DNA from: Aurantiacibacter gangjinensis
GTDB lineage: Bacteria > Pseudomonadota > Alphaproteobacteria > Sphingomonadales > Sphingomonadaceae
Assembly (NCBI RefSeq): GCF_001886695.1
Contig: NZ_CP018097.1
Location: 1,879,001 to 1,943,000, forward strand
Reading direction: 5' to 3'
DNA: 64,000 bases
The notes beneath the pieces are model-generated. The model was not told the DNA's origin, did not search any database, and saw nothing but the letters and a program-made list of their open reading frames with translations. A program made the position numbers and the translations under genes. Shown here piece after piece: positions 1 to 64,000 of the stretch; position 1 is the stretch's first letter, and every line of letters begins with the position of its first letter.

Positions 1-1
1 G

Positions 2-2695
2 CTCGGCTGGAAAGAATACGAGATGGAGGTGGTGCGCGATCGCAAGGACAATGCGATCATCATCTGCTCCATCGAGAATGTCGATCCGATGGGCGTGCAT
101 ACGGGCGATTCCATCACGGTCGCGCCGGCGCTGACATTGACCGACAAGGAATACCAGATCATGCGCACCGCCAGCATCGAGGTGCTGCGGGAAATCGGCG
201 TGGAAACAGGTGGTTCCAATGTACAGTTCGCAGTCAATCCGAAGGATGGCCGCCTGATCGTGATCGAGATGAACCCGCGCGTCTCGCGTTCATCCGCGCT
301 CGCATCTAAGGCCACCGGTTTCCCCATCGCCCGCGTCGCGGCGAAGCTGGCCGTGGGCTATACGCTGGACGAGATCACCAACGAGATTACCGGCGCGACG
401 CCTGCGTCGTTCGAGCCGACAATCGATTACGTGGTCACCAAGATCCCGCGTTTCGCATTCGAGAAGTTCAAAGGCGCGCAGGACAACCTCTCTACCGCGA
501 TGAAATCGGTGGGCGAGGTCATGGCGATCGGGCGCAATTTCAAGGAATCGCTGCAAAAGGCGCTGCGTGGTCTAGAAACGGGGCTGGACGGCTTCAACCG
601 TGTGCCAGAGCTGGAAGGCGTGAGCCGCGAGGTGATCACCGCCGCGCTCAGCCAGGCAACGCCCGACCGGCTGCTGAAAGTGGCACAGGCCTTCCGTGAA
701 GGTTTCACCGTGGATGAAGCCCACGCGATAACCCATTACGACAAATGGTTTTTGCGGCATATCGCGGAGATCATTTACGAAGAGCAGATGATCGGCGCGG
801 AAGGATTGCCCAACCGTGCGGAAGATTTGCGCCGCCTGAAGGCCATGGGCTTTTCCGACAGGCGTCTGGCGACACTTGCGGTCCGTTCAGTGGGCGTCGC
901 AGGCGGCCTTGGCGAAACGCAAGCCAAGCGGTCCGGCCTGCTGCACGATGCCTTGCGCGCCATGGCGGGCGCCACGAGCGAGCGCGAAGTGCGCGAATTG
1001 CGCCAGAAGCTGGGCGTGCTGCCCGTATTCAAGCGTATCGACAGCTGCGCCGCCGAGTTCGAAGCGATCACCCCCTACATGTATTCGACCTACGAAGCCC
1101 CCAGCTTCGGCGAGCCGGAGAACGAGGCCTGGCCATCGGATCGTGAGAAGATCGTGATACTCGGCGGCGGGCCGAACCGGATCGGGCAGGGCATCGAGTT
1201 CGATTATTGCTGTGTGCACGCCTGCTTCGCGCTGAGCGAGGCGGGCTATGAGACGATCATGGTCAACTGCAATCCGGAAACGGTCAGCACCGATTACGAC
1301 ACATCCGACCGCCTTTATTTCGAGCCGCTGACGGCGGAAGACGTGCTGGAAATCCTGCGCGTCGAGCATAGCAAGGGCACGCTCAAGGGCGTGATCGTGC
1401 AATTTGGCGGGCAGACTCCGCTCAAGCTTGCCAGCGCGCTGGAGGAAGCAGGCATTCCGATCCTGGGCACCAGCCCAGATGCCATCGACCTTGCCGAAGA
1501 CCGCGAACGCTTTGCCAAGCTGGTGAACAAGCTCGGCCTCAAGCAGCCGCAGAACGGCATCGCCTACAGCCGTGACGAGGCGCTCGCCCGCGCGCATTAC
1601 ATCGGATACCCGGTGCTGCTGCGCCCCAGCTATGTGCTGGGCGGCCGCGCGATGGAGATCGTCGACAGCGACGCGCAGCTCGACAATTACATCGCCACCG
1701 CGGTGCAGGTGTCGGGCGATAGCCCCGTATTGGTCGACCAGTATCTGCGCGATGCCATCGAATGCGATGTCGATGCGCTATGCGACGGCGAGCAGGTCGT
1801 GATTGCAGGCGTCATGCAGCATATCGAGGAGGCTGGCGTCCATTCAGGCGACAGCGCGTGCAGCCTGCCACCCTACAGCCTGCCGGACGAGATCGTGCAG
1901 GAAATGGAACGCCAGGCCGAAGCGCTCGCCATGGCATTAGGCGTGCGCGGGCTTATGAACATCCAATTCGCGATCAAGGATGGCGAGGTGTACCTGATCG
2001 AGGTGAATCCGCGCGCAAGCCGCACCGTGCCTTTCGTCGCCAAGGCCACCGGATCGCAGATTGCCAAGCTCGCCAGCCGCGTCATGGCGGGCGAAATGCT
2101 GGCCGACCTGCCGAAGATCCGGCGCGATATGGATTACATCGCGGTGAAGGAGGCCGTCTTCCCCTTCGCCCGCTTCCCGGGCAGCGACCCTGTGTTGACA
2201 CCGGAAATGAAGTCTACCGGGGAAGTCATGGGAATCGATAGGGATTTTCCCACCGCTTACATCAAGTCCCAGATTGCCGAGGGCACCATGCTGCCGGAGA
2301 GCGGCACGCTTTTCGTATCCGTGAAAGACAGCGACAAGCCGCAAATCGTCGAGCCCGTGCGGCAACTGGTGGAGCATGGTTTCACCATCGTCGCCACCGG
2401 CGGCACGGCGGATTACCTCAAGGAACAGGGCTTGCCGGTGGAGCGGGTGAACAAGGTGGCCGAGGGTCGTCCCCATATCGTCGACAAGATCATCGATGGC
2501 GAGATCGCGCTGGTTTTCAACACCACCGAAGGCTGGCAGAGCCACAAGGACAGCCAGTCCATCCGCGCCAGCGCGCTCGACAGCAAGGTGCCCTATTACA
2601 CCACCGCCGCTGCGTCTGCCGCTGCGGCGCAGGCCATCGTGTCTGTCGATGTCGCCGACCTTGAAGTCCGGTCTTTGCAGGACTATTATGGCTGA
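2..2695 (+). CDS. carB: Carbamoyl-phosphate synthase large subunit, 5' end cut by window
   Basis: Makes carbamoyl phosphate from bicarbonate, ATP and glutamine-derived ammonia for arginine and pyrimidine synthesis, with CarA as partner. The reading frame is open from base 2 ([13 protein letters not shown]), so roughly the first 210 residues lie outside the window. Visible in order: the end of the first ATP-grasp half ([31 protein letters not shown]), the oligomerisation region, the second ATP-grasp half ([49 protein letters not shown]) and the C-terminal MGS-like allosteric domain ([15 protein letters not shown]). About 897 residues are visible, as expected for the family. No strong terminator follows; greA starts about 100 bp downstream on the same strand. 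Confidence 0.97.
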
Positions 2696-2799
2696 TACGT
2701 TGAATTAAGTTCTCCCATCATTCCGGATCGATAGGCCGCCTGTCGCAGGCGGGCAGGGTCGTTTTGACGGGAAAGCGGAAAAGAAAGTCAGGGAAGACA

Positions 2800-3267
2800 A
2801 TGCAGAAAGTGCCGATGCTGGCGGAGGGCTATGAGAAGCTGACCGCGGATCTCAAGGCATTGCGGGCGGAGCGGCCCAAGATCGTCGACGCGATCGAGGA
2901 AGCGCGCGCCCATGGCGACCTGTCGGAAAATGCGGAATATCACGCTGCGAAAGAACGGCAGGGCCAGGTCGAGGCGCAAATTGCCGAGCTGGAAGACAAG
3001 ACCAGCCGCGCGCAGATTATCGATCCCAAGACGCTGTCGGGCGACCGCGTAGTGTTCGGCGCCACCGTCACCGTGCTGGACGAGGACGACAAGCCTCTGA
3101 AATACCAGATCGTCGGCCAGGCGGAGAGCGACGCCAAGGTTGGCCGCATATCCTATGAAAGCCCGCTGGCCCGCGCCCTGATCGGCAAGAGCAAGGGCGA
3201 CGAAGTGGAAGTGACTGTGCCATCAGGCGAGAAGTTCTACCTGATCGAGGACATCCAGTTCATCTAA
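2800..3267 (+). CDS. greA: Transcription elongation factor GreA
   Basis: Rescues backtracked RNA polymerase by stimulating transcript cleavage. The 155-residue product has the N-terminal coiled coil with its conserved tip ([17 protein letters not shown]) and the C-terminal FKBP-like domain ([21 protein letters not shown]). The ATG at 2800 (MQKVPML) is preferred because it follows a GGGAAG ribosome-binding site and gives the usual GreA N-terminus; a TTG at 2764 is in frame but would add 12 untypical residues. It lies downstream of carB on the same strand and is closed by a strong hairpin terminator. Confidence 0.95.
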
Positions 3268-3289
3268 CGCAATCGCAGCTCCAGACATG

Positions 3290-3319
3290 AAAAGCCCCGC
3301 AGAAGCGGGGCTTTTTGTT
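3290..3319. terminator. Bidirectional intrinsic terminator between greA and the DUF4170 gene
   Basis: Stem AAGCCCCGC / GCGGGGCTT with an AGAA loop, followed by TTTTTGTTT on the plus strand and by a T-run on the minus strand. It lies 23 bp after the greA stop and just past the stop of the converging DUF4170 gene, so it can end both transcripts. Confidence 0.9.
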
Positions 3320-3337
3320 TGTTGTAGCGCGCGAGGC

Positions 3338-3577
3338 TCAACCTGTCGGCAATTCGGGCTCCAGCAGTTTATGCAGGTGCACGATGACGTATTTCATCTC
3401 GGCATCGTCCACCGTGCGCTGTGCCCAGCCGCGCCAGGCTTCTTCTGCGCTGGCATAATCGGCGAAATAGCCCACCGTGTGGATATCCTTGAGATCGGTG
3501 AACTCTACACCGCGCGGATCGGTGACGCGGCCACCGATGACGAGGTGAAGAAGCTGCTCATTACCTGTATCGGACAT
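3338..3577 (-). CDS. DUF4170 family protein
   Basis: Small soluble protein of 79 residues with the features I associate with DUF4170, a family of unknown function common in Alphaproteobacteria: an N-terminal LHLVIGGRV strand, VEFTDLKDIHTVGYFADYASAEEAWRGWAQRTVDDAEMKY with an AxxAWR-type helix, and a final VIVHLHKL. The start at 3577 has a good upstream ribosome-binding site (GAGAAAGG); longer in-frame starts would run into the terminator of the upstream operon. It is transcribed alone, between two terminators. No catalytic residues are apparent. Confidence 0.8.
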   Translation of the reverse strand: MSDTGNEQLLHLVIGGRVTDPRGVEFTDLKDIHTVGYFADYASAEEAWRGWAQRTVDDAEMKYVIVHLHKLLEPELPTG

Positions 3578-3607
3578 GGGGCCGGGCCTTTCTCGGGTGG
3601 CGGATGC

Positions 3608-3655
3608 AAAAATCCCCTCGCGCAATACGGCCTGGGGCCGCAAGCGCAAGGGGAT
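3608..3655 (-). terminator. Intrinsic terminator of the yqjDE-like operon
   Basis: Read on the minus strand: ATCCCCTTGCGC, a loop of about 20 nt that can itself pair, then GCGCGAGGGGAT followed immediately by TTTTTGC. It lies 18 bp past the last gene of the minus-strand operon and before the DUF4170 gene, separating the two units. Confidence 0.85.
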
Positions 3656-3673
3656 CGAATGCTTCAGTAAAGC

Positions 3674-4210
3674 TTAGCGGCGGCCGAGGGCGCGCGCGAT
3701 GCGCTTTCCGGTTTCGCGACTGGCAATGCGCGCGGCATCACCTGTGCGGCCGGCAGTGTAGTTGGCGCTGCGGCGCATGGAGCGGGCGCGATCGCCTGCG
3801 TAATCGGCAGCATCTTCGGCGCGGTGTGCCGTGGCACGGCCGATATCCTTGGCATCGTCCAGCAATTCGCTGGCGAAGGAGGAGGCGATCTCCGCACCGA
3901 TGGCGGCGAGGCCAACGGCTTTGGCACCGCCACGTGCCGCGGCACGGCGCGGGCCCTTGAACATGCCGGCAATCAGGATGCCCAGCACGATACCGCCTGC
4001 GGCAGCTGTCAGCGGACGCTCCTTGACGAAAGTCGTGAAAGCATCGGTCGCTTCGGAAACTTTCTGCTTGGCCTGCTCGGTCGTGCTCGGTTCCTGCGCG
4101 GGCGGGGCGACCGTCATGCCGCCGGGTGCAGCAGGGGCGATCTCTTCCGCATCTTCATTGGCGGCAATGCTGTCGAAAGTATCGTCGGTATTGGTGGGGG
4201 CGTCGGTCAT
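3674..4210 (-). CDS. Hypothetical single-pass membrane protein, last gene of yqjDE-like operon
   Basis: Product of 178 residues. After an acidic, proline-rich N-terminus there is an amphipathic helix (TEQAKQKVSEATDAFTTFVKERP), one clear glycine-rich membrane helix (TAAAGGIVLGILIAGMF) and a long charged C-terminal helix rich in Ala, Arg and Asp. The KERP-TAAAGGIVLGIL pattern is like the C-terminal anchor of DUF883/ElaB/YqjD proteins, so it may be a second member of that group. The ATG at 4210 follows GGAG. It is the fourth gene of a minus-strand operon starting at 5622. The exact family is not recognised and the function is unknown. Confidence 0.7.
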   Translation of the reverse strand: MTDAPTNTDDTFDSIAANEDAEEIAPAAPGGMTVAPPAQEPSTTEQAKQKVSEATDAFTTFVKERPLTAAAGGIVLGILIAGMFKGPRRAAARGGAKAVGLAAIGAEIASSFASELLDDAKDIGRATAHRAEDAADYAGDRARSMRRSANYTAGRTGDAARIASRETGKRIARALGRR

Positions 4211-4232
4211 GGGAGGGGCTCCAAAAAAGTGT

Positions 4233-4601
4233 TCAGTCGAAATAGGAACGGACATCGTCGGCAAACTGTTCCGCCGCTTTGGCGGCTCGCTCCAACGGCT
4301 CCTCGTCCTTTTCGAATAGTCCAAAGATCATGTCGGCAAGGCGATCACGAAACAGGTAGGCAACAGCCGCGATCATCGCGAGCGCGATACCGATACCGAC
4401 CTGCGTGCGGTGAGTATCGGCGTACTCGGCAGTGCTTTCGGCAATGCCAGCGGCGCCATCTTTTGCGCGGTCGAGCGCACGGCCGCCGACGCCGCGATCC
4501 GAGACATCGCCTTTCACGCAGGCAATATCGAATTTCACCAGGCGCTTGGCGGCATTGCGCAGCGTGCGATCATGCCGCAATTGGCGTTCGAGGTCAGCCA
4601 T
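4233..4601 (-). CDS. Hypothetical membrane protein, YqjK-position gene
   Basis: Product of 122 residues. The N-terminal half is basic and soluble (MADLERQLRHDRTLRNAAKR); one hydrophobic segment near residues 68-86 (VGIGIALAMIAAVAYLF) is followed by a charged C-terminal helix ending in RSYFD. Its start overlaps the end of the upstream holin-like gene by 8 bp, so translation is probably coupled. In E. coli a small yqjK gene holds the same place after yqjE; sequence similarity to YqjK could not be judged by eye. Function unknown. Confidence 0.7.
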   Translation of the reverse strand: MADLERQLRHDRTLRNAAKRLVKFDIACVKGDVSDRGVGGRALDRAKDGAAGIAESTAEYADTHRTQVGIGIALAMIAAVAYLFRDRLADMIFGLFEKDEEPLERAAKAAEQFADDVRSYFD

Positions 4602-5064
4602 CGTCGGGCATCTCCTCTTCCTCGCTATTCATGGCTGCCATCATGCCGTTCCAGGTCTTGCCGGCCTTGCGAACGAGAAGGTAGGCGATGAGCAACAATC
4701 CGAGCACGACCACAGCTGTTGCGCCCCAGGCCGTGATAAGCGGCGTCAGGGCGATAATCAGGCCGACGGTCAGGCCGATGGTTGCCAGCACTGCAATGAA
4801 AGCAGCGACAACGGCGAAAGCGATGGTTTTCTTGACCCTGTCGGCAACGAAACCGGCGCGGGTCTTCTGGTAGGATAGCTCCGCATCGAGATAGAGGCGC
4901 GCATCGTCATAGAGCGCCTCGATATCGTCCAAAAGCGAGCGAGACCCCGCATGTTCCTCCGCCAAAGGGGCAGCGGGATCATGCGGGGTTTCCAGCGGGC
5001 CAGCCGCCGGGTCCGCAGCTTGCGGACCGGGCCGGACAGGCGTGTCTACGTCCGTAGCGGACAC
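4594..5064 (-). CDS. Phage-holin-superfamily III (YqjE-like) membrane protein
   Basis: Product of 156 residues: a proline-rich cytoplasmic N-terminus, a helix (LLDDIEALYDDARLYLDAELSYQKTRAG), then two long membrane helices (IAFAVVAAFIAVLATIGLTV and WGATAVVVLGLLLIAYLLV) and an acidic tail. This is the layout of the holin-X/YqjE family (PF07332), whose chromosomal members are membrane proteins, not phage lysis proteins. The GTG start lies 6 bp after the upstream stop without an obvious ribosome-binding site, suggesting translational coupling. No other phage gene is nearby, so a prophage origin is unlikely. Confidence 0.78.
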   Translation of the reverse strand: MSATDVDTPVRPGPQAADPAAGPLETPHDPAAPLAEEHAGSRSLLDDIEALYDDARLYLDAELSYQKTRAGFVADRVKKTIAFAVVAAFIAVLATIGLTVGLIIALTPLITAWGATAVVVLGLLLIAYLLVRKAGKTWNGMMAAMNSEEEEMPDDG

Positions 5065-5070
5065 CGGGGC

Positions 5071-5622
5071 TTAGCGGAAAAGACGGGCGAAGAAGAAACC
5101 GACCAGCGCGGCAAGACCGACTGCTGTCGCCGGGCTCTTGCGGATCGCTTCACGCGAATCGTCGGCCAGCTCATCGAGGCTCTTCTCGTCCAGCTTGCGC
5201 GCATTGTCCTGCAGCGACCGCGAGGCCGAGCGGGCATATTCGCCGTATTTCGGGCCGAGCTTCTCGTCGATGGAAGCGGCATTTTCGTCGATCACGCGGC
5301 TCAGGCCGGAGAGCGCTTCGCTCGCCTTGTGCTTGCCTTCGACGGCCAGTTCACCGGCTTTCGTCTTCGCGTCGGTTGCGTAAGTTTCGCCGCGAGCACG
5401 GGCATCATCGCGCGCCTTGCTGGCACGCAGCTTGGCTTCGTCACCCAGAGCGGCAGCACCTGCCTTGGCTTCGTCCAGCGCGGCATTGAAGCGCGACTTT
5501 GCTTCGGAGGTGTTGGCGTTCTCCACCTCGGGCTCCACGACCGGCGTGACCGGCGTCTGCTCGGTAGCAGATGCGGTTTCGGCAACGGTTTTCTTCGGTT
5601 TCACGGGCTTCTTGGCGGCCAT
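5071..5622 (-). CDS. DUF883/YqjD-like tail-anchored stress protein
   Basis: Product of 183 residues: a lysine-rich start (MAAKKPVKPKK), a long region of Ala/Glu/Lys amphipathic helices resembling phasins or LEA proteins (EAKSRFNAALDEAKAGAAAL onward), and a C-terminal hydrophobic anchor (SPATAVGLAALVGFFFARLFR) typical of the ElaB/YqjD/DUF883 family. E. coli YqjD binds ribosomes at the inner membrane in stationary phase under RpoS. The ATG at 5622 follows AGGAAGGA. First gene of the operon; an EcfG-type promoter lies about 80 bp upstream, matching the stress role inferred from the family. N-terminal sequence similarity to YqjD itself is weak. Confidence 0.75.
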   Translation of the reverse strand: MAAKKPVKPKKTVAETASATEQTPVTPVVEPEVENANTSEAKSRFNAALDEAKAGAAALGDEAKLRASKARDDARARGETYATDAKTKAGELAVEGKHKASEALSGLSRVIDENAASIDEKLGPKYGEYARSASRSLQDNARKLDEKSLDELADDSREAIRKSPATAVGLAALVGFFFARLFR

Positions 5623-5703
5623 GGTGTCGGTTCCTTCCTGAGTGTGCATTGCGTCCCTCTAATAAGTGTATTGTGGTGGCAGAACACTGCCATTCAAGCG
5701 ACC

Positions 5704-5728
5704 AACGTATGTTGCAGTGCAAAGTTCC
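5704..5728 (-). promoter_or_regulatory. Sigma-EcfG (general stress response) type promoter
   Basis: On the minus strand GGAAC (5728-5724), 16 nt, then CGTT (5707-5704). This matches the GGAAC-N16/17-CGTT consensus of EcfG sigma factors in Alphaproteobacteria at every position. It points to the operon starting at 5622; transcription would begin near 5697. Confidence 0.75.
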
Positions 5729-5737
5729 GATGTTTAG

Positions 5738-7057
<1,320 letters not shown>

Positions 7058-7091
7058 ACCGGGTGGAGGGCTCGCGCTTTCCAACACGGCA

Positions 7092-7119
7092 ACATTTAAA
7101 TGTGATGCAATGTGATTGC
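7092..7119. promoter_or_regulatory. ATGTGAT operator-like repeat cluster downstream of ribH
   Basis: The palindrome ACATTTAAATGT (7092-7103) overlaps AATGTGAT (7099-7106) and is followed by AATGTGATTGC (7109-7119). The CATT-NN-AATG core with a 2-nt spacer and the AATGTGATTGC sequence recur in the ribBX promoter region (8936-8976), so these look like binding sites for one regulator at both ends of the ribBX-ribH operon. The rest of the 187 bp between eno and ribH shows no gene or clear terminator. Confidence 0.5.
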
Positions 7120-7244
7120 GCTGCTTTTGGAAAGCGGCCCAGACAGGATGCCGATTAGGGCCGCAGAAAGCAGCGGACAGGCACCGGCAAGTCCGAGCCT
7201 GTCCCTCGCTGTGCCTTTCCTGACCCTTGCTGCCCCCGCGCCCG

Positions 7245-7664
7245 TCAGGCGAATTTCTCGCGCAATTCCAGCAAGCGAATGGCCGCTTGCGCCGCTTCGC
7301 CGCCCTTGTTCTTCCGCTTGGGATCGGCGCGCGCGATAGCCTGATCCTCGTTCTCCGTCGTGATGATCCCGTTGCCAATGGCGATGCCGTCCATCGTCAA
7401 CGCCATGATCGCCCGCGCGCTTTCGCCTGCCACGATTTCGAAGTGGTAGGTTTCTCCTCGGATGACCACGCCGATGGCGACGAAGCCGTCATACTGCCCA
7501 CTCTCCGCCGCCAGAGCGATGGCGCCGGGCACTTCCAGCGCGCCGGGCACCGTGACGACCTCGACCTCGTGACCCGCAGCCTGAAGAGCGGCGCGCGCGC
7601 CCTCGATCAACATGTCGTTGAGATGGCTGTAAAAACGTGCTTCGACGATCAGGAACTTTGCCAT
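7245..7664 (-). CDS. ribH: 6,7-dimethyl-8-ribityllumazine synthase
   Basis: Condenses 3,4-dihydroxy-2-butanone 4-phosphate with the ribitylaminopyrimidine to give the riboflavin precursor lumazine. The 139-residue protein has the family pattern: [36 protein letters not shown], the phosphate-binding [13 protein letters not shown] with its catalytic histidine, and the late [18 protein letters not shown]. It is on the short side, as is usual for alphaproteobacterial RibH. It starts 7 bp after the ribBX stop, so the two form an operon, and ribBX would supply its substrate. Confidence 0.95.
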
Positions 7665-7671
7665 GGTTCGG

Positions 7672-8922
7672 TTACTCCGGAATGGCCTGATGGCCGACGA
7701 TGTTGAGGCCGTAGCCCTCGATGGCGACGACGTTGGGCTGCGAATTGGTCAGCAGGATCATGTCATGCACGCCCAGATCGGCAAGGATTTGTGAGCCGAT
7801 GCCGACATTGCGAAGCTCGTCCTCCTTGGTCCAGTTGGCGCTGGTGCCAACGCGGCCTGTGAGGATGACGATGACGCCGGAGCCATGCTCTCCCATGACC
7901 TGCATGGCGCGCTGTAAGGTGCGCTTGCGCGGGCCGGGCTGGCCGAGAAGATCGTCGAAAACGGAGATAGGGTGGACGCGGGCGAGGGTGGGCTCGCCCT
8001 CCGTAACGCGGCCTTTTTGCAGGACGTAGGCTTCGTTGCCAGACACGGTGTTGCGATATGTAATGAGCCGCCACTGGCCGCCATAATCGGATTCGAACGC
8101 GCGCTCGTCGATCCGTTCCACTAAATGGTCGTTGCGCATGCGGTAGGCGATAAGGTCGCGGATCGTCCCGATCTTCAGGCCATGCTTGCGGGCGAAGACC
8201 ATCAGGTCGTCCAGCCGCGCCATCGAGCCGTCTTCGTTCATGATCTCGCAGATCACGCCGCTGGGATTGAGGCCCGCCAGGCGTGAAATGTCGACCGCAG
8301 CTTCGGTATGGCCGGCGCGCACCAGCACGCCGCCGTCACGCGCGGTGAGCGGGAATACATGGCCAGGCGTGACGATATCCTGCGGGCCCTTGCTGGAATC
8401 GATGGCGACCGAAACGGTGCGCGCCCGGTCGGCGGCGGAAATGCCGGTGGTTACACCTTCTCGCGCCTCGATGGAGATGGTGAAGGCCGTCTGCATGCTC
8501 TCGCGATTGTTGCGGCTCATCGGCTCCAGGCCGAGTTGCTCCACCCGCGCCTTGTCGAGCGACAGGCAGATCAGCCCGCGGCCGTGCATTGCCATAAAAT
8601 TGATGGCGGCGGGCGTCGCCATCTGGGCCGGGATGATGAGGTCGCCTTCATTCTCGCGATCTTCATCATCGACGAGGATGTACATCCGGCCGTTGCGCGC
8701 TTCCTCGATGATCTCCTCAATGCCGACCAGCACGGGCGTATCATCGTTGTCGGTGAGGAAGCGGTCTAGCTTGCCGAGCGTCTCGGTTGTCGGGTTCCAC
8801 CCGTCCTCGCCGCAATCGCGCAAGGTGTTGGCGTGCAATCCCGCCGCACGGGCAAGACCGGCCCGTGTCATCTTTCCGCTGGAAATAATGTCGCGAACTT
8901 TGGCAATGATAGCGTCTTCCAT
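7672..8922 (-). CDS. ribB: RibBX: DHBP synthase with N-terminal HTH and degenerate GTP cyclohydrolase II domain
   Basis: Product of 416 residues in three parts. Residues 1-58 look like a small XRE-like helix-turn-helix ([19 protein letters not shown]). Residues about 62-265 are 3,4-dihydroxy-2-butanone 4-phosphate synthase, with the metal/substrate motif [22 protein letters not shown] and [17 protein letters not shown]. Residues about 275-416 align in position with GTP cyclohydrolase II but lack the zinc-binding Cys-X10-Cys-X-Cys segment and the SLRCDCG motif; [20 protein letters not shown] stands there. This is the RibBX layout, in which the C-terminal domain has no cyclohydrolase activity, so a true RibA should exist elsewhere. 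The fused HTH suggests DNA binding. First gene of the ribBX-ribH operon. Confidence 0.88.
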
Positions 8923-8935
8923 GGCTCCTGCGCCT

Positions 8936-8976
8936 AATCACATTGAAATGTGATTGCAAGGCGCAGCGATCACATT
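8936..8976. promoter_or_regulatory. Inverted-repeat operator between ribBX and the flavin reductase gene
   Basis: AATCACATT-GA-AATGTGATT (8936-8955) is a perfect inverted repeat with 9-bp arms; an extra half-site ATCACATT lies at 8969-8976. Together they occupy the 106-bp divergent promoter region between ribBX (starts 8922, minus) and the flavin reductase (starts 9029, plus). The same motif recurs at 7092-7119. No FMN riboswitch fold is evident here. Confidence 0.6.
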
Positions 8977-9028
8977 GCGCGCCGAGTTTCGCCTTGCGCG
9001 ATGGCAGCTGCGCGGGCATTAGAGCGCC

Positions 9029-9541
9029 ATGCACGGTGTAGGACATAGCGAGCTTGTCGAGAACTTCCGCGATGCGATGCGCCATGTCGCTGCCACTGTA
9101 TATGCCGTCACGACAATGGATGCGGGGCAGCGCTACGGGATCCTGGCGACGGCGGTCAGCTCACTGAGTTTCGAGCCGCCTTCGCTATTGGTGTGCGTCA
9201 ATCGCACGGCTTCTCTGCACGACCCGATGGAGCGCGCGGAGCGGTTCTGCGTCAACGTGCTGGGGCTGGGCAATCGCGATGTGGCGGAGCGGTTCATGCT
9301 GCCGCGCCCCGACCGTTTTGGCGTGGGCGAATGGGTGGACGAGCATGAAGTGCCCGTGCTTGCCACGGCGCAATCCAGCCTGATCTGCAAAACGGCGCAT
9401 CGCCAAGTCTTCGGCACGCACACCATTTTCATCGGTGAACTGCTGGCCGCCAACCACCGCGACGACGCGACCCCGCTCACCTATTTCGACCGCGACTACA
9501 TCGACATCAGCAAAGCGCCCCAGCGCGACCCCGACGCCTGA
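9029..9541 (+). CDS. Flavin reductase family protein (FMN-binding split barrel)
   Basis: Product of 170 residues resembling HpaC/RutF-type NAD(P)H:flavin oxidoreductases (PF01613): FRDAMRHVAATVYAVTT, GILATAVSSLSFEPPSLLVCVNRTAS, FCVNVLG and a late GTHTIFIGELLA followed by PLTYFDRDY. Such proteins reduce free FMN or FAD, often for a partner monooxygenase; no monooxygenase gene is adjacent. It is divergent from ribBX and shares the operator region, so it may be regulated with flavin synthesis. The ATG at 9029 has only a weak ribosome-binding site. Confidence 0.88.
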   Translation: MHGVGHSELVENFRDAMRHVAATVYAVTTMDAGQRYGILATAVSSLSFEPPSLLVCVNRTASLHDPMERAERFCVNVLGLGNRDVAERFMLPRPDRFGVGEWVDEHEVPVLATAQSSLICKTAHRQVFGTHTIFIGELLAANHRDDATPLTYFDRDYIDISKAPQRDPDA

Positions 9542-9546
9542 GCGGT

Positions 9547-10566
9547 TCAATAGTCGCTGAACGGCCGGTTCCGCAGCTGGAGCAAATGCCCCGGCCAACT
9601 TGGCCCACGCCGCAGCGGCAGAAACATGGCGACTTCCCGCGCTATCAGATCCGCCCGGTCCTCCCGCGAGGGATAGACAAAGCTGGGTATGGAAAGTGCG
9701 CTGGAGGATGCGCCCACCTCGCTGCGCCAGAACTGCTCCGCGATAGCGGGATCGTATCCGGCGTTGGCCAGCAGGTGGACCGACAGTCTGTCCGCCTCGA
9801 TCTCTGCCGCGCGATTGATTTGCTGGTTGCGTCCAAACGAGCGGAAGATGCTGCCATTGTCGATGCCTGCCTCGGTTTTGCGCCGGCGATGCTCCAGCAC
9901 GATATGCGCTAGCTCATGCGCCACAGCGATCGCGACTTCGTCGTCGCTGAGCAGCGTCATGTAAACATATGTCAGCTGCATGATCCGACCGTCGGTGCGT
10001 GCCCGCGCGCCTTCCCCAAGGCGGACTTCGACTAAAGCCCGACAAGCGCTTGGCGCGTCCAGGGCTACTTCGAAACGCTCGCCGCCACGGGCAATGGTCA
10101 GAGAGAGAGGGCCGTTCATTGCTGCATCGGCCAGTATGTCGAAAGCCACTTCGCGTAAGTGCGTCGCGCCTTGAGGTTCCAGGCTATCGACCGCCGTGCC
10201 GTTGATTGCCAGGATCGCATCGTCACGCTGCAGTCCCGCGCCTGCCGCTGCCGATCCCGGCAGAACCTGCGCGATGGCATAGTCGCCCGAGGCAAAGCGC
10301 TCTTCCGAGACCAGATCGCCATACTGGTCGCGGCTGTGGAGGATGAGGCCGCTGACAGGCATCCGCGTCCGGCACAGGCGGGCATTCGCCAGCAGGATGT
10401 TGTCCGCAATCCCGGCGAGCCGAAGATCCTGCGCTTCCAATTCGTCGATCGTTTGTGCGGAAAGGCTGGTGGCGGGAAGCAGGAAGAGCGCGGCAAGCAT
10501 CAACGCCAAGCCGCGCAAGGTTCGGAAAGACTGATGCGGGCAAATCATCTCAATCGTGGCGGCCAT
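9547..10566 (-). CDS. Secreted PDZ-domain M48 family metalloprotease
   Basis: Product of 339 residues with a signal peptide (RGLALMLAALFLLPATSLSA), a PDZ-like domain at about residues 85-165 (YAIAQVLPGSAAAGAGLQRDDAILAINGTAV split around the ligand loop) and an M48 zinc-protease core: HELAH supplies two histidine ligands and the catalytic glutamate, and EIEADRLSVHLL supplies the third ligand. It probably acts in the periplasm on misfolded or outer-membrane proteins, as BepA/LoiP-type M48 enzymes do. An M48 protease with an N-terminal PDZ is less common than the TPR-containing form. The start is uncertain: 10566 has an AGAGG about 12 nt upstream, 10602 has none. Confidence 0.82.
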   Translation of the reverse strand: MAATIEMICPHQSFRTLRGLALMLAALFLLPATSLSAQTIDELEAQDLRLAGIADNILLANARLCRTRMPVSGLILHSRDQYGDLVSEERFASGDYAIAQVLPGSAAAGAGLQRDDAILAINGTAVDSLEPQGATHLREVAFDILADAAMNGPLSLTIARGGERFEVALDAPSACRALVEVRLGEGARARTDGRIMQLTYVYMTLLSDDEVAIAVAHELAHIVLEHRRRKTEAGIDNGSIFRSFGRNQQINRAAEIEADRLSVHLLANAGYDPAIAEQFWRSEVGASSSALSIPSFVYPSREDRADLIAREVAMFLPLRRGPSWPGHLLQLRNRPFSDY

Positions 10567-10849
10567 GAACCATCCGGACCTCTTGAAATTTCGGGATTTC
10601 ATCAGCGCGCGAGGCTAGGGCAGGCGACAGGCGATGTCGACAGGTTCGGCAGCACTTGCGCTCAGGCGCGCAAGCGGCCAAGGGGGCTTTGGAGCCATTC
10701 CGGCTCTGCATTTCGAGATGGGCAGCAATGCCCGCGCCAACCTGCCAGACCGGCAAGGTGGTGGTCCCTGACAGGACGATGCGGCCAGCAGGCAACCGGT
10801 CAACTGCCCTCGTGCAGTGCGTCGTCCAGAATGAGAGAGGTAGGACAAC
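10567..10849. other. Non-coding stretch between the M48 protease and tdh
   Basis: 283 bp forming the divergent upstream region of the M48 protease (minus) and tdh (plus). I see no convincing gene, riboswitch or terminator in it. The only clear element is the tdh ribosome-binding site (GAGAGGTAGG, 10834-10844). Confidence 0.5.
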
Positions 10850-11878
10850 GTGAAAGCTCTTGTGAAAGCCAAGGCAGAGCCCGGATTGTGGCTGCAGGAT
10901 GTGCCAAAGCCCGAAATGGGCATCAACGATGTGATGATCCGCGTGAAGCGCACGGCCATCTGCGGCACCGACATGCACATCTACAAATGGGACGAATGGG
11001 CGCAAAAGACCATTCCGGTACCCATGGTGGTCGGCCACGAATTCGTCGGCGAGATCGTGGATATCGGCGACAATGTGAAAGGGTACGAGAAGGGCCAGAT
11101 CGTGTCCGGCGAGGGCCATGTCGTGTGCGGGCGCTGCCGCAATTGCATGGCTGGGCGCCGTCACATGTGCGCCGATGCAGACGGTATCGGGGTTAACCGG
11201 CCCGGGGCCTTCGCCGAATATCTCTGCATTCCGGCCGCCAATGTCTGGTTGCACAATGACGGCATCGATCTCGATGTGGCTTCGCTCTTCGACCCGTTCG
11301 GCAATGCCGTGCATACCGCGCTGCAATTCAATGTGCTGGGCGAGGACGTACTCATCATCGGCGCCGGGCCCATCGGGCTGATGGCCGCTGCCGTATGCCG
11401 CCATGCCGGGGCGCGCCATGTCGTCATCACCGACCTCAATGACAACCGCCTGGAAATGGCGAAACAGCTGGGCGTAACCCGCGCCGTCAATGTCACCCGC
11501 GAGACTATTGAGGATGTGCAGAAGGAACTCGGCATGGCCGAGGGCTTCGACGTGGGCCTCGAAATGTCGGGCAATGAAAAAGGCTTCGCCTCGCTCGTTG
11601 ATAACATGGCCCATGGCGGAAAGATCGCCATTCTCGGCCTGCCGCCCGGCGGCATGGACATCGACTGGCACAAGGTCATCTTCAACATGCTGACGCTGAA
11701 AGGCGTCTATGGCCGCGAGATTTTCGAAACCTGGTACAAGATGAGCGTCTTCATCGAATCCGGCCTCGACCTCTCGCCGATCATCACGCACCGCCTGCCA
11801 TATACGGAATATGAAAAGGGCTTTCAGGCCATGCTCTCGGGCGAGGCGTGCAAGGTCGTTCTGAACTGGGAAGATTGA
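10850..11878 (+). CDS. tdh: L-threonine 3-dehydrogenase
   Basis: Oxidises L-threonine to 2-amino-3-ketobutyrate with NAD+. The 342-residue zinc alcohol-dehydrogenase-type protein has the catalytic-zinc motifs ([24 protein letters not shown]), the four-cysteine structural zinc lobe ([15 protein letters not shown]), [12 protein letters not shown] typical of Tdh, and a Rossmann nucleotide-binding motif ([13 protein letters not shown]). The GTG at 10850 follows GAGAGGTAGG. kbl starts 5 bp after its stop; together they convert threonine to glycine and acetyl-CoA. Confidence 0.97.
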
Positions 11879-11883
11879 ACAGA

Positions 11884-13071
11884 ATGTACGGCAAGTTCCA
11901 GCAGCACCTGCAAGGCGAGCTCGACCAGATCCGGGCGGACAGTCTCTACAAGGACGAGCGCCTGATCGATTCCCCACAAGGCGCGGTGGTCGATCTGAAG
12001 GACCGCGAAGTCATCAATCTGTGCGCCAACAATTATCTCGGTCTCGCCCAGAATCCCGACGTGAACGCCGCCGCGCGCAAGGGCGTGGACGAATGGGGCT
12101 ATGGCATGGCGTCGGTCCGCTTCATCTGCGGCACGCAGACCCAGCACAAGGAACTGGAGCAGCGCCTCTCGAACTTTCTCGGGATGGAGGACACCATCCT
12201 CTACCCGTCCTGCTTCGATGCCAATGGCGGCCTGTTCGAGACGCTGCTGACGGCTGAAGACGCGGTTATTTCCGACGAGCTCAACCATGCAAGCATCATC
12301 GACGGCATCCGGCTGAGCAAGGCGATGCGCTATCGTTACAAGAACGACGACATGGCCGACCTCGAGGCCAAGCTGAAAGAGGCGGAAGAGGCGGGCGCGC
12401 GCTTCAAGCTCATCACGACCGATGGTGTGTTCTCGATGGATGGCTTCATCGCCCAGCTCGACAAGATCTGCGACCTGGCAGACAAATACGATGCGCTGGT
12501 GCATTTCGACGATTGCCACGCCACCGGCTTCGTGGGTGAGCGCGGTCGCGGCACGCATGAATATCGCGGCTGTATGGACCGGGTGGACATCACCACGGGC
12601 ACGCTGGGCAAGGCGCTGGGCGGCGCAAGCGGCGGTTATACCAGCGCGAAGAAAGAAGTTGTCGAACTGCTGCGCCAGCGCTCGCGGCCGTATCTGTTCT
12701 CCAACACGGTGGCACCGCCGGTCGTCAGCGGAGCTATCGCCGCATTGGATGCCGTGGAGAACAATCCGCAGCACATCGCCGATCTGCGCGAGAAAACCGC
12801 CTATTTCCGCCGGAAGATGACCGACCTCGGCTTCGACCTGCTGCCGGGCGAGCACGCCATCGTGCCGGTGATGCTGTACGAGGCGAAGCTCGCCAAGGAA
12901 TTCGCCGACGAGATGCTGAAGGAAGGCGTCTATGTCGTCGCCTTCAGCTATCCGGTGGTCCCGAAGGGCAAGGCCCGAATCCGCACGCAGATGTCCTCCG
13001 GCCTCAGCTATGAAGAGATCGACCGCGCCATCGAAGCGTTCGGCAAGGTCAAGGCCCGCCTGATCGACTGA
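11884..13071 (+). CDS. kbl: Glycine C-acetyltransferase (2-amino-3-ketobutyrate CoA ligase)
   Basis: PLP enzyme that cleaves 2-amino-3-ketobutyrate with CoA to glycine and acetyl-CoA. The 395-residue protein matches the alpha-oxoamine synthase family: [56 protein letters not shown], and the PLP lysine in [16 protein letters not shown]. The ATG at 11884 (MYGKFQQHL) gives the standard N-terminus and lies 5 bp after tdh, forming a two-gene operon. An 18-bp perfect palindrome follows the stop. Confidence 0.97.
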
Positions 13072-13102
13072 CGCCCTTCACCGCCATGCCATGATGATGG
13101 TG

Positions 13103-13120
13103 CCCATGCCATGGCATGGG
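13103..13120. other. 18-bp perfect palindrome after kbl
   Basis: CCCATGCCATGGCATGGG is a perfect inverted repeat 32 bp after the kbl stop and 73 bp before the autotransporter start. It has no following T-run, so it is not a standard terminator; it may be a protein-binding site. Confidence 0.4.
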
Positions 13121-13145
13121 GCGCGGCCAATGCTGTCGGTAATCC

Positions 13146-13166
13146 CTCCCTCGAATAGTGAGGGAG
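13146..13166 (+). promoter_or_regulatory. Hairpin sequestering the autotransporter ribosome-binding site
   Basis: CTCCCTC (13146-13152) pairs perfectly with GAGGGAG (13160-13166) across a 7-nt loop. The right arm contains AGGGAG, the apparent Shine-Dalgarno sequence 9 nt before the ATG at 13176. In the mRNA the site would be masked, as in simple RNA thermometers or repressor-controlled leaders. Confidence 0.45.
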
Positions 13167-13175
13167 TTTCGACAC

Positions 13176-16100
13176 ATGTTTACCGATCGAGTTTCGAAAA
13201 GCGCGCTGCTGCGTGCGAGTGCATCGGCCGCGATTATCGCATCTGCCAGTTCCATCGCCGCGCCCGCCTTTGCCGCGACGGGTACGATCAACAGCGTGTC
13301 CTACGAGGCGCGGCCTGTGGTTTGTCGCCTGACCATCAATCACAGCATTACAGGCACGCTCGCCGACAATACCGGCAATGATCAGGTCGCTGTGGAAATA
13401 GAAAGCAATACGTTCGGAACTGAAAACAGAGACGAAGTAGGGGTCCCTGTTGGCACGACACTTACGCGACCGACTTTCGTTCTGGACATCAATAACGGAC
13501 AACGGGCGCAACGAAGTGTTACTCTTCGCGATCTGATACCCGGACAAATTGCGCCATATATCGACACCTTCGTTATCCCGCGCGCCGATTTGATCGCAGA
13601 GGGCGGTAAATGCGCCGAGATGGCTCCGAACAATGCGCCCGTGGTCGATATCGGTCCCGACCGGTCCTTTAATTCGACCACGCAAACAGTCTTGCTCAAC
13701 TCCACCGTTTCTGATGCCGATGGCGATGCAGTTAGCTATCAATGGGTGCAGACATCCGGTCCGACAGCGAACATCATATCGCCCAACGCAGCATCCACAT
13801 CTGTGGTATTGCCGACCCTCAACCCGACCGTGAGCACCGACTTCACCTTCCAGCTGCAAGTGACCGATGCAGCATTGGAGACGGTTTCGGATGCTCAAAC
13901 CATCACCATTCTGTCCAACAACAGGACACCGGTCGTCGACGCCGGCACGGACACGCGAGTGCAGGGTGGATCGACCGTCCAGCTGACCGGTAGCGCCAAC
14001 GATCCGGACAATGACGCACTGACCTATCAGTGGGTGCAGACCAGCGGACCGTCCGTCACCCTGAGCGACTCCACGATCCTCAACCCAACCTTTACCGCAC
14101 CTCCGCGCGCTCGCGACGACCAGTCGATCGTCTTCGAATTGACTGTCGACGATGGTACCGTGACCGCGTCCGATACAGTCGAGATCGAAGTGGCGGGCAA
14201 TGAAGCCCCCGTCGCATCCGCCACGATCACGCCGTCGTCCGGCACGGGTAATCAGGTTTTCACTCTCGATGGATCGGGGACCACCGATCCCGAAGGCGAC
14301 CAGATCTTCTATCAGTGGGTGCAAACGACCGGTGTTGCGGTGACGATCGATAACCCCAATTCGGCAGTTACGACCTTTACGGCGCCACCGGCAGGTGTCG
14401 CGAGCGGCGACACGCTCGCCTTCGAATTGCGGGCTACCGATATATTCGACGAAACGGGCACCGCCTCTACGCAGGTGACGCTTGCGGTCAATCAGGGGCC
14501 GACAGCGGATGCCGGTGCCGACCAGACAGTGAGCCAGGGCGATAGCGTGCAACTGGACGGTACCGGCTCGACCGATCCCGAGGGCGATCCTTTGACCTAT
14601 GATTGGGAACAGGTTTCGGGTCCACCCATAACAATTCAGGATCCGACCAGTGCAACTCCGACTTTCCTTGCGCCTACCGGCAGATCGGTCGACCAAACCA
14701 TCGTGCTACGCCTTACGGTCGATGATGGAGACGAATCGTCCACTTCAACCGTTACCATCACGGTCCTTGCCAACCAGCCTCCGGTCGCAAATGCCGGGGC
14801 CGATCAGGGACCGGTCGACGGCGGAGCGACGGTAACGCTCGATGGTACCGGTTCGACCGACCCCGATGGCGACACGCTGACCTATAGCTGGGTACAGACC
14901 AGCGGACCGAACGTCACCCTGTCGGACGCGACCGCGGCCCAGCCGACCTTCATAGCGCCCAACGCAAGCGGCGTGATCACTTTCGAGCTGACCGTCAGCG
15001 ATGGCGATGTCACCGCGACGGATACGGTGGACATCACCGTGCAAGCCGTTGGCACGATCACCATCGTCCAGCGCGTGACCGGCAGCGATACGGCAGTCAC
15101 CTTCACCTCCAGCCTCGCGGCGCTTGCGACCACGCTGAACACCTCGGATGGCTCGGCGCAGGTGACGGCGACCAGCGTTCCTGTCGGCACATACACCGTC
15201 ACGGCGGCCGACCTGTCGGCGCAGGGCATCGCGGTGACCGATATCAGCTGCTCCGACAGTGATTCGACCGGCAATGTCGCCAGCCGCACGGCGACTATCG
15301 ACCTTGCGGCGGGCGAGGACGTGACCTGCACGTTCACCGCGGCCAATTCGCGTGAAGCGGCGCAGGCTGCGATCTACAACTACCTGACCGGCCGCAATGC
15401 GCTGATCCTCGCCAACCAGCCGGATCTCCAGCGTCGACTCGACCGCTTTACCGGTGGTGGATCGGGCGCAGGCTCGGTGAATGTGGCTGGCCTCACGCTG
15501 CCGGGCTCGCAGCACCTGCCGCTGATGGCGAGCATCTCCAGCACGCATATGCAGGCCAGCGCCAGCCTGGCGCGCGCCACGGGTTCTGCCGATCGGGCAT
15601 TCGACATCTGGGCCGAGGCATCCTTCAGCAGCGCCAATATCGGCGCACAGGACGCCGATTTCCGCATCGTCCATGTCGGCGCAGATCTGAAGATCGGCGA
15701 CAGCCTGCTGGTCGGTGCGCTCGCGCAGTTCGACGACTACAGCGATGCCGACGAGCTGACCGTCGGAGAAGGCGAGGGCGATGGCTGGATGGTCGGGCCC
15801 TACCTTGTCGCCCGCCTCACGCCCCAACTCTACGCCGAACTGCGCGCAGCATGGGGTCAGTCGGACAACACCATCGTTGCAGTTCCGGGCTTCGCCGATG
15901 AATTCGAGACCAGCCGCAGCCTGTATTCCGGCTCGCTCTACGGCGAACTGGAACTGGGCGCTGCGACCGTTCTGCGTCCGGCCCTGACGGTGCGCTATTT
16001 CAGCGAGGATCAGCAGGCGTATACCGACAGCCTCGGCATCCAGGTGCCGGGCCAGACGGTCGACCAGGGCGATATCAGCCTGCGGCCGCGCATCATGCAC

Positions 16101-16373
16101 TCGGTCGATCTGGAAGGTGGCTGGAGCCTGCGCCCCTATGGCGAAGTGGATGCGATCTACACCTTCGGCACCGATCCGGATGCTGCTCTCGCCAGCCTGC
16201 TGCCCCCGGGCTTCACCGACACGTTCGGCGATTTCCGCGGACGGATTGAGGGCGGTCTGGACCTGTTCTCGCAAAGCGGCTTCCGCGCCAGCGCTTCGGC
16301 ATATCACGACGGCATCGGGGCGGACGACTTCGGGAACACGGGTGTACAGATCGGGGTGTCCTTCGGCTTCTGA
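13176..16373 (+). CDS. Autotransporter with five PKD/REJ-like repeats and a C-terminal beta-barrel
   Basis: Large surface protein of 1065 residues, not assigned to a named protein. It has a signal peptide ending near AAPAFA|A and an N-terminal domain with two cysteines. Five Ig-like PKD/REJ-type repeats of about 90 residues follow, each with an SxDxxGDxxxYxWxQTSGP-like core; the linkers start NAPVVD, RTPVVD, NEAPVA, NQGPTA and NQPPVA. Next come a prealbumin-like domain (VPVGTYTVTAADL) and a C-terminal autotransporter barrel of about 260 residues ending in FGF, with a final Phe typical for BAM recognition. Type V secretion and an adhesion-like role are inferred. The ATG at 13176 follows AGGGAG. 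Confidence 0.85.
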   Translation: MFTDRVSKSALLRASASAAIIASASSIAAPAFAATGTINSVSYEARPVVCRLTINHSITGTLADNTGNDQVAVEIESNTFGTENRDEVGVPVGTTLTRPTFVLDINNGQRAQRSVTLRDLIPGQIAPYIDTFVIPRADLIAEGGKCAEMAPNNAPVVDIGPDRSFNSTTQTVLLNSTVSDADGDAVSYQWVQTSGPTANIISPNAASTSVVLPTLNPTVSTDFTFQLQVTDAALETVSDAQTITILSNNRTPVVDAGTDTRVQGGSTVQLTGSANDPDNDALTYQWVQTSGPSVTLSDSTILNPTFTAPPRARDDQSIVFELTVDDGTVTASDTVEIEVAGNEAPVASATITPSSGTGNQVFTLDGSGTTDPEGDQIFYQWVQTTGVAVTIDNPNSAVTTFTAPPAGVASGDTLAFELRATDIFDETGTASTQVTLAVNQGPTADAGADQTVSQGDSVQLDGTGSTDPEGDPLTYDWEQVSGPPITIQDPTSATPTFLAPTGRSVDQTIVLRLTVDDGDESSTSTVTITVLANQPPVANAGADQGPVDGGATVTLDGTGSTDPDGDTLTYSWVQTSGPNVTLSDATAAQPTFIAPNASGVITFELTVSDGDVTATDTVDITVQAVGTITIVQRVTGSDTAVTFTSSLAALATTLNTSDGSAQVTATSVPVGTYTVTAADLSAQGIAVTDISCSDSDSTGNVASRTATIDLAAGEDVTCTFTAANSREAAQAAIYNYLTGRNALILANQPDLQRRLDRFTGGGSGAGSVNVAGLTLPGSQHLPLMASISSTHMQASASLARATGSADRAFDIWAEASFSSANIGAQDADFRIVHVGADLKIGDSLLVGALAQFDDYSDADELTVGEGEGDGWMVGPYLVARLTPQLYAELRAAWGQSDNTIVAVPGFADEFETSRSLYSGSLYGELELGAATVLRPALTVRYFSEDQQAYTDSLGIQVPGQTVDQGDISLRPRIMHSVDLEGGWSLRPYGEVDAIYTFGTDPDAALASLLPPGFTDTFGDFRGRIEGGLDLFSQSGFRASASAYHDGIGADDFGNTGVQIGVSFGF

Positions 16374-16399
16374 ATCTGACGAAACCGAAGCAAACGGAA

Positions 16400-16429
16400 G
16401 GGCGGTCACCAACAGGTGGCCGCCCTTTT
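16400..16429 (+). terminator. Intrinsic terminator of the autotransporter gene
   Basis: 11-bp stem GGGCGGTCACC / GGTGGCCGCCC (one G-T pair), AACA loop, then TTTT. It lies 26 bp after the stop codon. Confidence 0.9.
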
Positions 16430-16488
16430 CGCATGCAAGAGCACCGGCGCCGCTCCGGGGCCATGGCAAGCATGCTTTTAAAGGGAGG

Positions 16489-16564
<76 letters not shown>

Positions 16565-16673
16565 GTTCCGGCGTATTCGCTGGAGGCCGCGAGGCTTGGT
16601 GCGATTCGCGGCGGAGGCGTCCATTTAGCGATTGTCGCAGCGGAGACAAGGGGTTTGTCGCGCCGATGAAGGC

Positions 16674-17795
16674 TCAGCCGAAAGAGGAGCGGGCGCTTTG
16701 CATGTTCCAGCGCTCCACCATCATCAGCGCGCCGACGCAGATCATGTTCGTCAGCATGGACGATCCGCCATGGCTCATGAAAGGCAGGGGGATGCCAACC
16801 ACGGGGGCGAGGCCCATCACCATCAGCAGGTTGATGGCGACATAGAAGAAGATGGTGGCCGTCATCCCGCTGGCAAGCAATCGCGCGAAACGGGTATGCG
16901 CGTCACGCGCCACGATCATGCCCCAGCGCAGGATGATGCCGAAAACCAGCAGCACGAAAAGACCGCCCATCAGCCCCCATTCCTCGGCCATGGTCGCGAA
17001 CACGAAGTCGGTCTGCGGTTCGGGCAGATAGTCGAGCTGGCTCTGCGAGCCTTCGCCGAAACCCTTGCCGGTCATCCCGCCCGAGCCGATGGCGATCTTC
17101 GACTGGATGATCTGGTAGCCTTCACCCTGCGGATCGCTCTCGGGATTGACGAAGGTGATCACGCGCTGCTGCTGGTAGGGCTGGAGGCCGAAGAAATAGG
17201 CTGCAATGCCCAGCGGCACGGCGGCAATCGCGCCGCCGATGAACCATTTCTGCGGAATGCCGGCGAGGAACATCACCACGATACCGCCGAACGCGATGGC
17301 GAGCGATGTCCCGAGATCGGGCTGGAGAAGGACGAAGGCCATCGGCAGACCCATCAGGCCCAGCGGCAGGAGAAGCGCGCGCCAGCTCGCGATCATTCCG
17401 ACAGGCAGCCCGTGGAAAAACATCGCGAGTATCAGCACGATGCCAGGCTTCATCAGCTCCGATGGCTGGAGGCGCATAAAACCAAGGTCGAGCCAACGCT
17501 GGCTGCCGCCGCCAAGTTGTCCGACGACTTCCACAGCGGCTAGCAGGATGAGGATGGCGATATAAACCGGGATAGCGGCAAACCTCGCCCATTCCTCCGG
17601 AAAGCGCGACATGACCATGGCCATGATGAAAAATACGCCGAAGCGGATGAGGTGGTTGTCGGCATAAGGCGACATCGATCCGCCTGCTGCGGAGTGCAGC
17701 ACAGCCGCACCAAGAGCGACGAGCAAACACAGAGGAATGACCACGCGCCACGGAAATTCCGCGATGGGCGCGGGCAAGCTAATTTCGCCTCTCAC
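16674..17795 (-). CDS. rodA: Rod-shape peptidoglycan glycosyltransferase RodA (SEDS)
   Basis: Integral membrane SEDS glycosyltransferase that polymerises lipid II during lateral wall growth with PBP2. The 373-residue product has many membrane helices and family motifs: GSQRWLDLGFMRLQPSELMK, LLQPDLGTSLAI, IIQSKIAIGSGGMTGKGFGEGSQSQLDYLPEPQTDFVFA and GIPLPFMSHGGSSML. It starts with GTG overlapping the mrdA stop by 4 bp (GTGA) and is the last gene of the mreB-mreC-mreD-mrdA-rodA operon. Confidence 0.97.
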   Translation of the reverse strand: MRGEISLPAPIAEFPWRVVIPLCLLVALGAAVLHSAAGGSMSPYADNHLIRFGVFFIMAMVMSRFPEEWARFAAIPVYIAILILLAAVEVVGQLGGGSQRWLDLGFMRLQPSELMKPGIVLILAMFFHGLPVGMIASWRALLLPLGLMGLPMAFVLLQPDLGTSLAIAFGGIVVMFLAGIPQKWFIGGAIAAVPLGIAAYFFGLQPYQQQRVITFVNPESDPQGEGYQIIQSKIAIGSGGMTGKGFGEGSQSQLDYLPEPQTDFVFATMAEEWGLMGGLFVLLVFGIILRWGMIVARDAHTRFARLLASGMTATIFFYVAINLLMVMGLAPVVGIPLPFMSHGGSSMLTNMICVGALMMVERWNMQSARSSFG

Positions 17796-19849
17796 GTGCC
17801 GGTAGCCTCCGCAGCAGGAGGCTCGTCAGCGTCGGCACGCGGATTGGCTTCTTCACGCGGCGTAAAGGCGTCGGTCGCGGCCCTTTCGGGCTCGGCAACC
17901 GCTGCGCGGGCTTCCGCATCAACTTGCTCGGCCAACGTCACCGGGGGAGGGGCGGGCGGAAGGTCCACACCCTCGGCGGCGGCGAATTGCGCGTATTGTC
18001 GATCCAGCCGTTCCTGCGCGGTGCCACCCCATTGCTCCTCGAGCGGCAGCAGGGCGTCGAGGCCCTTTTGCGGATCGAACAGGTAAGTCATCACGTCGCG
18101 GGCGATCGGATAGGCGGAGCCGGAGCCGCCGCCATGCTCGATCACGACCGCGCCTGCATAGCGCGGATTATCGAAGGGCGCGAAGAAGATAAAAAGACCG
18201 TGGTCGCGGAACCGCCACGGGCCGGTTTTGCCGTCCGACAGGTTCAGGCCAACCACCTGCGCTGTGCCGGTTTTGCCGGCCATCAGCACGTCGTCGATGG
18301 GAAGGCGCGCGCGGCCAGCGGTGCCCGCGCCGTTCACCACATTGCTCATCGATTGGCGGACATAGGCCTTGTATTCTTCGCTAAGCCCCATGCTCTGGAA
18401 TTGCGGTCTGTCATTCCGCAACACCAGTCGCGGTTGCACCGCTTCCGCCGTTGCCAGCCGCGCGGACATCACGGCAAGCTGTAGCGGGCTGGCAAGCATG
18501 TAGCCTTGCCCGATGGTGGCGTTGACCGTGTCGAACGCCTGCCATTCAGTGCCGTATTTCTCCATCTTCCACTCGGGATGGGGGACGGTGCCGAAGAACT
18601 GGTTCACCACCGGCAGGTCGAAGCGTTCCTGCATGCCGTATTGCATGCACGCCTGCGCAATCGGGTCCATCCCGGTGCGCTGCGCCATGGCGTAGAAATA
18701 CACGTCGCAACTTTGCGCGATGGCCTTGTCGAGATTGGTCGCGCCATGGCCGGATCGGTTCCAGCAGCGGAACACGCGATTGCCAACGCGCAGGCCGCCA
18801 CCGCAGAACACGGTTTCATCCGGATCGATGCCTTCGCCCAAAAGCGCCATGCCGACCGTCGGCTTGACCGTAGAGCCGGGCGGGTAAAGACCCTGCAGCA
18901 CCTTGTTGCGCAGCGGCACGCGCTCGTTCTCGCGCAGCATGGAATATTCCAGCCGCCCGATCCCATCAGAGAAGCTGTTCGGATCGAAGCTGGGCATGGA
19001 AGCCATGCAGAGAAGGTCGCCGGTCAAGCAATCCATCACCACGACGGAGCCGGATTCCAGCCCGATCCGGCGTGCTGCATAATCCTGTAGCGGCCCGTCG
19101 ATAGTCAGCTGGACGGCATTGCCCTGCACGTCCTCTCGGGTTTCCAAATCGCGGACGATGCGCCCGGATGCCGTCACCTCGACACGCCGCGCGCCTGGCT
19201 CGCCGCGCAATTCTTCCTCGAACTGCTTTTCGATCCCGTCCTTGCCGAGCTTGAAGCCGGGAGTGAGCAGGAGGGGCTGCGGCTCTTCCTCATATTCCTC
19301 GCGGCTCGGCGCGCCGACATAGCCGATCAGGTGGCCGACGGACGGGCCAGTCGGGTAATAGCGGGAGAAGCCACGCTGCGGGATTACGCCCGGCAATTCG
19401 GGAATGCGCACGCTGACGGCGGCAAACTTGTCGTAATCGAGGCCATTGGCGACCGGCACAGCCGAGAAACCGCGAGAGTCCGCGATACGATCGCGCAAAT
19501 CGGCCCGCTCAGGGTCCGAGAATTCCAGCAGGTCGCCAAGGATGTCGACAGTCTCGTCCGAATTGGTCAATCGTTCCGGAATGATGTCGACACGAAAATC
19601 GGCACGGTTGGAGGCAAGCGGAGAGCCGTTGCGATCGAGGATCCAGCCACGGCGCGGCGGAATAAGCGAGAGATTGACGCGGTTGCTCTCCGCTTCCATT
19701 TCCCACCGCTCGTTCTCGGCCACGGCGATATAGCCCATACGCGCTGCCAGCAGCAGCCCGATACCGCCCTGCATTGCGCCCACGACAAAGCTGCGCCGGT
19801 CGAAAACCTGCTTCAGCGAGTTGGACGTCAATTTCGGGCCGATACTCAT
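17792..19849 (-). CDS. mrdA: Penicillin-binding protein 2 (peptidoglycan transpeptidase)
   Basis: Cross-links peptidoglycan in the elongasome with RodA. The 685-residue protein has one N-terminal membrane helix (about 21-45), a pedestal domain (IPPRRGWILDRNGSPLA) and a transpeptidase domain with the active serine in PPGSTVKP (S326), SCD at 380-382 in place of the usual SxN, and KTGTAQ at 526-531. The last 70 or so residues are an Ala/Pro/Glu-rich tail, longer than in E. coli PBP2. It overlaps mreD upstream and rodA downstream by 4 bp each. Confidence 0.96.
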   Translation of the reverse strand: MSIGPKLTSNSLKQVFDRRSFVVGAMQGGIGLLLAARMGYIAVAENERWEMEAESNRVNLSLIPPRRGWILDRNGSPLASNRADFRVDIIPERLTNSDETVDILGDLLEFSDPERADLRDRIADSRGFSAVPVANGLDYDKFAAVSVRIPELPGVIPQRGFSRYYPTGPSVGHLIGYVGAPSREEYEEEPQPLLLTPGFKLGKDGIEKQFEEELRGEPGARRVEVTASGRIVRDLETREDVQGNAVQLTIDGPLQDYAARRIGLESGSVVVMDCLTGDLLCMASMPSFDPNSFSDGIGRLEYSMLRENERVPLRNKVLQGLYPPGSTVKPTVGMALLGEGIDPDETVFCGGGLRVGNRVFRCWNRSGHGATNLDKAIAQSCDVYFYAMAQRTGMDPIAQACMQYGMQERFDLPVVNQFFGTVPHPEWKMEKYGTEWQAFDTVNATIGQGYMLASPLQLAVMSARLATAEAVQPRLVLRNDRPQFQSMGLSEEYKAYVRQSMSNVVNGAGTAGRARLPIDDVLMAGKTGTAQVVGLNLSDGKTGPWRFRDHGLFIFFAPFDNPRYAGAVVIEHGGGSGSAYPIARDVMTYLFDPQKGLDALLPLEEQWGGTAQERLDRQYAQFAAAEGVDLPPAPPPVTLAEQVDAEARAAVAEPERAATDAFTPREEANPRADADEPPAAEATGT

Positions 19850-20400
19850 CCGATACGTCTTACACGGCTCAGCCGCATCCTGTCGAAAAGGGAAACCACC
19901 TTAGCGATAATGGGAAACAGCAGCACGGTGAGCAAGGCCTGCGGAATCAACAGCTGGAATTGCATCCAGGTCAGATCCGCACCGGAAACCAGCGCTGCGA
20001 GGAAGAGGTAGATGACGAGGAAGCCGGCTGCCGTCAGCCAGTCATACCAGAAGCTGCGCCAGGGGAATCGCATCTCCAGCAGTTCCAGCGCAATCATAGT
20101 GAGCGAGAATAGCAGGATGCCGCTGCCCAGGGGCTGGCCGGAATACATATCGTCGATAAAACCCAGCGGCAGGCCGGCCCACATGGGCAGGAGCCCGGGC
20201 CGTGCCAAACGCCACGCCAGCAGCATCATATAGCCCAGTGGCGGCACAACCGGTGCCAGCGCAATCGTCGGAAGCAGTGGCGCCAGCGAACCAAGGATGA
20301 TGGTGAGCCATGGCAGGCCGTAAGCCAGCACCGGCGAATGGTCGCGATTGATCTTGCTGCCATAGGCATCGCGCCGGGCGCTAGGGTTGAGGCGCTCCAT
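19846..20400 (-). CDS. mreD: Rod shape-determining protein MreD
   Basis: Integral membrane protein of 184 residues in the MreBCD complex. About five hydrophobic segments are visible (LPWLTIILGSLAPLLPTIAL, YMMLLAWRLARPGLLP and later ones), with the family signature GLPLGFIDDMYSGQPLGSGILLF. The start shares one base with the mreC stop (TAATG) and the end overlaps mrdA by 4 bp, so the reading is tightly coupled within the cell-shape operon. Confidence 0.92.
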   Translation of the reverse strand: MERLNPSARRDAYGSKINRDHSPVLAYGLPWLTIILGSLAPLLPTIALAPVVPPLGYMMLLAWRLARPGLLPMWAGLPLGFIDDMYSGQPLGSGILLFSLTMIALELLEMRFPWRSFWYDWLTAAGFLVIYLFLAALVSGADLTWMQFQLLIPQALLTVLLFPIIAKVVSLFDRMRLSRVRRIG

Positions 20401-21296
20401 TACTCCACCGGCTGCCCGCTCTCGAGCGGCTCTTCCATCGCCTCGATAATGTCGCCCTGCCAGATGGGCTGCACCGTCACGACATCGGTCGCTGCCGGAT
20501 TGCCGAGAATTTGCCCGATGGCGCCATCGTCGGTCACTTCGCTGACCATGGCGACGGCGGTACCGGGATGGAACATTCCCCCCGCGCCGGAGGTGACGAA
20601 GATGTCGCCTTCCTCCAGCGGATTGATGCCGAGATTGATGAGGCGGATGCGCAGAGAACCGTCGGCACGTCCTTCGGCAAAAGCGACGACATTGTCGGTC
20701 GCCCGGCGCACGGGTACTACGCTGTCCGTATCGGTCAGCAGGAGGACGCGCGAGGTGTTGCTGCCGGCTTCGAGCACGCGGCCGACAAGCCCCATGGGGG
20801 AGGTAACAGGCATGCCGCGCTCCACACCGTCATCGCGTCCGGCGGAAAGATAGGCGAACCGGCGGGTGCTGGAGTTCGTCGAGCCGATCAGGCGGCTGAT
20901 CGCGACAGGTTCGATGTCACCTTCGGCAAGGCCGAGTACGGCCTTCAGGCGCTCGTTTTCCTGCTCCAGCGCACGCGCCTCGGCGAGGCGGACGCGGGCG
21001 ATTTCGATTTCCTGCTCCAGCTCGGCATTCTTGCTGCCAGCTTCGTAATATCCGGCGATGGATTCGAAGAAACTCTGCGTGCCGACACGGCCAGCCGCGC
21101 TGACATCGCCAACAGGCGCCGCCGCGTCGCTTGCCATGCTTCGCAAGCCTTGAAACGTCTCCGGCCGCCACAGTGAAATGGCGAGCAACAGGATGCCCAG
21201 CACCGCGCTGAGGCCAGCCGCCAGATAGCCGGCAAACAGCCCCAGCTGTGCTTTCTTGTTCGATCCGGAGCGCTGTTTGCTTGCGGGCGGTGCCAT
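20400..21296 (-). CDS. mreC: Rod shape-determining protein MreC
   Basis: Periplasmic scaffold linking MreB, PBP2 and RodA. The 298-residue product has a short basic cytoplasmic N-terminus, one membrane helix (YLAAGLSAVLGILLLAISLW), a coiled coil (KNAELEQEIEIARVRLAEARALEQENERLK, given here only as a landmark) and two beta-barrel domains with the family motifs VGRVLEAGSNTSRVLLLTD and DIFVTSGAGGMFHPG. It is 22 bp downstream of mreB. Confidence 0.95.
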   Translation of the reverse strand: MAPPASKQRSGSNKKAQLGLFAGYLAAGLSAVLGILLLAISLWRPETFQGLRSMASDAAAPVGDVSAAGRVGTQSFFESIAGYYEAGSKNAELEQEIEIARVRLAEARALEQENERLKAVLGLAEGDIEPVAISRLIGSTNSSTRRFAYLSAGRDDGVERGMPVTSPMGLVGRVLEAGSNTSRVLLLTDTDSVVPVRRATDNVVAFAEGRADGSLRIRLINLGINPLEEGDIFVTSGAGGMFHPGTAVAMVSEVTDDGAIGQILGNPAATDVVTVQPIWQGDIIEAMEEPLESGQPVE

Positions 21297-21318
21297 GCCT
21301 CGAAGTCTATACCTTCGA

Positions 21319-22380
<1,062 letters not shown>

Positions 22381-22549
22381 TTATGAAGGTATCCTGTCGC
22401 AAAGACTCTGCGCATGACCCGCCGATATTTTGAAAGGTGCCGCTCTCTAACGCGGCGATTCGGAAAACGCCAAAAAATTTGTCGAAAAGCCGGATATTTT
22501 GCCCCGGTTTGCCTCGAAAATGCGGCGAGTGGTCGATAGTATGCGCGCC

Positions 22550-24367
22550 ATGCCGCAAATTCGCCGCCTTCCCGAAACCCTGGTCAACCGTATTGCGGCG
22601 GGCGAAGTGGTGGAGCGGCCCGCTTCCGCGCTGAAGGAATTGCTGGAAAACGCCATTGATGCTGGCGCGGCTCGGATTGTCGTGAGCATCGTCGAGGGCG
22701 GGCTCGGCTCCATCGAAATCACCGACGATGGCTGCGGCATGACGCCGGAAGAGATAGCGCTTGCGCTGGAGAGACACGCCACGTCCAAACTGCCGGATGA
22801 AGCGATCGAACAGGTGGCGACACTCGGCTTCCGTGGGGAAGCCCTGCCGTCCATCGGGTCGGTGGCGAAGCTGATGATAGAGAGCCGTCCGGTCGGCGCG
22901 GCAGAGGGCTGGCGCCGGGTCGTGGATCACGGCACATCGGTTGAAGAAGGCCCTGCCGCCCTACCACCGGGCACGCGGGTGAGAGTTGAAAACCTGTTCG
23001 CAAAAATTCCGGCGCGGCGAAAATTCCTGCGTACGCCGCGCAGCGAATACGCTGCCTGCCAGGACGTGGTGAAGCGCCTCGCAATGGCGCGGCCCGATAT
23101 CGGATTTACGTTCGAACACGGCGCTCGCCGCAAATTTGCGGTGCAGCCTGGCGAGAGCGTCGAAACAAGGGTGTCCCAGCTTATCGCCCGCGAACTGGCG
23201 GATAACGGGGTGTTCATCGAGCTGGAGCGACCAAGCGGCGATAGCGCGATGCGCCTGACGGGCGTGGCTGGGCTGCCCACCTACAATCGCGGCATCGCCG
23301 ATCACCAATATCTTTTCGTAAACGGTCGCCCGGTCAAAGATCGCTTGCTGACCGGGGCGGTGCGCGGCGCTTATGCCGACATGCTGGCGCGCGACCGCCA
23401 CGCCGTGCTGGCGCTGTTTCTCGACATCCCCTTCGCCGATGTCGACGTGAATGTGCATCCGGCAAAAACCGAGGTGCGCTTTCGCGATGCGCAGGCAGTG
23501 CGTGGCTTCATCGTCAGCGGATTGCGGCAGGCGCTCTCGACCGGAGACCGACGCAGCGCACAGGCTCCGGATAGCAATGCCATGAACCGTTGGCAGCAGG
23601 AGCCGCTGGCGGATGGGCCTGCACCGGCGCTGCGATCCATCTTTTCCGGGCGGGATTGGTCGATGCCGTCGCCAGGCATCCACTCGGTCGCTGAAGCGCG
23701 CGCAGGGTGGGACGCGAATGAAACGCTTGCCGCGCCACAGGGCAGGGCGGTCGAAGCGGAGGCGCTTCGAGACGATGACAAGAACTTCCCCTTAGGCATC
23801 GCGCGCGGTCAGGTCGCCAACACCTATATCGTCGCCGAAGCCGCCGACGGACTCGTTCTCGTAGACCAACACGCAGCGCATGAGCGCATAGTGCTGGAAC
23901 GGCTTCGCGCGGCAGGTGCGGGCGACAAGGTGGCGGCGAGCCAGGCGCTGTTGATGCCAGAAGTGGTCGAGATGGACGAACCGGCTTGCGACAGGCTGGA
24001 GGAGCAGATCGCGCATTTCACCACGCTGGGTCTTGTGATCGAACGCTTCGGCCCGGGCGCCATGCTGGTGCGGGCTATGCCCGCCAGCCTCAAGCGCGCG
24101 CATCCGGAAGCTCTGCTGACCGATCTGGCCGACGATCTTGCCAAGCATGGCGAAAGCCTGCTGCTGGGCGAAAAGATCGAGCACGTCCTGGCAACGATGG
24201 CGTGCCACGGTTCCGTGCGGGCAGGGCGCACGCTGAACGTGCATGAAATGAACGCTCTGCTGCGCGAGATGGAAGCTACGCCGCGTTCAGGGCAGTGCAA
24301 TCACGGCCGACCGACGTGGGTGAAGCTGTCGATGGACGACGTCGAGAAACTGTTCGGGAGGCACTGA
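22550..24367 (+). CDS. mutL: DNA mismatch repair protein MutL with endonuclease motifs
   Basis: Mismatch-repair mediator that acts after MutS. The 605-residue protein has the GHKL ATPase (LLENAIDAGA, DDGCGMTPEE, TLGFRGEALPSI, GTRVRVENLF) and a C-terminal dimerisation domain. The C-terminus carries DQHAAHERIVLE, fitting the DQHA(X)2E(X)4E nuclease motif, plus MACHGSVRAG and QCNHGRPT metal-site motifs. It is therefore likely a nicking MutL, as in bacteria without MutH. The ATG at 22550 (MPQIRRLPETL) gives the usual N-terminus; two upstream in-frame ATGs are possible but untypical. The stop shares a base with the next gene (TGATG). Confidence 0.95.
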   Translation: MPQIRRLPETLVNRIAAGEVVERPASALKELLENAIDAGAARIVVSIVEGGLGSIEITDDGCGMTPEEIALALERHATSKLPDEAIEQVATLGFRGEALPSIGSVAKLMIESRPVGAAEGWRRVVDHGTSVEEGPAALPPGTRVRVENLFAKIPARRKFLRTPRSEYAACQDVVKRLAMARPDIGFTFEHGARRKFAVQPGESVETRVSQLIARELADNGVFIELERPSGDSAMRLTGVAGLPTYNRGIADHQYLFVNGRPVKDRLLTGAVRGAYADMLARDRHAVLALFLDIPFADVDVNVHPAKTEVRFRDAQAVRGFIVSGLRQALSTGDRRSAQAPDSNAMNRWQQEPLADGPAPALRSIFSGRDWSMPSPGIHSVAEARAGWDANETLAAPQGRAVEAEALRDDDKNFPLGIARGQVANTYIVAEAADGLVLVDQHAAHERIVLERLRAAGAGDKVAASQALLMPEVVEMDEPACDRLEEQIAHFTTLGLVIERFGPGAMLVRAMPASLKRAHPEALLTDLADDLAKHGESLLLGEKIEHVLATMACHGSVRAGRTLNVHEMNALLREMEATPRSGQCNHGRPTWVKLSMDDVEKLFGRH

Positions 24368-24861
24368 TGCGGATCGCTCTTGCTCTAACCATTGCGCTTG
24401 CTTGCGCCGCTTGCGGCAATGACGTTCCGCCAGAGCAGCGTGCCGAGGACGACCGGATGCTCGCAGAGCAGGTTCGCGAGGCCAACGACACATTGCCTCC
24501 GCTGGAAGAGGTGGTGCCGGAGCCTATCCAATATGCCGACATGGAGACGAACGACCTTTTCGGCCTCGCGTGCTCTTACGCACCCGGTACGAGCATGGGC
24601 GCGCGGGTGATAGCCCGCGAGACGGACGCCTATATGAAGATCGATGGCGAGATGCTGCGCTTCGCGGCCGATCCCGGATCGCGCGAACTGCCTGCCAATA
24701 GCCGGTCCTTTTACAATGGCCGCGAATTCACGCTCCGCCTCGAAGTGGCAGAGAAGGAAGCGAGCGACGATAGCCCCTTTTACGAGGGTACGGTATGGCT
24801 GCGGGATCGCTTCGACCGTGTCGTTTATACAGGTACGGGCGCCGTCGACTGCGGAGCATAG
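24367..24861 (+). CDS. Small putative lipoprotein downstream of mutL
   Basis: Product of 164 residues that I do not recognise. It begins with a short lipoprotein-like signal (MRIALALTIALACAACGND); either Cys13 or Cys16 could be lipidated, though neither has a perfect lipobox. The mature part is acidic, with a proline stretch (LPPLEEVVPEPIQYADM) and a region NDLFGLACSYAP onward that looks like a compact beta domain; two further cysteines (ACSYA and VDCGA at the end) could form a disulfide. The start overlaps the mutL stop by one base, so it is translated with mutL, although no functional link is obvious. A strong terminator follows. Confidence 0.75.
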   Translation: MRIALALTIALACAACGNDVPPEQRAEDDRMLAEQVREANDTLPPLEEVVPEPIQYADMETNDLFGLACSYAPGTSMGARVIARETDAYMKIDGEMLRFAADPGSRELPANSRSFYNGREFTLRLEVAEKEASDDSPFYEGTVWLRDRFDRVVYTGTGAVDCGA

Positions 24862-24882
24862 CTCCGGGCCGATGCGAAAGAG

Positions 24883-24921
24883 AAAAGGGCGCGCGGATCG
24901 CAATCCGCGCGCCCCTTTTTG
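24883..24921. terminator. Bidirectional terminator between the lipoprotein and DUF1206 genes
   Basis: GGGCGCGCGGAT / ATCCGCGCGCCC stem with a CGCA loop, flanked by an A-run (24883-24886) and by CCTTTTTG. It sits between converging genes and can serve both strands. Confidence 0.92.
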
Positions 24922-24936
24922 AAAGCGTTTCGCGTT

Positions 24937-25758
24937 TCAGGTGCGGAAGCTCGGCACCTTGCCGTCCGATCCCATGTCCGGAATGATCCGGTAACGCGCA
25001 AGGATCAGGCTGAGGATGCCGAAGGCGAGCATGCCCAGCGCGACCAGTGTGAAGATGATACCATTTCCGGCAAGGCTCGCCACGGCATCGCCCAGCGTCT
25101 TCACCTGGTCGCTCCCGCCCGACAGGAAGCCGGCGCTGAAGACCGACCAGCCAATAACGCCGAACACGACCGCGCGGGCAAGATAGCCGATCCGGCCGAC
25201 CGTCTTGGTGTAGGACGGTGCGCTACCGGCAATGCGGTTCATGAAGCTGGCCGTGACACCCTTTTTAGCCTGGTTCGCAGCGGCGATGAAGAACGCGATG
25301 CCGAGGATGCCCAGCACGATGCCGCCGAATTCAACAGAGAGCACGCCGGAGGCAGCTTCCTGCGCGCCGCCGCCGGAGCCTCCGCTCGAACCGCCGGAAC
25401 CGCCCGAGCCGCTATTGGCGAATTGGAACGCGGAGAAGGCGAGCGCGAAGTGTCCGATTCCGCTACCCGCATGGCCAAGGCGCTTACCCCAACCCTTGGC
25501 GTCGCTTCCGTGGTTCTCGATGTCGAAAGCGAAGCTCGCAAGGCGGAAGAGGCCATAGGCGGCAAGACCGAACACCATCAGCCACAGGATCACGCTGCCA
25601 AGCGGGAAGTCCTCGATCGCGCGGAACACGCCATTCGTGCCTTCCGCGATTTTGCTGGCGCTGGTCAGAGCAATGATGCCGACCAGCGAATAAAGGATCG
25701 CGCGGCTGAAGAAGCCAAGGCGCACGAACCAGTTAAATTTCTCGGATTTATCGACCAT
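24937..25758 (-). CDS. DUF1206 family membrane protein
   Basis: Product of 273 residues with about six membrane helices arranged as three two-helix DUF1206 units (starts near FVRLGFFSRAILYSLVGIIAL, WGKRLGHAGSGIGHFALAF and VGRIGYLARAVVFGVIGWSVF), the expected triplicate layout of the family. A Gly/Ser-rich linker (residues about 115-133) joins the second unit's helices, which is unusual. Function is unknown; some members are reported as stress-associated. A one-mismatch EcfG-like site lies upstream (25804-25828). Last gene on a minus-strand run that begins with sbtA. Confidence 0.88.
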   Translation of the reverse strand: MVDKSEKFNWFVRLGFFSRAILYSLVGIIALTSASKIAEGTNGVFRAIEDFPLGSVILWLMVFGLAAYGLFRLASFAFDIENHGSDAKGWGKRLGHAGSGIGHFALAFSAFQFANSGSGGSGGSSGGSGGGAQEAASGVLSVEFGGIVLGILGIAFFIAAANQAKKGVTASFMNRIAGSAPSYTKTVGRIGYLARAVVFGVIGWSVFSAGFLSGGSDQVKTLGDAVASLAGNGIIFTLVALGMLAFGILSLILARYRIIPDMGSDGKVPSFRT

Positions 25759-25803
25759 GATGGCAAACTCCCTGTTCCCGGCCCTGTCTTAGGTTTTGCA
25801 ACC

Positions 25804-25828
25804 AACGGGCGACGCAGGGTTTGGTGCC
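25804..25828 (-). promoter_or_regulatory. Possible weak EcfG-like promoter for the DUF1206 gene
   Basis: On the minus strand GGCAC-N16-CGTT, one mismatch from the EcfG consensus GGAAC-N16-CGTT and with the same spacing as the perfect site at 5704-5728. It lies about 45 bp before the DUF1206 start. Confidence 0.3.
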
Positions 25829-25844
25829 AAGGAAAAAGAAGGTC

Positions 25845-26558
25845 TTAGCGCAGCCGTTTTACGTAGAGCTGCTTATCCTCGCGCCGCTCCATCTTGAAGT
25901 TGTCGCCGGCCGCGCGCATCAGTTCGGAAAGGCGCTTGAACCCATAATTGCGTACATCGAAGCTTGAGCGGTTGCCGGCGATCTGTCCGACTTCGTGCAA
26001 GCGGGCAAAGCCCTCATCGTCGCGGCTGGAGGCGCGCCACGCATCGCCGAGCAAGTGGATAAGCTCGTCATCGACCTTGGTATCGGGCGAGGACCGGTCA
26101 TCGTCCGATTTTGCCGTGCGGATCAGGCTGTCTACATCGATGTAGCGGGTGCAGGCCGACCGGAAGGCTTCGGGTGCTTTCGATCCGCCGAAGCCGTAAA
26201 CGATCATGCCGTCCTGCCGCAGCCGGGTGACGAGCGGAGTGAAATCGCTGTCGGACGACATGATGCCGAACCCGTCCACTTTGCCGGCATTCAGCAGATC
26301 GATGGCATCGATCGCCATGGCGATGTCGGTCGCATTCTTGCCCTTCGTCAGGTCGAATTGCTGCATCGGCTGCAGGCCGAAGCGGTGGGTGATCTTGTTC
26401 CAGTTGGAAAGCGCGGGCTTCGCCCAGTTTCCATAGGCGCGGCGGATATTCACCTGGCCGAGTTCGGCCAGCACGGTCAGCACCGGGTCGATGCCCTGAT
26501 GGCTTGCATTGTCGGCGTCGATGAGGAGGGCGATATTCTTGAGTTCTGCTTCAGGCAT
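25845..26558 (-). CDS. NYN-domain protein with C-terminal OST-HTH/LOTUS-like domain
   Basis: Product of 237 residues. The N-terminal NYN (PIN-like) nuclease fold shows the acidic residues expected for metal binding: ALLIDADNAS, the NATDIAMAIDAIDLL helix and MSSDSDFTPLV. The C-terminal part (DDELIHLLGDAWRASSRDDE, FDVRNYGFKRLSELMR) looks like an OST-HTH/LOTUS RNA-binding domain. Such LabA-like proteins are thought to act on RNA; the substrate is unknown. The ATG at 26558 is chosen; a GTG at 26585 is also in frame. It lies 48 bp downstream of the carbonic anhydrase gene. Confidence 0.87.
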   Translation of the reverse strand: MPEAELKNIALLIDADNASHQGIDPVLTVLAELGQVNIRRAYGNWAKPALSNWNKITHRFGLQPMQQFDLTKGKNATDIAMAIDAIDLLNAGKVDGFGIMSSDSDFTPLVTRLRQDGMIVYGFGGSKAPEAFRSACTRYIDVDSLIRTAKSDDDRSSPDTKVDDELIHLLGDAWRASSRDDEGFARLHEVGQIAGNRSSFDVRNYGFKRLSELMRAAGDNFKMERREDKQLYVKRLR

Positions 26559-26606
26559 CGCGCTGTCATGGCGAGGCGCGGGCACTGGCGCAAGCCTGCC
26601 GCTGGG

Positions 26607-27248
26607 TTAGCCCACCGGCTCGAATGCGTCGCTGCCGTCCTCCAGATGGTAGAGCGTGCCTTCGGACAGCGCGAAGAATGTGCCGTGCAATTTCAGAGAG
26701 CCGCTATCGAGCCTGTGCCGCACGAAATCGAAAGAGCGCAGATTGGCAAGGCTCTGGCGGACAGCGGCTAGCTCCATAGCGCGCTCAGCGTCAGGGCCGC
26801 TTTCACCATGCTCGGCAATCACGCCTTCCCGGGCGCCGTCTAGGAGCCGGACCCAATCGCCGACATATCCGCCTTCGCCCGGTTTCGCGTCGCGCAGCTC
26901 TTGCGTCAGTGCAGCCTTGCAGCCGCCGCACATGCCGTGGCCCATCACGACGATCTGGCGAACCTCGAGCATCGTGACGGCATATTCGAGGGCTGCGGAA
27001 ACGCCGTCTCGCGACGGTTCTGCCGAAGCGGGTGGCACCAATGCCGCGATATTGCGAACGACGAATATCTCGCCCGGATCAACGTCGAAGATCTGCGCCG
27101 GGTCTACCCGGCTGTCGGAACAGCTGATGACCATGAGGCCCGGATGCTGTCCTTCGGCGACCAGCTTCTCATACCGTTCGCGTTGGCGCGGATAGCCGCT
27201 CGCGCGAAAACGCCCATAGCCGCGCATCAATTCGTCGAACTCGGGCAC
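26607..27248 (-). CDS. Beta-class carbonic anhydrase
   Basis: Interconverts CO2 and bicarbonate. The 213-residue protein has the beta-class zinc and catalytic residues: CSDSRVDP (Cys43, Asp45, Arg47) and HGMCGGC (His104, Cys107). It starts 3 bp after the SbtB-like gene, itself downstream of sbtA, so bicarbonate import, PII-type control and CO2/bicarbonate exchange are encoded in one operon. No signal peptide, so it is cytoplasmic. Confidence 0.95.
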   Translation of the reverse strand: MPEFDELMRGYGRFRASGYPRQRERYEKLVAEGQHPGLMVISCSDSRVDPAQIFDVDPGEIFVVRNIAALVPPASAEPSRDGVSAALEYAVTMLEVRQIVVMGHGMCGGCKAALTQELRDAKPGEGGYVGDWVRLLDGAREGVIAEHGESGPDAERAMELAAVRQSLANLRSFDFVRHRLDSGSLKLHGTFFALSEGTLYHLEDGSDAFEPVG

Positions 27249-27251
27249 CGG

Positions 27252-27560
27252 TCAGAACCTCTCGCCGCGAATGACTTCGACGTCCCACATGGTCAGCAGG
27301 AATCCGTGCGATGTCAGGATCGGCGCGATCTTTTCCGCCAACGCGTCGGCATTCTCTTGGCTGGCGATAGTGAGGATCAGGACCTTGTCGGTGCCCATCA
27401 CGCGCTCTTCGCGCCAGCGACCCTCACGCCCCTTGCCGGAATCGACAGGCGTAATCGTCCAGCCGGTTATACCGACAGCGTCGATGGCGTCGGTGACGGT
27501 GCGGATCATCACCTTGTCCGCGAGGATTTCGATGCGCTTGCGGATCACGGTTTCGATCAT
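27252..27560 (-). CDS. sbtB: SbtB-like PII family regulator
   Basis: Product of 102 residues with the PII ferredoxin-like fold pattern: an N-terminal strand (IRKRIEILADK), a helix (MIRTVTDAIDAVGITGWTIT), a T-loop-like basic segment (VDSGKGREGRWREERVMG), then VLILTIAS and the last strand. In cyanobacteria SbtB binds adenine nucleotides and inhibits SbtA. Unlike many cyanobacterial SbtB proteins there is no C-terminal cysteine loop; this one ends VEVIRGERF. It lies between sbtA (15 bp) and carbonic anhydrase (3 bp), which supports the call more than sequence alone. Confidence 0.8.
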   Translation of the reverse strand: MIETVIRKRIEILADKVMIRTVTDAIDAVGITGWTITPVDSGKGREGRWREERVMGTDKVLILTIASQENADALAEKIAPILTSHGFLLTMWDVEVIRGERF

Positions 27561-27575
27561 ATCGCGTCCTCCCGG

Positions 27576-28538
27576 TCAGGTCAGCCTGCTCGCCAGCGCG
27601 CCGATCAGCGCGATATTGACGAGGATGTTGAAGGGAAATGTCACCGAAAGCGACATTGTGAGGTAGATTCCCGGATCGGCCTGCGGCAAGGCAAGGCGCA
27701 TGGCGGCAGGCACGGCGATATAGCTGGCGCTGGCGCATAGCACGCCGAGAGCAGCGGCGGAGCCGGTGTCGAGGCCGATGGCCGCACCCAGAGCCGTTCC
27801 CAGCGCGCCATTGATGATGGGCAGCGCAATCGCAATCGAGCCGAGCCGCCATGTCATGGCGCGCGAATCCAAGAGGCGCCGTGCAGCGATCAGGCCCATG
27901 TCGAGAAGGAAGAGGCACAGCACGCCCTTGAAGCCAGCCTCGAAGAAGGGCGAAACATCGGCGAAGCCATCCGCGCCGCCTATCATGCCGATTACAAAAG
28001 CGCCGAGCAAAAGCACGACCGAAGCATTGAAGAATACTTCATGTAACAGCTCGCTCGTGCCCTGTTGCTGGCGGTCCATCCCGCGGCGCGCCAGTAGCAA
28101 GCCGGTGAGGATGGCGGGCGTTTCCATCGCCGCCATCACTGCGACCATATATCCGCCGGGGGGAATGCCCTGCAGTTCGTAAATCTCCACCGCGGTGACA
28201 AAAGTTACCACGCTGACGGAGCCGTAATGCGCTGCAACCGCACCCGCATTCAGCTGGTCGAGTTTGCCGAAGCCTTTCAACATGGCGTATGCCATCAGCG
28301 GCAGCAGGAAACTCGCGCCAATCCCTGCGGCGAGGGCAAGACCGACGGTCACGTCCACGCCCGATTGTGATACGGCCACGCCCCCTTTCAGGCCGATGGC
28401 GGCCATCAGGTAGAGCGACATGCCCTTGGCAATCGCTTCGGGGATGGCGAGGTCGGATCTGGCCAGCGCGGCGAGGAAGCCGAGGACGAAGAAAAGCACT
28501 ACCGGCGATGTGAAGGTTTGCAGTGCTGCGGCGTCCAT
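27576..28538 (-). CDS. sbtA: SbtA-type sodium-dependent bicarbonate transporter
   Basis: Integral membrane permease of 320 residues with about ten helices in two inverted halves, matching the SbtA family (PF05982): TSPVVLFFVLGFLAALARSD, MSLYLMAAIGLKGGVAV, AAHYGSVSVVTFVTAVEIYE, MVAVMAAMETPAILTGLLLA, FLLDMGLIAARR, CASASYIAVPAAMRLALP, LSVTFPFNILVNIALI. Imports bicarbonate with sodium. The ATG at 28538 gives the short N-terminus usual in the family; an in-frame ATG at 28562 is possible. First gene of the sbtA-sbtB-carbonic anhydrase operon, divergent from lipA. Confidence 0.92.
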   Translation of the reverse strand: MDAAALQTFTSPVVLFFVLGFLAALARSDLAIPEAIAKGMSLYLMAAIGLKGGVAVSQSGVDVTVGLALAAGIGASFLLPLMAYAMLKGFGKLDQLNAGAVAAHYGSVSVVTFVTAVEIYELQGIPPGGYMVAVMAAMETPAILTGLLLARRGMDRQQQGTSELLHEVFFNASVVLLLGAFVIGMIGGADGFADVSPFFEAGFKGVLCLFLLDMGLIAARRLLDSRAMTWRLGSIAIALPIINGALGTALGAAIGLDTGSAAALGVLCASASYIAVPAAMRLALPQADPGIYLTMSLSVTFPFNILVNIALIGALASRLT

Positions 28539-28599
28539 GCGGCGCGTGATGCCTTGCGGCATTGCCTATGGCAAGTCTGGCCACTAAGTGGGCCGTGAA

Positions 28600-29559
28600 A
28601 TGACCGATCTTTCCAATCCTCCCCAACCGCAGCCTGAAGGCGATCGTCCGCAGCGCCAGCGCAAGCCTGACTGGATCCGGGTGAAAGCGCCGGTGTCCAA
28701 GGGCTATCACGAGACGCGCAAGCTGATGCGCGACCTGAAGCTGAACACGGTGTGCGAGGAAGCGGCTTGCCCCAATATCGGCGAGTGCTGGGACAAGAAG
28801 CATGCGACGGTCATGATCTTGGGCGATGTGTGCACCCGCGCCTGCGCGTTCTGCAATGTGAAGACCGGCATGCCGCGCATCGTCGATCCGATGGAGCCGG
28901 AGAACGTCGCCATTGCAGCGGGCGAAATGGGGCTGAACCATATCGTCATCACCAGCGTCGACCGGGATGACCTGCCCGATGGCGGGGCTGACCAGTTCGT
29001 GAAAGTCATCAAGGCGCTGCGCCGCGAGACCCCCGAGACGACTATCGAGATCCTCACGCCCGACTTTCGCGGCAAGATGCGGCCTGCGGTCGAGAAAATC
29101 TGCGAAGCGGGGCCGGATGTGTACAACCACAATCTGGAAACCGTGCCGCGGCTTTATCCCACCATCCGCCCCGGCGCGCGCTATTACGCTTCGCTTCGCC
29201 TGCTGGAAGAGGTCAAAAGCCACGACCCGATGATCTTCACCAAGTCCGGCATCATGCTGGGACTGGGCGAGCAGCGGCTGGAAGTGCACCAGGTGATGGA
29301 CGACATGCGCAGCGCCGATGTCGATTTCATCACCATGGGGCAGTATCTCCAGCCCACGCCCAAGCATGCGAAGGTCGAAGATTTCGTGACCCCGAAAGCT
29401 TTTGCCGCATTCGGTTCGATTGCGCGCGCCAAAGGCTTTCTGCAGGTCGCTTCCAGCCCGCTTACCCGTTCCAGCTATCACGCCGGGGACGATTTCGCCG
29501 TGATGAAAGCTGCACGCGAGGAGAGGCTCGCCAAGGCAGCGGCCAAGGCCAAAGCCTGA
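28600..29559 (+). CDS. lipA: Lipoyl synthase
   Basis: Radical SAM enzyme that inserts sulfur into octanoyl groups to make the lipoyl cofactor. The 319-residue protein has both cluster motifs: the auxiliary-cluster cysteines in [13 protein letters not shown] and the radical-SAM CxxxCxxC in CTRACAFC, with the RSSYHAGD motif near the C-terminus. The ATG at 28600 (MTDLSNPP) is preferred over an in-frame GTG at 28588. The stop shares one base with the COQ10-like gene (TGATG). Confidence 0.97.
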
Positions 29560-30020
29560 TGCCGAAAATTCAGGAAACGCACCGCCTGCCTTACACGGCA
29601 GAGCAGATGTTCGACCTCGTGGCCGATGTCGACAGCTATCCCAAATTCCTGCCGTGGGTGGTTGCCACGCGCGTGCGGCGCGATAGCGATACGGAGATGA
29701 CGGCGGACATGCTGGTCGGCTTCAAGGCGCTGCGCGAGAAATTCACCAGCAAGGTGGTGAAGGATCGTCCGAATACGATCCACGTGCATTATGTCGACGG
29801 CCCGCTGCGCGATCTCGACAATAACTGGACGTTCCGCGACTGCGGCGAAAATTGCTGCGAGATCGATTTCTGTGTCGATTTCGCGTTCAAGAACATCATG
29901 TTCGAGACGCTGGCCGGCCAATATATAGACCGCGCTTTCCGCAAGATGGTCGCCGCTTTCGAAACGCGCGCCGAAGAGCTTTACGGCAGCAACAATTCCA
30001 GCGCGCAAAGCGTCGCCTGA
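29559..30020 (+). CDS. COQ10/RatA-like START-domain protein
   Basis: Product of 153 residues with the SRPBCC/START fold pattern of the COQ10/RatA family: LPYTAEQMFDLVADVDSYPKFLPW, then EMTADMLVGFKALREKFTSKV, DGPLRDLDNNWTFRDC and ETLAGQYIDRAFRKMVAAFE. Eukaryotic COQ10 binds ubiquinone; E. coli RatA was described as affecting ribosome assembly. In Alphaproteobacteria the gene commonly follows lipA, which favours a quinone or respiratory role over a toxin. Its 3' end overlaps that of the converging pncC by 40 bp. Confidence 0.87.
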   Translation: MPKIQETHRLPYTAEQMFDLVADVDSYPKFLPWVVATRVRRDSDTEMTADMLVGFKALREKFTSKVVKDRPNTIHVHYVDGPLRDLDNNWTFRDCGENCCEIDFCVDFAFKNIMFETLAGQYIDRAFRKMVAAFETRAEELYGSNNSSAQSVA

Positions 30021-30478
30021 CGGCGCACGCCGGATCGTCCTTCATCTTCGAATAGACGCTCCTCCGCTTCAGGCTGGTCGACCCCGCGAATAGCGCGCGC
30101 GAAAACCACAGTGCCGACTGGCTTTGTCTCCGACCCGCCGCCGGGGCCTGCGATCCCGCTAATCGCTACGGCCACATCTGCGCCGCTGCGTTCCAGCGCG
30201 CCTTTCGCGATGGAATACACGCAGGCGACCGAGACGGCACCGAAGGCTTCCAGAATATCGTCCTCAACCCCCAGCAAGGTCTGCTTGGCCTCGTTTGAAT
30301 AGGTCACGAAGCTGCGATCGAGTACGGCCGAGCTGCCGGGAATTTCGGTGATGGCGGCGGCCACCAGTCCGCCGGTACAGCTTTCGGCCAAGGCGATCTT
30401 GCGACCGGCGGCGGCATTCTCCTCGACCACGCGGCGAGCGAGATCGGTGATTTCGGCGGGTAGCAGCGTGTCGCTCAT
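29981..30478 (-). CDS. pncC: CinA C-terminal family nicotinamide-nucleotide amidohydrolase
   Basis: Deamidates nicotinamide mononucleotide in NAD recycling. The 165-residue stand-alone CinA C-terminal domain shows AESCTGGLVAAAIT, VTYSNEAKQTLLGV, GAVSVACVYSIAKGAL and AISGIAGPGGGSETKPVGTV. The start overlaps the ispDF stop by 4 bp (ATGA), so it is the second gene of that operon. Its last 40 bp are shared, on the opposite strand, with the end of the COQ10-like gene. Confidence 0.93.
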   Translation of the reverse strand: MSDTLLPAEITDLARRVVEENAAAGRKIALAESCTGGLVAAAITEIPGSSAVLDRSFVTYSNEAKQTLLGVEDDILEAFGAVSVACVYSIAKGALERSGADVAVAISGIAGPGGGSETKPVGTVVFARAIRGVDQPEAEERLFEDEGRSGVRRQATLCALELLLP

Positions 30479-31626
30479 ATCTTCACCATGACAGCTACGG
30501 CCTGCGCTGCAATCCCTTCGCCGCGACCGGTGAAGCCGAGGCGTTCGGTCGTGGTCGCCTTGACGCTGATGGCAGACACATCGCACCCCAATAGAGCTGC
30601 GAGCCTCTCGCGCATTGCCTCTCGGTGCGGGCCGATTTTCGGCGCTTCGCAAATCAGCGTCAGGTCGACATTGCCGACTTGGTAACCGGCATCGGCAGCC
30701 AGTTTTACTGCATGCTCGATGAAGCGAGAGGAGGGCGCGCCTTTCCATTGCGGATCAGTCGGAGGAAAATGATCGCCAATGTCGCCCTGTGCGATGGCAC
30801 CGAGGATGGCGTCCACCACGGCATGTAACCCGACATCGGCATCCGAGTGGCCAGAGAGCCCTTGATGATGATCGATCTTCACTCCGCACAGCCACAGCTC
30901 CTCGCCATCGACGAGCCGGTGAACGTCGTAACCCGATCCCATGCGAACGGAGAGCGATGCTGTCACAAAATCCTCCTTGTAAGTCAGTTTGCGCAGTGCC
31001 TCGTCGCCTTCGACAAGCGCGATGTCATACCCAGCCGCACGAAGCACCTGGGCATCGTCGCCTGCATCGGCACCGCCGCTCCAATCGCGGTGAGCCGCGA
31101 GGATGGCAGCAAAGCCGAATGCCTGCGGAGTCTGGACGCGGCGCAGTTTCTCCCGCTCAGCGTTTTGCGCCATCACGCCATCGCGCGCGACGACCATGGA
31201 ATCGACCACCGGCAGCACGGGGATCGCGCCAGCGTGGTAAGCCAAAGCTTCCACCAGGCGTTCGATTACGGCAGGCGGGCAATCGGGCCGCGCCGCGTCG
31301 TGGATCAGCACCACCGCAGGGGCATCGCTGGCGAGCGCCTCCAAGCCTTGGGCCACGCTTTCCTGCCGCGTCGCGCCGCCGGTCAGCAGGGTGATGTCGG
31401 TCATGCCATCGAGCAGCTTGCTGGCGAGCTCATTCGCCCCTTCCGGAATGGCCACCGCGATCCGGCCCACACCCGCAGCCCGCAAATTCTCTGCGGCGAT
31501 GCGCAAAACGCTGGAGCCGCGATAAGGCGTGAATTGCTTGGGAACAGGCTGGCCTGCGCGCAGCCCCTTGCCGGCGGCCACGATTACGGCGGCAATGCGG
31601 GGCGAGGGCGGGGGAATACTGTCCAT
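30475..31626 (-). CDS. ispDF: Bifunctional IspD/IspF isoprenoid enzyme
   Basis: Fusion of 4-diphosphocytidyl-2-C-methyl-D-erythritol synthase and 2-C-methyl-D-erythritol 2,4-cyclodiphosphate synthase, two MEP-pathway steps. The 382-residue product has the IspD CTP-binding start (AVIVAAGKGLRAGQPVPKQF), IHDAARPDCP and TPQAFGF, then the IspF half beginning at MGSGYDVHRLVDGEELWLCG with the zinc-site GHSDADVGLHAVVDAILGA and VKATTTERLGFTGRGEGIAA. Fusion of the two is typical of Alphaproteobacteria. The start at 31626 (MDSIPPP) has a weak ribosome-binding site. Divergent from dusB. Confidence 0.95.
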   Translation of the reverse strand: MDSIPPPSPRIAAVIVAAGKGLRAGQPVPKQFTPYRGSSVLRIAAENLRAAGVGRIAVAIPEGANELASKLLDGMTDITLLTGGATRQESVAQGLEALASDAPAVVLIHDAARPDCPPAVIERLVEALAYHAGAIPVLPVVDSMVVARDGVMAQNAEREKLRRVQTPQAFGFAAILAAHRDWSGGADAGDDAQVLRAAGYDIALVEGDEALRKLTYKEDFVTASLSVRMGSGYDVHRLVDGEELWLCGVKIDHHQGLSGHSDADVGLHAVVDAILGAIAQGDIGDHFPPTDPQWKGAPSSRFIEHAVKLAADAGYQVGNVDLTLICEAPKIGPHREAMRERLAALLGCDVSAISVKATTTERLGFTGRGEGIAAQAVAVMVKI

Positions 31627-31706
31627 GGGCGGCACGGCGCTAGCCGCTTGAGCCGCGGCTCGCAATCCACTATGCGGCTGCCTATATTTTAGGCACATTG
31701 AGCGAC

Positions 31707-32723
31707 ATGAGCGATCTTCCCACCCCTCCGGCAGTCACGCCAATCGACATCGGTCCTGTACGGATCGACTGCCCGGTCGTGCTCGCGCCGATGACGGGGG
31801 TCACCGATCGTCCGTTCCGCACGCTGGTACGCCGCTACGGCTCCGGCCTCAATGTCACCGAGATGATTGCCAGCGAAGCGGCCATTCGCGAGACACGCCA
31901 GTCCATCCAAAAAGCCGAATGGCATCCGAGCGAAGAGCCCGTCTCCATGCAATTGGTCGGCTGCGATCCTGCCAGCATGGGCGAAGCGGCAAAGCTGCAG
32001 GAAGACAACGGCGCGGCGATCATAGACATCAATTTCGGCTGCCCCGTGCGCAAGGTGGTGGGCCAGCTTGCTGGCTCTGCCCTGATGCGCGAAGTGCCGC
32101 TGGCGACAAAGCTGATGGAAGCTACGGTAAAAGCGGTGGACGTGCCCGTCACCGTCAAGATGCGCATGGGCTGGGACCATGCCAGCCTCAACGCGCCCGA
32201 ACTGGCGCATATCGCAGAAGATCTAGGCGTGAAGATGATCACCGTCCATGGGCGCACGCGCAACCAGATGTATAAAGGTAGCGCCGACTGGTCCTTCATT
32301 CGCAAGGTGAAAGACGCGGTCGGCATTCCCGTCATCGTGAACGGCGATATCTGCTCCATCGCCGATGCTGCCACGGCACTGGAGCAATCCGGCGCGGATG
32401 GCCTGATGATCGGGCGCGGTGCTTATGGCAAGCCGTGGCTGCTGGGGCAGGTGATGCATTGGTGGCAGACCGGCGAAGCGCTCGAAAGCCCATCCTTTGA
32501 TGAGCAGTACGAGACCGTCATCGAACATTACGCGCAGATGCTCGATCATTATGGCGAGCCCGTGGGCGTGAAGATCGCGCGCAAGCACTTGGGCTGGTAC
32601 ACCAGGGGGATGCACGGCTCCGCCGATTTCCGGAACAAGGTCAACGTGATCGACGACGCCAAACAGGTGCTGGGCGAGCTGGAACGCTTCTACGAGCCAT
32701 TCCTGAGGCGCCGCGCCGCGTGA
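31707..32723 (+). CDS. dusB: tRNA-dihydrouridine synthase (DusB/NifR3)
   Basis: FMN enzyme that reduces uridines in the tRNA D loop. The 338-residue TIM-barrel protein has [40 protein letters not shown] with the catalytic cysteine, [24 protein letters not shown] and VNGDICS followed by [14 protein letters not shown]. First gene of the classical alphaproteobacterial nifR3-ntrBC-ntrYX cluster, and it overlaps ntrB by 4 bp. The ATG at 31707 is preferred to an in-frame TTG at 31698. Confidence 0.95.
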
Positions 32724-33790
32724 ACGATAGGCCCGCCGCGCGCGACCAGATCAATGGCTTGTCCTTCGCGATGCTGGTGCTGTCGCCCGGCATGGTCATC
32801 ACCGAAGCGAACCCGGCGGCTGAAAACCTGCTCGGCCTCAGCGCGCATCGCCTTTGCGGCCAGCCGTTTCTCGATGTGGTGCGCTTCACGAGCAATTCCA
32901 TGCGCGAGAAGCTGAGAGAGCCTGACGGGCAATTGATCGCGCGTGGTCTCGACGCCCGTGTGGGAAGCCAAGATTTGCGGCTCAATCTCACGCTATCGGC
33001 ACTGCACAGCCATCCCGGTTGGCAAGTGGTGACACTGTCGGACGCCAGCCAGGATGAGCGAATGGGCGACCATGACCGGCGCGGTACGCTGCGCGGACCG
33101 GCTGTGCTGGCTCACGAAATCAAGAACCCACTGGCCGCAATCAGGGGCGCCGCGCAGCTGCTCGCGCGGAAGGCGGACGAGACGCAAGCCCAACTCACCG
33201 CGCTTATCACCGACGAGGTCGACCGTATCGCGCAATTGGTCGACCGGATGCAGCGGCTTGGGCGAGAACGGCCTGAGCCGGTAGGACCGGTCAATCCGCA
33301 TGAGGCTATTCACCGCGCTTACGGCACTGTGAAAATGGCGAGCGACACGAGCATCAGCTGGCGCGATGAATTCGATCCCTCGCTGCCGCATGTGTTGGCG
33401 AATGAAGGCGCGCTGGTGCAGGTGCTTGTGAACCTGCTGGCGAATGCTCGCGACGCCTGTAGCGAGAGTGTTACCCCCGAAGTGCGGGTGCGCACAAGGT
33501 TCGTCAGCGGGCTGGTGATGAATGTCATCCGGCTGGGCAGGCCGGTCGGACTGCCTATCGAAATCCGCGTCAGCGACAACGGTGCGGGCATCGATCCCCG
33601 CATACGCGAAGATATTTTCGAACCCTTTGTGTCGACAAAGCAGAACGGGCAGGGATTGGGGCTGGCGCTTGTGCAGAAACTTGTCCGCGACATGGACGGG
33701 CGGGTTTCGCATGAGCGTGATGAAAGAACTGGCTGGACGCATTTCAGCGTGCACCTGCCCATGGCGCGCGAGGAGGAGGAAAGCGCATGA
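32720..33790 (+). CDS. ntrB: Nitrogen regulation sensor histidine kinase NtrB
   Basis: Cytoplasmic kinase of 356 residues that phosphorylates NtrC under nitrogen limitation and is controlled by PII. Domains: PAS (about 15-105, [20 protein letters not shown]), HisKA with phospho-acceptor His132 in [20 protein letters not shown], and HATPase ([40 protein letters not shown]). Begins with GTG in a GTGA overlap with dusB and overlaps ntrC by 4 bp. Confidence 0.95.
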
Positions 33791-35190
33791 ACCGCAAGGC
33801 TTTGCTGGTCGAGGACGATGCCGCCATCGCCACCGTCATCAGGGCTGCGCTGGAGGATGAGGGCTTCCGCGTCGATGCGTGCGACACGATCGTCGCGCGC
33901 GACGCCGCGCTGGCAACGGGCGCCTATGGCGTGATGCTGACCGATGTCATGCTGCTGGATGGCGATGGGCTCGCAACGCTCGACCGGGTGCGGGAGACTT
34001 ATCCCGAGATGCCGGTCATCATCCTCTCCGCGCAAAACACCCTCGATACGGCGATCCGCGCGAGCGATGGCGGGGCCTTCGAGTACTTCCCCAAACCGTT
34101 CGATCTGGACGAATTGGTCCGTGCCACTCTGCAGGCTGCGGATAGTCGGAAAACGGCGCCTGCTGTCGATGCAGATCCCGCCGAAGGCTTGCCGCTGATC
34201 GGTCGCAGCGCGGCGATGCAGGATGTCTATCGCCTGATCACCCGCTTGCTAAACAACGACCTCACCGTTCTCATTCTGGGCGAGAGCGGAACCGGCAAGG
34301 AGCTGGTTGCAGAGGCGATCCATCAATTGGGCGCGCGCAAGGCCGCGCCGTTCGTCGCTGTCAACACGGCGGCAATCCCGCGCGAGCTAATCGAAAGCGA
34401 GCTGTTCGGCCACGAGAAGGGCGCATTCACGGGCGCGACCGCGCGCACTATCGGCAAATTCGAGCAGGCCGATGGCGGCACACTGTTCCTCGACGAAATC
34501 GGAGACATGCCGGCAGAAGCGCAAACGCGCCTTCTGCGCGCCCTGCAATCCGGACGGATCCGCCGAGTGGGCGGCCGCGAGGAAATCGCCGTCGATGTCC
34601 GTATCGTGGCTGCGACCAATCGCGACCTGCTGCCGATGATCGCCGACGGCTCTTTTCGGGAAGATCTGTATTACCGGTTGAACGTCGTGCCGATCAAACT
34701 GCCGCCTTTACGGGAGCGGACGGATGATGTGCCCGCCCTTGCGCGGCACTTTCTCGTTACGGCGGCGCAGGACGGTTTGCCGCAGCGCTCGCTTTCGGAC
34801 GATGCAGCGAGGCTTCTCTCGAACCAGCCGTGGCGCGGCAATGTGCGCGAGCTGCAGAACCTCATGCTGCGCGCTGCGCTGATGGCGCGCGACGATGTGA
34901 TCGATGCGGCGACAGTTGAGGGGTTGTTAGACGATGGCGCTGGCGGCGCCACGTCGTCCAGAGACATTGCCAAGGCTGTCGAGCAATGGATAGCGACAGC
35001 CTCCTTTCCCGAAGGCGAGGTCTACCATTCCGCCTTGGCGGAGCTAGAACGGCCGGTGTTCTGCCACGCGCTGCAAAAGACAGGCGGAAACCAGGTGAAA
35101 GCCGCGCGGCTTCTCGGCATCAATCGCAACACGCTGCGCAAAAGGCTGTCCGATCTCGATATCGACCCCGATAGTTTCGGCCATTCTTGA
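33787..35190 (+). CDS. ntrC: Nitrogen regulation response regulator NtrC (sigma-54 activator)
   Basis: Response regulator of 467 residues that activates sigma-54 promoters of nitrogen-assimilation genes. Receiver domain with phospho-acceptor Asp53 (MLTDVMLLDGDG), AAA+ domain with Walker A GESGTGKELVAEA, the sigma-54-contact motif GAFTGA (KGAFTGATART), Walker B GGTLFLDEIGDMP, and a C-terminal Fis-type helix-turn-helix (NQVKAARLLGINRNTLRKRL). The intact GAFTGA loop contrasts with NtrX in the same cluster. Confidence 0.96.
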   Translation: MNRKALLVEDDAAIATVIRAALEDEGFRVDACDTIVARDAALATGAYGVMLTDVMLLDGDGLATLDRVRETYPEMPVIILSAQNTLDTAIRASDGGAFEYFPKPFDLDELVRATLQAADSRKTAPAVDADPAEGLPLIGRSAAMQDVYRLITRLLNNDLTVLILGESGTGKELVAEAIHQLGARKAAPFVAVNTAAIPRELIESELFGHEKGAFTGATARTIGKFEQADGGTLFLDEIGDMPAEAQTRLLRALQSGRIRRVGGREEIAVDVRIVAATNRDLLPMIADGSFREDLYYRLNVVPIKLPPLRERTDDVPALARHFLVTAAQDGLPQRSLSDDAARLLSNQPWRGNVRELQNLMLRAALMARDDVIDAATVEGLLDDGAGGATSSRDIAKAVEQWIATASFPEGEVYHSALAELERPVFCHALQKTGGNQVKAARLLGINRNTLRKRLSDLDIDPDSFGHS

Positions 35191-35261
35191 TCGCGCGTGA
35201 TGGTGGAATGACGCCACTTTTCCCTTGCGATAGGGCAACAGCCCTGTTGTAAGCTTGCAAC

Positions 35262-37490
35262 ATGGCGGACGAGCCGATTTCACAGACTGCCCCTCCCGTC
35301 GGCGGACGATCCCGCCTGCGACGGCGCGCGGCTGTCACGGCACGCAAGGTCAACCTGTTCTTCTGGCTGGAAGTCGCGTGCATTATCGCGCTGGTCGGCA
35401 TGCTCGGCACGCTCTGGCTGACGCTGGCCAACCTGCCGAGCGATGGCGAGCCGCTCCCATCCGCACAGGCCGCTTACCTGTTGCTGGGGACGCTATTGCC
35501 GGCTCTGGGCCTCATCGTACTGTGGGGCCGCCGCATCGCGATCCGCCGGGCAGGCGGCACGACGGCGCGCCTGCATGTGAACCTCGTATTTTTCTTTTCG
35601 CTATTGGCTGCCGTGCCGACGTTGATTGTGGCGGTCTTCGCATCCATCCTATTCCAATCCGGCGTGGAATTCTGGTTCAGTCGAGATTCGCGAGGCATTC
35701 TTCAGGATGCCAGCCAGTTGGCGCAGGATTTCTATGATGAGAACCAGCGGGCCATTGGTGGCGAGGCTCTCACCATGGCGATGGATTTGCGTTTCTTCTC
35801 GACACAACTGGAACTCGAGGGAGCTGAATTTTGGGACCAGTATTCGCAGCAGACCCTCAACCGGAATCTGAGCGAAAGCGCGATCCTCGCGCCGGCTTCC
35901 GATGGAAATTTCAGAGTTCTCGCGATCGTCGATCCTGATGACGATTATGATCGTGTTCGACTGACTAACGAGGACGCAGAGTATCTTCAATCCGGCCAAC
36001 CAGTTGTGATGCGAGCCACGCCGGAGCGGACAGAAGCCATAACCGCGCTTTTTCCTGCGCGAGAGATATATCTCTACGTGTCGCGCGATTCCGATGCCGA
36101 GGCTGTCGCGCAATATGAGCGCGCGCAAAACGTTATCGGCAGTTATGATAATCTGACCGACGAGGCGCGGGTGTTGCAGTTGCAGTTTAATTTCGCGCTG
36201 TTCGGTGTGTCGCTCGCGCTCGTGGCGCTCGCCGTGTGGGCGGCGCTGCGCTTTGCCGACAGGCAGGTAAAGCCGCTTACCGAACTGGCTGATGCGGCAG
36301 GCGAGATCGGCGCAGGCAATTATGCGATGCGCGTGTCCGGCAGGACAGGGCCGGACGAGATCGGCACGCTCAACCGCGCCTTCAATCGCATGTCGGCGCA
36401 GATCGAGACACAGACGGACGCATTGCTCGGCGCGAACCGCCAGCTTGCAGAACGACGCGCCTTTATCGAGGCGGTGCTGCAATCGATCACGGCGGGCATC
36501 GTCTCGGTCGATGCCGATGGGCGCATCCTGCTGATGAACAGTTCCGCACAGCGCCTGCTGCTCGACAGCGAGGGGCCGGTGCCGGTCGAGACGCCGCTGG
36601 AAGATGTCGCGCCGCAGCTTCATGCGCTGGTCGCGGAAGGCGCCAAGAGCGAAATCATCCAGATCAGCCAAGGGGCCGAATTACTGACGTTGGCCGTGCA
36701 GGTTGCACCCGCGACGGGCGGCCATGTCATCACCTTCGAAGATATCACCCGCCAGCTGCTCGACCAGCGACAGGCAGCCTGGTCCGATGTCGCACGCCGC
36801 ATCGCGCATGAGATCAAAAACCCGCTCACCCCGATTCAGCTGGCGACCGAGCGGCTGAAGCGCCGCTATGCCCGCCAGATCGAGCAGGATGCGGAACTGT
36901 TCGACGAGCTGACCGGCACGATCATCCGGCAGGTGGGGGACCTGCGCAAGATGGTGGACGAATTCTCCAGCTTCGCGCGGCTGCCCAAGCCGGTCTTCCG
37001 CAGCGAGGATGCGGTCGACCTCGTGCGCCAGGCGCTTTTCCTGCAGGAAGTGGCGCACCCGGAGATCGCGTACAGCTTCGAAGCGGATAGCGACATCCCG
37101 GCAATCGAATGCGATCGCCACCAGCTGGGCCAGGCGATGACGAATGTGCTGAAGAACGCGGCAGAAGCCGTCGAAGCGCGCATAGCCGATGCCCCGGCCG
37201 ATTGGCGCGGACGCATCGGCGTGACCATGCAGCTATCGGGCGATCATGTGGAAATTGCGGTCAACGACAATGGCACCGGCCTGCCGCAAGGCTCTGTCAA
37301 TGTCATGGAACCTTATGTCACCACCCGCGAGAAGGGCACCGGCCTCGGCCTCGCCATCGTGAAAAAGATCGTCGAGGAACATGCAGGCGATCTCGAATTC
37401 GCGGCCCGTCCCGAAGGCGGCACACGCGCTGTTCTGCGCTTTGCCGTGCGGCCTGCCGACCTGGATGAACACACAGAGGCGGCTGAATAG
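35262..37490 (+). CDS. ntrY: Membrane sensor histidine kinase NtrY
   Basis: Product of 742 residues. Three N-terminal membrane helices (about 30-52, 67-87, 107-130), a periplasmic region of about 175 residues, a further helix near 308-330, HAMP, PAS (about 395-500), HisKA with His516 ([20 protein letters not shown]) and HATPase (NVLKNAAEAVEA, VNDNGTGLP, TREKGTGLGLAIVKKI). It partners NtrX; in related bacteria the pair links redox or nitrogen state to respiration and envelope genes. Separated from ntrC by 71 bp, so an internal promoter is possible. Confidence 0.95.
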   Translation: MADEPISQTAPPVGGRSRLRRRAAVTARKVNLFFWLEVACIIALVGMLGTLWLTLANLPSDGEPLPSAQAAYLLLGTLLPALGLIVLWGRRIAIRRAGGTTARLHVNLVFFFSLLAAVPTLIVAVFASILFQSGVEFWFSRDSRGILQDASQLAQDFYDENQRAIGGEALTMAMDLRFFSTQLELEGAEFWDQYSQQTLNRNLSESAILAPASDGNFRVLAIVDPDDDYDRVRLTNEDAEYLQSGQPVVMRATPERTEAITALFPAREIYLYVSRDSDAEAVAQYERAQNVIGSYDNLTDEARVLQLQFNFALFGVSLALVALAVWAALRFADRQVKPLTELADAAGEIGAGNYAMRVSGRTGPDEIGTLNRAFNRMSAQIETQTDALLGANRQLAERRAFIEAVLQSITAGIVSVDADGRILLMNSSAQRLLLDSEGPVPVETPLEDVAPQLHALVAEGAKSEIIQISQGAELLTLAVQVAPATGGHVITFEDITRQLLDQRQAAWSDVARRIAHEIKNPLTPIQLATERLKRRYARQIEQDAELFDELTGTIIRQVGDLRKMVDEFSSFARLPKPVFRSEDAVDLVRQALFLQEVAHPEIAYSFEADSDIPAIECDRHQLGQAMTNVLKNAAEAVEARIADAPADWRGRIGVTMQLSGDHVEIAVNDNGTGLPQGSVNVMEPYVTTREKGTGLGLAIVKKIVEEHAGDLEFAARPEGGTRAVLRFAVRPADLDEHTEAAE

Positions 37491-37512
37491 AATGATCATT
37501 GGAGAGCACTGA

Positions 37513-38898
37513 ATGGCACTCGATATCCTAGTCGTCGACGATGAACGCGACATTCGCGATCTGGTTGCCGGCGTGCTGAGCGACGAGGGCTATGAATGCC
37601 GCACCGCGGGCGACAGCGAGAGCGCGCTCTCCATGGTGGATGAGCGTCGGCCCAGCCTCGTCCTGCTGGACGTGTGGCTGCACGGCAGCAAGATGGACGG
37701 GCTGGAAGTGCTTGACGCGATCAAGCAGCGCGAGCCGAACCTGCCGGTCATCATTTTTTCCGGCCATGGGAATGTCGATACGGCAGTGTCGGCCGTCAGT
37801 CGGGGTGCGATGGACTTTATAGAGAAGCCCTTCGAAGCCGAGAAGCTGCTGCACCTTGTGGAGCGCGCTACCGAAACGGAACGCCTACGCCGCGAGAACG
37901 AGCGGCTGCGCGAAGGCATGGCGGCGCCGGACGAATTCACCGGCAATTCCAGCGTCATCAATAATGTGCGCGCGACGCTGAAGCGTGTGTCCAACACAGG
38001 TAGCCGCGTGCTGATCAGCGGGCCGGCAGGAGCGGGCAAGGAAGTGGCAGCGCGCCTCCTCCACGCATGGAGCCCGCGAGCGGACAAGGCGTTCGTGTCG
38101 GTTAATTCGGCGCGCATCACGCCAGAGCGTTTCGAGAACGAGCTGTTCGGCGAAGAGGCCGACGGCAAGCTGCTGCGCCCCGGCCTGCTGGAGCTGGCCG
38201 ATGGCGGCACGCTCTATCTCGATGAGATTGCCGACATGCCCGAAAGCACACAGGCGCGTATCCTGCGCGTGCTGACCGATCAGAGTTTCGTGCGTGTGGG
38301 CGGCAATAGGCAAGTGGGCGTGGATGTGCGCGTCGTGTCGTCCACAGCGCGGGACTTATTGGCAGAAATTGAGGAAAAGCGTTTCCGCGAAGACCTGTTC
38401 TACCGGCTGAATGTCGTGCCCATCGAAATCCCGCCGCTGGGCGAACGTCGCGACGATATTCCCGCGCTCGCCGAGCATTTCTTCACGCGTTACGCGCGCG
38501 AGCAGGGGCTGGAGCCGCCTTCGGTCACGCCCGAAGCCATCGCCGCGCTGCAGGCCTATGACTGGCCGGGCAATGTCCGCCAGCTGCGCAATGTCATCGA
38601 GCGGACGGTCATTCTCGCCCCGCGCGAAGATTTTGCGACGATCACGCCGGAGATGCTGCCATCGGAAATTACCGGCGGATCGGAAGATAACGGCGGGGGC
38701 ATCTCTACCTTGATGGGCGTGCCGCTGCGCGAGGCGCGCGAAAGTTTCGAGCGTGAATATCTGCGCATCCAGATCCGGCGCTTTTCCGGCAATATTTCCA
38801 AGACAGCCGGTTTCATCGGCATGGAACGTTCTGCCTTGCATCGGAAGCTAAAGCTTCTTGGCATGAACGACCGCAACAGCGGCGACGATAAAGACTAG
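37513..38898 (+). CDS. ntrX: Response regulator NtrX lacking the GAFTGA motif
   Basis: Product of 461 residues: receiver domain with Asp53 (LVLLDVWLHGSK), an AAA+ domain with an altered Walker A (ISGPAGAGKEVAARLL) and Walker B GGTLYLDEIADMP, and a Fis-like C-terminal HTH (SKTAGFIGMERSALHRKLKLLG). Where NtrC has GAFTGA, this protein reads LFGEEADGKLLRPGLLELA, so canonical sigma-54 activation is not expected; NtrX proteins are known for this and act on sigma-70 promoters. The ATG follows GGAGAG, 22 bp after ntrY. Confidence 0.94.
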   Translation: MALDILVVDDERDIRDLVAGVLSDEGYECRTAGDSESALSMVDERRPSLVLLDVWLHGSKMDGLEVLDAIKQREPNLPVIIFSGHGNVDTAVSAVSRGAMDFIEKPFEAEKLLHLVERATETERLRRENERLREGMAAPDEFTGNSSVINNVRATLKRVSNTGSRVLISGPAGAGKEVAARLLHAWSPRADKAFVSVNSARITPERFENELFGEEADGKLLRPGLLELADGGTLYLDEIADMPESTQARILRVLTDQSFVRVGGNRQVGVDVRVVSSTARDLLAEIEEKRFREDLFYRLNVVPIEIPPLGERRDDIPALAEHFFTRYAREQGLEPPSVTPEAIAALQAYDWPGNVRQLRNVIERTVILAPREDFATITPEMLPSEITGGSEDNGGGISTLMGVPLREARESFEREYLRIQIRRFSGNISKTAGFIGMERSALHRKLKLLGMNDRNSGDDKD

Positions 38899-38975
38899 CC
38901 TTTTAATGATATTGCCGCGCCCGAAATCGGGGAACAAAAGGCATTGCGGGATACTTGTGACATTGTATCGCTGCA

Positions 38976-38991
38976 GCGCACAATTGTGCGC
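38976..38991. promoter_or_regulatory. 16-bp perfect palindrome upstream of hfq
   Basis: GCGCACAATTGTGCGC lies 77 bp after ntrX and 76 bp before hfq, with no T-run, so it is more likely an operator than a terminator. A smaller symmetrical element TTGA-ATTG-TCAA follows at about 39004-39015. Confidence 0.45.
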
Positions 38992-39067
38992 GCGGTAGTC
39001 ATTGAATTGTCAAATGTGACTACCAGATTGTGGGCGCGAGCTCGCCAAGAATTATGGAGTCAGACCA

Positions 39068-39643
39068 ATGACCAAGGGCACCCTTTCTGCCCGTCCGCGC
39101 CCCGAACAGGAACCGGAGACTGCTACAAAACCACCCGCGAAGAATGGGAAGGCTGCCAATCTGCAGGACGTCTTCCTTAATTTCCTGCGTCGCGAGAAAA
39201 TTCCTGTCACGATGTTCCTCGTGAAGGGCGTGAAACTACAGGGCATTGTGACCTGGTTCGACAATTTCTCCATCCTGCTGCGCCGCGATGGCCAGTCGCA
39301 GCTTGTTTACAAGCATGCGATCAGCACGATCATGCCCGGGCAGCCGGTGGATGTGGAAGAATTCGGCAGAGGTCCCGATGGCTCGAAGAAAATGCGCTTG
39401 TTGCAGGACATTTTCCTTACCAGTGTGCGCGATGCCGGGGTGCAGGTGACCATGTTCCTGGTGAACGGCGTGATGCTGCAAGGCCGCATTGCCAGCTATG
39501 ACCTGTTCTGCATGCTGCTGGAGCGCGATGGCTTCGTTCAGCTCGCCTACAAGCATGCCGTCTCGACCATCCAGCCCGAGAAGCCGGTCGATCTGTCGGG
39601 CGATATCGACATGGACGATGACGATGAAGGCGACGACGGCTGA
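39068..39643 (+). CDS. hfq: Tandem two-domain RNA chaperone Hfq
   Basis: RNA-binding chaperone for sRNA-mRNA pairing. The 191-residue protein holds two complete Sm/Hfq domains with an exact 80-residue offset: domain 1 about 32-92 ([24 protein letters not shown]) and domain 2 about 112-172 ([24 protein letters not shown]), plus an acidic tail ([11 protein letters not shown]). Normal Hfq has one domain of about 75 residues and forms hexamers, so this form would make a pseudo-hexamer from three chains. Domain 1 keeps the rim arginines (Arg41, Arg42) and the distal-face lysine (Lys56). Domain 2 has Asp122 and Met136 there, while the proximal-site Gln and Lys-His are kept in both. Confidence 0.95.
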
Positions 39644-40965
39644 TTTTCGAGGATGACAGTATTGAAGGCGAGGTAACGCGCGGTGCGCGAGCCCTCGTCG
39701 TGTGCCCGGACATTCGCGGCCAGCGGCGTGACGAAGATCCCGAAGCACGGCTTGAAGAAGCAAAAGGCCTCGCGCTCGCTATCGGCATCGTGGTCGCGCA
39801 TAGCTTTGTGCTGCCCGTTCGGGAGGTAAAGCCCAACACGCTTTTCGGGGAAGGGCAGGTACAGCGCATCGCCACCGATTGCGAATTGCACGAGGCGGAA
39901 TTGGTGATCGTGGATGGCGCGCTTTCGCCCATCCAGCAGCGCAATCTGGAAGAGAAGATCGGCCGCAAGGTGATCGACCGGACCGGGCTGATCCTCGAGA
40001 TTTTCGGCGAGCGCGCGGCAACGGCTGAAGGCCGGTTGCAGGTGGAGCTGGCGCATCTCGATTACCAGCAGAGCCGCCTTGTGCGCAGCTGGACCCACCT
40101 TGAGCGGCAGCGCGGTGGCTTCGGCTTCCTCGGCGGCCCGGGCGAAACGCAGATCGAGGCGGACCGCCGCATGATCCGCGACCGCATGGGCAGGCTGCGC
40201 CGGGAGCTGGAGCAGGTGCGCAAGACCCGTGAATTGCATCGCAAACGCCGGGGAAGGGCGCCTTGGCCGGTGATCGCGCTTGTCGGTTACACAAATGCTG
40301 GCAAGTCTACGCTATTCAACCGTTTGACCGGCGCTGACGTGATGGCGGAAGACCTGCTCTTTGCCACGCTCGACCCGACCATGCGCGCTATCACGCTGCC
40401 CGGTGTCGAAAAGGCGATCCTGTCCGACACGGTGGGTTTCATCTCCGACCTCCCGACCCAGCTTGTTGCCGCATTCCGCGCCACGCTGGAGGAAGTGACG
40501 GCGGCCGATATCGTGCTGCATGTGCGCGATATTGCCAATCCCGACAATGCGGCGCAGAAGAAGCAGGTGCTCAATATCCTGCAAGACCTCGGCGTCGTCG
40601 ACGAGACCGGCCAAGCACAGGATGCGGTGCTGCTGGAAGTCTGGAACAAGTGGGATAAGCTGTCTGCCGAGCAGGCAGAGGCACTGGCCGAAATTGCCGA
40701 CCAGCAGGACGATGTAATCCGCATGTCCGCGCAGACCGGGGAAGGCATCGACGCCCTTGGCGAGAAGCTAGGCAAAGTCCTGACGAGCGGCGCGCGCACT
40801 CTGTCGCTCACCATTTCGGCGAGCGACGGCGCGCGGATCGCGTGGTTGCACCAGCATGGCGAAGTGCTGGCGGACGAGGATGGCGGCGAGGGCGAGGATG
40901 GCCCCATGCGCCAGATCGAGGTTCGCCTTACCGAAAAGGAACTGGGCCGCTTCGAGGCGCTCTAA
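39640..40965 (+). CDS. hflX: Ribosome-rescue GTPase HflX
   Basis: GTPase that splits stalled or heat-damaged ribosomes. Family motifs: [28 protein letters not shown], Walker [36 protein letters not shown] and NKWDK. The first ATG or GTG-type start (GTG 39700) would cut off sequence that looks like the HflX N-terminus ([19 protein letters not shown]), and the frame is open back to a CTG at 39640 lying in a CTGA overlap with the hfq stop, with AAGGCG about 11 nt upstream. I therefore place the start at 39640 (441 residues); GTG 39700 (421 residues) is the conservative alternative. The hfq-hflX order is conserved in Proteobacteria. Confidence 0.9.
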
Positions 40966-40974
40966 GCCAGGTCT

Positions 40975-42345
40975 CTAGGCGGGCACGGCTTCCATCGCGC
41001 CGAGCCATTCACCGAAATCGGCCTTGCCGCGCTCCGTATAGGCTTCTTTGCGCTGCTTCTTGTGCACTTTGTGTAGCGGCGGGAAGAGGCCGAAATTGAC
41101 ATTCATGGGCTGGAAGGTCGCGGCCTCTGCATCACCGGTAATGTGGTGGAGCAGGGCGCCCATGGCGCTGGTTGCGGGCGGGGGTGTCCAGTCGAGGCCT
41201 GCCAGTTCGGCAGCTGCCATCATGCCCGCCATCAAGCCGACCGCGCTGCTTTCGACATAGCCCTCGCAACCCGTCACTTGTCCCGCAAAGCGGATATGCG
41301 GCGCGCTTTTCAGGCGCAGCTGGCGGTCCAGAAGGACGGGTGAATTGAGGAATGTGTTGCGATGCATCCCGCCCAGCCGGGCGAATTCGGCATTTTCGAG
41401 GCCCGGAATGGTACGGAAAAGCTCGACCTGCGCGCCGTATTTCATCTTGGTCTGGAAGCCGACCATGTTCCACAGCGTGCCCAGCTTGTTATCCTGCCGC
41501 AGCTGCACCACGGCATAGGGCCACTTGCCCTGTGGATGCTCTTCGCTGGTATCGTAGGGATTATCGAGCCCCACGCCTTTCATCGGCCCGTAGCGAAGCG
41601 TCTCTAATCCGCGCTCCGCCATCACTTCGATCGGCATGCAGCCATCGAAATAGGGCGTGTCCGCTTCCCATTCCTTGAACTCGCCCTTCTCGGCATCCAG
41701 CAGGCCTTGATGGAAGGCGAGATACTGCTCCTTCGTCATCGGGCAGTTGATGTAATCGCCTTCCTCGTTCGAGGCGCTGGTCCGCTTGTTCCAGCGGCTC
41801 TGGATCCATGCCTTGTCCATGTCGATGGAATGGCGATGGACGATGGGGGCGATGGCATCGAAAAAGGCGAGGCGCTCCTCACCAGTGCGCGCGATGATGC
41901 TGTCCGCCAGCCGCGCTGCGGTGAGGGGACCGGTGGCGACGATCGTCATCCCGGCGTCGGGCAATTCGTCCACCAGCTCGCGCACGACGGTAATGTTCGG
42001 ATGCCCGCTCAGCGTGCGTTCGACCTCTTCGGAGAAAGCATCGCGGTCCACCGCCATGGCGCTGCCTGCCGGAACGCGCGCCTTTTCGCCCGCATGCATG
42101 ACGATGCTGTCCAGTCGCCGCATCTCGTGATGCAACAGCCCGACGGCGTTCTTGGTGTCATCATCGCTGCGGAACGAGTTGGAGCAGACGAGTTCGGCTA
42201 GCCCGTCCGTCTGGTGCGCATCGGTGTGCCCTTCGCCGCTGCCGCGCATCTCGGACAGGCGCACGGAGAAACCGCGCCGGGCCAGTTGCCACGCAGCTTC
42301 GCTTCCGGCGAGGCCGCCGCCGATGATGTGAACGTCGTGTGCCAT
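40975..42345 (-). CDS. trmFO: Folate-dependent tRNA (uracil-54) methyltransferase TrmFO
   Basis: FAD enzyme that makes ribothymidine at tRNA position 54 using methylenetetrahydrofolate. The 456-residue protein has the FAD motif [74 protein letters not shown] and [20 protein letters not shown]. The ATG at 42345 ([11 protein letters not shown]) gives the standard start. It ends 9 bp from the converging hflX. Confidence 0.96.
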
Positions 42346-42421
42346 GGCCGCGCAGATAGAGGTTGCGCTCGCGCGGCGCAATCACTTGCCGCAACGCACG
42401 CTTTGCGCCACTGGCAAGCGC

Positions 42422-43111
42422 ATGTCGCGCCAAGCCCTGGTCCAGAAACGCCCCTATCTGATCCTCAGCGTCGTCGCCGCGCTGGTGTTCTACTATCTGC
42501 GCGTGACCGAGCTGCCGGAAATCTACCTTTGGCCGATCAAGGGCAGCGCCTGCGCATTTCTGGCGGTCTATGCTTTCCTGCGCCATTCCAGTCCGCCTGC
42601 GCGAGTGCTGGCGACGGCTATGGTGGTTGCCGCGTTGGCGGACATGGCGGTGGAGTTCGACTTGCGCGTTGGTGCGGGCGTATTCATCGTGTTTCACGCC
42701 CTGATGATCAAACTGTTTGTGGCGCACAATCGCGGGGCGATGGATGGGCGCGACAATCTCATCCTGCTCGGCCTGCTGATCGTGCCACCGCTGGCGGGCT
42801 ACATGCTGACAGGCTCGGGCGGTACGGCGTGGGCGACCGCGATCTACGGCGCGGTGCTTGGCGTGATGGCGGCATCGGCCTGGTCCAGCACATTCCCGCG
42901 CTGGACCGTGGGCGCGGGTGCCATCCTGTTTGTCGTGTCGGACCTGCTGATTTTCGCCGGACTGGGACCGCTGGCCGACAATCCGTTTCGCGAATACCTG
43001 GTCTGGCCGATCTATTTCCTTGGCCAGTTCCTGATGACGGTCGGCGTCATCACCACTCTGCGGAAGCGCGATCCGGAACTGGCGGTGGTGCAGGGCGGGC
43101 GCGCGGACTAA
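42422..43111 (+). CDS. Lysoplasmalogenase family membrane protein (YhhN/TMEM86)
   Basis: Product of 229 residues with about eight membrane helices and the YhhN signatures: WPIKGSACAFLAVYAFLR, VVAALADMAVEF, GAGVFIVFHALMI, GAVLGVMAASAW, AGAILFVVSDLLIFA and VWPIYFLGQFLMTVGVI. Animal TMEM86 members hydrolyse the vinyl-ether bond of lysoplasmalogens; the bacterial substrate is unclear. The paired acidic residues in LADMAVEFD and VSDLL are the likely active site. It ends with a 4-bp 3' overlap with the converging gyrA. Confidence 0.88.
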   Translation: MSRQALVQKRPYLILSVVAALVFYYLRVTELPEIYLWPIKGSACAFLAVYAFLRHSSPPARVLATAMVVAALADMAVEFDLRVGAGVFIVFHALMIKLFVAHNRGAMDGRDNLILLGLLIVPPLAGYMLTGSGGTAWATAIYGAVLGVMAASAWSSTFPRWTVGAGAILFVVSDLLIFAGLGPLADNPFREYLVWPIYFLGQFLMTVGVITTLRKRDPELAVVQGGRAD

Positions 43112-45900
43112 CTCGCGTCCGGCTCGCCTTCGATATTGTCGTCGGAATGGGCGGTGGTATCGGGCTGGGTGACGTCGTCGCCTCCCTTGCGGCCCACCAT
43201 TTCCTCCGCGATCATCTCCTCGGCATCGTTCTCGGGCGCTTCCTGCTCGTCGATCCGCACGGCAGAGACGATATGCTCGTTCTTGCCGACATCGAACAGG
43301 CGCACGCCTGCGGTCGCGCGGCCAAGGATGCGCAGCGTATCGAGGCCGATGCGGATAAGCTTGGCCTTGTCCGTCACCAGCATCAGCTGGTCGCCCTGCG
43401 TTGCGGTAAAGGTGGCCACGACATCGCCATTGCGGGCGATGTTGTCGATATTGGTAATGCCCATGCCGCCACGGCCCGCGCGGCGATATTCATAGGCGGA
43501 GCTCATCTTGCCGTAACCATTGGCGCAGACGGTAAGCAGGAATTGCTCCTCATCCGCCATCGCCTGATGGTCTTCGGAAAGCGTGGCAGCATCCTCGTCT
43601 GCCTTCCACGGAGCGACGCGCAGATAGGCATCACGCTCTTCAGGCGTGGCCGATCCCCCATGTAGGATGGACACGGAAACGACCTGGTCGCCATCCTCCT
43701 TGAACTTCATGCCGCGCACACCGGTAGAGGTGCGGCTGACGAATTCGCGCACATCCTCGCCGGAGAAGCGGATGGCCTTACCCTTACGGGTCGCCAAAAG
43801 CACGTCGTCGCCCGGATTCAAGAGCTGCACGCCGATCAGGTGATCGGGCGAGCCATCCTCGAACTTCATGGCATATTTGCCGTTGGACGGAATGTTGGTG
43901 AAGGCGTCCATGGAATTGCGCCGCACATTGCCTATGGCCGTGGCGAACACGACATTGAGCGCGCCCCAGCTGTCCTCGTCCTCCGGCAAAGGCAGGACCT
44001 GCGCGATGGTCTCGTCCTTTTCTAGCGGCAGCATGTTGATGATCGGCCGCCCGCGCGTGTTGGCCGCGCCTTCGGGCAGTTTCCACACCTTCAGGCGGTA
44101 GACCTTGCCCGCGGTCGAGAAGAACAGCACCGGATTATGCGTGCTGGTCACGAACATGTGGCTGACGGCATCCTCGTCCTTGGTGGACATGCCGGCGCGG
44201 CCCTTGCCGCCGCGGTTCTGCGCGCGGAAGGTGCTCAATGGCGTGCGCTTGATGTAGCCATCGAGGGTGACGGTCACGACCATGTCGTCCCGCTCGATCA
44301 GGTCTTCGTCGTCGAGGCCATCCCAGGCCGGTGCGATCTCGGACATGCGCGGCGTAGCGAACTGGTCGCGCACTTCCTGCAGTTCTGTTCGCATCACGCC
44401 GTAAAGTTTGGCGCGGTCTGCGAGGATGGAGAGATAGTATTCGATCTGGTCGGCCAGCTCTTTCAGCTCGTCGCCAATCTCGTCACGCCCGAGCGCGGTA
44501 AGGCGATGGAGCCGCAGGTCGAGGATTGCCTTCACCTGACGCTCGGACAGCTGGTAGGTGCCGCCTTCTTCGCTATCGCTCGGCTCGATGGCTTCGACCA
44601 GCGCGATATATTGCGCGATATCGCCGATCGGCCATTCCTTCTCCAGCAGCTTGGCCCGCGCGATGGAGGGGTTGGACGATCCGCGGATCATCGCCACCAC
44701 TTCGTCGAGATTGGAAACGGCCACCACAAGGCCCAGCAAGACGTGGGCCCGGTCACGCGCCTTGTTCAGCTCATACTTGGTGCGCCGCGTGATGACCTGT
44801 TCGCGGAAGGCGATGAAACTGGAGATGATATCGCGCAGGTCCAGCGTTTCCGGCCGCCCGCCACGAATGGCCAGCATATTGGCGGGGAAGCTCGCTTGCG
44901 CGGGCGTGTGCCGCCACAGCTGGTTGAGCACCACATCGGCGGTGGCATCGCGCTTCAGGTCGATCACGACGCGCACACCGGCGCGGCTCGATTCGTCGCG
45001 AATGTCGGAAATGCCTTCGATCCGCTTTTCCTTGGCGGCATCGGCGATCTTCTCCACCAGCCCGGCCTTGCCGACCTGGTAGGGGATGGAGGTTAGCACG
45101 ATGCTTTGCTTGTCGCCGCGCCCGGTTTCGATCTCGTGACGGCTGCGCATGAGGATGGAGCCGCGTCCGGTCGTATAGGCCGATTTTGCGCCCGACTTGC
45201 CAAGAATGAGCGGGCCGGTGGGGAAATCGGGGCCGGGGATGATTTCGTGCAGCTGCTCTGCGGTGATGCCTGGATCATCGAGATAGGCGAAACACCCGTC
45301 GATCACTTCGCCCAGATTGTGCGGCGGGATATTGGTCGCCATGCCGACCGCGATGCCGCCCGCACCGTTCACCAGCAGGTTGGGGAAGCGGGCGGGGAGG
45401 ACGGTCGGCTCCTGCTCGCTGCCATCGTAATTGTCGACGAAATCGACCGTATCCTTGTCGAGATCGGCCAGAATGGCGTCAGCCGGCTTTGCCAGGCGGC
45501 TTTCCGTGTAGCGCATGGCGGCAGGCGGATCGGGGTCCATGCTGCCGAAATTGCCCTGGCCATCGATCAGCGGAACGCGCAGCGACCAAGGCTGCACCAT
45601 GCGGGCCAGCGCATCGTAGATCGCGCTGTCGCCATGCGGGTGATAGCTACCCATCACTTCACCCACGATTTTCGCGGATTTGCGGTAGGGGCGAGTAGAC
45701 GTGTAGCCGCCCACCTGCGCTGCATAGAGGATGCGGCGATGCACCGGCTTCAGCCCGTCGCGCACGTCGGGCAGCGCGCGGCTTACGATCACGCTCATCG
45801 CGTAATCGAGGTAGCTCGTTTTCATCTCGTCGACGATGTCGATACGTTCGAATTCGCCGGGATTATCCTGCGGTGCGGTAATGTCGTTTCCGTCGCTCAC
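43108..45900 (-). CDS. gyrA: DNA gyrase subunit A
   Basis: Breaks and rejoins DNA during supercoiling with GyrB. The 930-residue protein has the N-terminal breakage-reunion domain with catalytic tyrosine in [10 protein letters not shown], a quinolone-determining region [15 protein letters not shown] keeping Ser and Asp at the positions equal to E. coli 83 and 87 (wild-type, susceptible form), and a C-terminal beta-pinwheel with the GyrA-box-like [10 protein letters not shown]. The C-terminus ends in an acidic tail. It starts with GTG; no clear ribosome-binding site. Confidence 0.97.
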
Positions 45901-46177
45901 GAAGAAGCATATCCGTTATCGTTATTGGCTGCCTGTCACCCTAGGGCAGGGGGGCGCGAAGAGCCATGCCAGCGACCATGAAAGCCGCGCAAATCGGCGC
46001 TTTTTCCACATATGCGCGCCGCTGCCATACATCTACGCGAAAGCTATCGTAAATTGGCCATTCAGCGCGCCTGCTGTAGGAGACATTTGCAATCTCGGGC
46101 GTTGTGTGCAGAGACCCACGCCGGGAAAGACGGGCCCCATAGACGGGCCTGACATTTTTCTAGGAGAGAATACGATA

Positions 46178-47458
46178 ATGCCCTTCGCCACTCGTTCGCC
46201 CAACACGAAATCCTTCCGTTCTGCGGTCGCCGGTTTCGCAATGGCTGTCGCCCTTGTGGGCGGCGTGTCCGCTGGTTCCACCGCGCTGACCGCGCAGGCC
46301 GTTGCCGCGCAAGACCTGCCCGATCCTTCGGAAGGTTTTGCAGAGGTTTATGGCCCGGTCGTGCCGCTGGTGCAGCCAGAATCGCAGGATTTCAACGCTG
46401 CGCGCGCGCAGATTCCTGCGCTCGTCGCCGCAATCGAGAACAATCGCGACCGGGACCTTGCCGGGAACATCATTCTCAATATCGGCACTGGCCTCGATGA
46501 TCGCCAGTTGCAGCGCCAGGGCCTGATGCTGCGCCTTGAAGGTGGCATGGTTCCGGCAGAGCAGGTTGGCCTGTTCACTTGGTTTGTCGGCAGCCTCTCC
46601 TTCGAATTCGAAGATTGGGCGACGTCTCGCGAATACCTGATGAGGGTGCGCGAGATGGGCTACGTGCCCGATCAGGGCAATCCGGTGCTGCTGATCGCCA
46701 ACACCTATCTGGAAGAAGAAAATCCGCAGGCGTCGGTTGCTTATCTGATGAGCGAAGTGGAAGCCGCCGATGCGGCCGGCACGCCGATCAACGAGAACTG
46801 GCTGCTCAACGCCCTGCAGACCAGCTATGACTACGAATTGACCGACAGCGCCCTGGCTGCAGGGGTCATTTTGCTGCGCGATTTCCCGTCGGAGCGAAAC
46901 TGGCGCAATACGCTGCAGATCGTCAGCCAGTTGCACGATTTCGAAACGGATGAGCGTGTCGATCTCTATCGCCTGATGTATATCCGCAACACGCTGGACG
47001 AGCGCCAAGATACCACACGCTTTATCGAAGATCTCGATCCTCGCGTGATGTCCAACGAAGTGCAGCGCATCCTTGCGCGCGGTCTTGAGACAGGCGCATT
47101 TACCTCGAGCGATCCGTATTACACCGAAGTGCGCGGCATCGTGGAGACGCGTGCACCGCAGGACCGCAGCGGTATCGGTACGATCGTGTCCGAAGGTCGC
47201 AACGGCGATGCGCTGGATGCCTTGGGCGCCGGCGACGTGCTGCTCTCGCTTGAAGACTATGCGCAGGCCGAACAGCTTTACGCGCTCGCGCTGGAGCGTG
47301 GGTTCGACGCAAACACGGCCAATACCCGTATCGGCATCGCACAGGCCCAGCAGGGCAATTATGCTGCGGCGCTGGAAACCTTCGCGCTGGTGAGCGGCAA
47401 TCGCACGCCCATCGCGCGGATGTGGACGGCCTATGCTACGCAGATGATGGGCAGCTAA
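46178..47458 (+). CDS. Secreted TPR-like repeat protein, unknown function
   Basis: Product of 426 residues with a signal peptide (AVAGFAMAVALVGGVSAGSTA, likely cut near AVAAQ). The mature part is helical and repetitive (LFTWFVGSLSFEFEDWATSREYLMRVREM, NPVLLIANTYLEEENPQASVAYLMSE as landmarks), ending with TPR-type units (GAGDVLLSLEDYAQAEQLYALALERGFD and GIAQAQQGNYAAALETFALV). It is likely periplasmic and protein-binding, but I do not recognise a named family. The ATG at 46178 follows TAGGAGAG. The 277-bp upstream stretch is shared with gyrA and shows no other gene. Confidence 0.75.
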   Translation: MPFATRSPNTKSFRSAVAGFAMAVALVGGVSAGSTALTAQAVAAQDLPDPSEGFAEVYGPVVPLVQPESQDFNAARAQIPALVAAIENNRDRDLAGNIILNIGTGLDDRQLQRQGLMLRLEGGMVPAEQVGLFTWFVGSLSFEFEDWATSREYLMRVREMGYVPDQGNPVLLIANTYLEEENPQASVAYLMSEVEAADAAGTPINENWLLNALQTSYDYELTDSALAAGVILLRDFPSERNWRNTLQIVSQLHDFETDERVDLYRLMYIRNTLDERQDTTRFIEDLDPRVMSNEVQRILARGLETGAFTSSDPYYTEVRGIVETRAPQDRSGIGTIVSEGRNGDALDALGAGDVLLSLEDYAQAEQLYALALERGFDANTANTRIGIAQAQQGNYAAALETFALVSGNRTPIARMWTAYATQMMGS

Positions 47459-47483
47459 GCCGAAACTTCAATCATCGCGAACG

Positions 47484-47518
47484 CGGCGCGGAAACCTTAG
47501 CGGTTTCCGCGCCGTTTT
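47484..47518. terminator. Terminator between the secreted TPR protein and ychF
   Basis: Perfect 13-bp stem CGGCGCGGAAACC / GGTTTCCGCGCCG with a TTAGC loop, followed by TTTTCG. It lies between converging genes. Confidence 0.92.
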
Positions 47519-47522
47519 CGTA

Positions 47523-48623
47523 TCAGACGTTGAACTTGAACAGCATGACGTCACCATCTTGGACAAGGTATTCCTTGCCTTCCTGGCGTAGCTTCCCGGC
47601 CTCGCGTGCAGGGGCTTCGCCGCCCAGCTCGACATAATCGTCGAACGCGATTGTCTCTGCGCGGATGAAGCCCTTCTCGAAATCGGTGTGGATTTCGCCC
47701 GCCGCTTGCGGAGCCTTGGCATCGTCAGGCGTCGTCCATGCGCGCGCTTCTTTCGGGCCGGCGGTGAAGAATGTCTTCAGGCCCAGCAGCGTATAACCGG
47801 CGCGGATGATGCGGGCGAGGCCGCTTTCTTCCAGGCCCAGCTCCGCTAGGTATTCGGACCGTTCCTCCGGTTCCATCGCTACAAGCTCACTTTCGATGGC
47901 CGCCGAAACGACCACCGCTTGCGCGCCCTCGGCTTCCGCCTTGGCGAAGACCTTCGCGGACAGTTCGTTTCCGGCGGCGGCATCTTCTTCCGCGACATTG
48001 CATACGTACAGCACCGGCTTTGCCGTTAGCAATTGCGCTTGGCGGAAGAGCCGCGCTTCCTCGTCATCCTTCGGCTCGGTGAGGCGTGCGGGCTTGCCGT
48101 CGCGCAGCAGTTCCAGCGCCTGTCCCAACACCGATGCCAACGCTTTCGCTTCCTTGTCGCCGGCGGTGGCGCGCTTGGCGGCGTTGTCCACGCGCTTTTC
48201 CAGGCTTTCGAGGTCGCTAAGCATCAGCTCAGTCTCCACGACCTCGGCATCGGCGATGGGATCGACATGGTTGGAGACGTGCTGGATATCATCATCCTCG
48301 AAGCAGCGCAGCACGTGGACGATAGCATCCACCTCGCGGATATTGCCAAGGAACTGGTTGCCGAGACCTTCACCCGCGCTTGCGCCCTTAACCAGGCCGG
48401 CAATGTCGACGAAGCCCAGCTGGGTATGAACGACTTTCGCGCTCTTCGCGATCCCTGCAATCTTGTCCAGCCGCGCATCGGGCACGGCGACCTGGCCGAC
48501 ATTCGGCTCAATGGTGCAGAACGGATAATTTGCGGCCTGAGCGGCCTGCGTCTCGGTAAGGGCGTTGAAAAGGGTCGATTTGCCGACATTGGGCAGGCCG
48601 ACGATCCCGCAGCGGAATCCCAT
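47523..48623 (-). CDS. ychF: Redox-regulated ATPase YchF (OLA1-like)
   Basis: Obg-family P-loop protein with ATPase rather than GTPase preference; binds ribosomes and affects the oxidative stress response. The 366-residue protein has Walker A GIVGLPNVGKSTLFNALT, the G3-type DIAGLVKGASAGEGLGNQFL, a NVAEED motif in place of the canonical NKxD, a coiled-coil insert and a C-terminal TGS domain (GYTLLGLKTFFTAGPKEARAWT). It is monocistronic and divergent from the TPR lipoprotein gene. Confidence 0.97.
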   Translation of the reverse strand: MGFRCGIVGLPNVGKSTLFNALTETQAAQAANYPFCTIEPNVGQVAVPDARLDKIAGIAKSAKVVHTQLGFVDIAGLVKGASAGEGLGNQFLGNIREVDAIVHVLRCFEDDDIQHVSNHVDPIADAEVVETELMLSDLESLEKRVDNAAKRATAGDKEAKALASVLGQALELLRDGKPARLTEPKDDEEARLFRQAQLLTAKPVLYVCNVAEEDAAAGNELSAKVFAKAEAEGAQAVVVSAAIESELVAMEPEERSEYLAELGLEESGLARIIRAGYTLLGLKTFFTAGPKEARAWTTPDDAKAPQAAGEIHTDFEKGFIRAETIAFDDYVELGGEAPAREAGKLRQEGKEYLVQDGDVMLFKFNV

Positions 48624-48747
48624 GATTTGTGTGCCTTTGCGTAAGGGAAACGGATGTTGCGCGGGCCTTAGACGCCCCCGCGCGCAATGGCCAGATGCGT
48701 GGTCGCCATAAACGCGTTGTCAACTTCGAGGCCGCTAGGGGACCGGC

Positions 48748-50265
48748 ATGAAAATTGCTGTGCATTTCTCCATCATTCCTGCGCTTGCGCTCGCTCTCGC
48801 CTCGTGCGGCGTGTCGCCTGAAGAACGCCTTTCCCGGGCCGAAGAAGCCTATGCCGAGAACCGCTTCAGCGAAGCGCGGCTCGATCTGGGGATGCTGTTG
48901 CAGCGGGACGATGCCGATGTCCGCGTGCTCGAGCTGCTGGCGCGCACACAAGTGCAGCTAGGCGATGGCGAGGGCGCTGTTGCTACGTTGGAGCGATTGG
49001 CAGCGGCGGGCGCACGTCCAGCGGATTATGATGCGCTGATGGCGGAGGCCATGCTGCTGGCGGGCAATTACGCAGGCTCGCTTGCCGCCGGGCAGTCTTT
49101 GGGAACGGCTAATGGCCTGCGAATAGTGGCGCTGTCTCATGTTGCGATGAGTGATCTCGAAGCGGCGCTGGCGGCATTCGAGCGCGGATTGGATGCGCCT
49201 GGCGATCGGTCGCGATTGCTGGCCGATTTTGCGCTTTTCGCCAAGGAAGCTGGGGATTGGGAGCGCGCCGCCGAGCTGTCGCGCGCTGCCCTGGTCGCCG
49301 ATCCCGATGGGCTCGACCCGCTGCTCGCCGCGGCGCAGGTGACGCAGGCGCTGGGCCGCCCTGCCGACGCGCTGCGCCATTACGAAGCGGCTGCGGACAC
49401 CTTTCCGGAATCGCGCGCGGCCATCCTCGGGCAGATAGGCGTGCTGGGAGATATGGGTCGCATCGCCGAAGCGCGGCAATTGGTCGAGCAAGCTGCGCAG
49501 CGCACCCCCGATGATCCCGATGTCATCTATCTGCAGGCACGGCTTGCAGCGGAAGATGGCGATTGGGCCGCAGCGCGCGACATTCTCCAGCCGATCGAGG
49601 GTCGCGAGGATGCGCGGCTGCAATTGCTATACGCACGCGCCCTGCTGGAGCTGGACCTGACCGAGCAGGCGCTGGGCCGACTCTCGGCGCTTGTGCGGCG
49701 ATCCCCGCAGGCAATCGCGCCGCGTCGCCTTCTTGCCCGCGCGCAGTTGCAGAGCGGCGATGCTGCTGCCGCCTTTGCGACCATACAGCCGCTCGCCAAC
49801 AGTCCGGAAGGCTCGCCTGCCGACCTGGCTCTCTACGCGGATGCCGCGCGACGTTCCGGCCGGGAAGGGCAGATCGATGCGGCTTTGCGACAAGCCCCTC
49901 CGGCAGAGCGGGTAGCCACCTTGCTGGCGCGGGCGGACGCCGACTTGCAGGCGCAGCGTTGGCGCTCTGCCATCGAAGCCTACGAGCAGTTGCGGGGCTG
50001 GACGGGCGATTCCAACGCGATGGTGCTCAACAACCTCGCTTACGCGAAAGCGCAGACCGGGCAATACGCCGAAGCGCTGCCGCTGGCGCGCCGGGCGCTG
50101 GAGTTGTCGCCGCAACAGCCCAACATCATGGATACGACCGGATGGCTGCTGGTCCAGTCCGGTGAGGATCGTGCGGCGGGTATCGCATTGCTGGAAGAGG
50201 CGGCGCGACTGGCGCCCGGCAATGCTGCTATCGCGCGGCATTTGCGCGAAGCGCGCGCTTCCTGA
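48748..50265 (+). CDS. TPR-repeat lipoprotein
   Basis: Product of 505 residues with a lipoprotein signal (ALALALASC, lipidated Cys20) and about ten TPR units across the mature part, e.g. SRAEEAYAENRFSEARLDL and NNLAYAKAQTGQYAEALPLA. It is probably anchored in the outer membrane facing the periplasm. TPR lipoproteins of the PrsT type occur with PEP-CTERM/exosortase systems; here a PEP-CTERM gene is next to it and a second TPR lipoprotein lies beyond, but no exosortase is in the window, so this role is inference. Confidence 0.85.
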   Translation: MKIAVHFSIIPALALALASCGVSPEERLSRAEEAYAENRFSEARLDLGMLLQRDDADVRVLELLARTQVQLGDGEGAVATLERLAAAGARPADYDALMAEAMLLAGNYAGSLAAGQSLGTANGLRIVALSHVAMSDLEAALAAFERGLDAPGDRSRLLADFALFAKEAGDWERAAELSRAALVADPDGLDPLLAAAQVTQALGRPADALRHYEAAADTFPESRAAILGQIGVLGDMGRIAEARQLVEQAAQRTPDDPDVIYLQARLAAEDGDWAAARDILQPIEGREDARLQLLYARALLELDLTEQALGRLSALVRRSPQAIAPRRLLARAQLQSGDAAAAFATIQPLANSPEGSPADLALYADAARRSGREGQIDAALRQAPPAERVATLLARADADLQAQRWRSAIEAYEQLRGWTGDSNAMVLNNLAYAKAQTGQYAEALPLARRALELSPQQPNIMDTTGWLLVQSGEDRAAGIALLEEAARLAPGNAAIARHLREARAS

Positions 50266-50331
50266 TCCGCAATACGAAAGGGCGCCGCCTCCTTAGAGAA
50301 ACAGCGCCCGTTCTGACGAAGCTGGTTTGAC

Positions 50332-51066
50332 TTACGCGAAAGCGGGCCGCGCGCCTGCGAATTCCTCATCATTGCGGCGGCGACGACGCATGGCACCGAG
50401 GCCCAGCAGGCCGAGGCCGAGAAGGCCGATCATGCCGGGCGCGGGCACCTGCGTGCCGCTGGTGGAGCTGCTGGTCGTCGACTGGCCGCTGGCCGAGGTG
50501 ACGCCGCCTGCACCGGTAATACCCTGATAGCGCACGAAGAAATCGCTCAGCGTGATCGAGGTCGGCGCATCGGGGTCGAAGAAAAGCGAGAGCAGGCCCG
50601 ACCCGCTATTGCCTTCCGACACGCCGCCGCTGTTCGAGCAAGAGCCGCTGGATGCGGACTTGAAGCACACGTCGACATTTCCGATCTGGTTGGGATAGGT
50701 GGGATCATTGCCCCGGCCGTCGGCCACGAAAGCAAAGCTGTAGGCGCCGCTGATGGCCGCGTCAGTAATATCGGGATCGACGTTGAAGGCGAAGCTTGAA
50801 ATGTTCGACGTCACACCGCCATCGGTGGTATTTTCCACCAGATAGCTGAAAGTGTAGGCATTGTTGACGATCTCCTCCAGCGTGAAGGTGATCGAGCTGC
50901 TCAGGCCATCCACCGTGCTGCTGGAATCGCCCGAAAATCCATCGAAGTCGATGGTGAAGCTGTCGCCGATATCGCCGCTGCCCAGCGTGATGGGATCGGC
51001 CACAGCAGGGGTCGAAAGCGTCGCTGCGGCAAAACCGGCAAGGCCGAAGGCGATGTTTTTCATCAT
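50332..51066 (-). CDS. PEP-CTERM sorting-domain secreted protein
   Basis: Product of 244 residues: a signal peptide (MMKNIAFGLAGFAAATLSTPAVA), a beta-rich, Ser/Asp/Gly-rich body with two cysteines (VDVCFKSASSGSCSNSG), a Ser/Thr linker, and the sorting signal VPAPGMIGLLGLGLLGLG followed by an RRRRR cluster, the tripartite signal cut by exosortase. A 13-residue tail after the arginines is longer than usual. The secreted product is likely attached to exopolysaccharide or the envelope. Convergent to the first TPR lipoprotein and divergent from the second. Confidence 0.88.
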   Translation of the reverse strand: MMKNIAFGLAGFAAATLSTPAVADPITLGSGDIGDSFTIDFDGFSGDSSSTVDGLSSSITFTLEEIVNNAYTFSYLVENTTDGGVTSNISSFAFNVDPDITDAAISGAYSFAFVADGRGNDPTYPNQIGNVDVCFKSASSGSCSNSGGVSEGNSGSGLLSLFFDPDAPTSITLSDFFVRYQGITGAGGVTSASGQSTTSSSTSGTQVPAPGMIGLLGLGLLGLGAMRRRRRNDEEFAGARPAFA

Positions 51067-51229
51067 GAAGTATCCCGAAGAGATAAGGTTCACGCATGCG
51101 AAGCAAGCGGCGTGCCAATCCCGCATTTCCGCCGACCACAATGGTTAACGAGCTCGCAAAAACCGTAAATGTGTCAAGAATGCCGACGCTTCACACAATG
51201 TTTGCGCTTTGGCGGTAATCGCCGTGTCT

Positions 51230-52240
51230 ATGCGAGTGACGCGTTGCCTTCTGCCGTTCATGCTGGCTGCCGGTCTTGCCGGATGCTCCGTGTTCGACAG
51301 CGATCCGTTGGGCGATGCGCGCGCGGCGTTCGAGACGCAGGACTACATGGCCGCGCGCGATCTGGCTGCCGCCGTGCTGGAGGCAGATGCAAGCGATGCA
51401 CCGGCGCTCGAACTCATGGCGCGCATCCATCTCGCCATGGGGCAGGGGGCAGATGCCATTGCTGCGCTGGACAGGCTCGAAGTGGCCGGCGATGCGCCGG
51501 GCGACACCGACCTGCTGCGGGCGGAGGCCTTGCTGCAAACCGGCGAGACTTCCGATGCGCTCGCCTTGATCGAGGACGACCAAGCGGCAGAAGCGTGGCG
51601 ACTGCGCGCGCTGGCTGCGCGGCAGGCGAATGACATTCCGGCGGCCGCGCGTGCTTTTGCCCGAGGCCGCAATGCGGAGGGCGACAAGACGCGGCTCTAT
51701 CCGGCGGAGGCCAGCTTCCATCTCGACACGGCAGACCTTGCCGCTGCGGGCGAGGCGGTCGCTTTGGCCAATGACGTCGCGCCCGACCGTGTGGAAACGC
51801 TGTTCGTCACCGCGCGCCTGGCACAGGCGCAGGGGGACCAGGTGCTGGCGCTCGCCAAGTATCTGCGCATCATCGAAAAGACGCCGCTCGACCGTCCGGC
51901 TTTGCTAGGCGCGATCGCCGCGTCCGAACATACCGGGCAGCCCGGGATCACGCGGCACCTGATTGCCTATGGCGCCGAAACCCGCCCCTTCGATAGCGAG
52001 TTCATTTACCAGACGGCGCGCGTCGACGCTTGGGATGGAAATTGGGAAGCGGTACGCGAACGCATGCAGGCGCATGAGGCGGAACTGGAGAACCATGGAT
52101 CGGCGCGGCTGCTCTATGCCGAGGCGCTGCTCAACCTGGGCCAGGTCGAGACGGCGCGTGCGATGGCATCGCCAGTGTTGGCGCGTCGCAGAGATGCGGA
52201 AGCGGAGCGGCTGCGGCAGGCGCTGGAGGCAGCGAGCTAA
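51230..52240 (+). CDS. Second TPR-repeat lipoprotein
   Basis: Product of 336 residues with a lipoprotein signal (MLAAGLAGC, Cys19) and TPR-like helices (ARAAFETQDYMAARDLAAAV, ELMARIHLAMGQGADAIAAL and later). The architecture parallels the lipoprotein at 48748-50265, and the two flank the PEP-CTERM gene. The ATG at 51230 is preferred to an in-frame TTG at 51209. The stop overlaps the end of the converging pth by 4 bp. Confidence 0.82.
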   Translation: MRVTRCLLPFMLAAGLAGCSVFDSDPLGDARAAFETQDYMAARDLAAAVLEADASDAPALELMARIHLAMGQGADAIAALDRLEVAGDAPGDTDLLRAEALLQTGETSDALALIEDDQAAEAWRLRALAARQANDIPAAARAFARGRNAEGDKTRLYPAEASFHLDTADLAAAGEAVALANDVAPDRVETLFVTARLAQAQGDQVLALAKYLRIIEKTPLDRPALLGAIAASEHTGQPGITRHLIAYGAETRPFDSEFIYQTARVDAWDGNWEAVRERMQAHEAELENHGSARLLYAEALLNLGQVETARAMASPVLARRRDAEAERLRQALEAAS

Positions 52241-52806
52241 TCCTGCATCTTGAGCGCATATTCGCTCATAAAACGCGGATCGTCACCCGCCGCCAGCCAT
52301 TCGGCACAGGCACCGATAGCGCCCAGCATCTGGATCAGATCGTCCTGTTCGGCCTTGGCGTAATTGCCCAGCACATGGCCGGTGACCCGGTCCTTGTGGC
52401 CGGGATGGTTGATACCGATCCGCACGCGGCGGAAATCCGCGCCGAGATGCGCGTCGATGGAGCGCAAGCCGTTATGTCCGGCATGGCCGCCGCCCTGCTT
52501 CACCTTCACCTTGAACGGTGCAAGGTCCAGTTCGTCATGGAAGACAGTCAGCGCATCCAGCGGGAGCTTGTAGAAGCGCATGGCCTCGCCCACAGCGCGA
52601 CCGCTTTCATTCATGAAAGTGCCGGGCTTCAGCAGCAGGATCTTTTCAGAGCCGATGCGCCCTTCCTGAAGCCAGCCCTGGAATTTCTTCTGGGTCGGGC
52701 CGAAGCTATGCATGTCTGCCAGCACGTCGCAGGCCATGAAGCCGACATTGTGCCGGTGCATCGCATAACGCGGTCCGGGATTTCCGAGGCCGACCCATAA
52801 TTGCAT
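52237..52806 (-). CDS. pth: Peptidyl-tRNA hydrolase
   Basis: Recycles tRNA from prematurely released peptidyl-tRNA. The 189-residue protein has VGLGNPGPRYAMHRHNVGF with the catalytic histidine, LLKPGTFMNESGRAVGEAM, FHDELDLAPFKVKVKQGGGHAGHNGLRSI and RVRIGINHPGHKDRVTGHVL. The ATG at 52806 gives the usual start. It lies downstream of rplY on the same strand, with a hairpin terminator between them that may reduce read-through. Confidence 0.96.
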   Translation of the reverse strand: MQLWVGLGNPGPRYAMHRHNVGFMACDVLADMHSFGPTQKKFQGWLQEGRIGSEKILLLKPGTFMNESGRAVGEAMRFYKLPLDALTVFHDELDLAPFKVKVKQGGGHAGHNGLRSIDAHLGADFRRVRIGINHPGHKDRVTGHVLGNYAKAEQDDLIQMLGAIGACAEWLAAGDDPRFMSEYALKMQD

Positions 52807-52832
52807 GACATTGCCTCTAGCGAGGGAGAGCC

Positions 52833-52867
52833 CAAAAGCAAACGCCGACCCCACAGGGGCCGGCGTT
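52833..52867 (-). terminator. Intrinsic terminator between rplY and pth
   Basis: Read on the minus strand: AACGCCGGCCCC-TGT-GGGGTCGGCGTT (one mismatched pair), then TGCTTTTGGG. It lies 30 bp after the rplY stop and before the pth start. Confidence 0.8.
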
Positions 52868-52896
52868 CACTGTGTTCAGGTGCGGGAGGGAAGGGC

Positions 52897-53583
52897 TTAT
52901 TCGCCTTCCACAACCTCGACGCCGCCTTCGCCGACATCGCCTTCCTGCTCGGTAGCAGGAACTTCGCCGGGCTCGACCTCTTCACCTTCTGCCGCTTCGC
53001 CTTCCGAACGCTTGAGAGCGGACGGTGCGACGAGGGTTGCGATGGTGAAGTCGCGATCGGTGATGGCGCTTTCGGCACCATCGGGCAGCGTCACGGCGCT
53101 GATGTGGATCGAATCGCCCACTTCCTTGCCGGAAACGTCGATCTCGATTTCGCTCGGGATCTTGTCTGCCTCGCAGTTCAGTTCCAGCTCGTGACGGACC
53201 ACGTTCAGCACGCCGCCCTTCTTCAGGCCGGGACTGGCTTCTTCATTCACGAAGACGACCGGGATGTTCACGACGATCTTCGCGTCCTTGGCAAGGCGCA
53301 GGAAATCGACGTGGATCGGGCGATCGGTGACGGGGTGCAGCGACACATCCTTGGGCAGGGTGCGGACTGTCTTTCCGTCGGCGTCGATCATCACGATCGA
53401 GTTCATGAAGTGGCCGGTCATCAGCTGCTGGACCAGCAGCTTTTCTTCCACGTGAATGGGAGTAGGTTCTTCCTTGCCGCCATAAATGACGGCGGGTACG
53501 CGGCCTTCGCGACGCAGCGCACGGGAGGCTCCCTTGCCAGCCCGTTCGCGCAGCTCGGCCGGCAGTTTCAGAGCATCGCTCAT
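52897..53583 (-). CDS. rplY: 50S ribosomal protein L25/general stress protein Ctc
   Basis: Binds 5S rRNA in the large ribosomal subunit. The 228-residue long (CTC/TL5) form has the L25 domain ([25 protein letters not shown], then [14 protein letters not shown]) and the C-terminal TL5 beta domain ([21 protein letters not shown]). An acidic Glu-rich tail ends the protein. The ATG at 53583 ([11 protein letters not shown]) is the standard start. rplY followed by pth is a common order. Confidence 0.95.
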
Positions 53584-53715
53584 GACATTGTGCCTTTCGG
53601 TTGCAGATATGGTTTCCCGCCACGCCTCCAGGGATGACATCGGCAGGAAGGCGCGCCCCTAGCAGATGCGCGCGGCAATGCAAGGTTTGTGCGCCGCATA
53701 GGCTAGTCGGCCAGC

Positions 53716-54576
53716 CTACTGGATACGCTCTACGGTAAAGCCGCTCTCGCGAAGCATGGCGACCACGCCATCATTCCCGACTGTGTGACCCGCTCCGACT
53801 GCCACGAAGGGGCGACGCCCTTGCTCGATCAATTGCGCGATCTGGCGCGTCCATGCACGGTTGCGATCGGTGAGCAGGATGCGCCGCAGTTCCGGCGAAT
53901 CCGCCATCGCGGCATTGATCTGCGCATCGAGCGCGGCATCGTCGCCCGAAAGCCAGGCGCGCAGCATGCCGTTTTCGGAATTGGCAGCGTGAGCGCGAGC
54001 GACATTGTGCAAAAGATCGCTCTGCGCTTCTTCGGACAGCCTGTCGAACATCACGAGCTGGGCGGCAAAGCCTTCCAGTCCGATCACCTCGTCTGCCGCG
54101 GCGATAAGTTCACGGTCCACGCCATTGGCCGGATCGCCGATCCGCACCGCGCCCGACAGCATGAGGGCGGCAGCCCATGTCTCCGTCTCCGAGAAGTCGC
54201 GATCATGCATATCGGCATCGGCGACAAGCTGCTCCACCACCTCTCGTTCGCTTGGCTCGACGCGCTGGAGAAGCGGTGGCTGGCCGGGCGTCGCGGAGAG
54301 ATCGGCGATCAAGGCCTGTCCGCCGGATGCGTCGAGATCGGCAACCTCGACCACCAGTACGCCGGCATTCTCGAATGTATCGTCAAGCAGGTGCGTGCCC
54401 CAATAGACCTCGTCCGGCAGGGCATGAACGGTGCCGAACAGCCATCCTTGCTGGCCATCCTCGCCGGTAATCTCCCAGATGGGAGGCGAGGCGTCCGGCC
54501 ATTCGCTTTCGCGCTCAAGGGGGCTGCAGCTTGCCAGCCACAGCCCCCCCAAAGCCACGAGAAATGCGCGGATCAG
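53716..54576 (-). CDS. TraB/GumN family lipoprotein, copy 1
   Basis: Product of 286 residues with a lipoprotein signal (FLVALGGLWLASC, Cys17) and the TraB/GumN motifs GTVHALP near the N-terminus and VGAGHTVGNDGVV near the C-terminus. The conserved Gly-His pairs suggest a metalloprotease-like fold (Tiki/TraB clan); no substrate is known for bacterial members. No ATG, GTG or TTG gives a complete signal peptide: the best start is a CTG at 54576 overlapping the stop of the upstream paralogue (CTGA), with GGAG 11 nt upstream. It is co-transcribed with copy 2. Confidence 0.8.
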   Translation of the reverse strand: MIRAFLVALGGLWLASCSPLERESEWPDASPPIWEITGEDGQQGWLFGTVHALPDEVYWGTHLLDDTFENAGVLVVEVADLDASGGQALIADLSATPGQPPLLQRVEPSEREVVEQLVADADMHDRDFSETETWAAALMLSGAVRIGDPANGVDRELIAAADEVIGLEGFAAQLVMFDRLSEEAQSDLLHNVARAHAANSENGMLRAWLSGDDAALDAQINAAMADSPELRRILLTDRNRAWTRQIAQLIEQGRRPFVAVGAGHTVGNDGVVAMLRESGFTVERIQ

Positions 54577-55538
54577 TATTGCACGCGCTCCACGGTCAGG
54601 CCGCGCTCTGCAAGGTAATCCTGCACGCTGTTTTCGCCGCCGAGATGGCCTGCGCCAACAGCGATGAACACGGTGCCGGGCTGGTCCATGCGGTCGTCGA
54701 TCCAGTTCGCCCATTCGGCGTTACGCTGCGACAGCAGCACGTCGTAAAGGATGGGGTCGCTCATGCTGTCATTGACGACGGCGGCCAGCTGGTCCGGATT
54801 ACCGGCCATCCAGGCGTCAACCATTTCCTGGAACATTGCAGTCATCGCGCCTTCTTCGACCAGAGCTTCTGCACCTTCATCTAGGAACTGCAGCTGTGAT
54901 TCGATCGGAAGGTTGTCGAAGAAGCCCATCTGCTGTTCGACCGTTTCGAAAGCTGCGCGATCCTTGCCTTCGACATAGCCGTCGAGAACCATCTCGACGC
55001 CGTCGCTGGGGTTGAGGCCAGACTGCATCATGTAGAGCTGCATCATGGTCATTGCGGCGAACCACGGCTCGAAGCCGTCGAAAGCCTGGGCCGGCATGCC
55101 GAGCGACGCCATGGCGGCCTCGTATTCGCCGCGATCTTCCTCGTTCATCAAGTCGCGCAGCGTGCCGCCGGTCGTCAGCTGGGCGAGAGCCATCTGCATC
55201 TGGGCGATTTCCATGATTTCGGGCGGAGGAGCCTGTCCCGACGCGGGATCGAAATCGGGAATCAGGCTGGTATCGATTTCCGACACGTACTGATCGGAGC
55301 TCTCGAGCGCGGTCTGCACGGTCGGCTGCAGCCAGTCGAGGCCTTCGGGCAGGACATGGATCGTGCCGAACATGTAAATCGTTGTGTCTTCATCGGTCAG
55401 CTGCCAGAGGGCAGGGCCGGTGGCTTCGGCGTGCGCAGCGTGATCGCCGTGATCGTCTGCGAGGGCCAGCTGCGGCATGCCGAAAGCGGCAAGCGCCACC
55501 GCACTGGCGGCGGCAAGGGATTTGAAGCGGGTTTTCAT
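54573..55538 (-). CDS. TraB/GumN family protein, copy 2
   Basis: Product of 321 residues with a signal peptide (SLAAASAVALAAFGMPQLALA), a short His-rich linker (DDHGDHAAHAEATG) and TraB/GumN motifs: LWQLTDEDTTIYMFGTIHVLPEG and FIAVGAGHLGGENSVQDYL. The His/Asp-rich linker could bind metal. The ATG at 55538 is preceded by GGAGAGA. It overlaps copy 1 and shares with copy 3 (57820-58794) the DEDTTIYMFGTIHVLPEG segment, indicating recent duplication. Confidence 0.88.
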   Translation of the reverse strand: MKTRFKSLAAASAVALAAFGMPQLALADDHGDHAAHAEATGPALWQLTDEDTTIYMFGTIHVLPEGLDWLQPTVQTALESSDQYVSEIDTSLIPDFDPASGQAPPPEIMEIAQMQMALAQLTTGGTLRDLMNEEDRGEYEAAMASLGMPAQAFDGFEPWFAAMTMMQLYMMQSGLNPSDGVEMVLDGYVEGKDRAAFETVEQQMGFFDNLPIESQLQFLDEGAEALVEEGAMTAMFQEMVDAWMAGNPDQLAAVVNDSMSDPILYDVLLSQRNAEWANWIDDRMDQPGTVFIAVGAGHLGGENSVQDYLAERGLTVERVQY

Positions 55539-55581
55539 GTCAGTCTCTCCGTTTGATGAATTGAGGGCACGATAATGTCGC

Positions 55582-56007
55582 TCAGCGCAAGCCCAATCTG
55601 CGCCAACCGTATACAAGAATAAACGTCGCGCCGGTAACGAGATAGATCGCATAATGCGGCACGCCGATAAGCAAGCCAATATCTTCAAAGAACCAGATAC
55701 TCGGCGCGCCGAACAGGTAAACGTAAAGGGCAATGGTGCCTGCCCACAGTTGATGGGCGATCTCCAACTCATCGACCCGGCGGAAATACTCGACCGAGAA
55801 CCAGGCGAAACCGGCCACGGCCAAGACCCACAGCGCGACGATGACCCAGCCTGCGATAGCACCGCTTTCGAACTGGTCGCTCAGAAAGCCGGAGGCAACA
55901 CCCACGGCCGCAGCGATAGCATACCCGATCGCGCAGAAGCGTAGGTAGCGCATTCGCCGGCTTTTCAGTCGCTCCTCACCCGATGGTGCAATTTTCTGAT
56001 CGGTCAT
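55582..56007 (-). CDS. Four-helix membrane protein, partner of XRE regulator (copy a)
   Basis: Product of 141 residues with four membrane helices (near CAIGYAIAAAVGVASGFL, AGWVIVALWVLAVAGFAWF, LWAGTIALYVYLFGAPSIWFF, YAIYLVTGATFILVYGW). Between helices 2 and 3 is a charged motif, YFRRVDELEIAHQLWAG, resembling the motifs in the two membrane proteins upstream. It overlaps the XRE gene by 4 bp (ATGA), so it is translated with it. Unknown function; not recognised as a named family. Confidence 0.72.
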   Translation of the reverse strand: MTDQKIAPSGEERLKSRRMRYLRFCAIGYAIAAAVGVASGFLSDQFESGAIAGWVIVALWVLAVAGFAWFSVEYFRRVDELEIAHQLWAGTIALYVYLFGAPSIWFFEDIGLLIGVPHYAIYLVTGATFILVYGWRRLGLR

Positions 56008-56204
56008 GATGGTTCTCCATCGTCGAAAATCTCTTCGATCGGCATCTCGAAAAGCCGCGCAATCCGGAAAGCGAGCGGGAGCGACGGGTCGTGCTTGCCC
56101 GTCTCGATGGCATTCACCGCTTGGCGCGAGACATCGAGATGGCCAGCTAATTCGGCTTGGCTCCAGTCGCGCATGGCGCGCAGCACTTTGAGACGGTTCT
56201 TCAT
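56004..56204 (-). CDS. Small XRE-family transcriptional regulator
   Basis: Product of 66 residues that is almost only a Cro/C1-type helix-turn-helix: MRDWSQAELAGHLDVSRQAV with the recognition helix in VSRQAVNAIETGKHDPSL, then a short acidic tail. Such short YozG-like regulators are often paired with membrane proteins of unknown role. The start lies next to the stop of the upstream membrane-protein gene, and the downstream membrane gene overlaps by 4 bp. An autorepressor role is plausible. Confidence 0.9.
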   Translation of the reverse strand: MKNRLKVLRAMRDWSQAELAGHLDVSRQAVNAIETGKHDPSLPLAFRIARLFEMPIEEIFDDGEPS

Positions 56205-56648
56205 TCAGGCCGCTCCTCGCACCAAAAGGCTGTCGCGCAGATAGGCGAAGGCATACCCTGCATGAAATGCGAGGCAGGCAATGAGCAGCACCATGATGCT
56301 ATCGGTAGCAAAGGGGGCGAGGCCGGGCGCGAAGATCTCGACCAGTGTGCGATCCGAGAGCGGCATCAGCACCAGCGCCAGGAAGCCGACCGTCACCGCC
56401 ATCCAGCGCAGGCCTGTCAGCGACAACGCCTGATAATAGTCATCGGTGTTGCCGCGAAAAGCCGTCACCACGAGCGAGCCGATAACGCCGCCCAGCATCA
56501 CGCCGGACAGTACGAAATCGGTACCGGTCGCATACAGGGCAATCAGTGCGATGTTAGCTAGGCCGCTGAGCAAGGTCAGCCAGTAAAGCCGCTCGCGATG
56601 CGCCTTCAATGCTGCTTCGTGGTCGTAGGTGTTGGGGCGGTAGGGCAT
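56205..56648 (-). CDS. Four-helix membrane protein (copy b)
   Basis: Product of 147 residues: a hydrophilic N-terminus (MPYRPNTYDHEAALKAHRER) and four membrane helices. Between helices 2 and 3 is FRGNTDDYYQALSLTG, comparable to the VDELE and KSDEY motifs of its two neighbours. The start shares one base with the upstream stop (TGATG); the stop is directly next to the XRE start. Not a recognised family. Confidence 0.72.
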   Translation of the reverse strand: MPYRPNTYDHEAALKAHRERLYWLTLLSGLANIALIALYATGTDFVLSGVMLGGVIGSLVVTAFRGNTDDYYQALSLTGLRWMAVTVGFLALVLMPLSDRTLVEIFAPGLAPFATDSIMVLLIACLAFHAGYAFAYLRDSLLVRGAA

Positions 56649-57049
56649 CACAGGGCTCCCGTGAAACGCTTGATGTTGAAGGCTAGGAAGAAGGCCAGCA
56701 AGGTCAGGTCGAAGGCGTGGTCTGTAAATTCGATGAAGTTTGCCTCCCATTCGGGGAAAGCATCGGCGGTGCCCTGCGCGAGCGCCAGGAAGAAGAAGAA
56801 AAACAAACAAGTAGCAAATGCTGCGTTGGCGCCTGCTGTCCAAAGCTGGAGCGTGTATTCGTCGCTCTTGCGGGTGGACCACAGCGTCGGAATGACCACG
56901 ATCAGTGCCAGTCCGCAAACCAAACGGACCGCATCTGGCAGCGGCAAGAGATGGTTAAGCAGGAGGAGTAGCACAGCCAGGAGGCCGACCGCTCCCATGA
57001 GGAGGTTCAGCGGAGCTCTGTTCTTCGTTGCCTTCTTGGAACTCGGCAT
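56648..57049 (-). CDS. Four-helix membrane protein (copy c), first gene of the cassette
   Basis: Product of 133 residues with four membrane helices (LLMGAVGLLAVLLLLLNHLL; AVRLVCGLALIVVIPTLW; FATCLFFFFFLALAQ; FDLTLLAFFLAFNI). Between helices 2 and 3 is STRKSDEYTLQLWTAGANAAF, similar to the charged LWxAG loop in copy a. The start at 57049 has AAGGA about 12 nt upstream. With copies b and a and the XRE gene it forms a four-gene minus-strand cassette. Function unknown. Confidence 0.72.
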   Translation of the reverse strand: MPSSKKATKNRAPLNLLMGAVGLLAVLLLLLNHLLPLPDAVRLVCGLALIVVIPTLWSTRKSDEYTLQLWTAGANAAFATCLFFFFFLALAQGTADAFPEWEANFIEFTDHAFDLTLLAFFLAFNIKRFTGAL

Positions 57050-57188
57050 AACTGCGTGACTGTCCTTTGCGGGTGCCCCTCGCCGGGCGGGGTAGGGTCC
57101 GTTGCGGCGAGGGACTAGGAGAAATCGTGTAGGCGGGCGACGCTTGCTCTGGGGGGAGTGGGGGGAGCGCCGCCCTGCCGGTGTTTGG

Positions 57189-57515
57189 TTATGCGGCCGG
57201 CGCACTTTCGATTGCAGCGACGATCGGCAGGCGACCTTCGTTCACGGCGACTTCGACGCTGTGGGCGACACTTTCCGCGAGGTCGGCGCGGCAAGCAGCT
57301 TCGATGCGGCGCGAGGTCAGGTCGCGGCCACCGGTGGCGCAGGCCTGGCGGATGGCCCGGTCGACACGCTGCTGGAAGCGGGCCTGGTCGTCGGCGTCAG
57401 CCATGTTTAGGTCTTCGGTCTGGATGGTCAGCGTGACTGTTTCGGTGTCCTGCGCAGCGGCGGGAGCGGCGAAGATTGCAGTCGCAGCGGCCAGGGAAAT
57501 GAGGGTGTTACGCAT
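57189..57515 (-). CDS. UrcA family protein
   Basis: Product of 108 residues with a signal peptide (MRNTLISLAAATAIFAAPAAAQ) and the UrcA pattern: a TVTLTIQTEDLNMADADDQARF strand and acidic loop, a basic helix RVDRAIRQACATG, and a second conserved cysteine in RRIEAACRADLAES; the two cysteines likely form a disulfide. UrcA proteins are small periplasmic proteins of unknown function in Sphingomonadales and Caulobacterales. Four phased TATGTC repeats lie upstream, suggesting specific regulation. Confidence 0.87.
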   Translation of the reverse strand: MRNTLISLAAATAIFAAPAAAQDTETVTLTIQTEDLNMADADDQARFQQRVDRAIRQACATGGRDLTSRRIEAACRADLAESVAHSVEVAVNEGRLPIVAAIESAPAA

Positions 57516-57819
57516 GGGTCTGTGTCCTTGTGTGAGTGTCAGTGTAGCTAGTCAGTATGTCTCGTCAACCTTCCGCTATGTCAGGTTGCCCTTACTTTAT
57601 GTCGCGTGCTCTTTCCTATGTCAACATGACCTGACAAAAAGACACACAGGCATGACCATCCTGGTCTCAAGTGCTTGAAGTATATTTGAAAAAATTTTCC
57701 GGAGCACGGCCGTAGCCGACCTGAAAAAACCAGTCCGGTGGATGGCAGATCGCGCGAATCAGGGCCGACTCGCCAACACGGCGACTCGATTCTCACAATT
57801 TCGAAGGTGTGATTCGCTG
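57516..57819. promoter_or_regulatory. Regulatory region of the UrcA gene with four phased TATGTC repeats
   Basis: This 304-bp stretch has no gene. TATGTC occurs at 57556, 57577, 57598 and 57617, spaced 21, 21 and 19 bp, about two helical turns each. The inverted pair TGTCAGGT (57579-57586) and ACCTGACA (57629-57636) overlaps them. On the minus strand TTGACG-N16-TACACT (about 57565-57538) is a fair sigma-70-like promoter for the UrcA gene. The part from 57660 to 57819 shows nothing recognisable. Confidence 0.5.
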
Positions 57820-58794
57820 CTAGTGAATGCGCTCGGCAGGGATGCCGCGATCTACCAGGAAGCGCAGGACCGAGTCCGATCCTTCGAAATGGCCCGCGCC
57901 GACTGCCAGCAGGATGGTACCCGGTTGCTCCAGCCGCTCTTCCAGCCATTCCGCCCATTCGCGGTTGCGGCGCACGATCAGGATGTCGTGAAAGGCTTCT
58001 CCCACCGCGCCCTGACCGAAGCCGAGGTCGAAATCGTCCTGCACCTCGCCGCGTGCCCATGCGTGCTCCATGGACCAGTATTCATCGCCCGTCGGATTGT
58101 CGGTCGATGGATCGAACAGGCCGGCGGCATCTTTTCCGCCCCATTGCGTCAATTGCCGTTCAAGGTCGGCGATCAGCGGTTCGCGCGGTTCCCGCACGAT
58201 CTGGTAATAGACATGGCCGAAATTCTCGATGCTCTCGACAGGCTTGCCCGCTTCGGCAAAGGCACGCTCCAGCACGGTTTCAACGCCAAATTCGAAGCTG
58301 GATCCGTCTTCGACAGGTGTCAGGGCGTAAGAGAGCAGGGCGACGAGCACCGGCATCTGGTCCACCATCGTGAAAGGCGCGCCGGTGGTCTCTATGAATT
58401 CGCGCCAACGCTGCTGGTTGGCGACAGACAGGCTTGCGGAAATCGACCCCGACGACGTGGTGAGGCGATTGACCTTCGGATGGACGGCGTTCAGCATGCT
58501 GAAACTGTCGGCGTCGCTGGTTTCCACCACCAGCGTTTCCGCCTCTTCCACGATTGCGTCGAATTCGGGTGAGCGCCAGCGAAACCCTTCGGGCAGCACG
58601 TGGATCGTGCCGAACATGTAGATCGTCGTGTCCTCGTCGGCGAGGCGCCAGATGGCCGGGCTGGGCTCGTAATCCTGCGTGAAGCTATAGGTGTTGACCT
58701 GCGCCGTATCGTCCTGTGCGGAGGCGGGAAGGGCGAAGGCGGTGGCGGCCGCAGCGCCGAGCGTCAGGATGGCTTTGCCGATACGGGCGAACAT
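57820..58794 (-). CDS. TraB/GumN family protein, copy 3
   Basis: Product of 324 residues with a signal peptide (ILTLGAAAATAFALPASAQ) and the paired TraB/GumN motifs: IWRLADEDTTIYMFGTIHVL near residue 50 and LLAVGAGHFEGSDSVLRFL near the C-terminus. The shared NREWAEWLEERLEQPGT segment (NAEWANWIDDRMDQPGT in copy 2) marks it as a close paralogue. It is transcribed alone, divergent from glyQ. Likely periplasmic; substrate unknown. Confidence 0.88.
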   Translation of the reverse strand: MFARIGKAILTLGAAAATAFALPASAQDDTAQVNTYSFTQDYEPSPAIWRLADEDTTIYMFGTIHVLPEGFRWRSPEFDAIVEEAETLVVETSDADSFSMLNAVHPKVNRLTTSSGSISASLSVANQQRWREFIETTGAPFTMVDQMPVLVALLSYALTPVEDGSSFEFGVETVLERAFAEAGKPVESIENFGHVYYQIVREPREPLIADLERQLTQWGGKDAAGLFDPSTDNPTGDEYWSMEHAWARGEVQDDFDLGFGQGAVGEAFHDILIVRRNREWAEWLEERLEQPGTILLAVGAGHFEGSDSVLRFLVDRGIPAERIH

Positions 58795-58889
58795 GGCGCC
58801 ATCAGAGCCGCTGGCCTACCGCCCGTCAAGCGCCTTTCGAGAGGTGCGGCATTGACGGTTAGGGGGGCTTCAGCCATTGCGCGCGCACG

Positions 58890-59837
58890 ATGAGCACTGC
58901 CACGGCCCGCAATCCGCAAAAGTCCTTTCAGGACATGATCCTTGCGCTGCATGATTTCTGGAGCGCGCAGGGCTGCCTGATCCTGCAACCCTACGACATG
59001 CGCATGGGCGCAGGCACGTTCCACACCGCCACGACGTTGCGCGCATTGGGACCGGAGCCGTGGAACGCAGCGTTCGTGCAGCCCTGCCGCCGCCCGACCG
59101 ATGGCCGCTATGGCGAGAACCCCAACCGCCTGCAGCATTACTACCAGTACCAGGTGATCCTGAAGCCGAGCCCGCCCGAGATACAGGACCTGTATCTCGA
59201 AAGCCTGCGCGTAATCGGCATCGATCCGCTCAAACACGATATCCGCTTCGTGGAGGATGACTGGGAAAGCCCGACGCTGGGCGCGTGGGGCCTTGGCTGG
59301 GAAGTGTGGTGCGACGGGATGGAAGTCACCCAGTTCACCTATTTCCAGCAGATGGGCGGCTTCGACTGCAAGCCGGTGGCGGGTGAGCTCACATACGGGC
59401 TGGAACGGCTCGCCATGTATATCCAAGGCGTCGACAATGTGTTCGACCTTAATTTCAATGGCGGCACGTCCTCAAGTAGCGAAGCGGTAGGACGCGAAAG
59501 GCGCGTGACTTACGGCGAGGTGTTTCTCGAGAACGAGAAGCAAATGTCGAAGTGGAACTTCGAAGTCGCGGAGACTGATGCACTGTTCGACCTGTTCAAC
59601 AAGGCAGAGGCCGAGTGCCGCAATGCTTTGGAAGCAGACGTGCCCATTGCCGCCTACGAACAGGCGGTGGAAGCCAGCCACATCTTCAACCTGTTGCAGG
59701 CGCGCGGCGTGATCAGCGTGCAGGAACGCGCCAGCTACATGGCCCGCGTGCGCGACCTCGCGCGCGGTTCGTGCGAAAAGCACGCACAGCTGATGGCGCC
59801 CGAATGGCAGGCCAAATATCCGGAGTGGTCGCTATGA
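58890..59837 (+). CDS. glyQ: Glycyl-tRNA synthetase alpha subunit
   Basis: Catalytic subunit of the alpha2beta2 bacterial glycyl-tRNA synthetase. The 315-residue protein has [78 protein letters not shown] and [20 protein letters not shown]. Residues about 192-205 ([14 protein letters not shown]) interrupt the expected NFNG-VTYGEVF join; the DNA there (59462-59502) contains a CGTCCT...AGGACG inverted repeat, suggesting an inserted repeat. Overlaps glyS by 4 bp. Confidence 0.96.
59462..59502 (+). repeat. Possible small palindromic insertion in glyQ
   Basis: The inverted repeat CGTCCT...AGGACG encloses a serine-rich in-frame segment ([10 protein letters not shown]) absent from the usual GlyQ layout between NFNG and VTYGEVF. 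Confidence 0.35.
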
Positions 59838-62089
59838 GTGATTTCCTCCTCGAATTGCGCTCCGAAGAGATCCCTGCGCGCATGCAGGCTGGCGCGCGCG
59901 CTGAGCTGGAAAAGCTGTTCCGCCGCGAGATGGATGCCGCCGGGGTTGCCGTGGGCGACATCACCGTATGGTCCACGCCGCGACGCCTCGCTCTGATCGC
60001 CCGCGGGCTTCCCGATGCGACCGAGGCTGTCAGCGAAGAGGCCAAGGGCCCGCCCGTCGGCGCGCCGGATCAGGCGGTGGACGGCTTCTGCCGCAAAATG
60101 GGCGTTGATCGCGGCGATCTGGAAACGCGCGATGTAAAGGGCAGGGCGACCTATTTCGCGGTCAAGAACGTGCCGGGCAGAAGGATCGACAACATAGTTC
60201 ATGGTGTGATCCAGACGATTGTGCACCAGATGCCTTGGCCGAAATCTATGCGGTGGGGCGGTGATTCCATCTATAGTCAGTCGCTTAGTTGGGTCAGGCC
60301 TCTAAGCGGAATTGTCGCTTTGGTCGGTGATCGCAAGGTCAACGGCAGCATCGATCTACTGCCGGGGATTGCAGGTGGTGCGAAGCTAGATATTTCTAAC
60401 ACGACGCGAGGCCACCGCTTCCACCACTCCGGCGATATCACCATTGGTAACGCCGCCGATTATGCGATGAAGCTGCGCGCCGCCCATGTCATCGTAGACC
60501 ACGAAGAGCGCGCCGCCATAATCCGCGATGGCGCGGCGAAAGCTGCCACCGATGCGGGCCTCTCGCTGGTGGAAGATGAAGGGTTGGTGGTCGAGAACGC
60601 CGGGCTGACCGAATGGCCCGTGCCGCTGCTTGGGCGCTTCGAAGAGGACTTCCTCGACGTTCCGGCCGAAGTCATCCAGCTCACCGCGCGGGTGAACCAG
60701 AAGTATTTCGTGTGCGAAGATAGTGCGGGCAAACTGGCCAACGCCTTCATCTGCACCGCCAATATCGAGGCGGAAGACGGCGGCTCGGCCATCGTCGACG
60801 GCAACCGCAAGGTGCTGGCCGCGCGCCTGGCAGATGCGCGCTTTTTCTGGGAGCAGGACCGCAAGAAAACGCTCGCCGACCACGCCGAGGGGCTGGCGCG
60901 GATCACCTTCCACGAGAAGCTGGGCACGGTGGCCGACAAGGTCGAGCGCGTGGCGAAGTTGGCGCGATGGTTGGTGGAAGAGGGGATCGTGAAGGGAGCG
61001 GCCCCTGAGGAAACTGAGCAAGCAGCGCGCCTCGCCAAGGCCGATCTCGTCACCGAGATGGTCGGCGAATTCCCCGAATTGCAGGGCCTTATGGGCGGCT
61101 ATTACGCGCGCGCCGAGGGCCTTCCTGGCGAAGTCGCCGACGCGATCCGCGATCATTACAAGCCCGTGGGGCAGGGCGATGAGGTGCCGACCGCTCCGGT
61201 GACGGTTGCAGTGAGTTTGGCGGACAAGCTGGATACATTGGTTTCGTTTTTCGCGATTGATGAAAAGCCTACTGGCTCGAAAGACCCGTTTGCGCTGCGA
61301 AGGGCTGCGCTCTCTATTATCAGATTGCTCGAGGCTAACAGCCTTCGCATCAGCCTCATTTCCGCTCATGTTGAGCTTGTCGAAGCATCGCCCTTCCTTT
61401 CCGAAGAAAAGAGCAGCCCTTCGACAGGCTCAGGGCGAGCGGAGAGGGAGGGTTTGCTCGACTTCTTCGCCGACCGCCTAAAAGTCCAGCAGCGTGAGGC
61501 TGGCGTCCGCCACGACCTGATCGACGCAGTGTTTGCGCTTGGCGGAGAGGACGATCTCGTCCGCCTGCTCGCCCGCGTCCACGCGCTGCAGTCCTTCATG
61601 GAAACCGAGAACGGAACCAATCTCCTCGCCGGTTACAAGCGAGCGAGCAACATCCTCAAGAAGGAAAACTACCTCGTCACTCCCGCGCAGGCGGGAGTCC
61701 AGCTGGATTCCCGCCTGCGCGGGAATGACGAGGTTATGTCTACCGGCGACGAAGACCCAATGGAGAACGTGGACGATCCGCAAATGCGTGAGATTTACGC
61801 AGCGCAACTAGCTGCCCGCGAGCTTTCCTACACGCCCGAACTCGCCGAAAAGGCGCTGATCGATGCGCTCGACGCTGCCGAGCCCAAGGCCGCCGCTGCC
61901 GTAGAGGCGGAGGACTTTGCCGCCGCCATGGCCGCGCTCGCCAGCCTCCGCGCGCCGATCGATGCGTTTTTCGACGAGGTGACGGTGAATGACGACAATC
62001 CCGACAAGCGCGCCGCGCGGCTCGACCTGCTCGCCCGTTTCCGCGCCGCGGTGCACGGCGTTGCCGATTTCAGCAAGATCGAGGGTTGA
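59834..62089 (+). CDS. glyS: Glycyl-tRNA synthetase beta subunit with two in-frame repeat insertions
   Basis: tRNA-binding subunit of glycyl-tRNA synthetase; 751 residues, about 50 longer than usual. Family motifs: [82 protein letters not shown] and [18 protein letters not shown]. Two segments look foreign: residues about 510-537 ([14 protein letters not shown]...) and 614-633 ([19 protein letters not shown]). Both are translations of palindromic repeat elements (61361-61443 and 61675-61730) that kept the frame open. The flanking family sequence resumes normally ([30 protein letters not shown] before the second). Starts in an ATGA overlap with glyQ. Confidence 0.95.
61361..61443 (+). repeat. 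Inverted repeat element 1 inside glyS
   Basis: Arms TCCGCTCATGTTGAGCTTGT onward (61361-61386) and the reverse complement TCCGCTCGCCCTGAGCCTGT onward (from 61443 back to 61418) differ at only a few positions around a 31-nt centre. The GAGCNTGTCGAAG core is that of a widespread dispersed intergenic repeat in Proteobacteria. In frame it encodes about 28 extra residues. Confidence 0.8.
61675..61730 (+). repeat. Inverted repeat element 2 inside glyS
   Basis: A 56-bp near-perfect palindrome: CGTCACTCCCGCGCAGGCGG onward (61675-61702) pairs with CTGGATTCCCGCCTGCGCGG onward (61703-61730) with two mismatched positions in 28. This is the well-known CCCGCNNNGGCGGGAATCCAG-type dispersed repeat, whose translation [17 protein letters not shown] is seen here in frame. 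Confidence 0.88.
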
Positions 62090-62226
62090 GCTGTTTTGCT
62101 CCGGCAGAGTGTCAACTTCGCTCGCCGCCGGTTTTGACTATGAATAACAACGAGTTGGACGAGAAATAGGCCATCGTCACGATGTCAGGTGTGTCAATTT
62201 CGAAGTTCAGGAAAGACAGTGATTTT

Positions 62227-64000
62227 ATGAATACGGTCTACACCTTCGGCGGAAACGCTCCGCATGACGATCCGCGGCAGAAGGACAAGACCGTCACCGG
62301 CGGCAAGGGCGCGAACCTTGCCGATATGGCTAGCATCGGCCTGCCTGTGCCTCCCGGCTTCACGATCACGACCGAAGAATGCACCCGCTACCTGACGCAT
62401 GGTGAGAGCTTCTCGGACGAACTGCGCGCCGCCGTGGCGCAGGCGCTGGGTCATGTCGAACAAACCGTCGGCAAGCGCTTCGGCGATGCGGCCGATCCGC
62501 TGCTCGTCTCGGTACGCTCGGGCGCGCGGGTTTCCATGCCCGGCATGATGGATACCGTACTCAATCTCGGCCTGAATGACGAGACGGTGCAGGGCCTCGC
62601 CAGCGCCAGCGGGGACGAGCGCTTCGCCTGGGACAGCTATCGCCGCTTCATCCAGATGTATGGCGATGTGGTGCTCGGCCTCGACCATGGCCTGTTCGAG
62701 GAAGCCCTGGAGATCGCCAAGGAAGATCGCGGCTATTTCGCCGATACCGAGCTTTCGGCAGGCGATCTGAAAGAGCTGGTGGGCGAATACAAGACCATCG
62801 TCGCTGCAGAGCGCGGTGAGCCTTTCCCGCAGGATGTAAACGAACAGCTGTGGGGCGCCATCGCTGCCGTGTTCGACAGCTGGGATAGCGAGCGTGCCAA
62901 GGTTTATCGCCGCCTCAACGCGATCAGTGCCGAATGGGGCACCGCGGTCAATGTGCAGGCCATGGTGTTCGGCAATATGGGCGACAGCAGCGCCACCGGC
63001 GTCGCCTTCACCCGCGACCCCTCCACCGGCGAGCGCGCCTATTACGGCGAATGGCTGATCAACGCACAGGGCGAGGACGTGGTCGCAGGCATTCGCACCC
63101 CGCAATATCTCACCAAGGCCGCGCGCGAGAATGCCGGTGCCGAAAAGCCGAGCATGGAAGAAGCCATGCCCGAGGCTTACGCGCAACTCGCCCGCGTGTT
63201 CGACCTGCTCGAAGACCATTACAAGGACATGCAGGATATCGAGTTCACAGTGCAGCAGGGCACGCTGTGGATGCTGCAGACCCGCTCGGGCAAGCGCACC
63301 GCCAAAGCCGCGCTGAAGATGGCGGTGGACATGGTGGGCGAGGGGCTGATCAACGAGCAGACCGCGATCCTGCGCGTCGATCCCATGGCGCTCGACCAGC
63401 TGCTGCACCCCACGCTCAACCCCGATGCGCCGCGCGAGGAACTGGGCACCGGCTTGCCTGCATCGCCCGGCGCAGCCTCCGGCAAGATCGTGCTGGATGC
63501 GGACACTGCGGAGCTTTGGTCCAACCGCGAGGAAGATGTGATCCTCGTGCGCGTCGAGACCAGCCCTGAAGACATTCACGGCATGCACGCAGCGCGCGGC
63601 ATCCTGACAGCGCGTGGAGGCATGACCAGCCACGCCGCCGTGGTGGCGCGCGGCATGGGGCGGCCTTGTGTATCGGGCGCGTCGGGCGTCTCCATCGATC
63701 TTGCCAGCCGACGCTTGCGCATCGGTGCGCGCGAATTGAAGGAAGGCGACGTCATCACGCTGGACGGTGCAACGGGCCAGATCATGGCGGGCCGCGTGCC
63801 GACGATCGAGCCCGAGCTAGCAGGCGATTTCGGCGTGTTGATGGAATGGGCGGACAAGCATCGCCGCATGGGCGTTCGCACCAATGCGGAAACGCCGGCC
63901 GACTGCAAGACCGCGCGCGGTTTCGGCGCGGAAGGGATCGGCCTTTGTCGTACAGAGCATATGTTCTTCGATGCAAGCCGTATCAGCGCGGTGCGCGCCA
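62227..64000 (+). CDS. ppdK: Pyruvate, phosphate dikinase, 3' end cut by window
   Basis: Interconverts pyruvate, ATP and phosphate with phosphoenolpyruvate, AMP and pyrophosphate. The frame runs open from the ATG at 62227, with AGGAAAG about 12 nt upstream, to the window end (591 residues; the full family length is near 880-900). Visible: the ATP-grasp nucleotide-binding domain (GGKGANLADMASIGLPVPPGFTITTEECTRYL as a landmark, SVRSGARVSMPGMMDTVLNLGL, DIEFTVQ, LQTRSGKRTAKAA) and the central phosphohistidine domain with catalytic His in GGMTSHAAVVARGMGRPCVSG. The start of the PEP/pyruvate barrel (GIGLCRTEHMFFD) is also present. Upstream 62109-62120 and 62191-62202 hold a direct repeat GTGTCAAYTTCG. 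Confidence 0.97.
   Translation, partial: MNTVYTFGGNAPHDDPRQKDKTVTGGKGANLADMASIGLPVPPGFTITTEECTRYLTHGESFSDELRAAVAQALGHVEQTVGKRFGDAADPLLVSVRSGARVSMPGMMDTVLNLGLNDETVQGLASASGDERFAWDSYRRFIQMYGDVVLGLDHGLFEEALEIAKEDRGYFADTELSAGDLKELVGEYKTIVAAERGEPFPQDVNEQLWGAIAAVFDSWDSERAKVYRRLNAISAEWGTAVNVQAMVFGNMGDSSATGVAFTRDPSTGERAYYGEWLINAQGEDVVAGIRTPQYLTKAARENAGAEKPSMEEAMPEAYAQLARVFDLLEDHYKDMQDIEFTVQQGTLWMLQTRSGKRTAKAALKMAVDMVGEGLINEQTAILRVDPMALDQLLHPTLNPDAPREELGTGLPASPGAASGKIVLDADTAELWSNREEDVILVRVETSPEDIHGMHAARGILTARGGMTSHAAVVARGMGRPCVSGASGVSIDLASRRLRIGARELKEGDVITLDGATGQIMAGRVPTIEPELAGDFGVLMEWADKHRRMGVRTNAETPADCKTARGFGAEGIGLCRTEHMFFDASRISAVRA

Follow-up and report, generated by a model that had tools for sequence, protein, structure and literature searches.

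Unequal, conserved halves in the tandem-domain Hfq of sphingomonads

Hfq assembles into rings and assists regulatory RNAs in reaching their targets. Within the 64,000 nucleotides of the Aurantiacibacter gangjinensis genome analysed here (contig NZ_CP018097.1, positions 1,879,001 to 1,943,000; hereafter, the window), the hfq gene encodes a single chain with two Hfq/Sm domains, D1 and D2, which raises the question of whether both halves expose the same RNA-binding surfaces and of what kind of ring such chains would form. The gene, its neighbours and its domains are the following:

37513..38898, forward strand: ntrX, sigma-54 response regulator, upstream neighbour of hfq (Pfam)
39068..39643, forward strand: hfq, tandem-domain RNA chaperone Hfq, 191 amino acids plus stop (open reading frame, Pfam and NCBIfam matches)
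39161..39349, forward strand: D1, first Hfq/Sm domain, residues 32-94 (best Pfam stretch)
39350..39400, forward strand: interdomain linker, residues 95-111 (position between D1 and D2)
39401..39589, forward strand: D2, second Hfq/Sm domain, residues 112-174 (second PF17209 match, 80 residues past the first)
39700..40965, forward strand: hflX, GTPase, downstream neighbour of hfq (Pfam; start codon uncertain)

A profile search of the genome, which consists of two contigs totalling 2.72 Mb and is rated 100% complete, found a single hfq gene and no second one to share its work, and the gene of the window is the sole, housekeeping Hfq of this sphingomonad, whose closest named relative is Aurantiacibacter zhengii (86%). 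The order ntrX-hfq-hflX is collinear in 101 of the 102 loci that have all three genes, the remaining one not being collinear.

A two-domain chain of known architecture

The presence of two Sm domains in one chain, claimed by the initial annotation, is borne out by two models. PF17209, the Pfam model for Hfq, matches two stretches of the protein above its cut-off (E 5.8e-56), and the NCBIfam model NF010691, also above cut-off, covers residues 21-185 in one stretch, through its positions 12-176 of 176. As the latter is more than twice as long as the 79- and 61-position NCBIfam Hfq models, its length suggests that NF010691 (PRK14091) describes two-domain Hfq proteins, to which the window protein adds an N-terminal extension. 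The alleged exact 80-residue repeat between the halves holds for the register, which is ungapped and exact, and not for the sequence, since D1 and D2 agree at 38 of 71 residues and at 130 of 213 bases. No DNA repeat was found, which together with this degree of identity indicates that the duplication is old. A sequencing artefact or a frameshift was discarded as the origin of the tandem, given that the frame is open and that 82 further loci present the same architecture. In these tandem loci the linker spans 17-22 amino acids (82 of 83; 13 in the other, with small edge differences in counting) and its net charge is about zero.

Structure prediction gives a similar picture. The AlphaFold model of the core (residues 28-176, 75 rows) contains two Sm folds with a pLDDT of 90.4 and a pTM of 0.85, the five models spanning pLDDT values from 90.4 to 33.9, and the full-length model reaches 49.1. 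The best PDB match of the core model is to the Hfq chains of Caulobacter crescentus (6gwk), the closest solved structure by both sequence and fold, which has a short acidic C-terminal tip like that of the window protein but, unlike it, consists of a single domain and forms a homohexamer with K31 and a basic rim in every unit. Among the PDB chains with a sequence match, the longest has 114 residues, so that none of them is a two-domain Hfq. The Hfq of Escherichia coli, with a single domain and a longer C-terminal tail than the window protein, provides through its proximal, distal and rim sites the reference numbering used below.

The tandem architecture is itself known, and the window gene is a member of it, with two domains per chain and shared descent from one duplication. 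As the initial annotation stated, it had been noted in some sphingomonads: Yang et al. (2010) described two Sm-like domains in Hfq of Zymomonas mobilis and six other Sphingomonadales (PMC2877685), the Z. mobilis protein (ZMO0347) carrying them in one chain and in the same order as in the window. Functional work, of which the initial annotation was not aware, does exist: Z. mobilis hfq mutants show inhibitor sensitivity (PMC2877685). The authors of that study already raised the question of whether three proteins suffice for an Hfq ring, and the available portions of the paper contain no analysis of differences between the halves. The two domains are not treated either in the available portions of later Z. 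mobilis papers (PMC9797736, PMC7546472). Furthermore, an Hfq-dependent sRNA has been reported in Sphingopyxis granuli (PMC6563040), and two hfq-like copies receive a passing remark in N. aromaticivorans (PMC3474761). A search of the open-licence literature found no work on separate Hfq halves or their division of labour and no dedicated paper on the duplicated Novosphingobium Hfq, nor a description of the conserved asymmetry and of the N-terminal motif presented below.

Origin and distribution of the tandem

In a sample of the family, Hfq was detected in 194 of 199 genomes, 26 of them with one match and 168 with two, the latter figure counting matches that are not all confirmed as one reading frame. 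The loci analysed, 119 usable ones plus the window, comprise 83 with a tandem and 37 with a single-domain Hfq; of the 37, 17 belong to family members and 20 to genomes outside it. Those 17 loci correspond to 16 genomes, one being represented twice by two identical loci. In this genome (G007), which counts among those with two matches, the loci (L146 and L174) sit near opposite ends of a contig of 2.88 Mb, at distances of about 50 kb and 21 kb, which is probably an assembly overlap; no HflX was found in the stretches taken around them.

No tandem was found among the 83 non-family genomes of an order sample (77 with a match) or the 145 of a phylum sample (92 with a match), and within a class sample (285 non-family genomes, 233 with a match) no stop-free tandem appears among the best 150 rows listed. 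Horizontal spread of the tandem was rejected, given the lack of tandem matches in the order and phylum samples and in the listed matches of the class. As a separate observation, a single-domain hfq of alphaproteobacterial type is located at 1567-1821 of L277, an AT-rich contig filed as viral (IMGVR_UViG_3300043777_000338).

The history of the tandem was followed on quick trees whose only support measure is SH-aLRT, with HflX chosen as the independent marker. On the HflX tree (118 rows: 83 tandem, 15 family singles and 20 from outside) the tandem loci form one clade with a support of 98, the tandem state requires one change and no loss occurs within the sample, and the NtrX tree (104 rows, 80 tandem) also groups the tandem loci in one clade (support 96). 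In a tree of the domains themselves, built on few columns, D2 forms one clade (99) and so does D1, weakly supported (72). Mean identity between D1 and D2 within a protein is 54.6%, lower than the mean pairwise values of 79.5% among D1 domains and 69.5% among D2 domains; this, together with the grouping of each half in its own clade, argues for one duplication without later homogenisation. These comparisons point to one ancient head-to-tail duplication inside hfq, within the family and later than the divergence of the single-domain genera. That the family singles arose through secondary loss of D2 is not supported, since all 17 loci have the ancestral N28, K31 and M63 and the 15 included in the HflX tree branch apart from the tandem clade.

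Unequal surfaces in the two halves

The elements in which the halves differ, together with the two termini, are located as follows (residues of the window protein):

39068..39148, forward strand: N-terminal extension, residues 1-27, present with its motif in 43/43 loci of the HflX clade of the window
39080..39094, forward strand: motif T5-L6-S7-A8-R9, amino acids conserved and synonymous codons variable across 43 loci
39188..39199, forward strand: basic lateral rim of D1, R41-R42-E43-K44 (E. coli 16-19), charge +3 or +4 in 83/83
39224..39235, forward strand: distal K53-G-V-K56 of D1 (E. coli 28-31), K28 gained (83/83) and K31 kept (82/83)
39428..39439, forward strand: rim of D2, R121-D122-A123-G124, basic patch lost, charge -1 in the window
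39464..39475, forward strand: distal N133-G-V-M136 of D2 (E. coli 28-31), with M in place of K31; N28 and M31 each in 83/83
39590..39640, forward strand: acidic C-terminal tail, residues 175-191, last 12 residues with a net charge of -8 in the window

The proximal site is the surface that both halves share. Q8, K56 and H57 occur in both halves of all 83 tandem loci, and F42 in each half of 82 of them; the window protein has the equivalents of all four in D1 and D2, including the glutamine (Q33 and Q113) and the lysine-histidine pair (K82-H83 and K162-H163) that the initial annotation had recognised. This is relevant for an arrangement in which six chains would each contribute one domain to the ring, with the other domain left outside. 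Such an arrangement is compatible with the sequence, but the complete Sm core and the proximal pore residues are retained in D1 and D2 alike, and since the pore of a spare domain should tend to disappear, this retention makes a ring of six chains very improbable.

On the distal face, position 28 is a lysine in D1 of every tandem locus (83/83) and an asparagine in D2 and in all 37 single-domain Hfqs. Position 31 shows the opposite pattern, with the lysine kept in D1 in 82 of 83 loci (arginine in the other) and replaced by methionine in D2, where Q63 is also found in 83/83 (Q169 in the window; methionine in the single-domain Hfqs). M31 and Q63 thus set D2 apart from all 37 singles, and among another 26 single-domain Hfqs from the class, positions 28 and 31 are N and K in 25 cases and S and K in one. 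The full combination, K28 and K31 in D1 with N28 and M31 in D2, is present in 82 of the 83 loci of the family and in all 80 named loci, two sets that overlap. The locus with R31 in D1 (L168, from G077) also has a short, degraded D2 with a domain score of 45.5, the D2 of its congeners L169 and L170 scoring at least 90.

The codons for K28 and N28 vary synonymously, as expected under selection on the protein, and on the HflX tree ten D2 columns (25, 26, 28, 29, 30, 31, 32, 34, 52 and 61) have no changes and column 33 has one. Taken together with the gain of K28 in D1, these unchanged columns give the impression of a distal face that was rebuilt rather than decayed. The initial annotation was thus right about the missing distal lysine of D2 (K56 against M136), and the idea that this site is merely weakened is contradicted by its unchanged contact columns, by M31 and by the lysine gained in D1. 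In terms of RNA binding, K31 contacts RNA through its backbone in solved complexes, and N28 does so in simulations (PMC6422490, PMC8121710); as the base-reading residues of the A- and R-sites are intact in D2, the exchange of side chains may matter little. Nevertheless, in E. coli Hfq the substitution K31A leads to nearly 4-fold fewer RNA chimeras, and R16A, in the rim, to about 100-fold fewer (preprint PMC12262471), so that both altered sites matter when all six are changed.

It has also been considered that K28, M31 and Q63, together with the replacements of W38 by A and of N41 by L, mainly enforce the alternation of D1 and D2, the asymmetry towards RNA being a by-product. In favour of this, positions 37, 38, 41, 43 and 63 are fixed or nearly so and fall outside the RNA-contact residues named in the available portions of the literature. 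However, positions 28 and 31 are part of the distal face and the differences in the rim are outside the interface, and this explanation is regarded as possible, although doubtful.

The lateral rim is variable in D2. An arginine-rich rim speeds annealing, and a basic rim in each unit is a typical trait of proteobacterial Hfq, although it is not a requirement of the PF17209 family. When rim charge is taken as the sum over positions 16-19 plus the one that follows L46, D1 has +3 or +4 in all 83 tandem loci and single-domain Hfqs have +4 in 36 of 37 (+3 in the other), whereas D2 ranges from -3 to +4, with a mean of -0.23. Parsimony on the HflX tree gives 0, 0, 15, 3 and 0 changes in D1 at columns 13, 16, 17, 19 and 39, those at 17 and 19 being K/R exchanges, against 41, 25, 31, 38 and 18 in D2. 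In the window a basic rim is found in D1 and not in D2, the halves differing additionally at K44/G124, N38/T118 and R72/E152. The arginine pair reported as lost in D2 is only half lost, since R41-R42 of D1 corresponds to R121-D122 and R121 is kept. A weakened D2 rim, as initially proposed, is a complete trait in the HflX clade of the window, where the charge is zero or negative in 43/43 loci and the residue after L46 is a glutamate in 43/43 (10/40 in the other tandem loci). It does not extend to 11 of the 83 D2 domains, which have +3 or +4, either retained or regained, so that rings with three rims would not be general. These 11 all belong to one HflX subclade of 13 loci, which includes L084, L092, L093, L094, L095, L098, L106, L109, L126, L134 and L142; the other 70 tandem loci have no fully basic (+3 or +4) D2 rim.

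This variability could result from a neutral ratchet, in which the fusion locks the units together and redundancy frees the D2 rim, giving rise to an asymmetry without a function of its own. The wide variation of the D2 rim columns, the 11 basic rims and the faster divergence of D2 with respect to D1 (69.5 against 79.5 in mean pairwise identity) fit this explanation. Yet M31, N28 and Q63 of D2 and K28 of D1 are fixed across the tree, and in the clade of the window the rim glutamate, V51 and A54 of D2 are each found in 43/43 loci, while a new residue is not expected to become fixed by free decay. Such fixation could stem from packing within the ring instead of binding to RNA, but a purely neutral origin seems unlikely. 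The global picture, as far as sequences can tell, is that the D2 rim appears to have been released and the D2 distal face to be under constraint in an altered form, and the existence of unequal, conserved halves is supported by the 83 tandem loci.

The termini add a further element. The pattern TL[ST]xR, drawn up after inspection of the sequences, occurs in the N-terminal extension of 43/43 loci of the window's clade, 0/40 of the other tandem loci and 0/37 of the single-domain ones. T5, L6, A8 and R9 are invariant (33 rows), and the codons of the motif vary synonymously, with six leucine codons, for instance, among the 43 loci. The motif and the fixed glutamate of the D2 rim occur together in one clade, which amounts to a single event and makes a link between them a lead only. 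Regarding the C-terminal tail, its last 12 residues have a median net charge of -5 in the 83 tandem loci and in the family singles and -4 in the outgroup singles, with one tandem locus at +1. The acidic tip of C. crescentus Hfq lies against positively charged residues of the rim, in competition with RNA (PMC6561178).

A candidate ring and its meaning

The reading preferred here, with a probability of roughly 0.65, is that three chains together build a single ring of six units in which D1 and D2 alternate. All six proximal sites would be retained for U-rich RNA ends, and the annealing rim would come from D1 only, mostly giving three annealing sites per ring instead of six. Each chain would contribute one acidic tip, three per ring, so that the ratio of tips to rims would stay at 1:1, and the C-terminal tip would probably reach the rim of D1 in the adjacent chain. 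With the distal lysines redistributed, K28 and K31 in D1 against N28 and M31 in D2, A-rich RNA would meet a distal face of alternating charge. We infer the trimer, the order of the ring, the contact of the tip and the consequences for RNA from the residues described above. A further elaboration of this alternating ring, put forward tentatively and thought unlikely, is a three-fold, two-faced ring in which D1 alone would anneal, D2 would act as a distal and proximal binder with an acidic rim and, in the window's clade, the TL[ST]xR arm would be regulatory, either docking on the acidic D2 rim or recruiting a partner.

In a homohexamer any mutation hits all six sites, which makes it hard to ask how many of them are needed. 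The unit of the sphingomonad ring offers two sites that can be changed independently, with a natural outcome across dozens of genera, in which the two proximal sites are preserved, a single rim is enough and a fixed rearrangement of charge is tolerated on the distal face. The clade-specific N-terminal motif, in turn, hints at a contact of Hfq that has yet to be described. The number and order of the sites on an Hfq ring are thereby directly testable with one gene.
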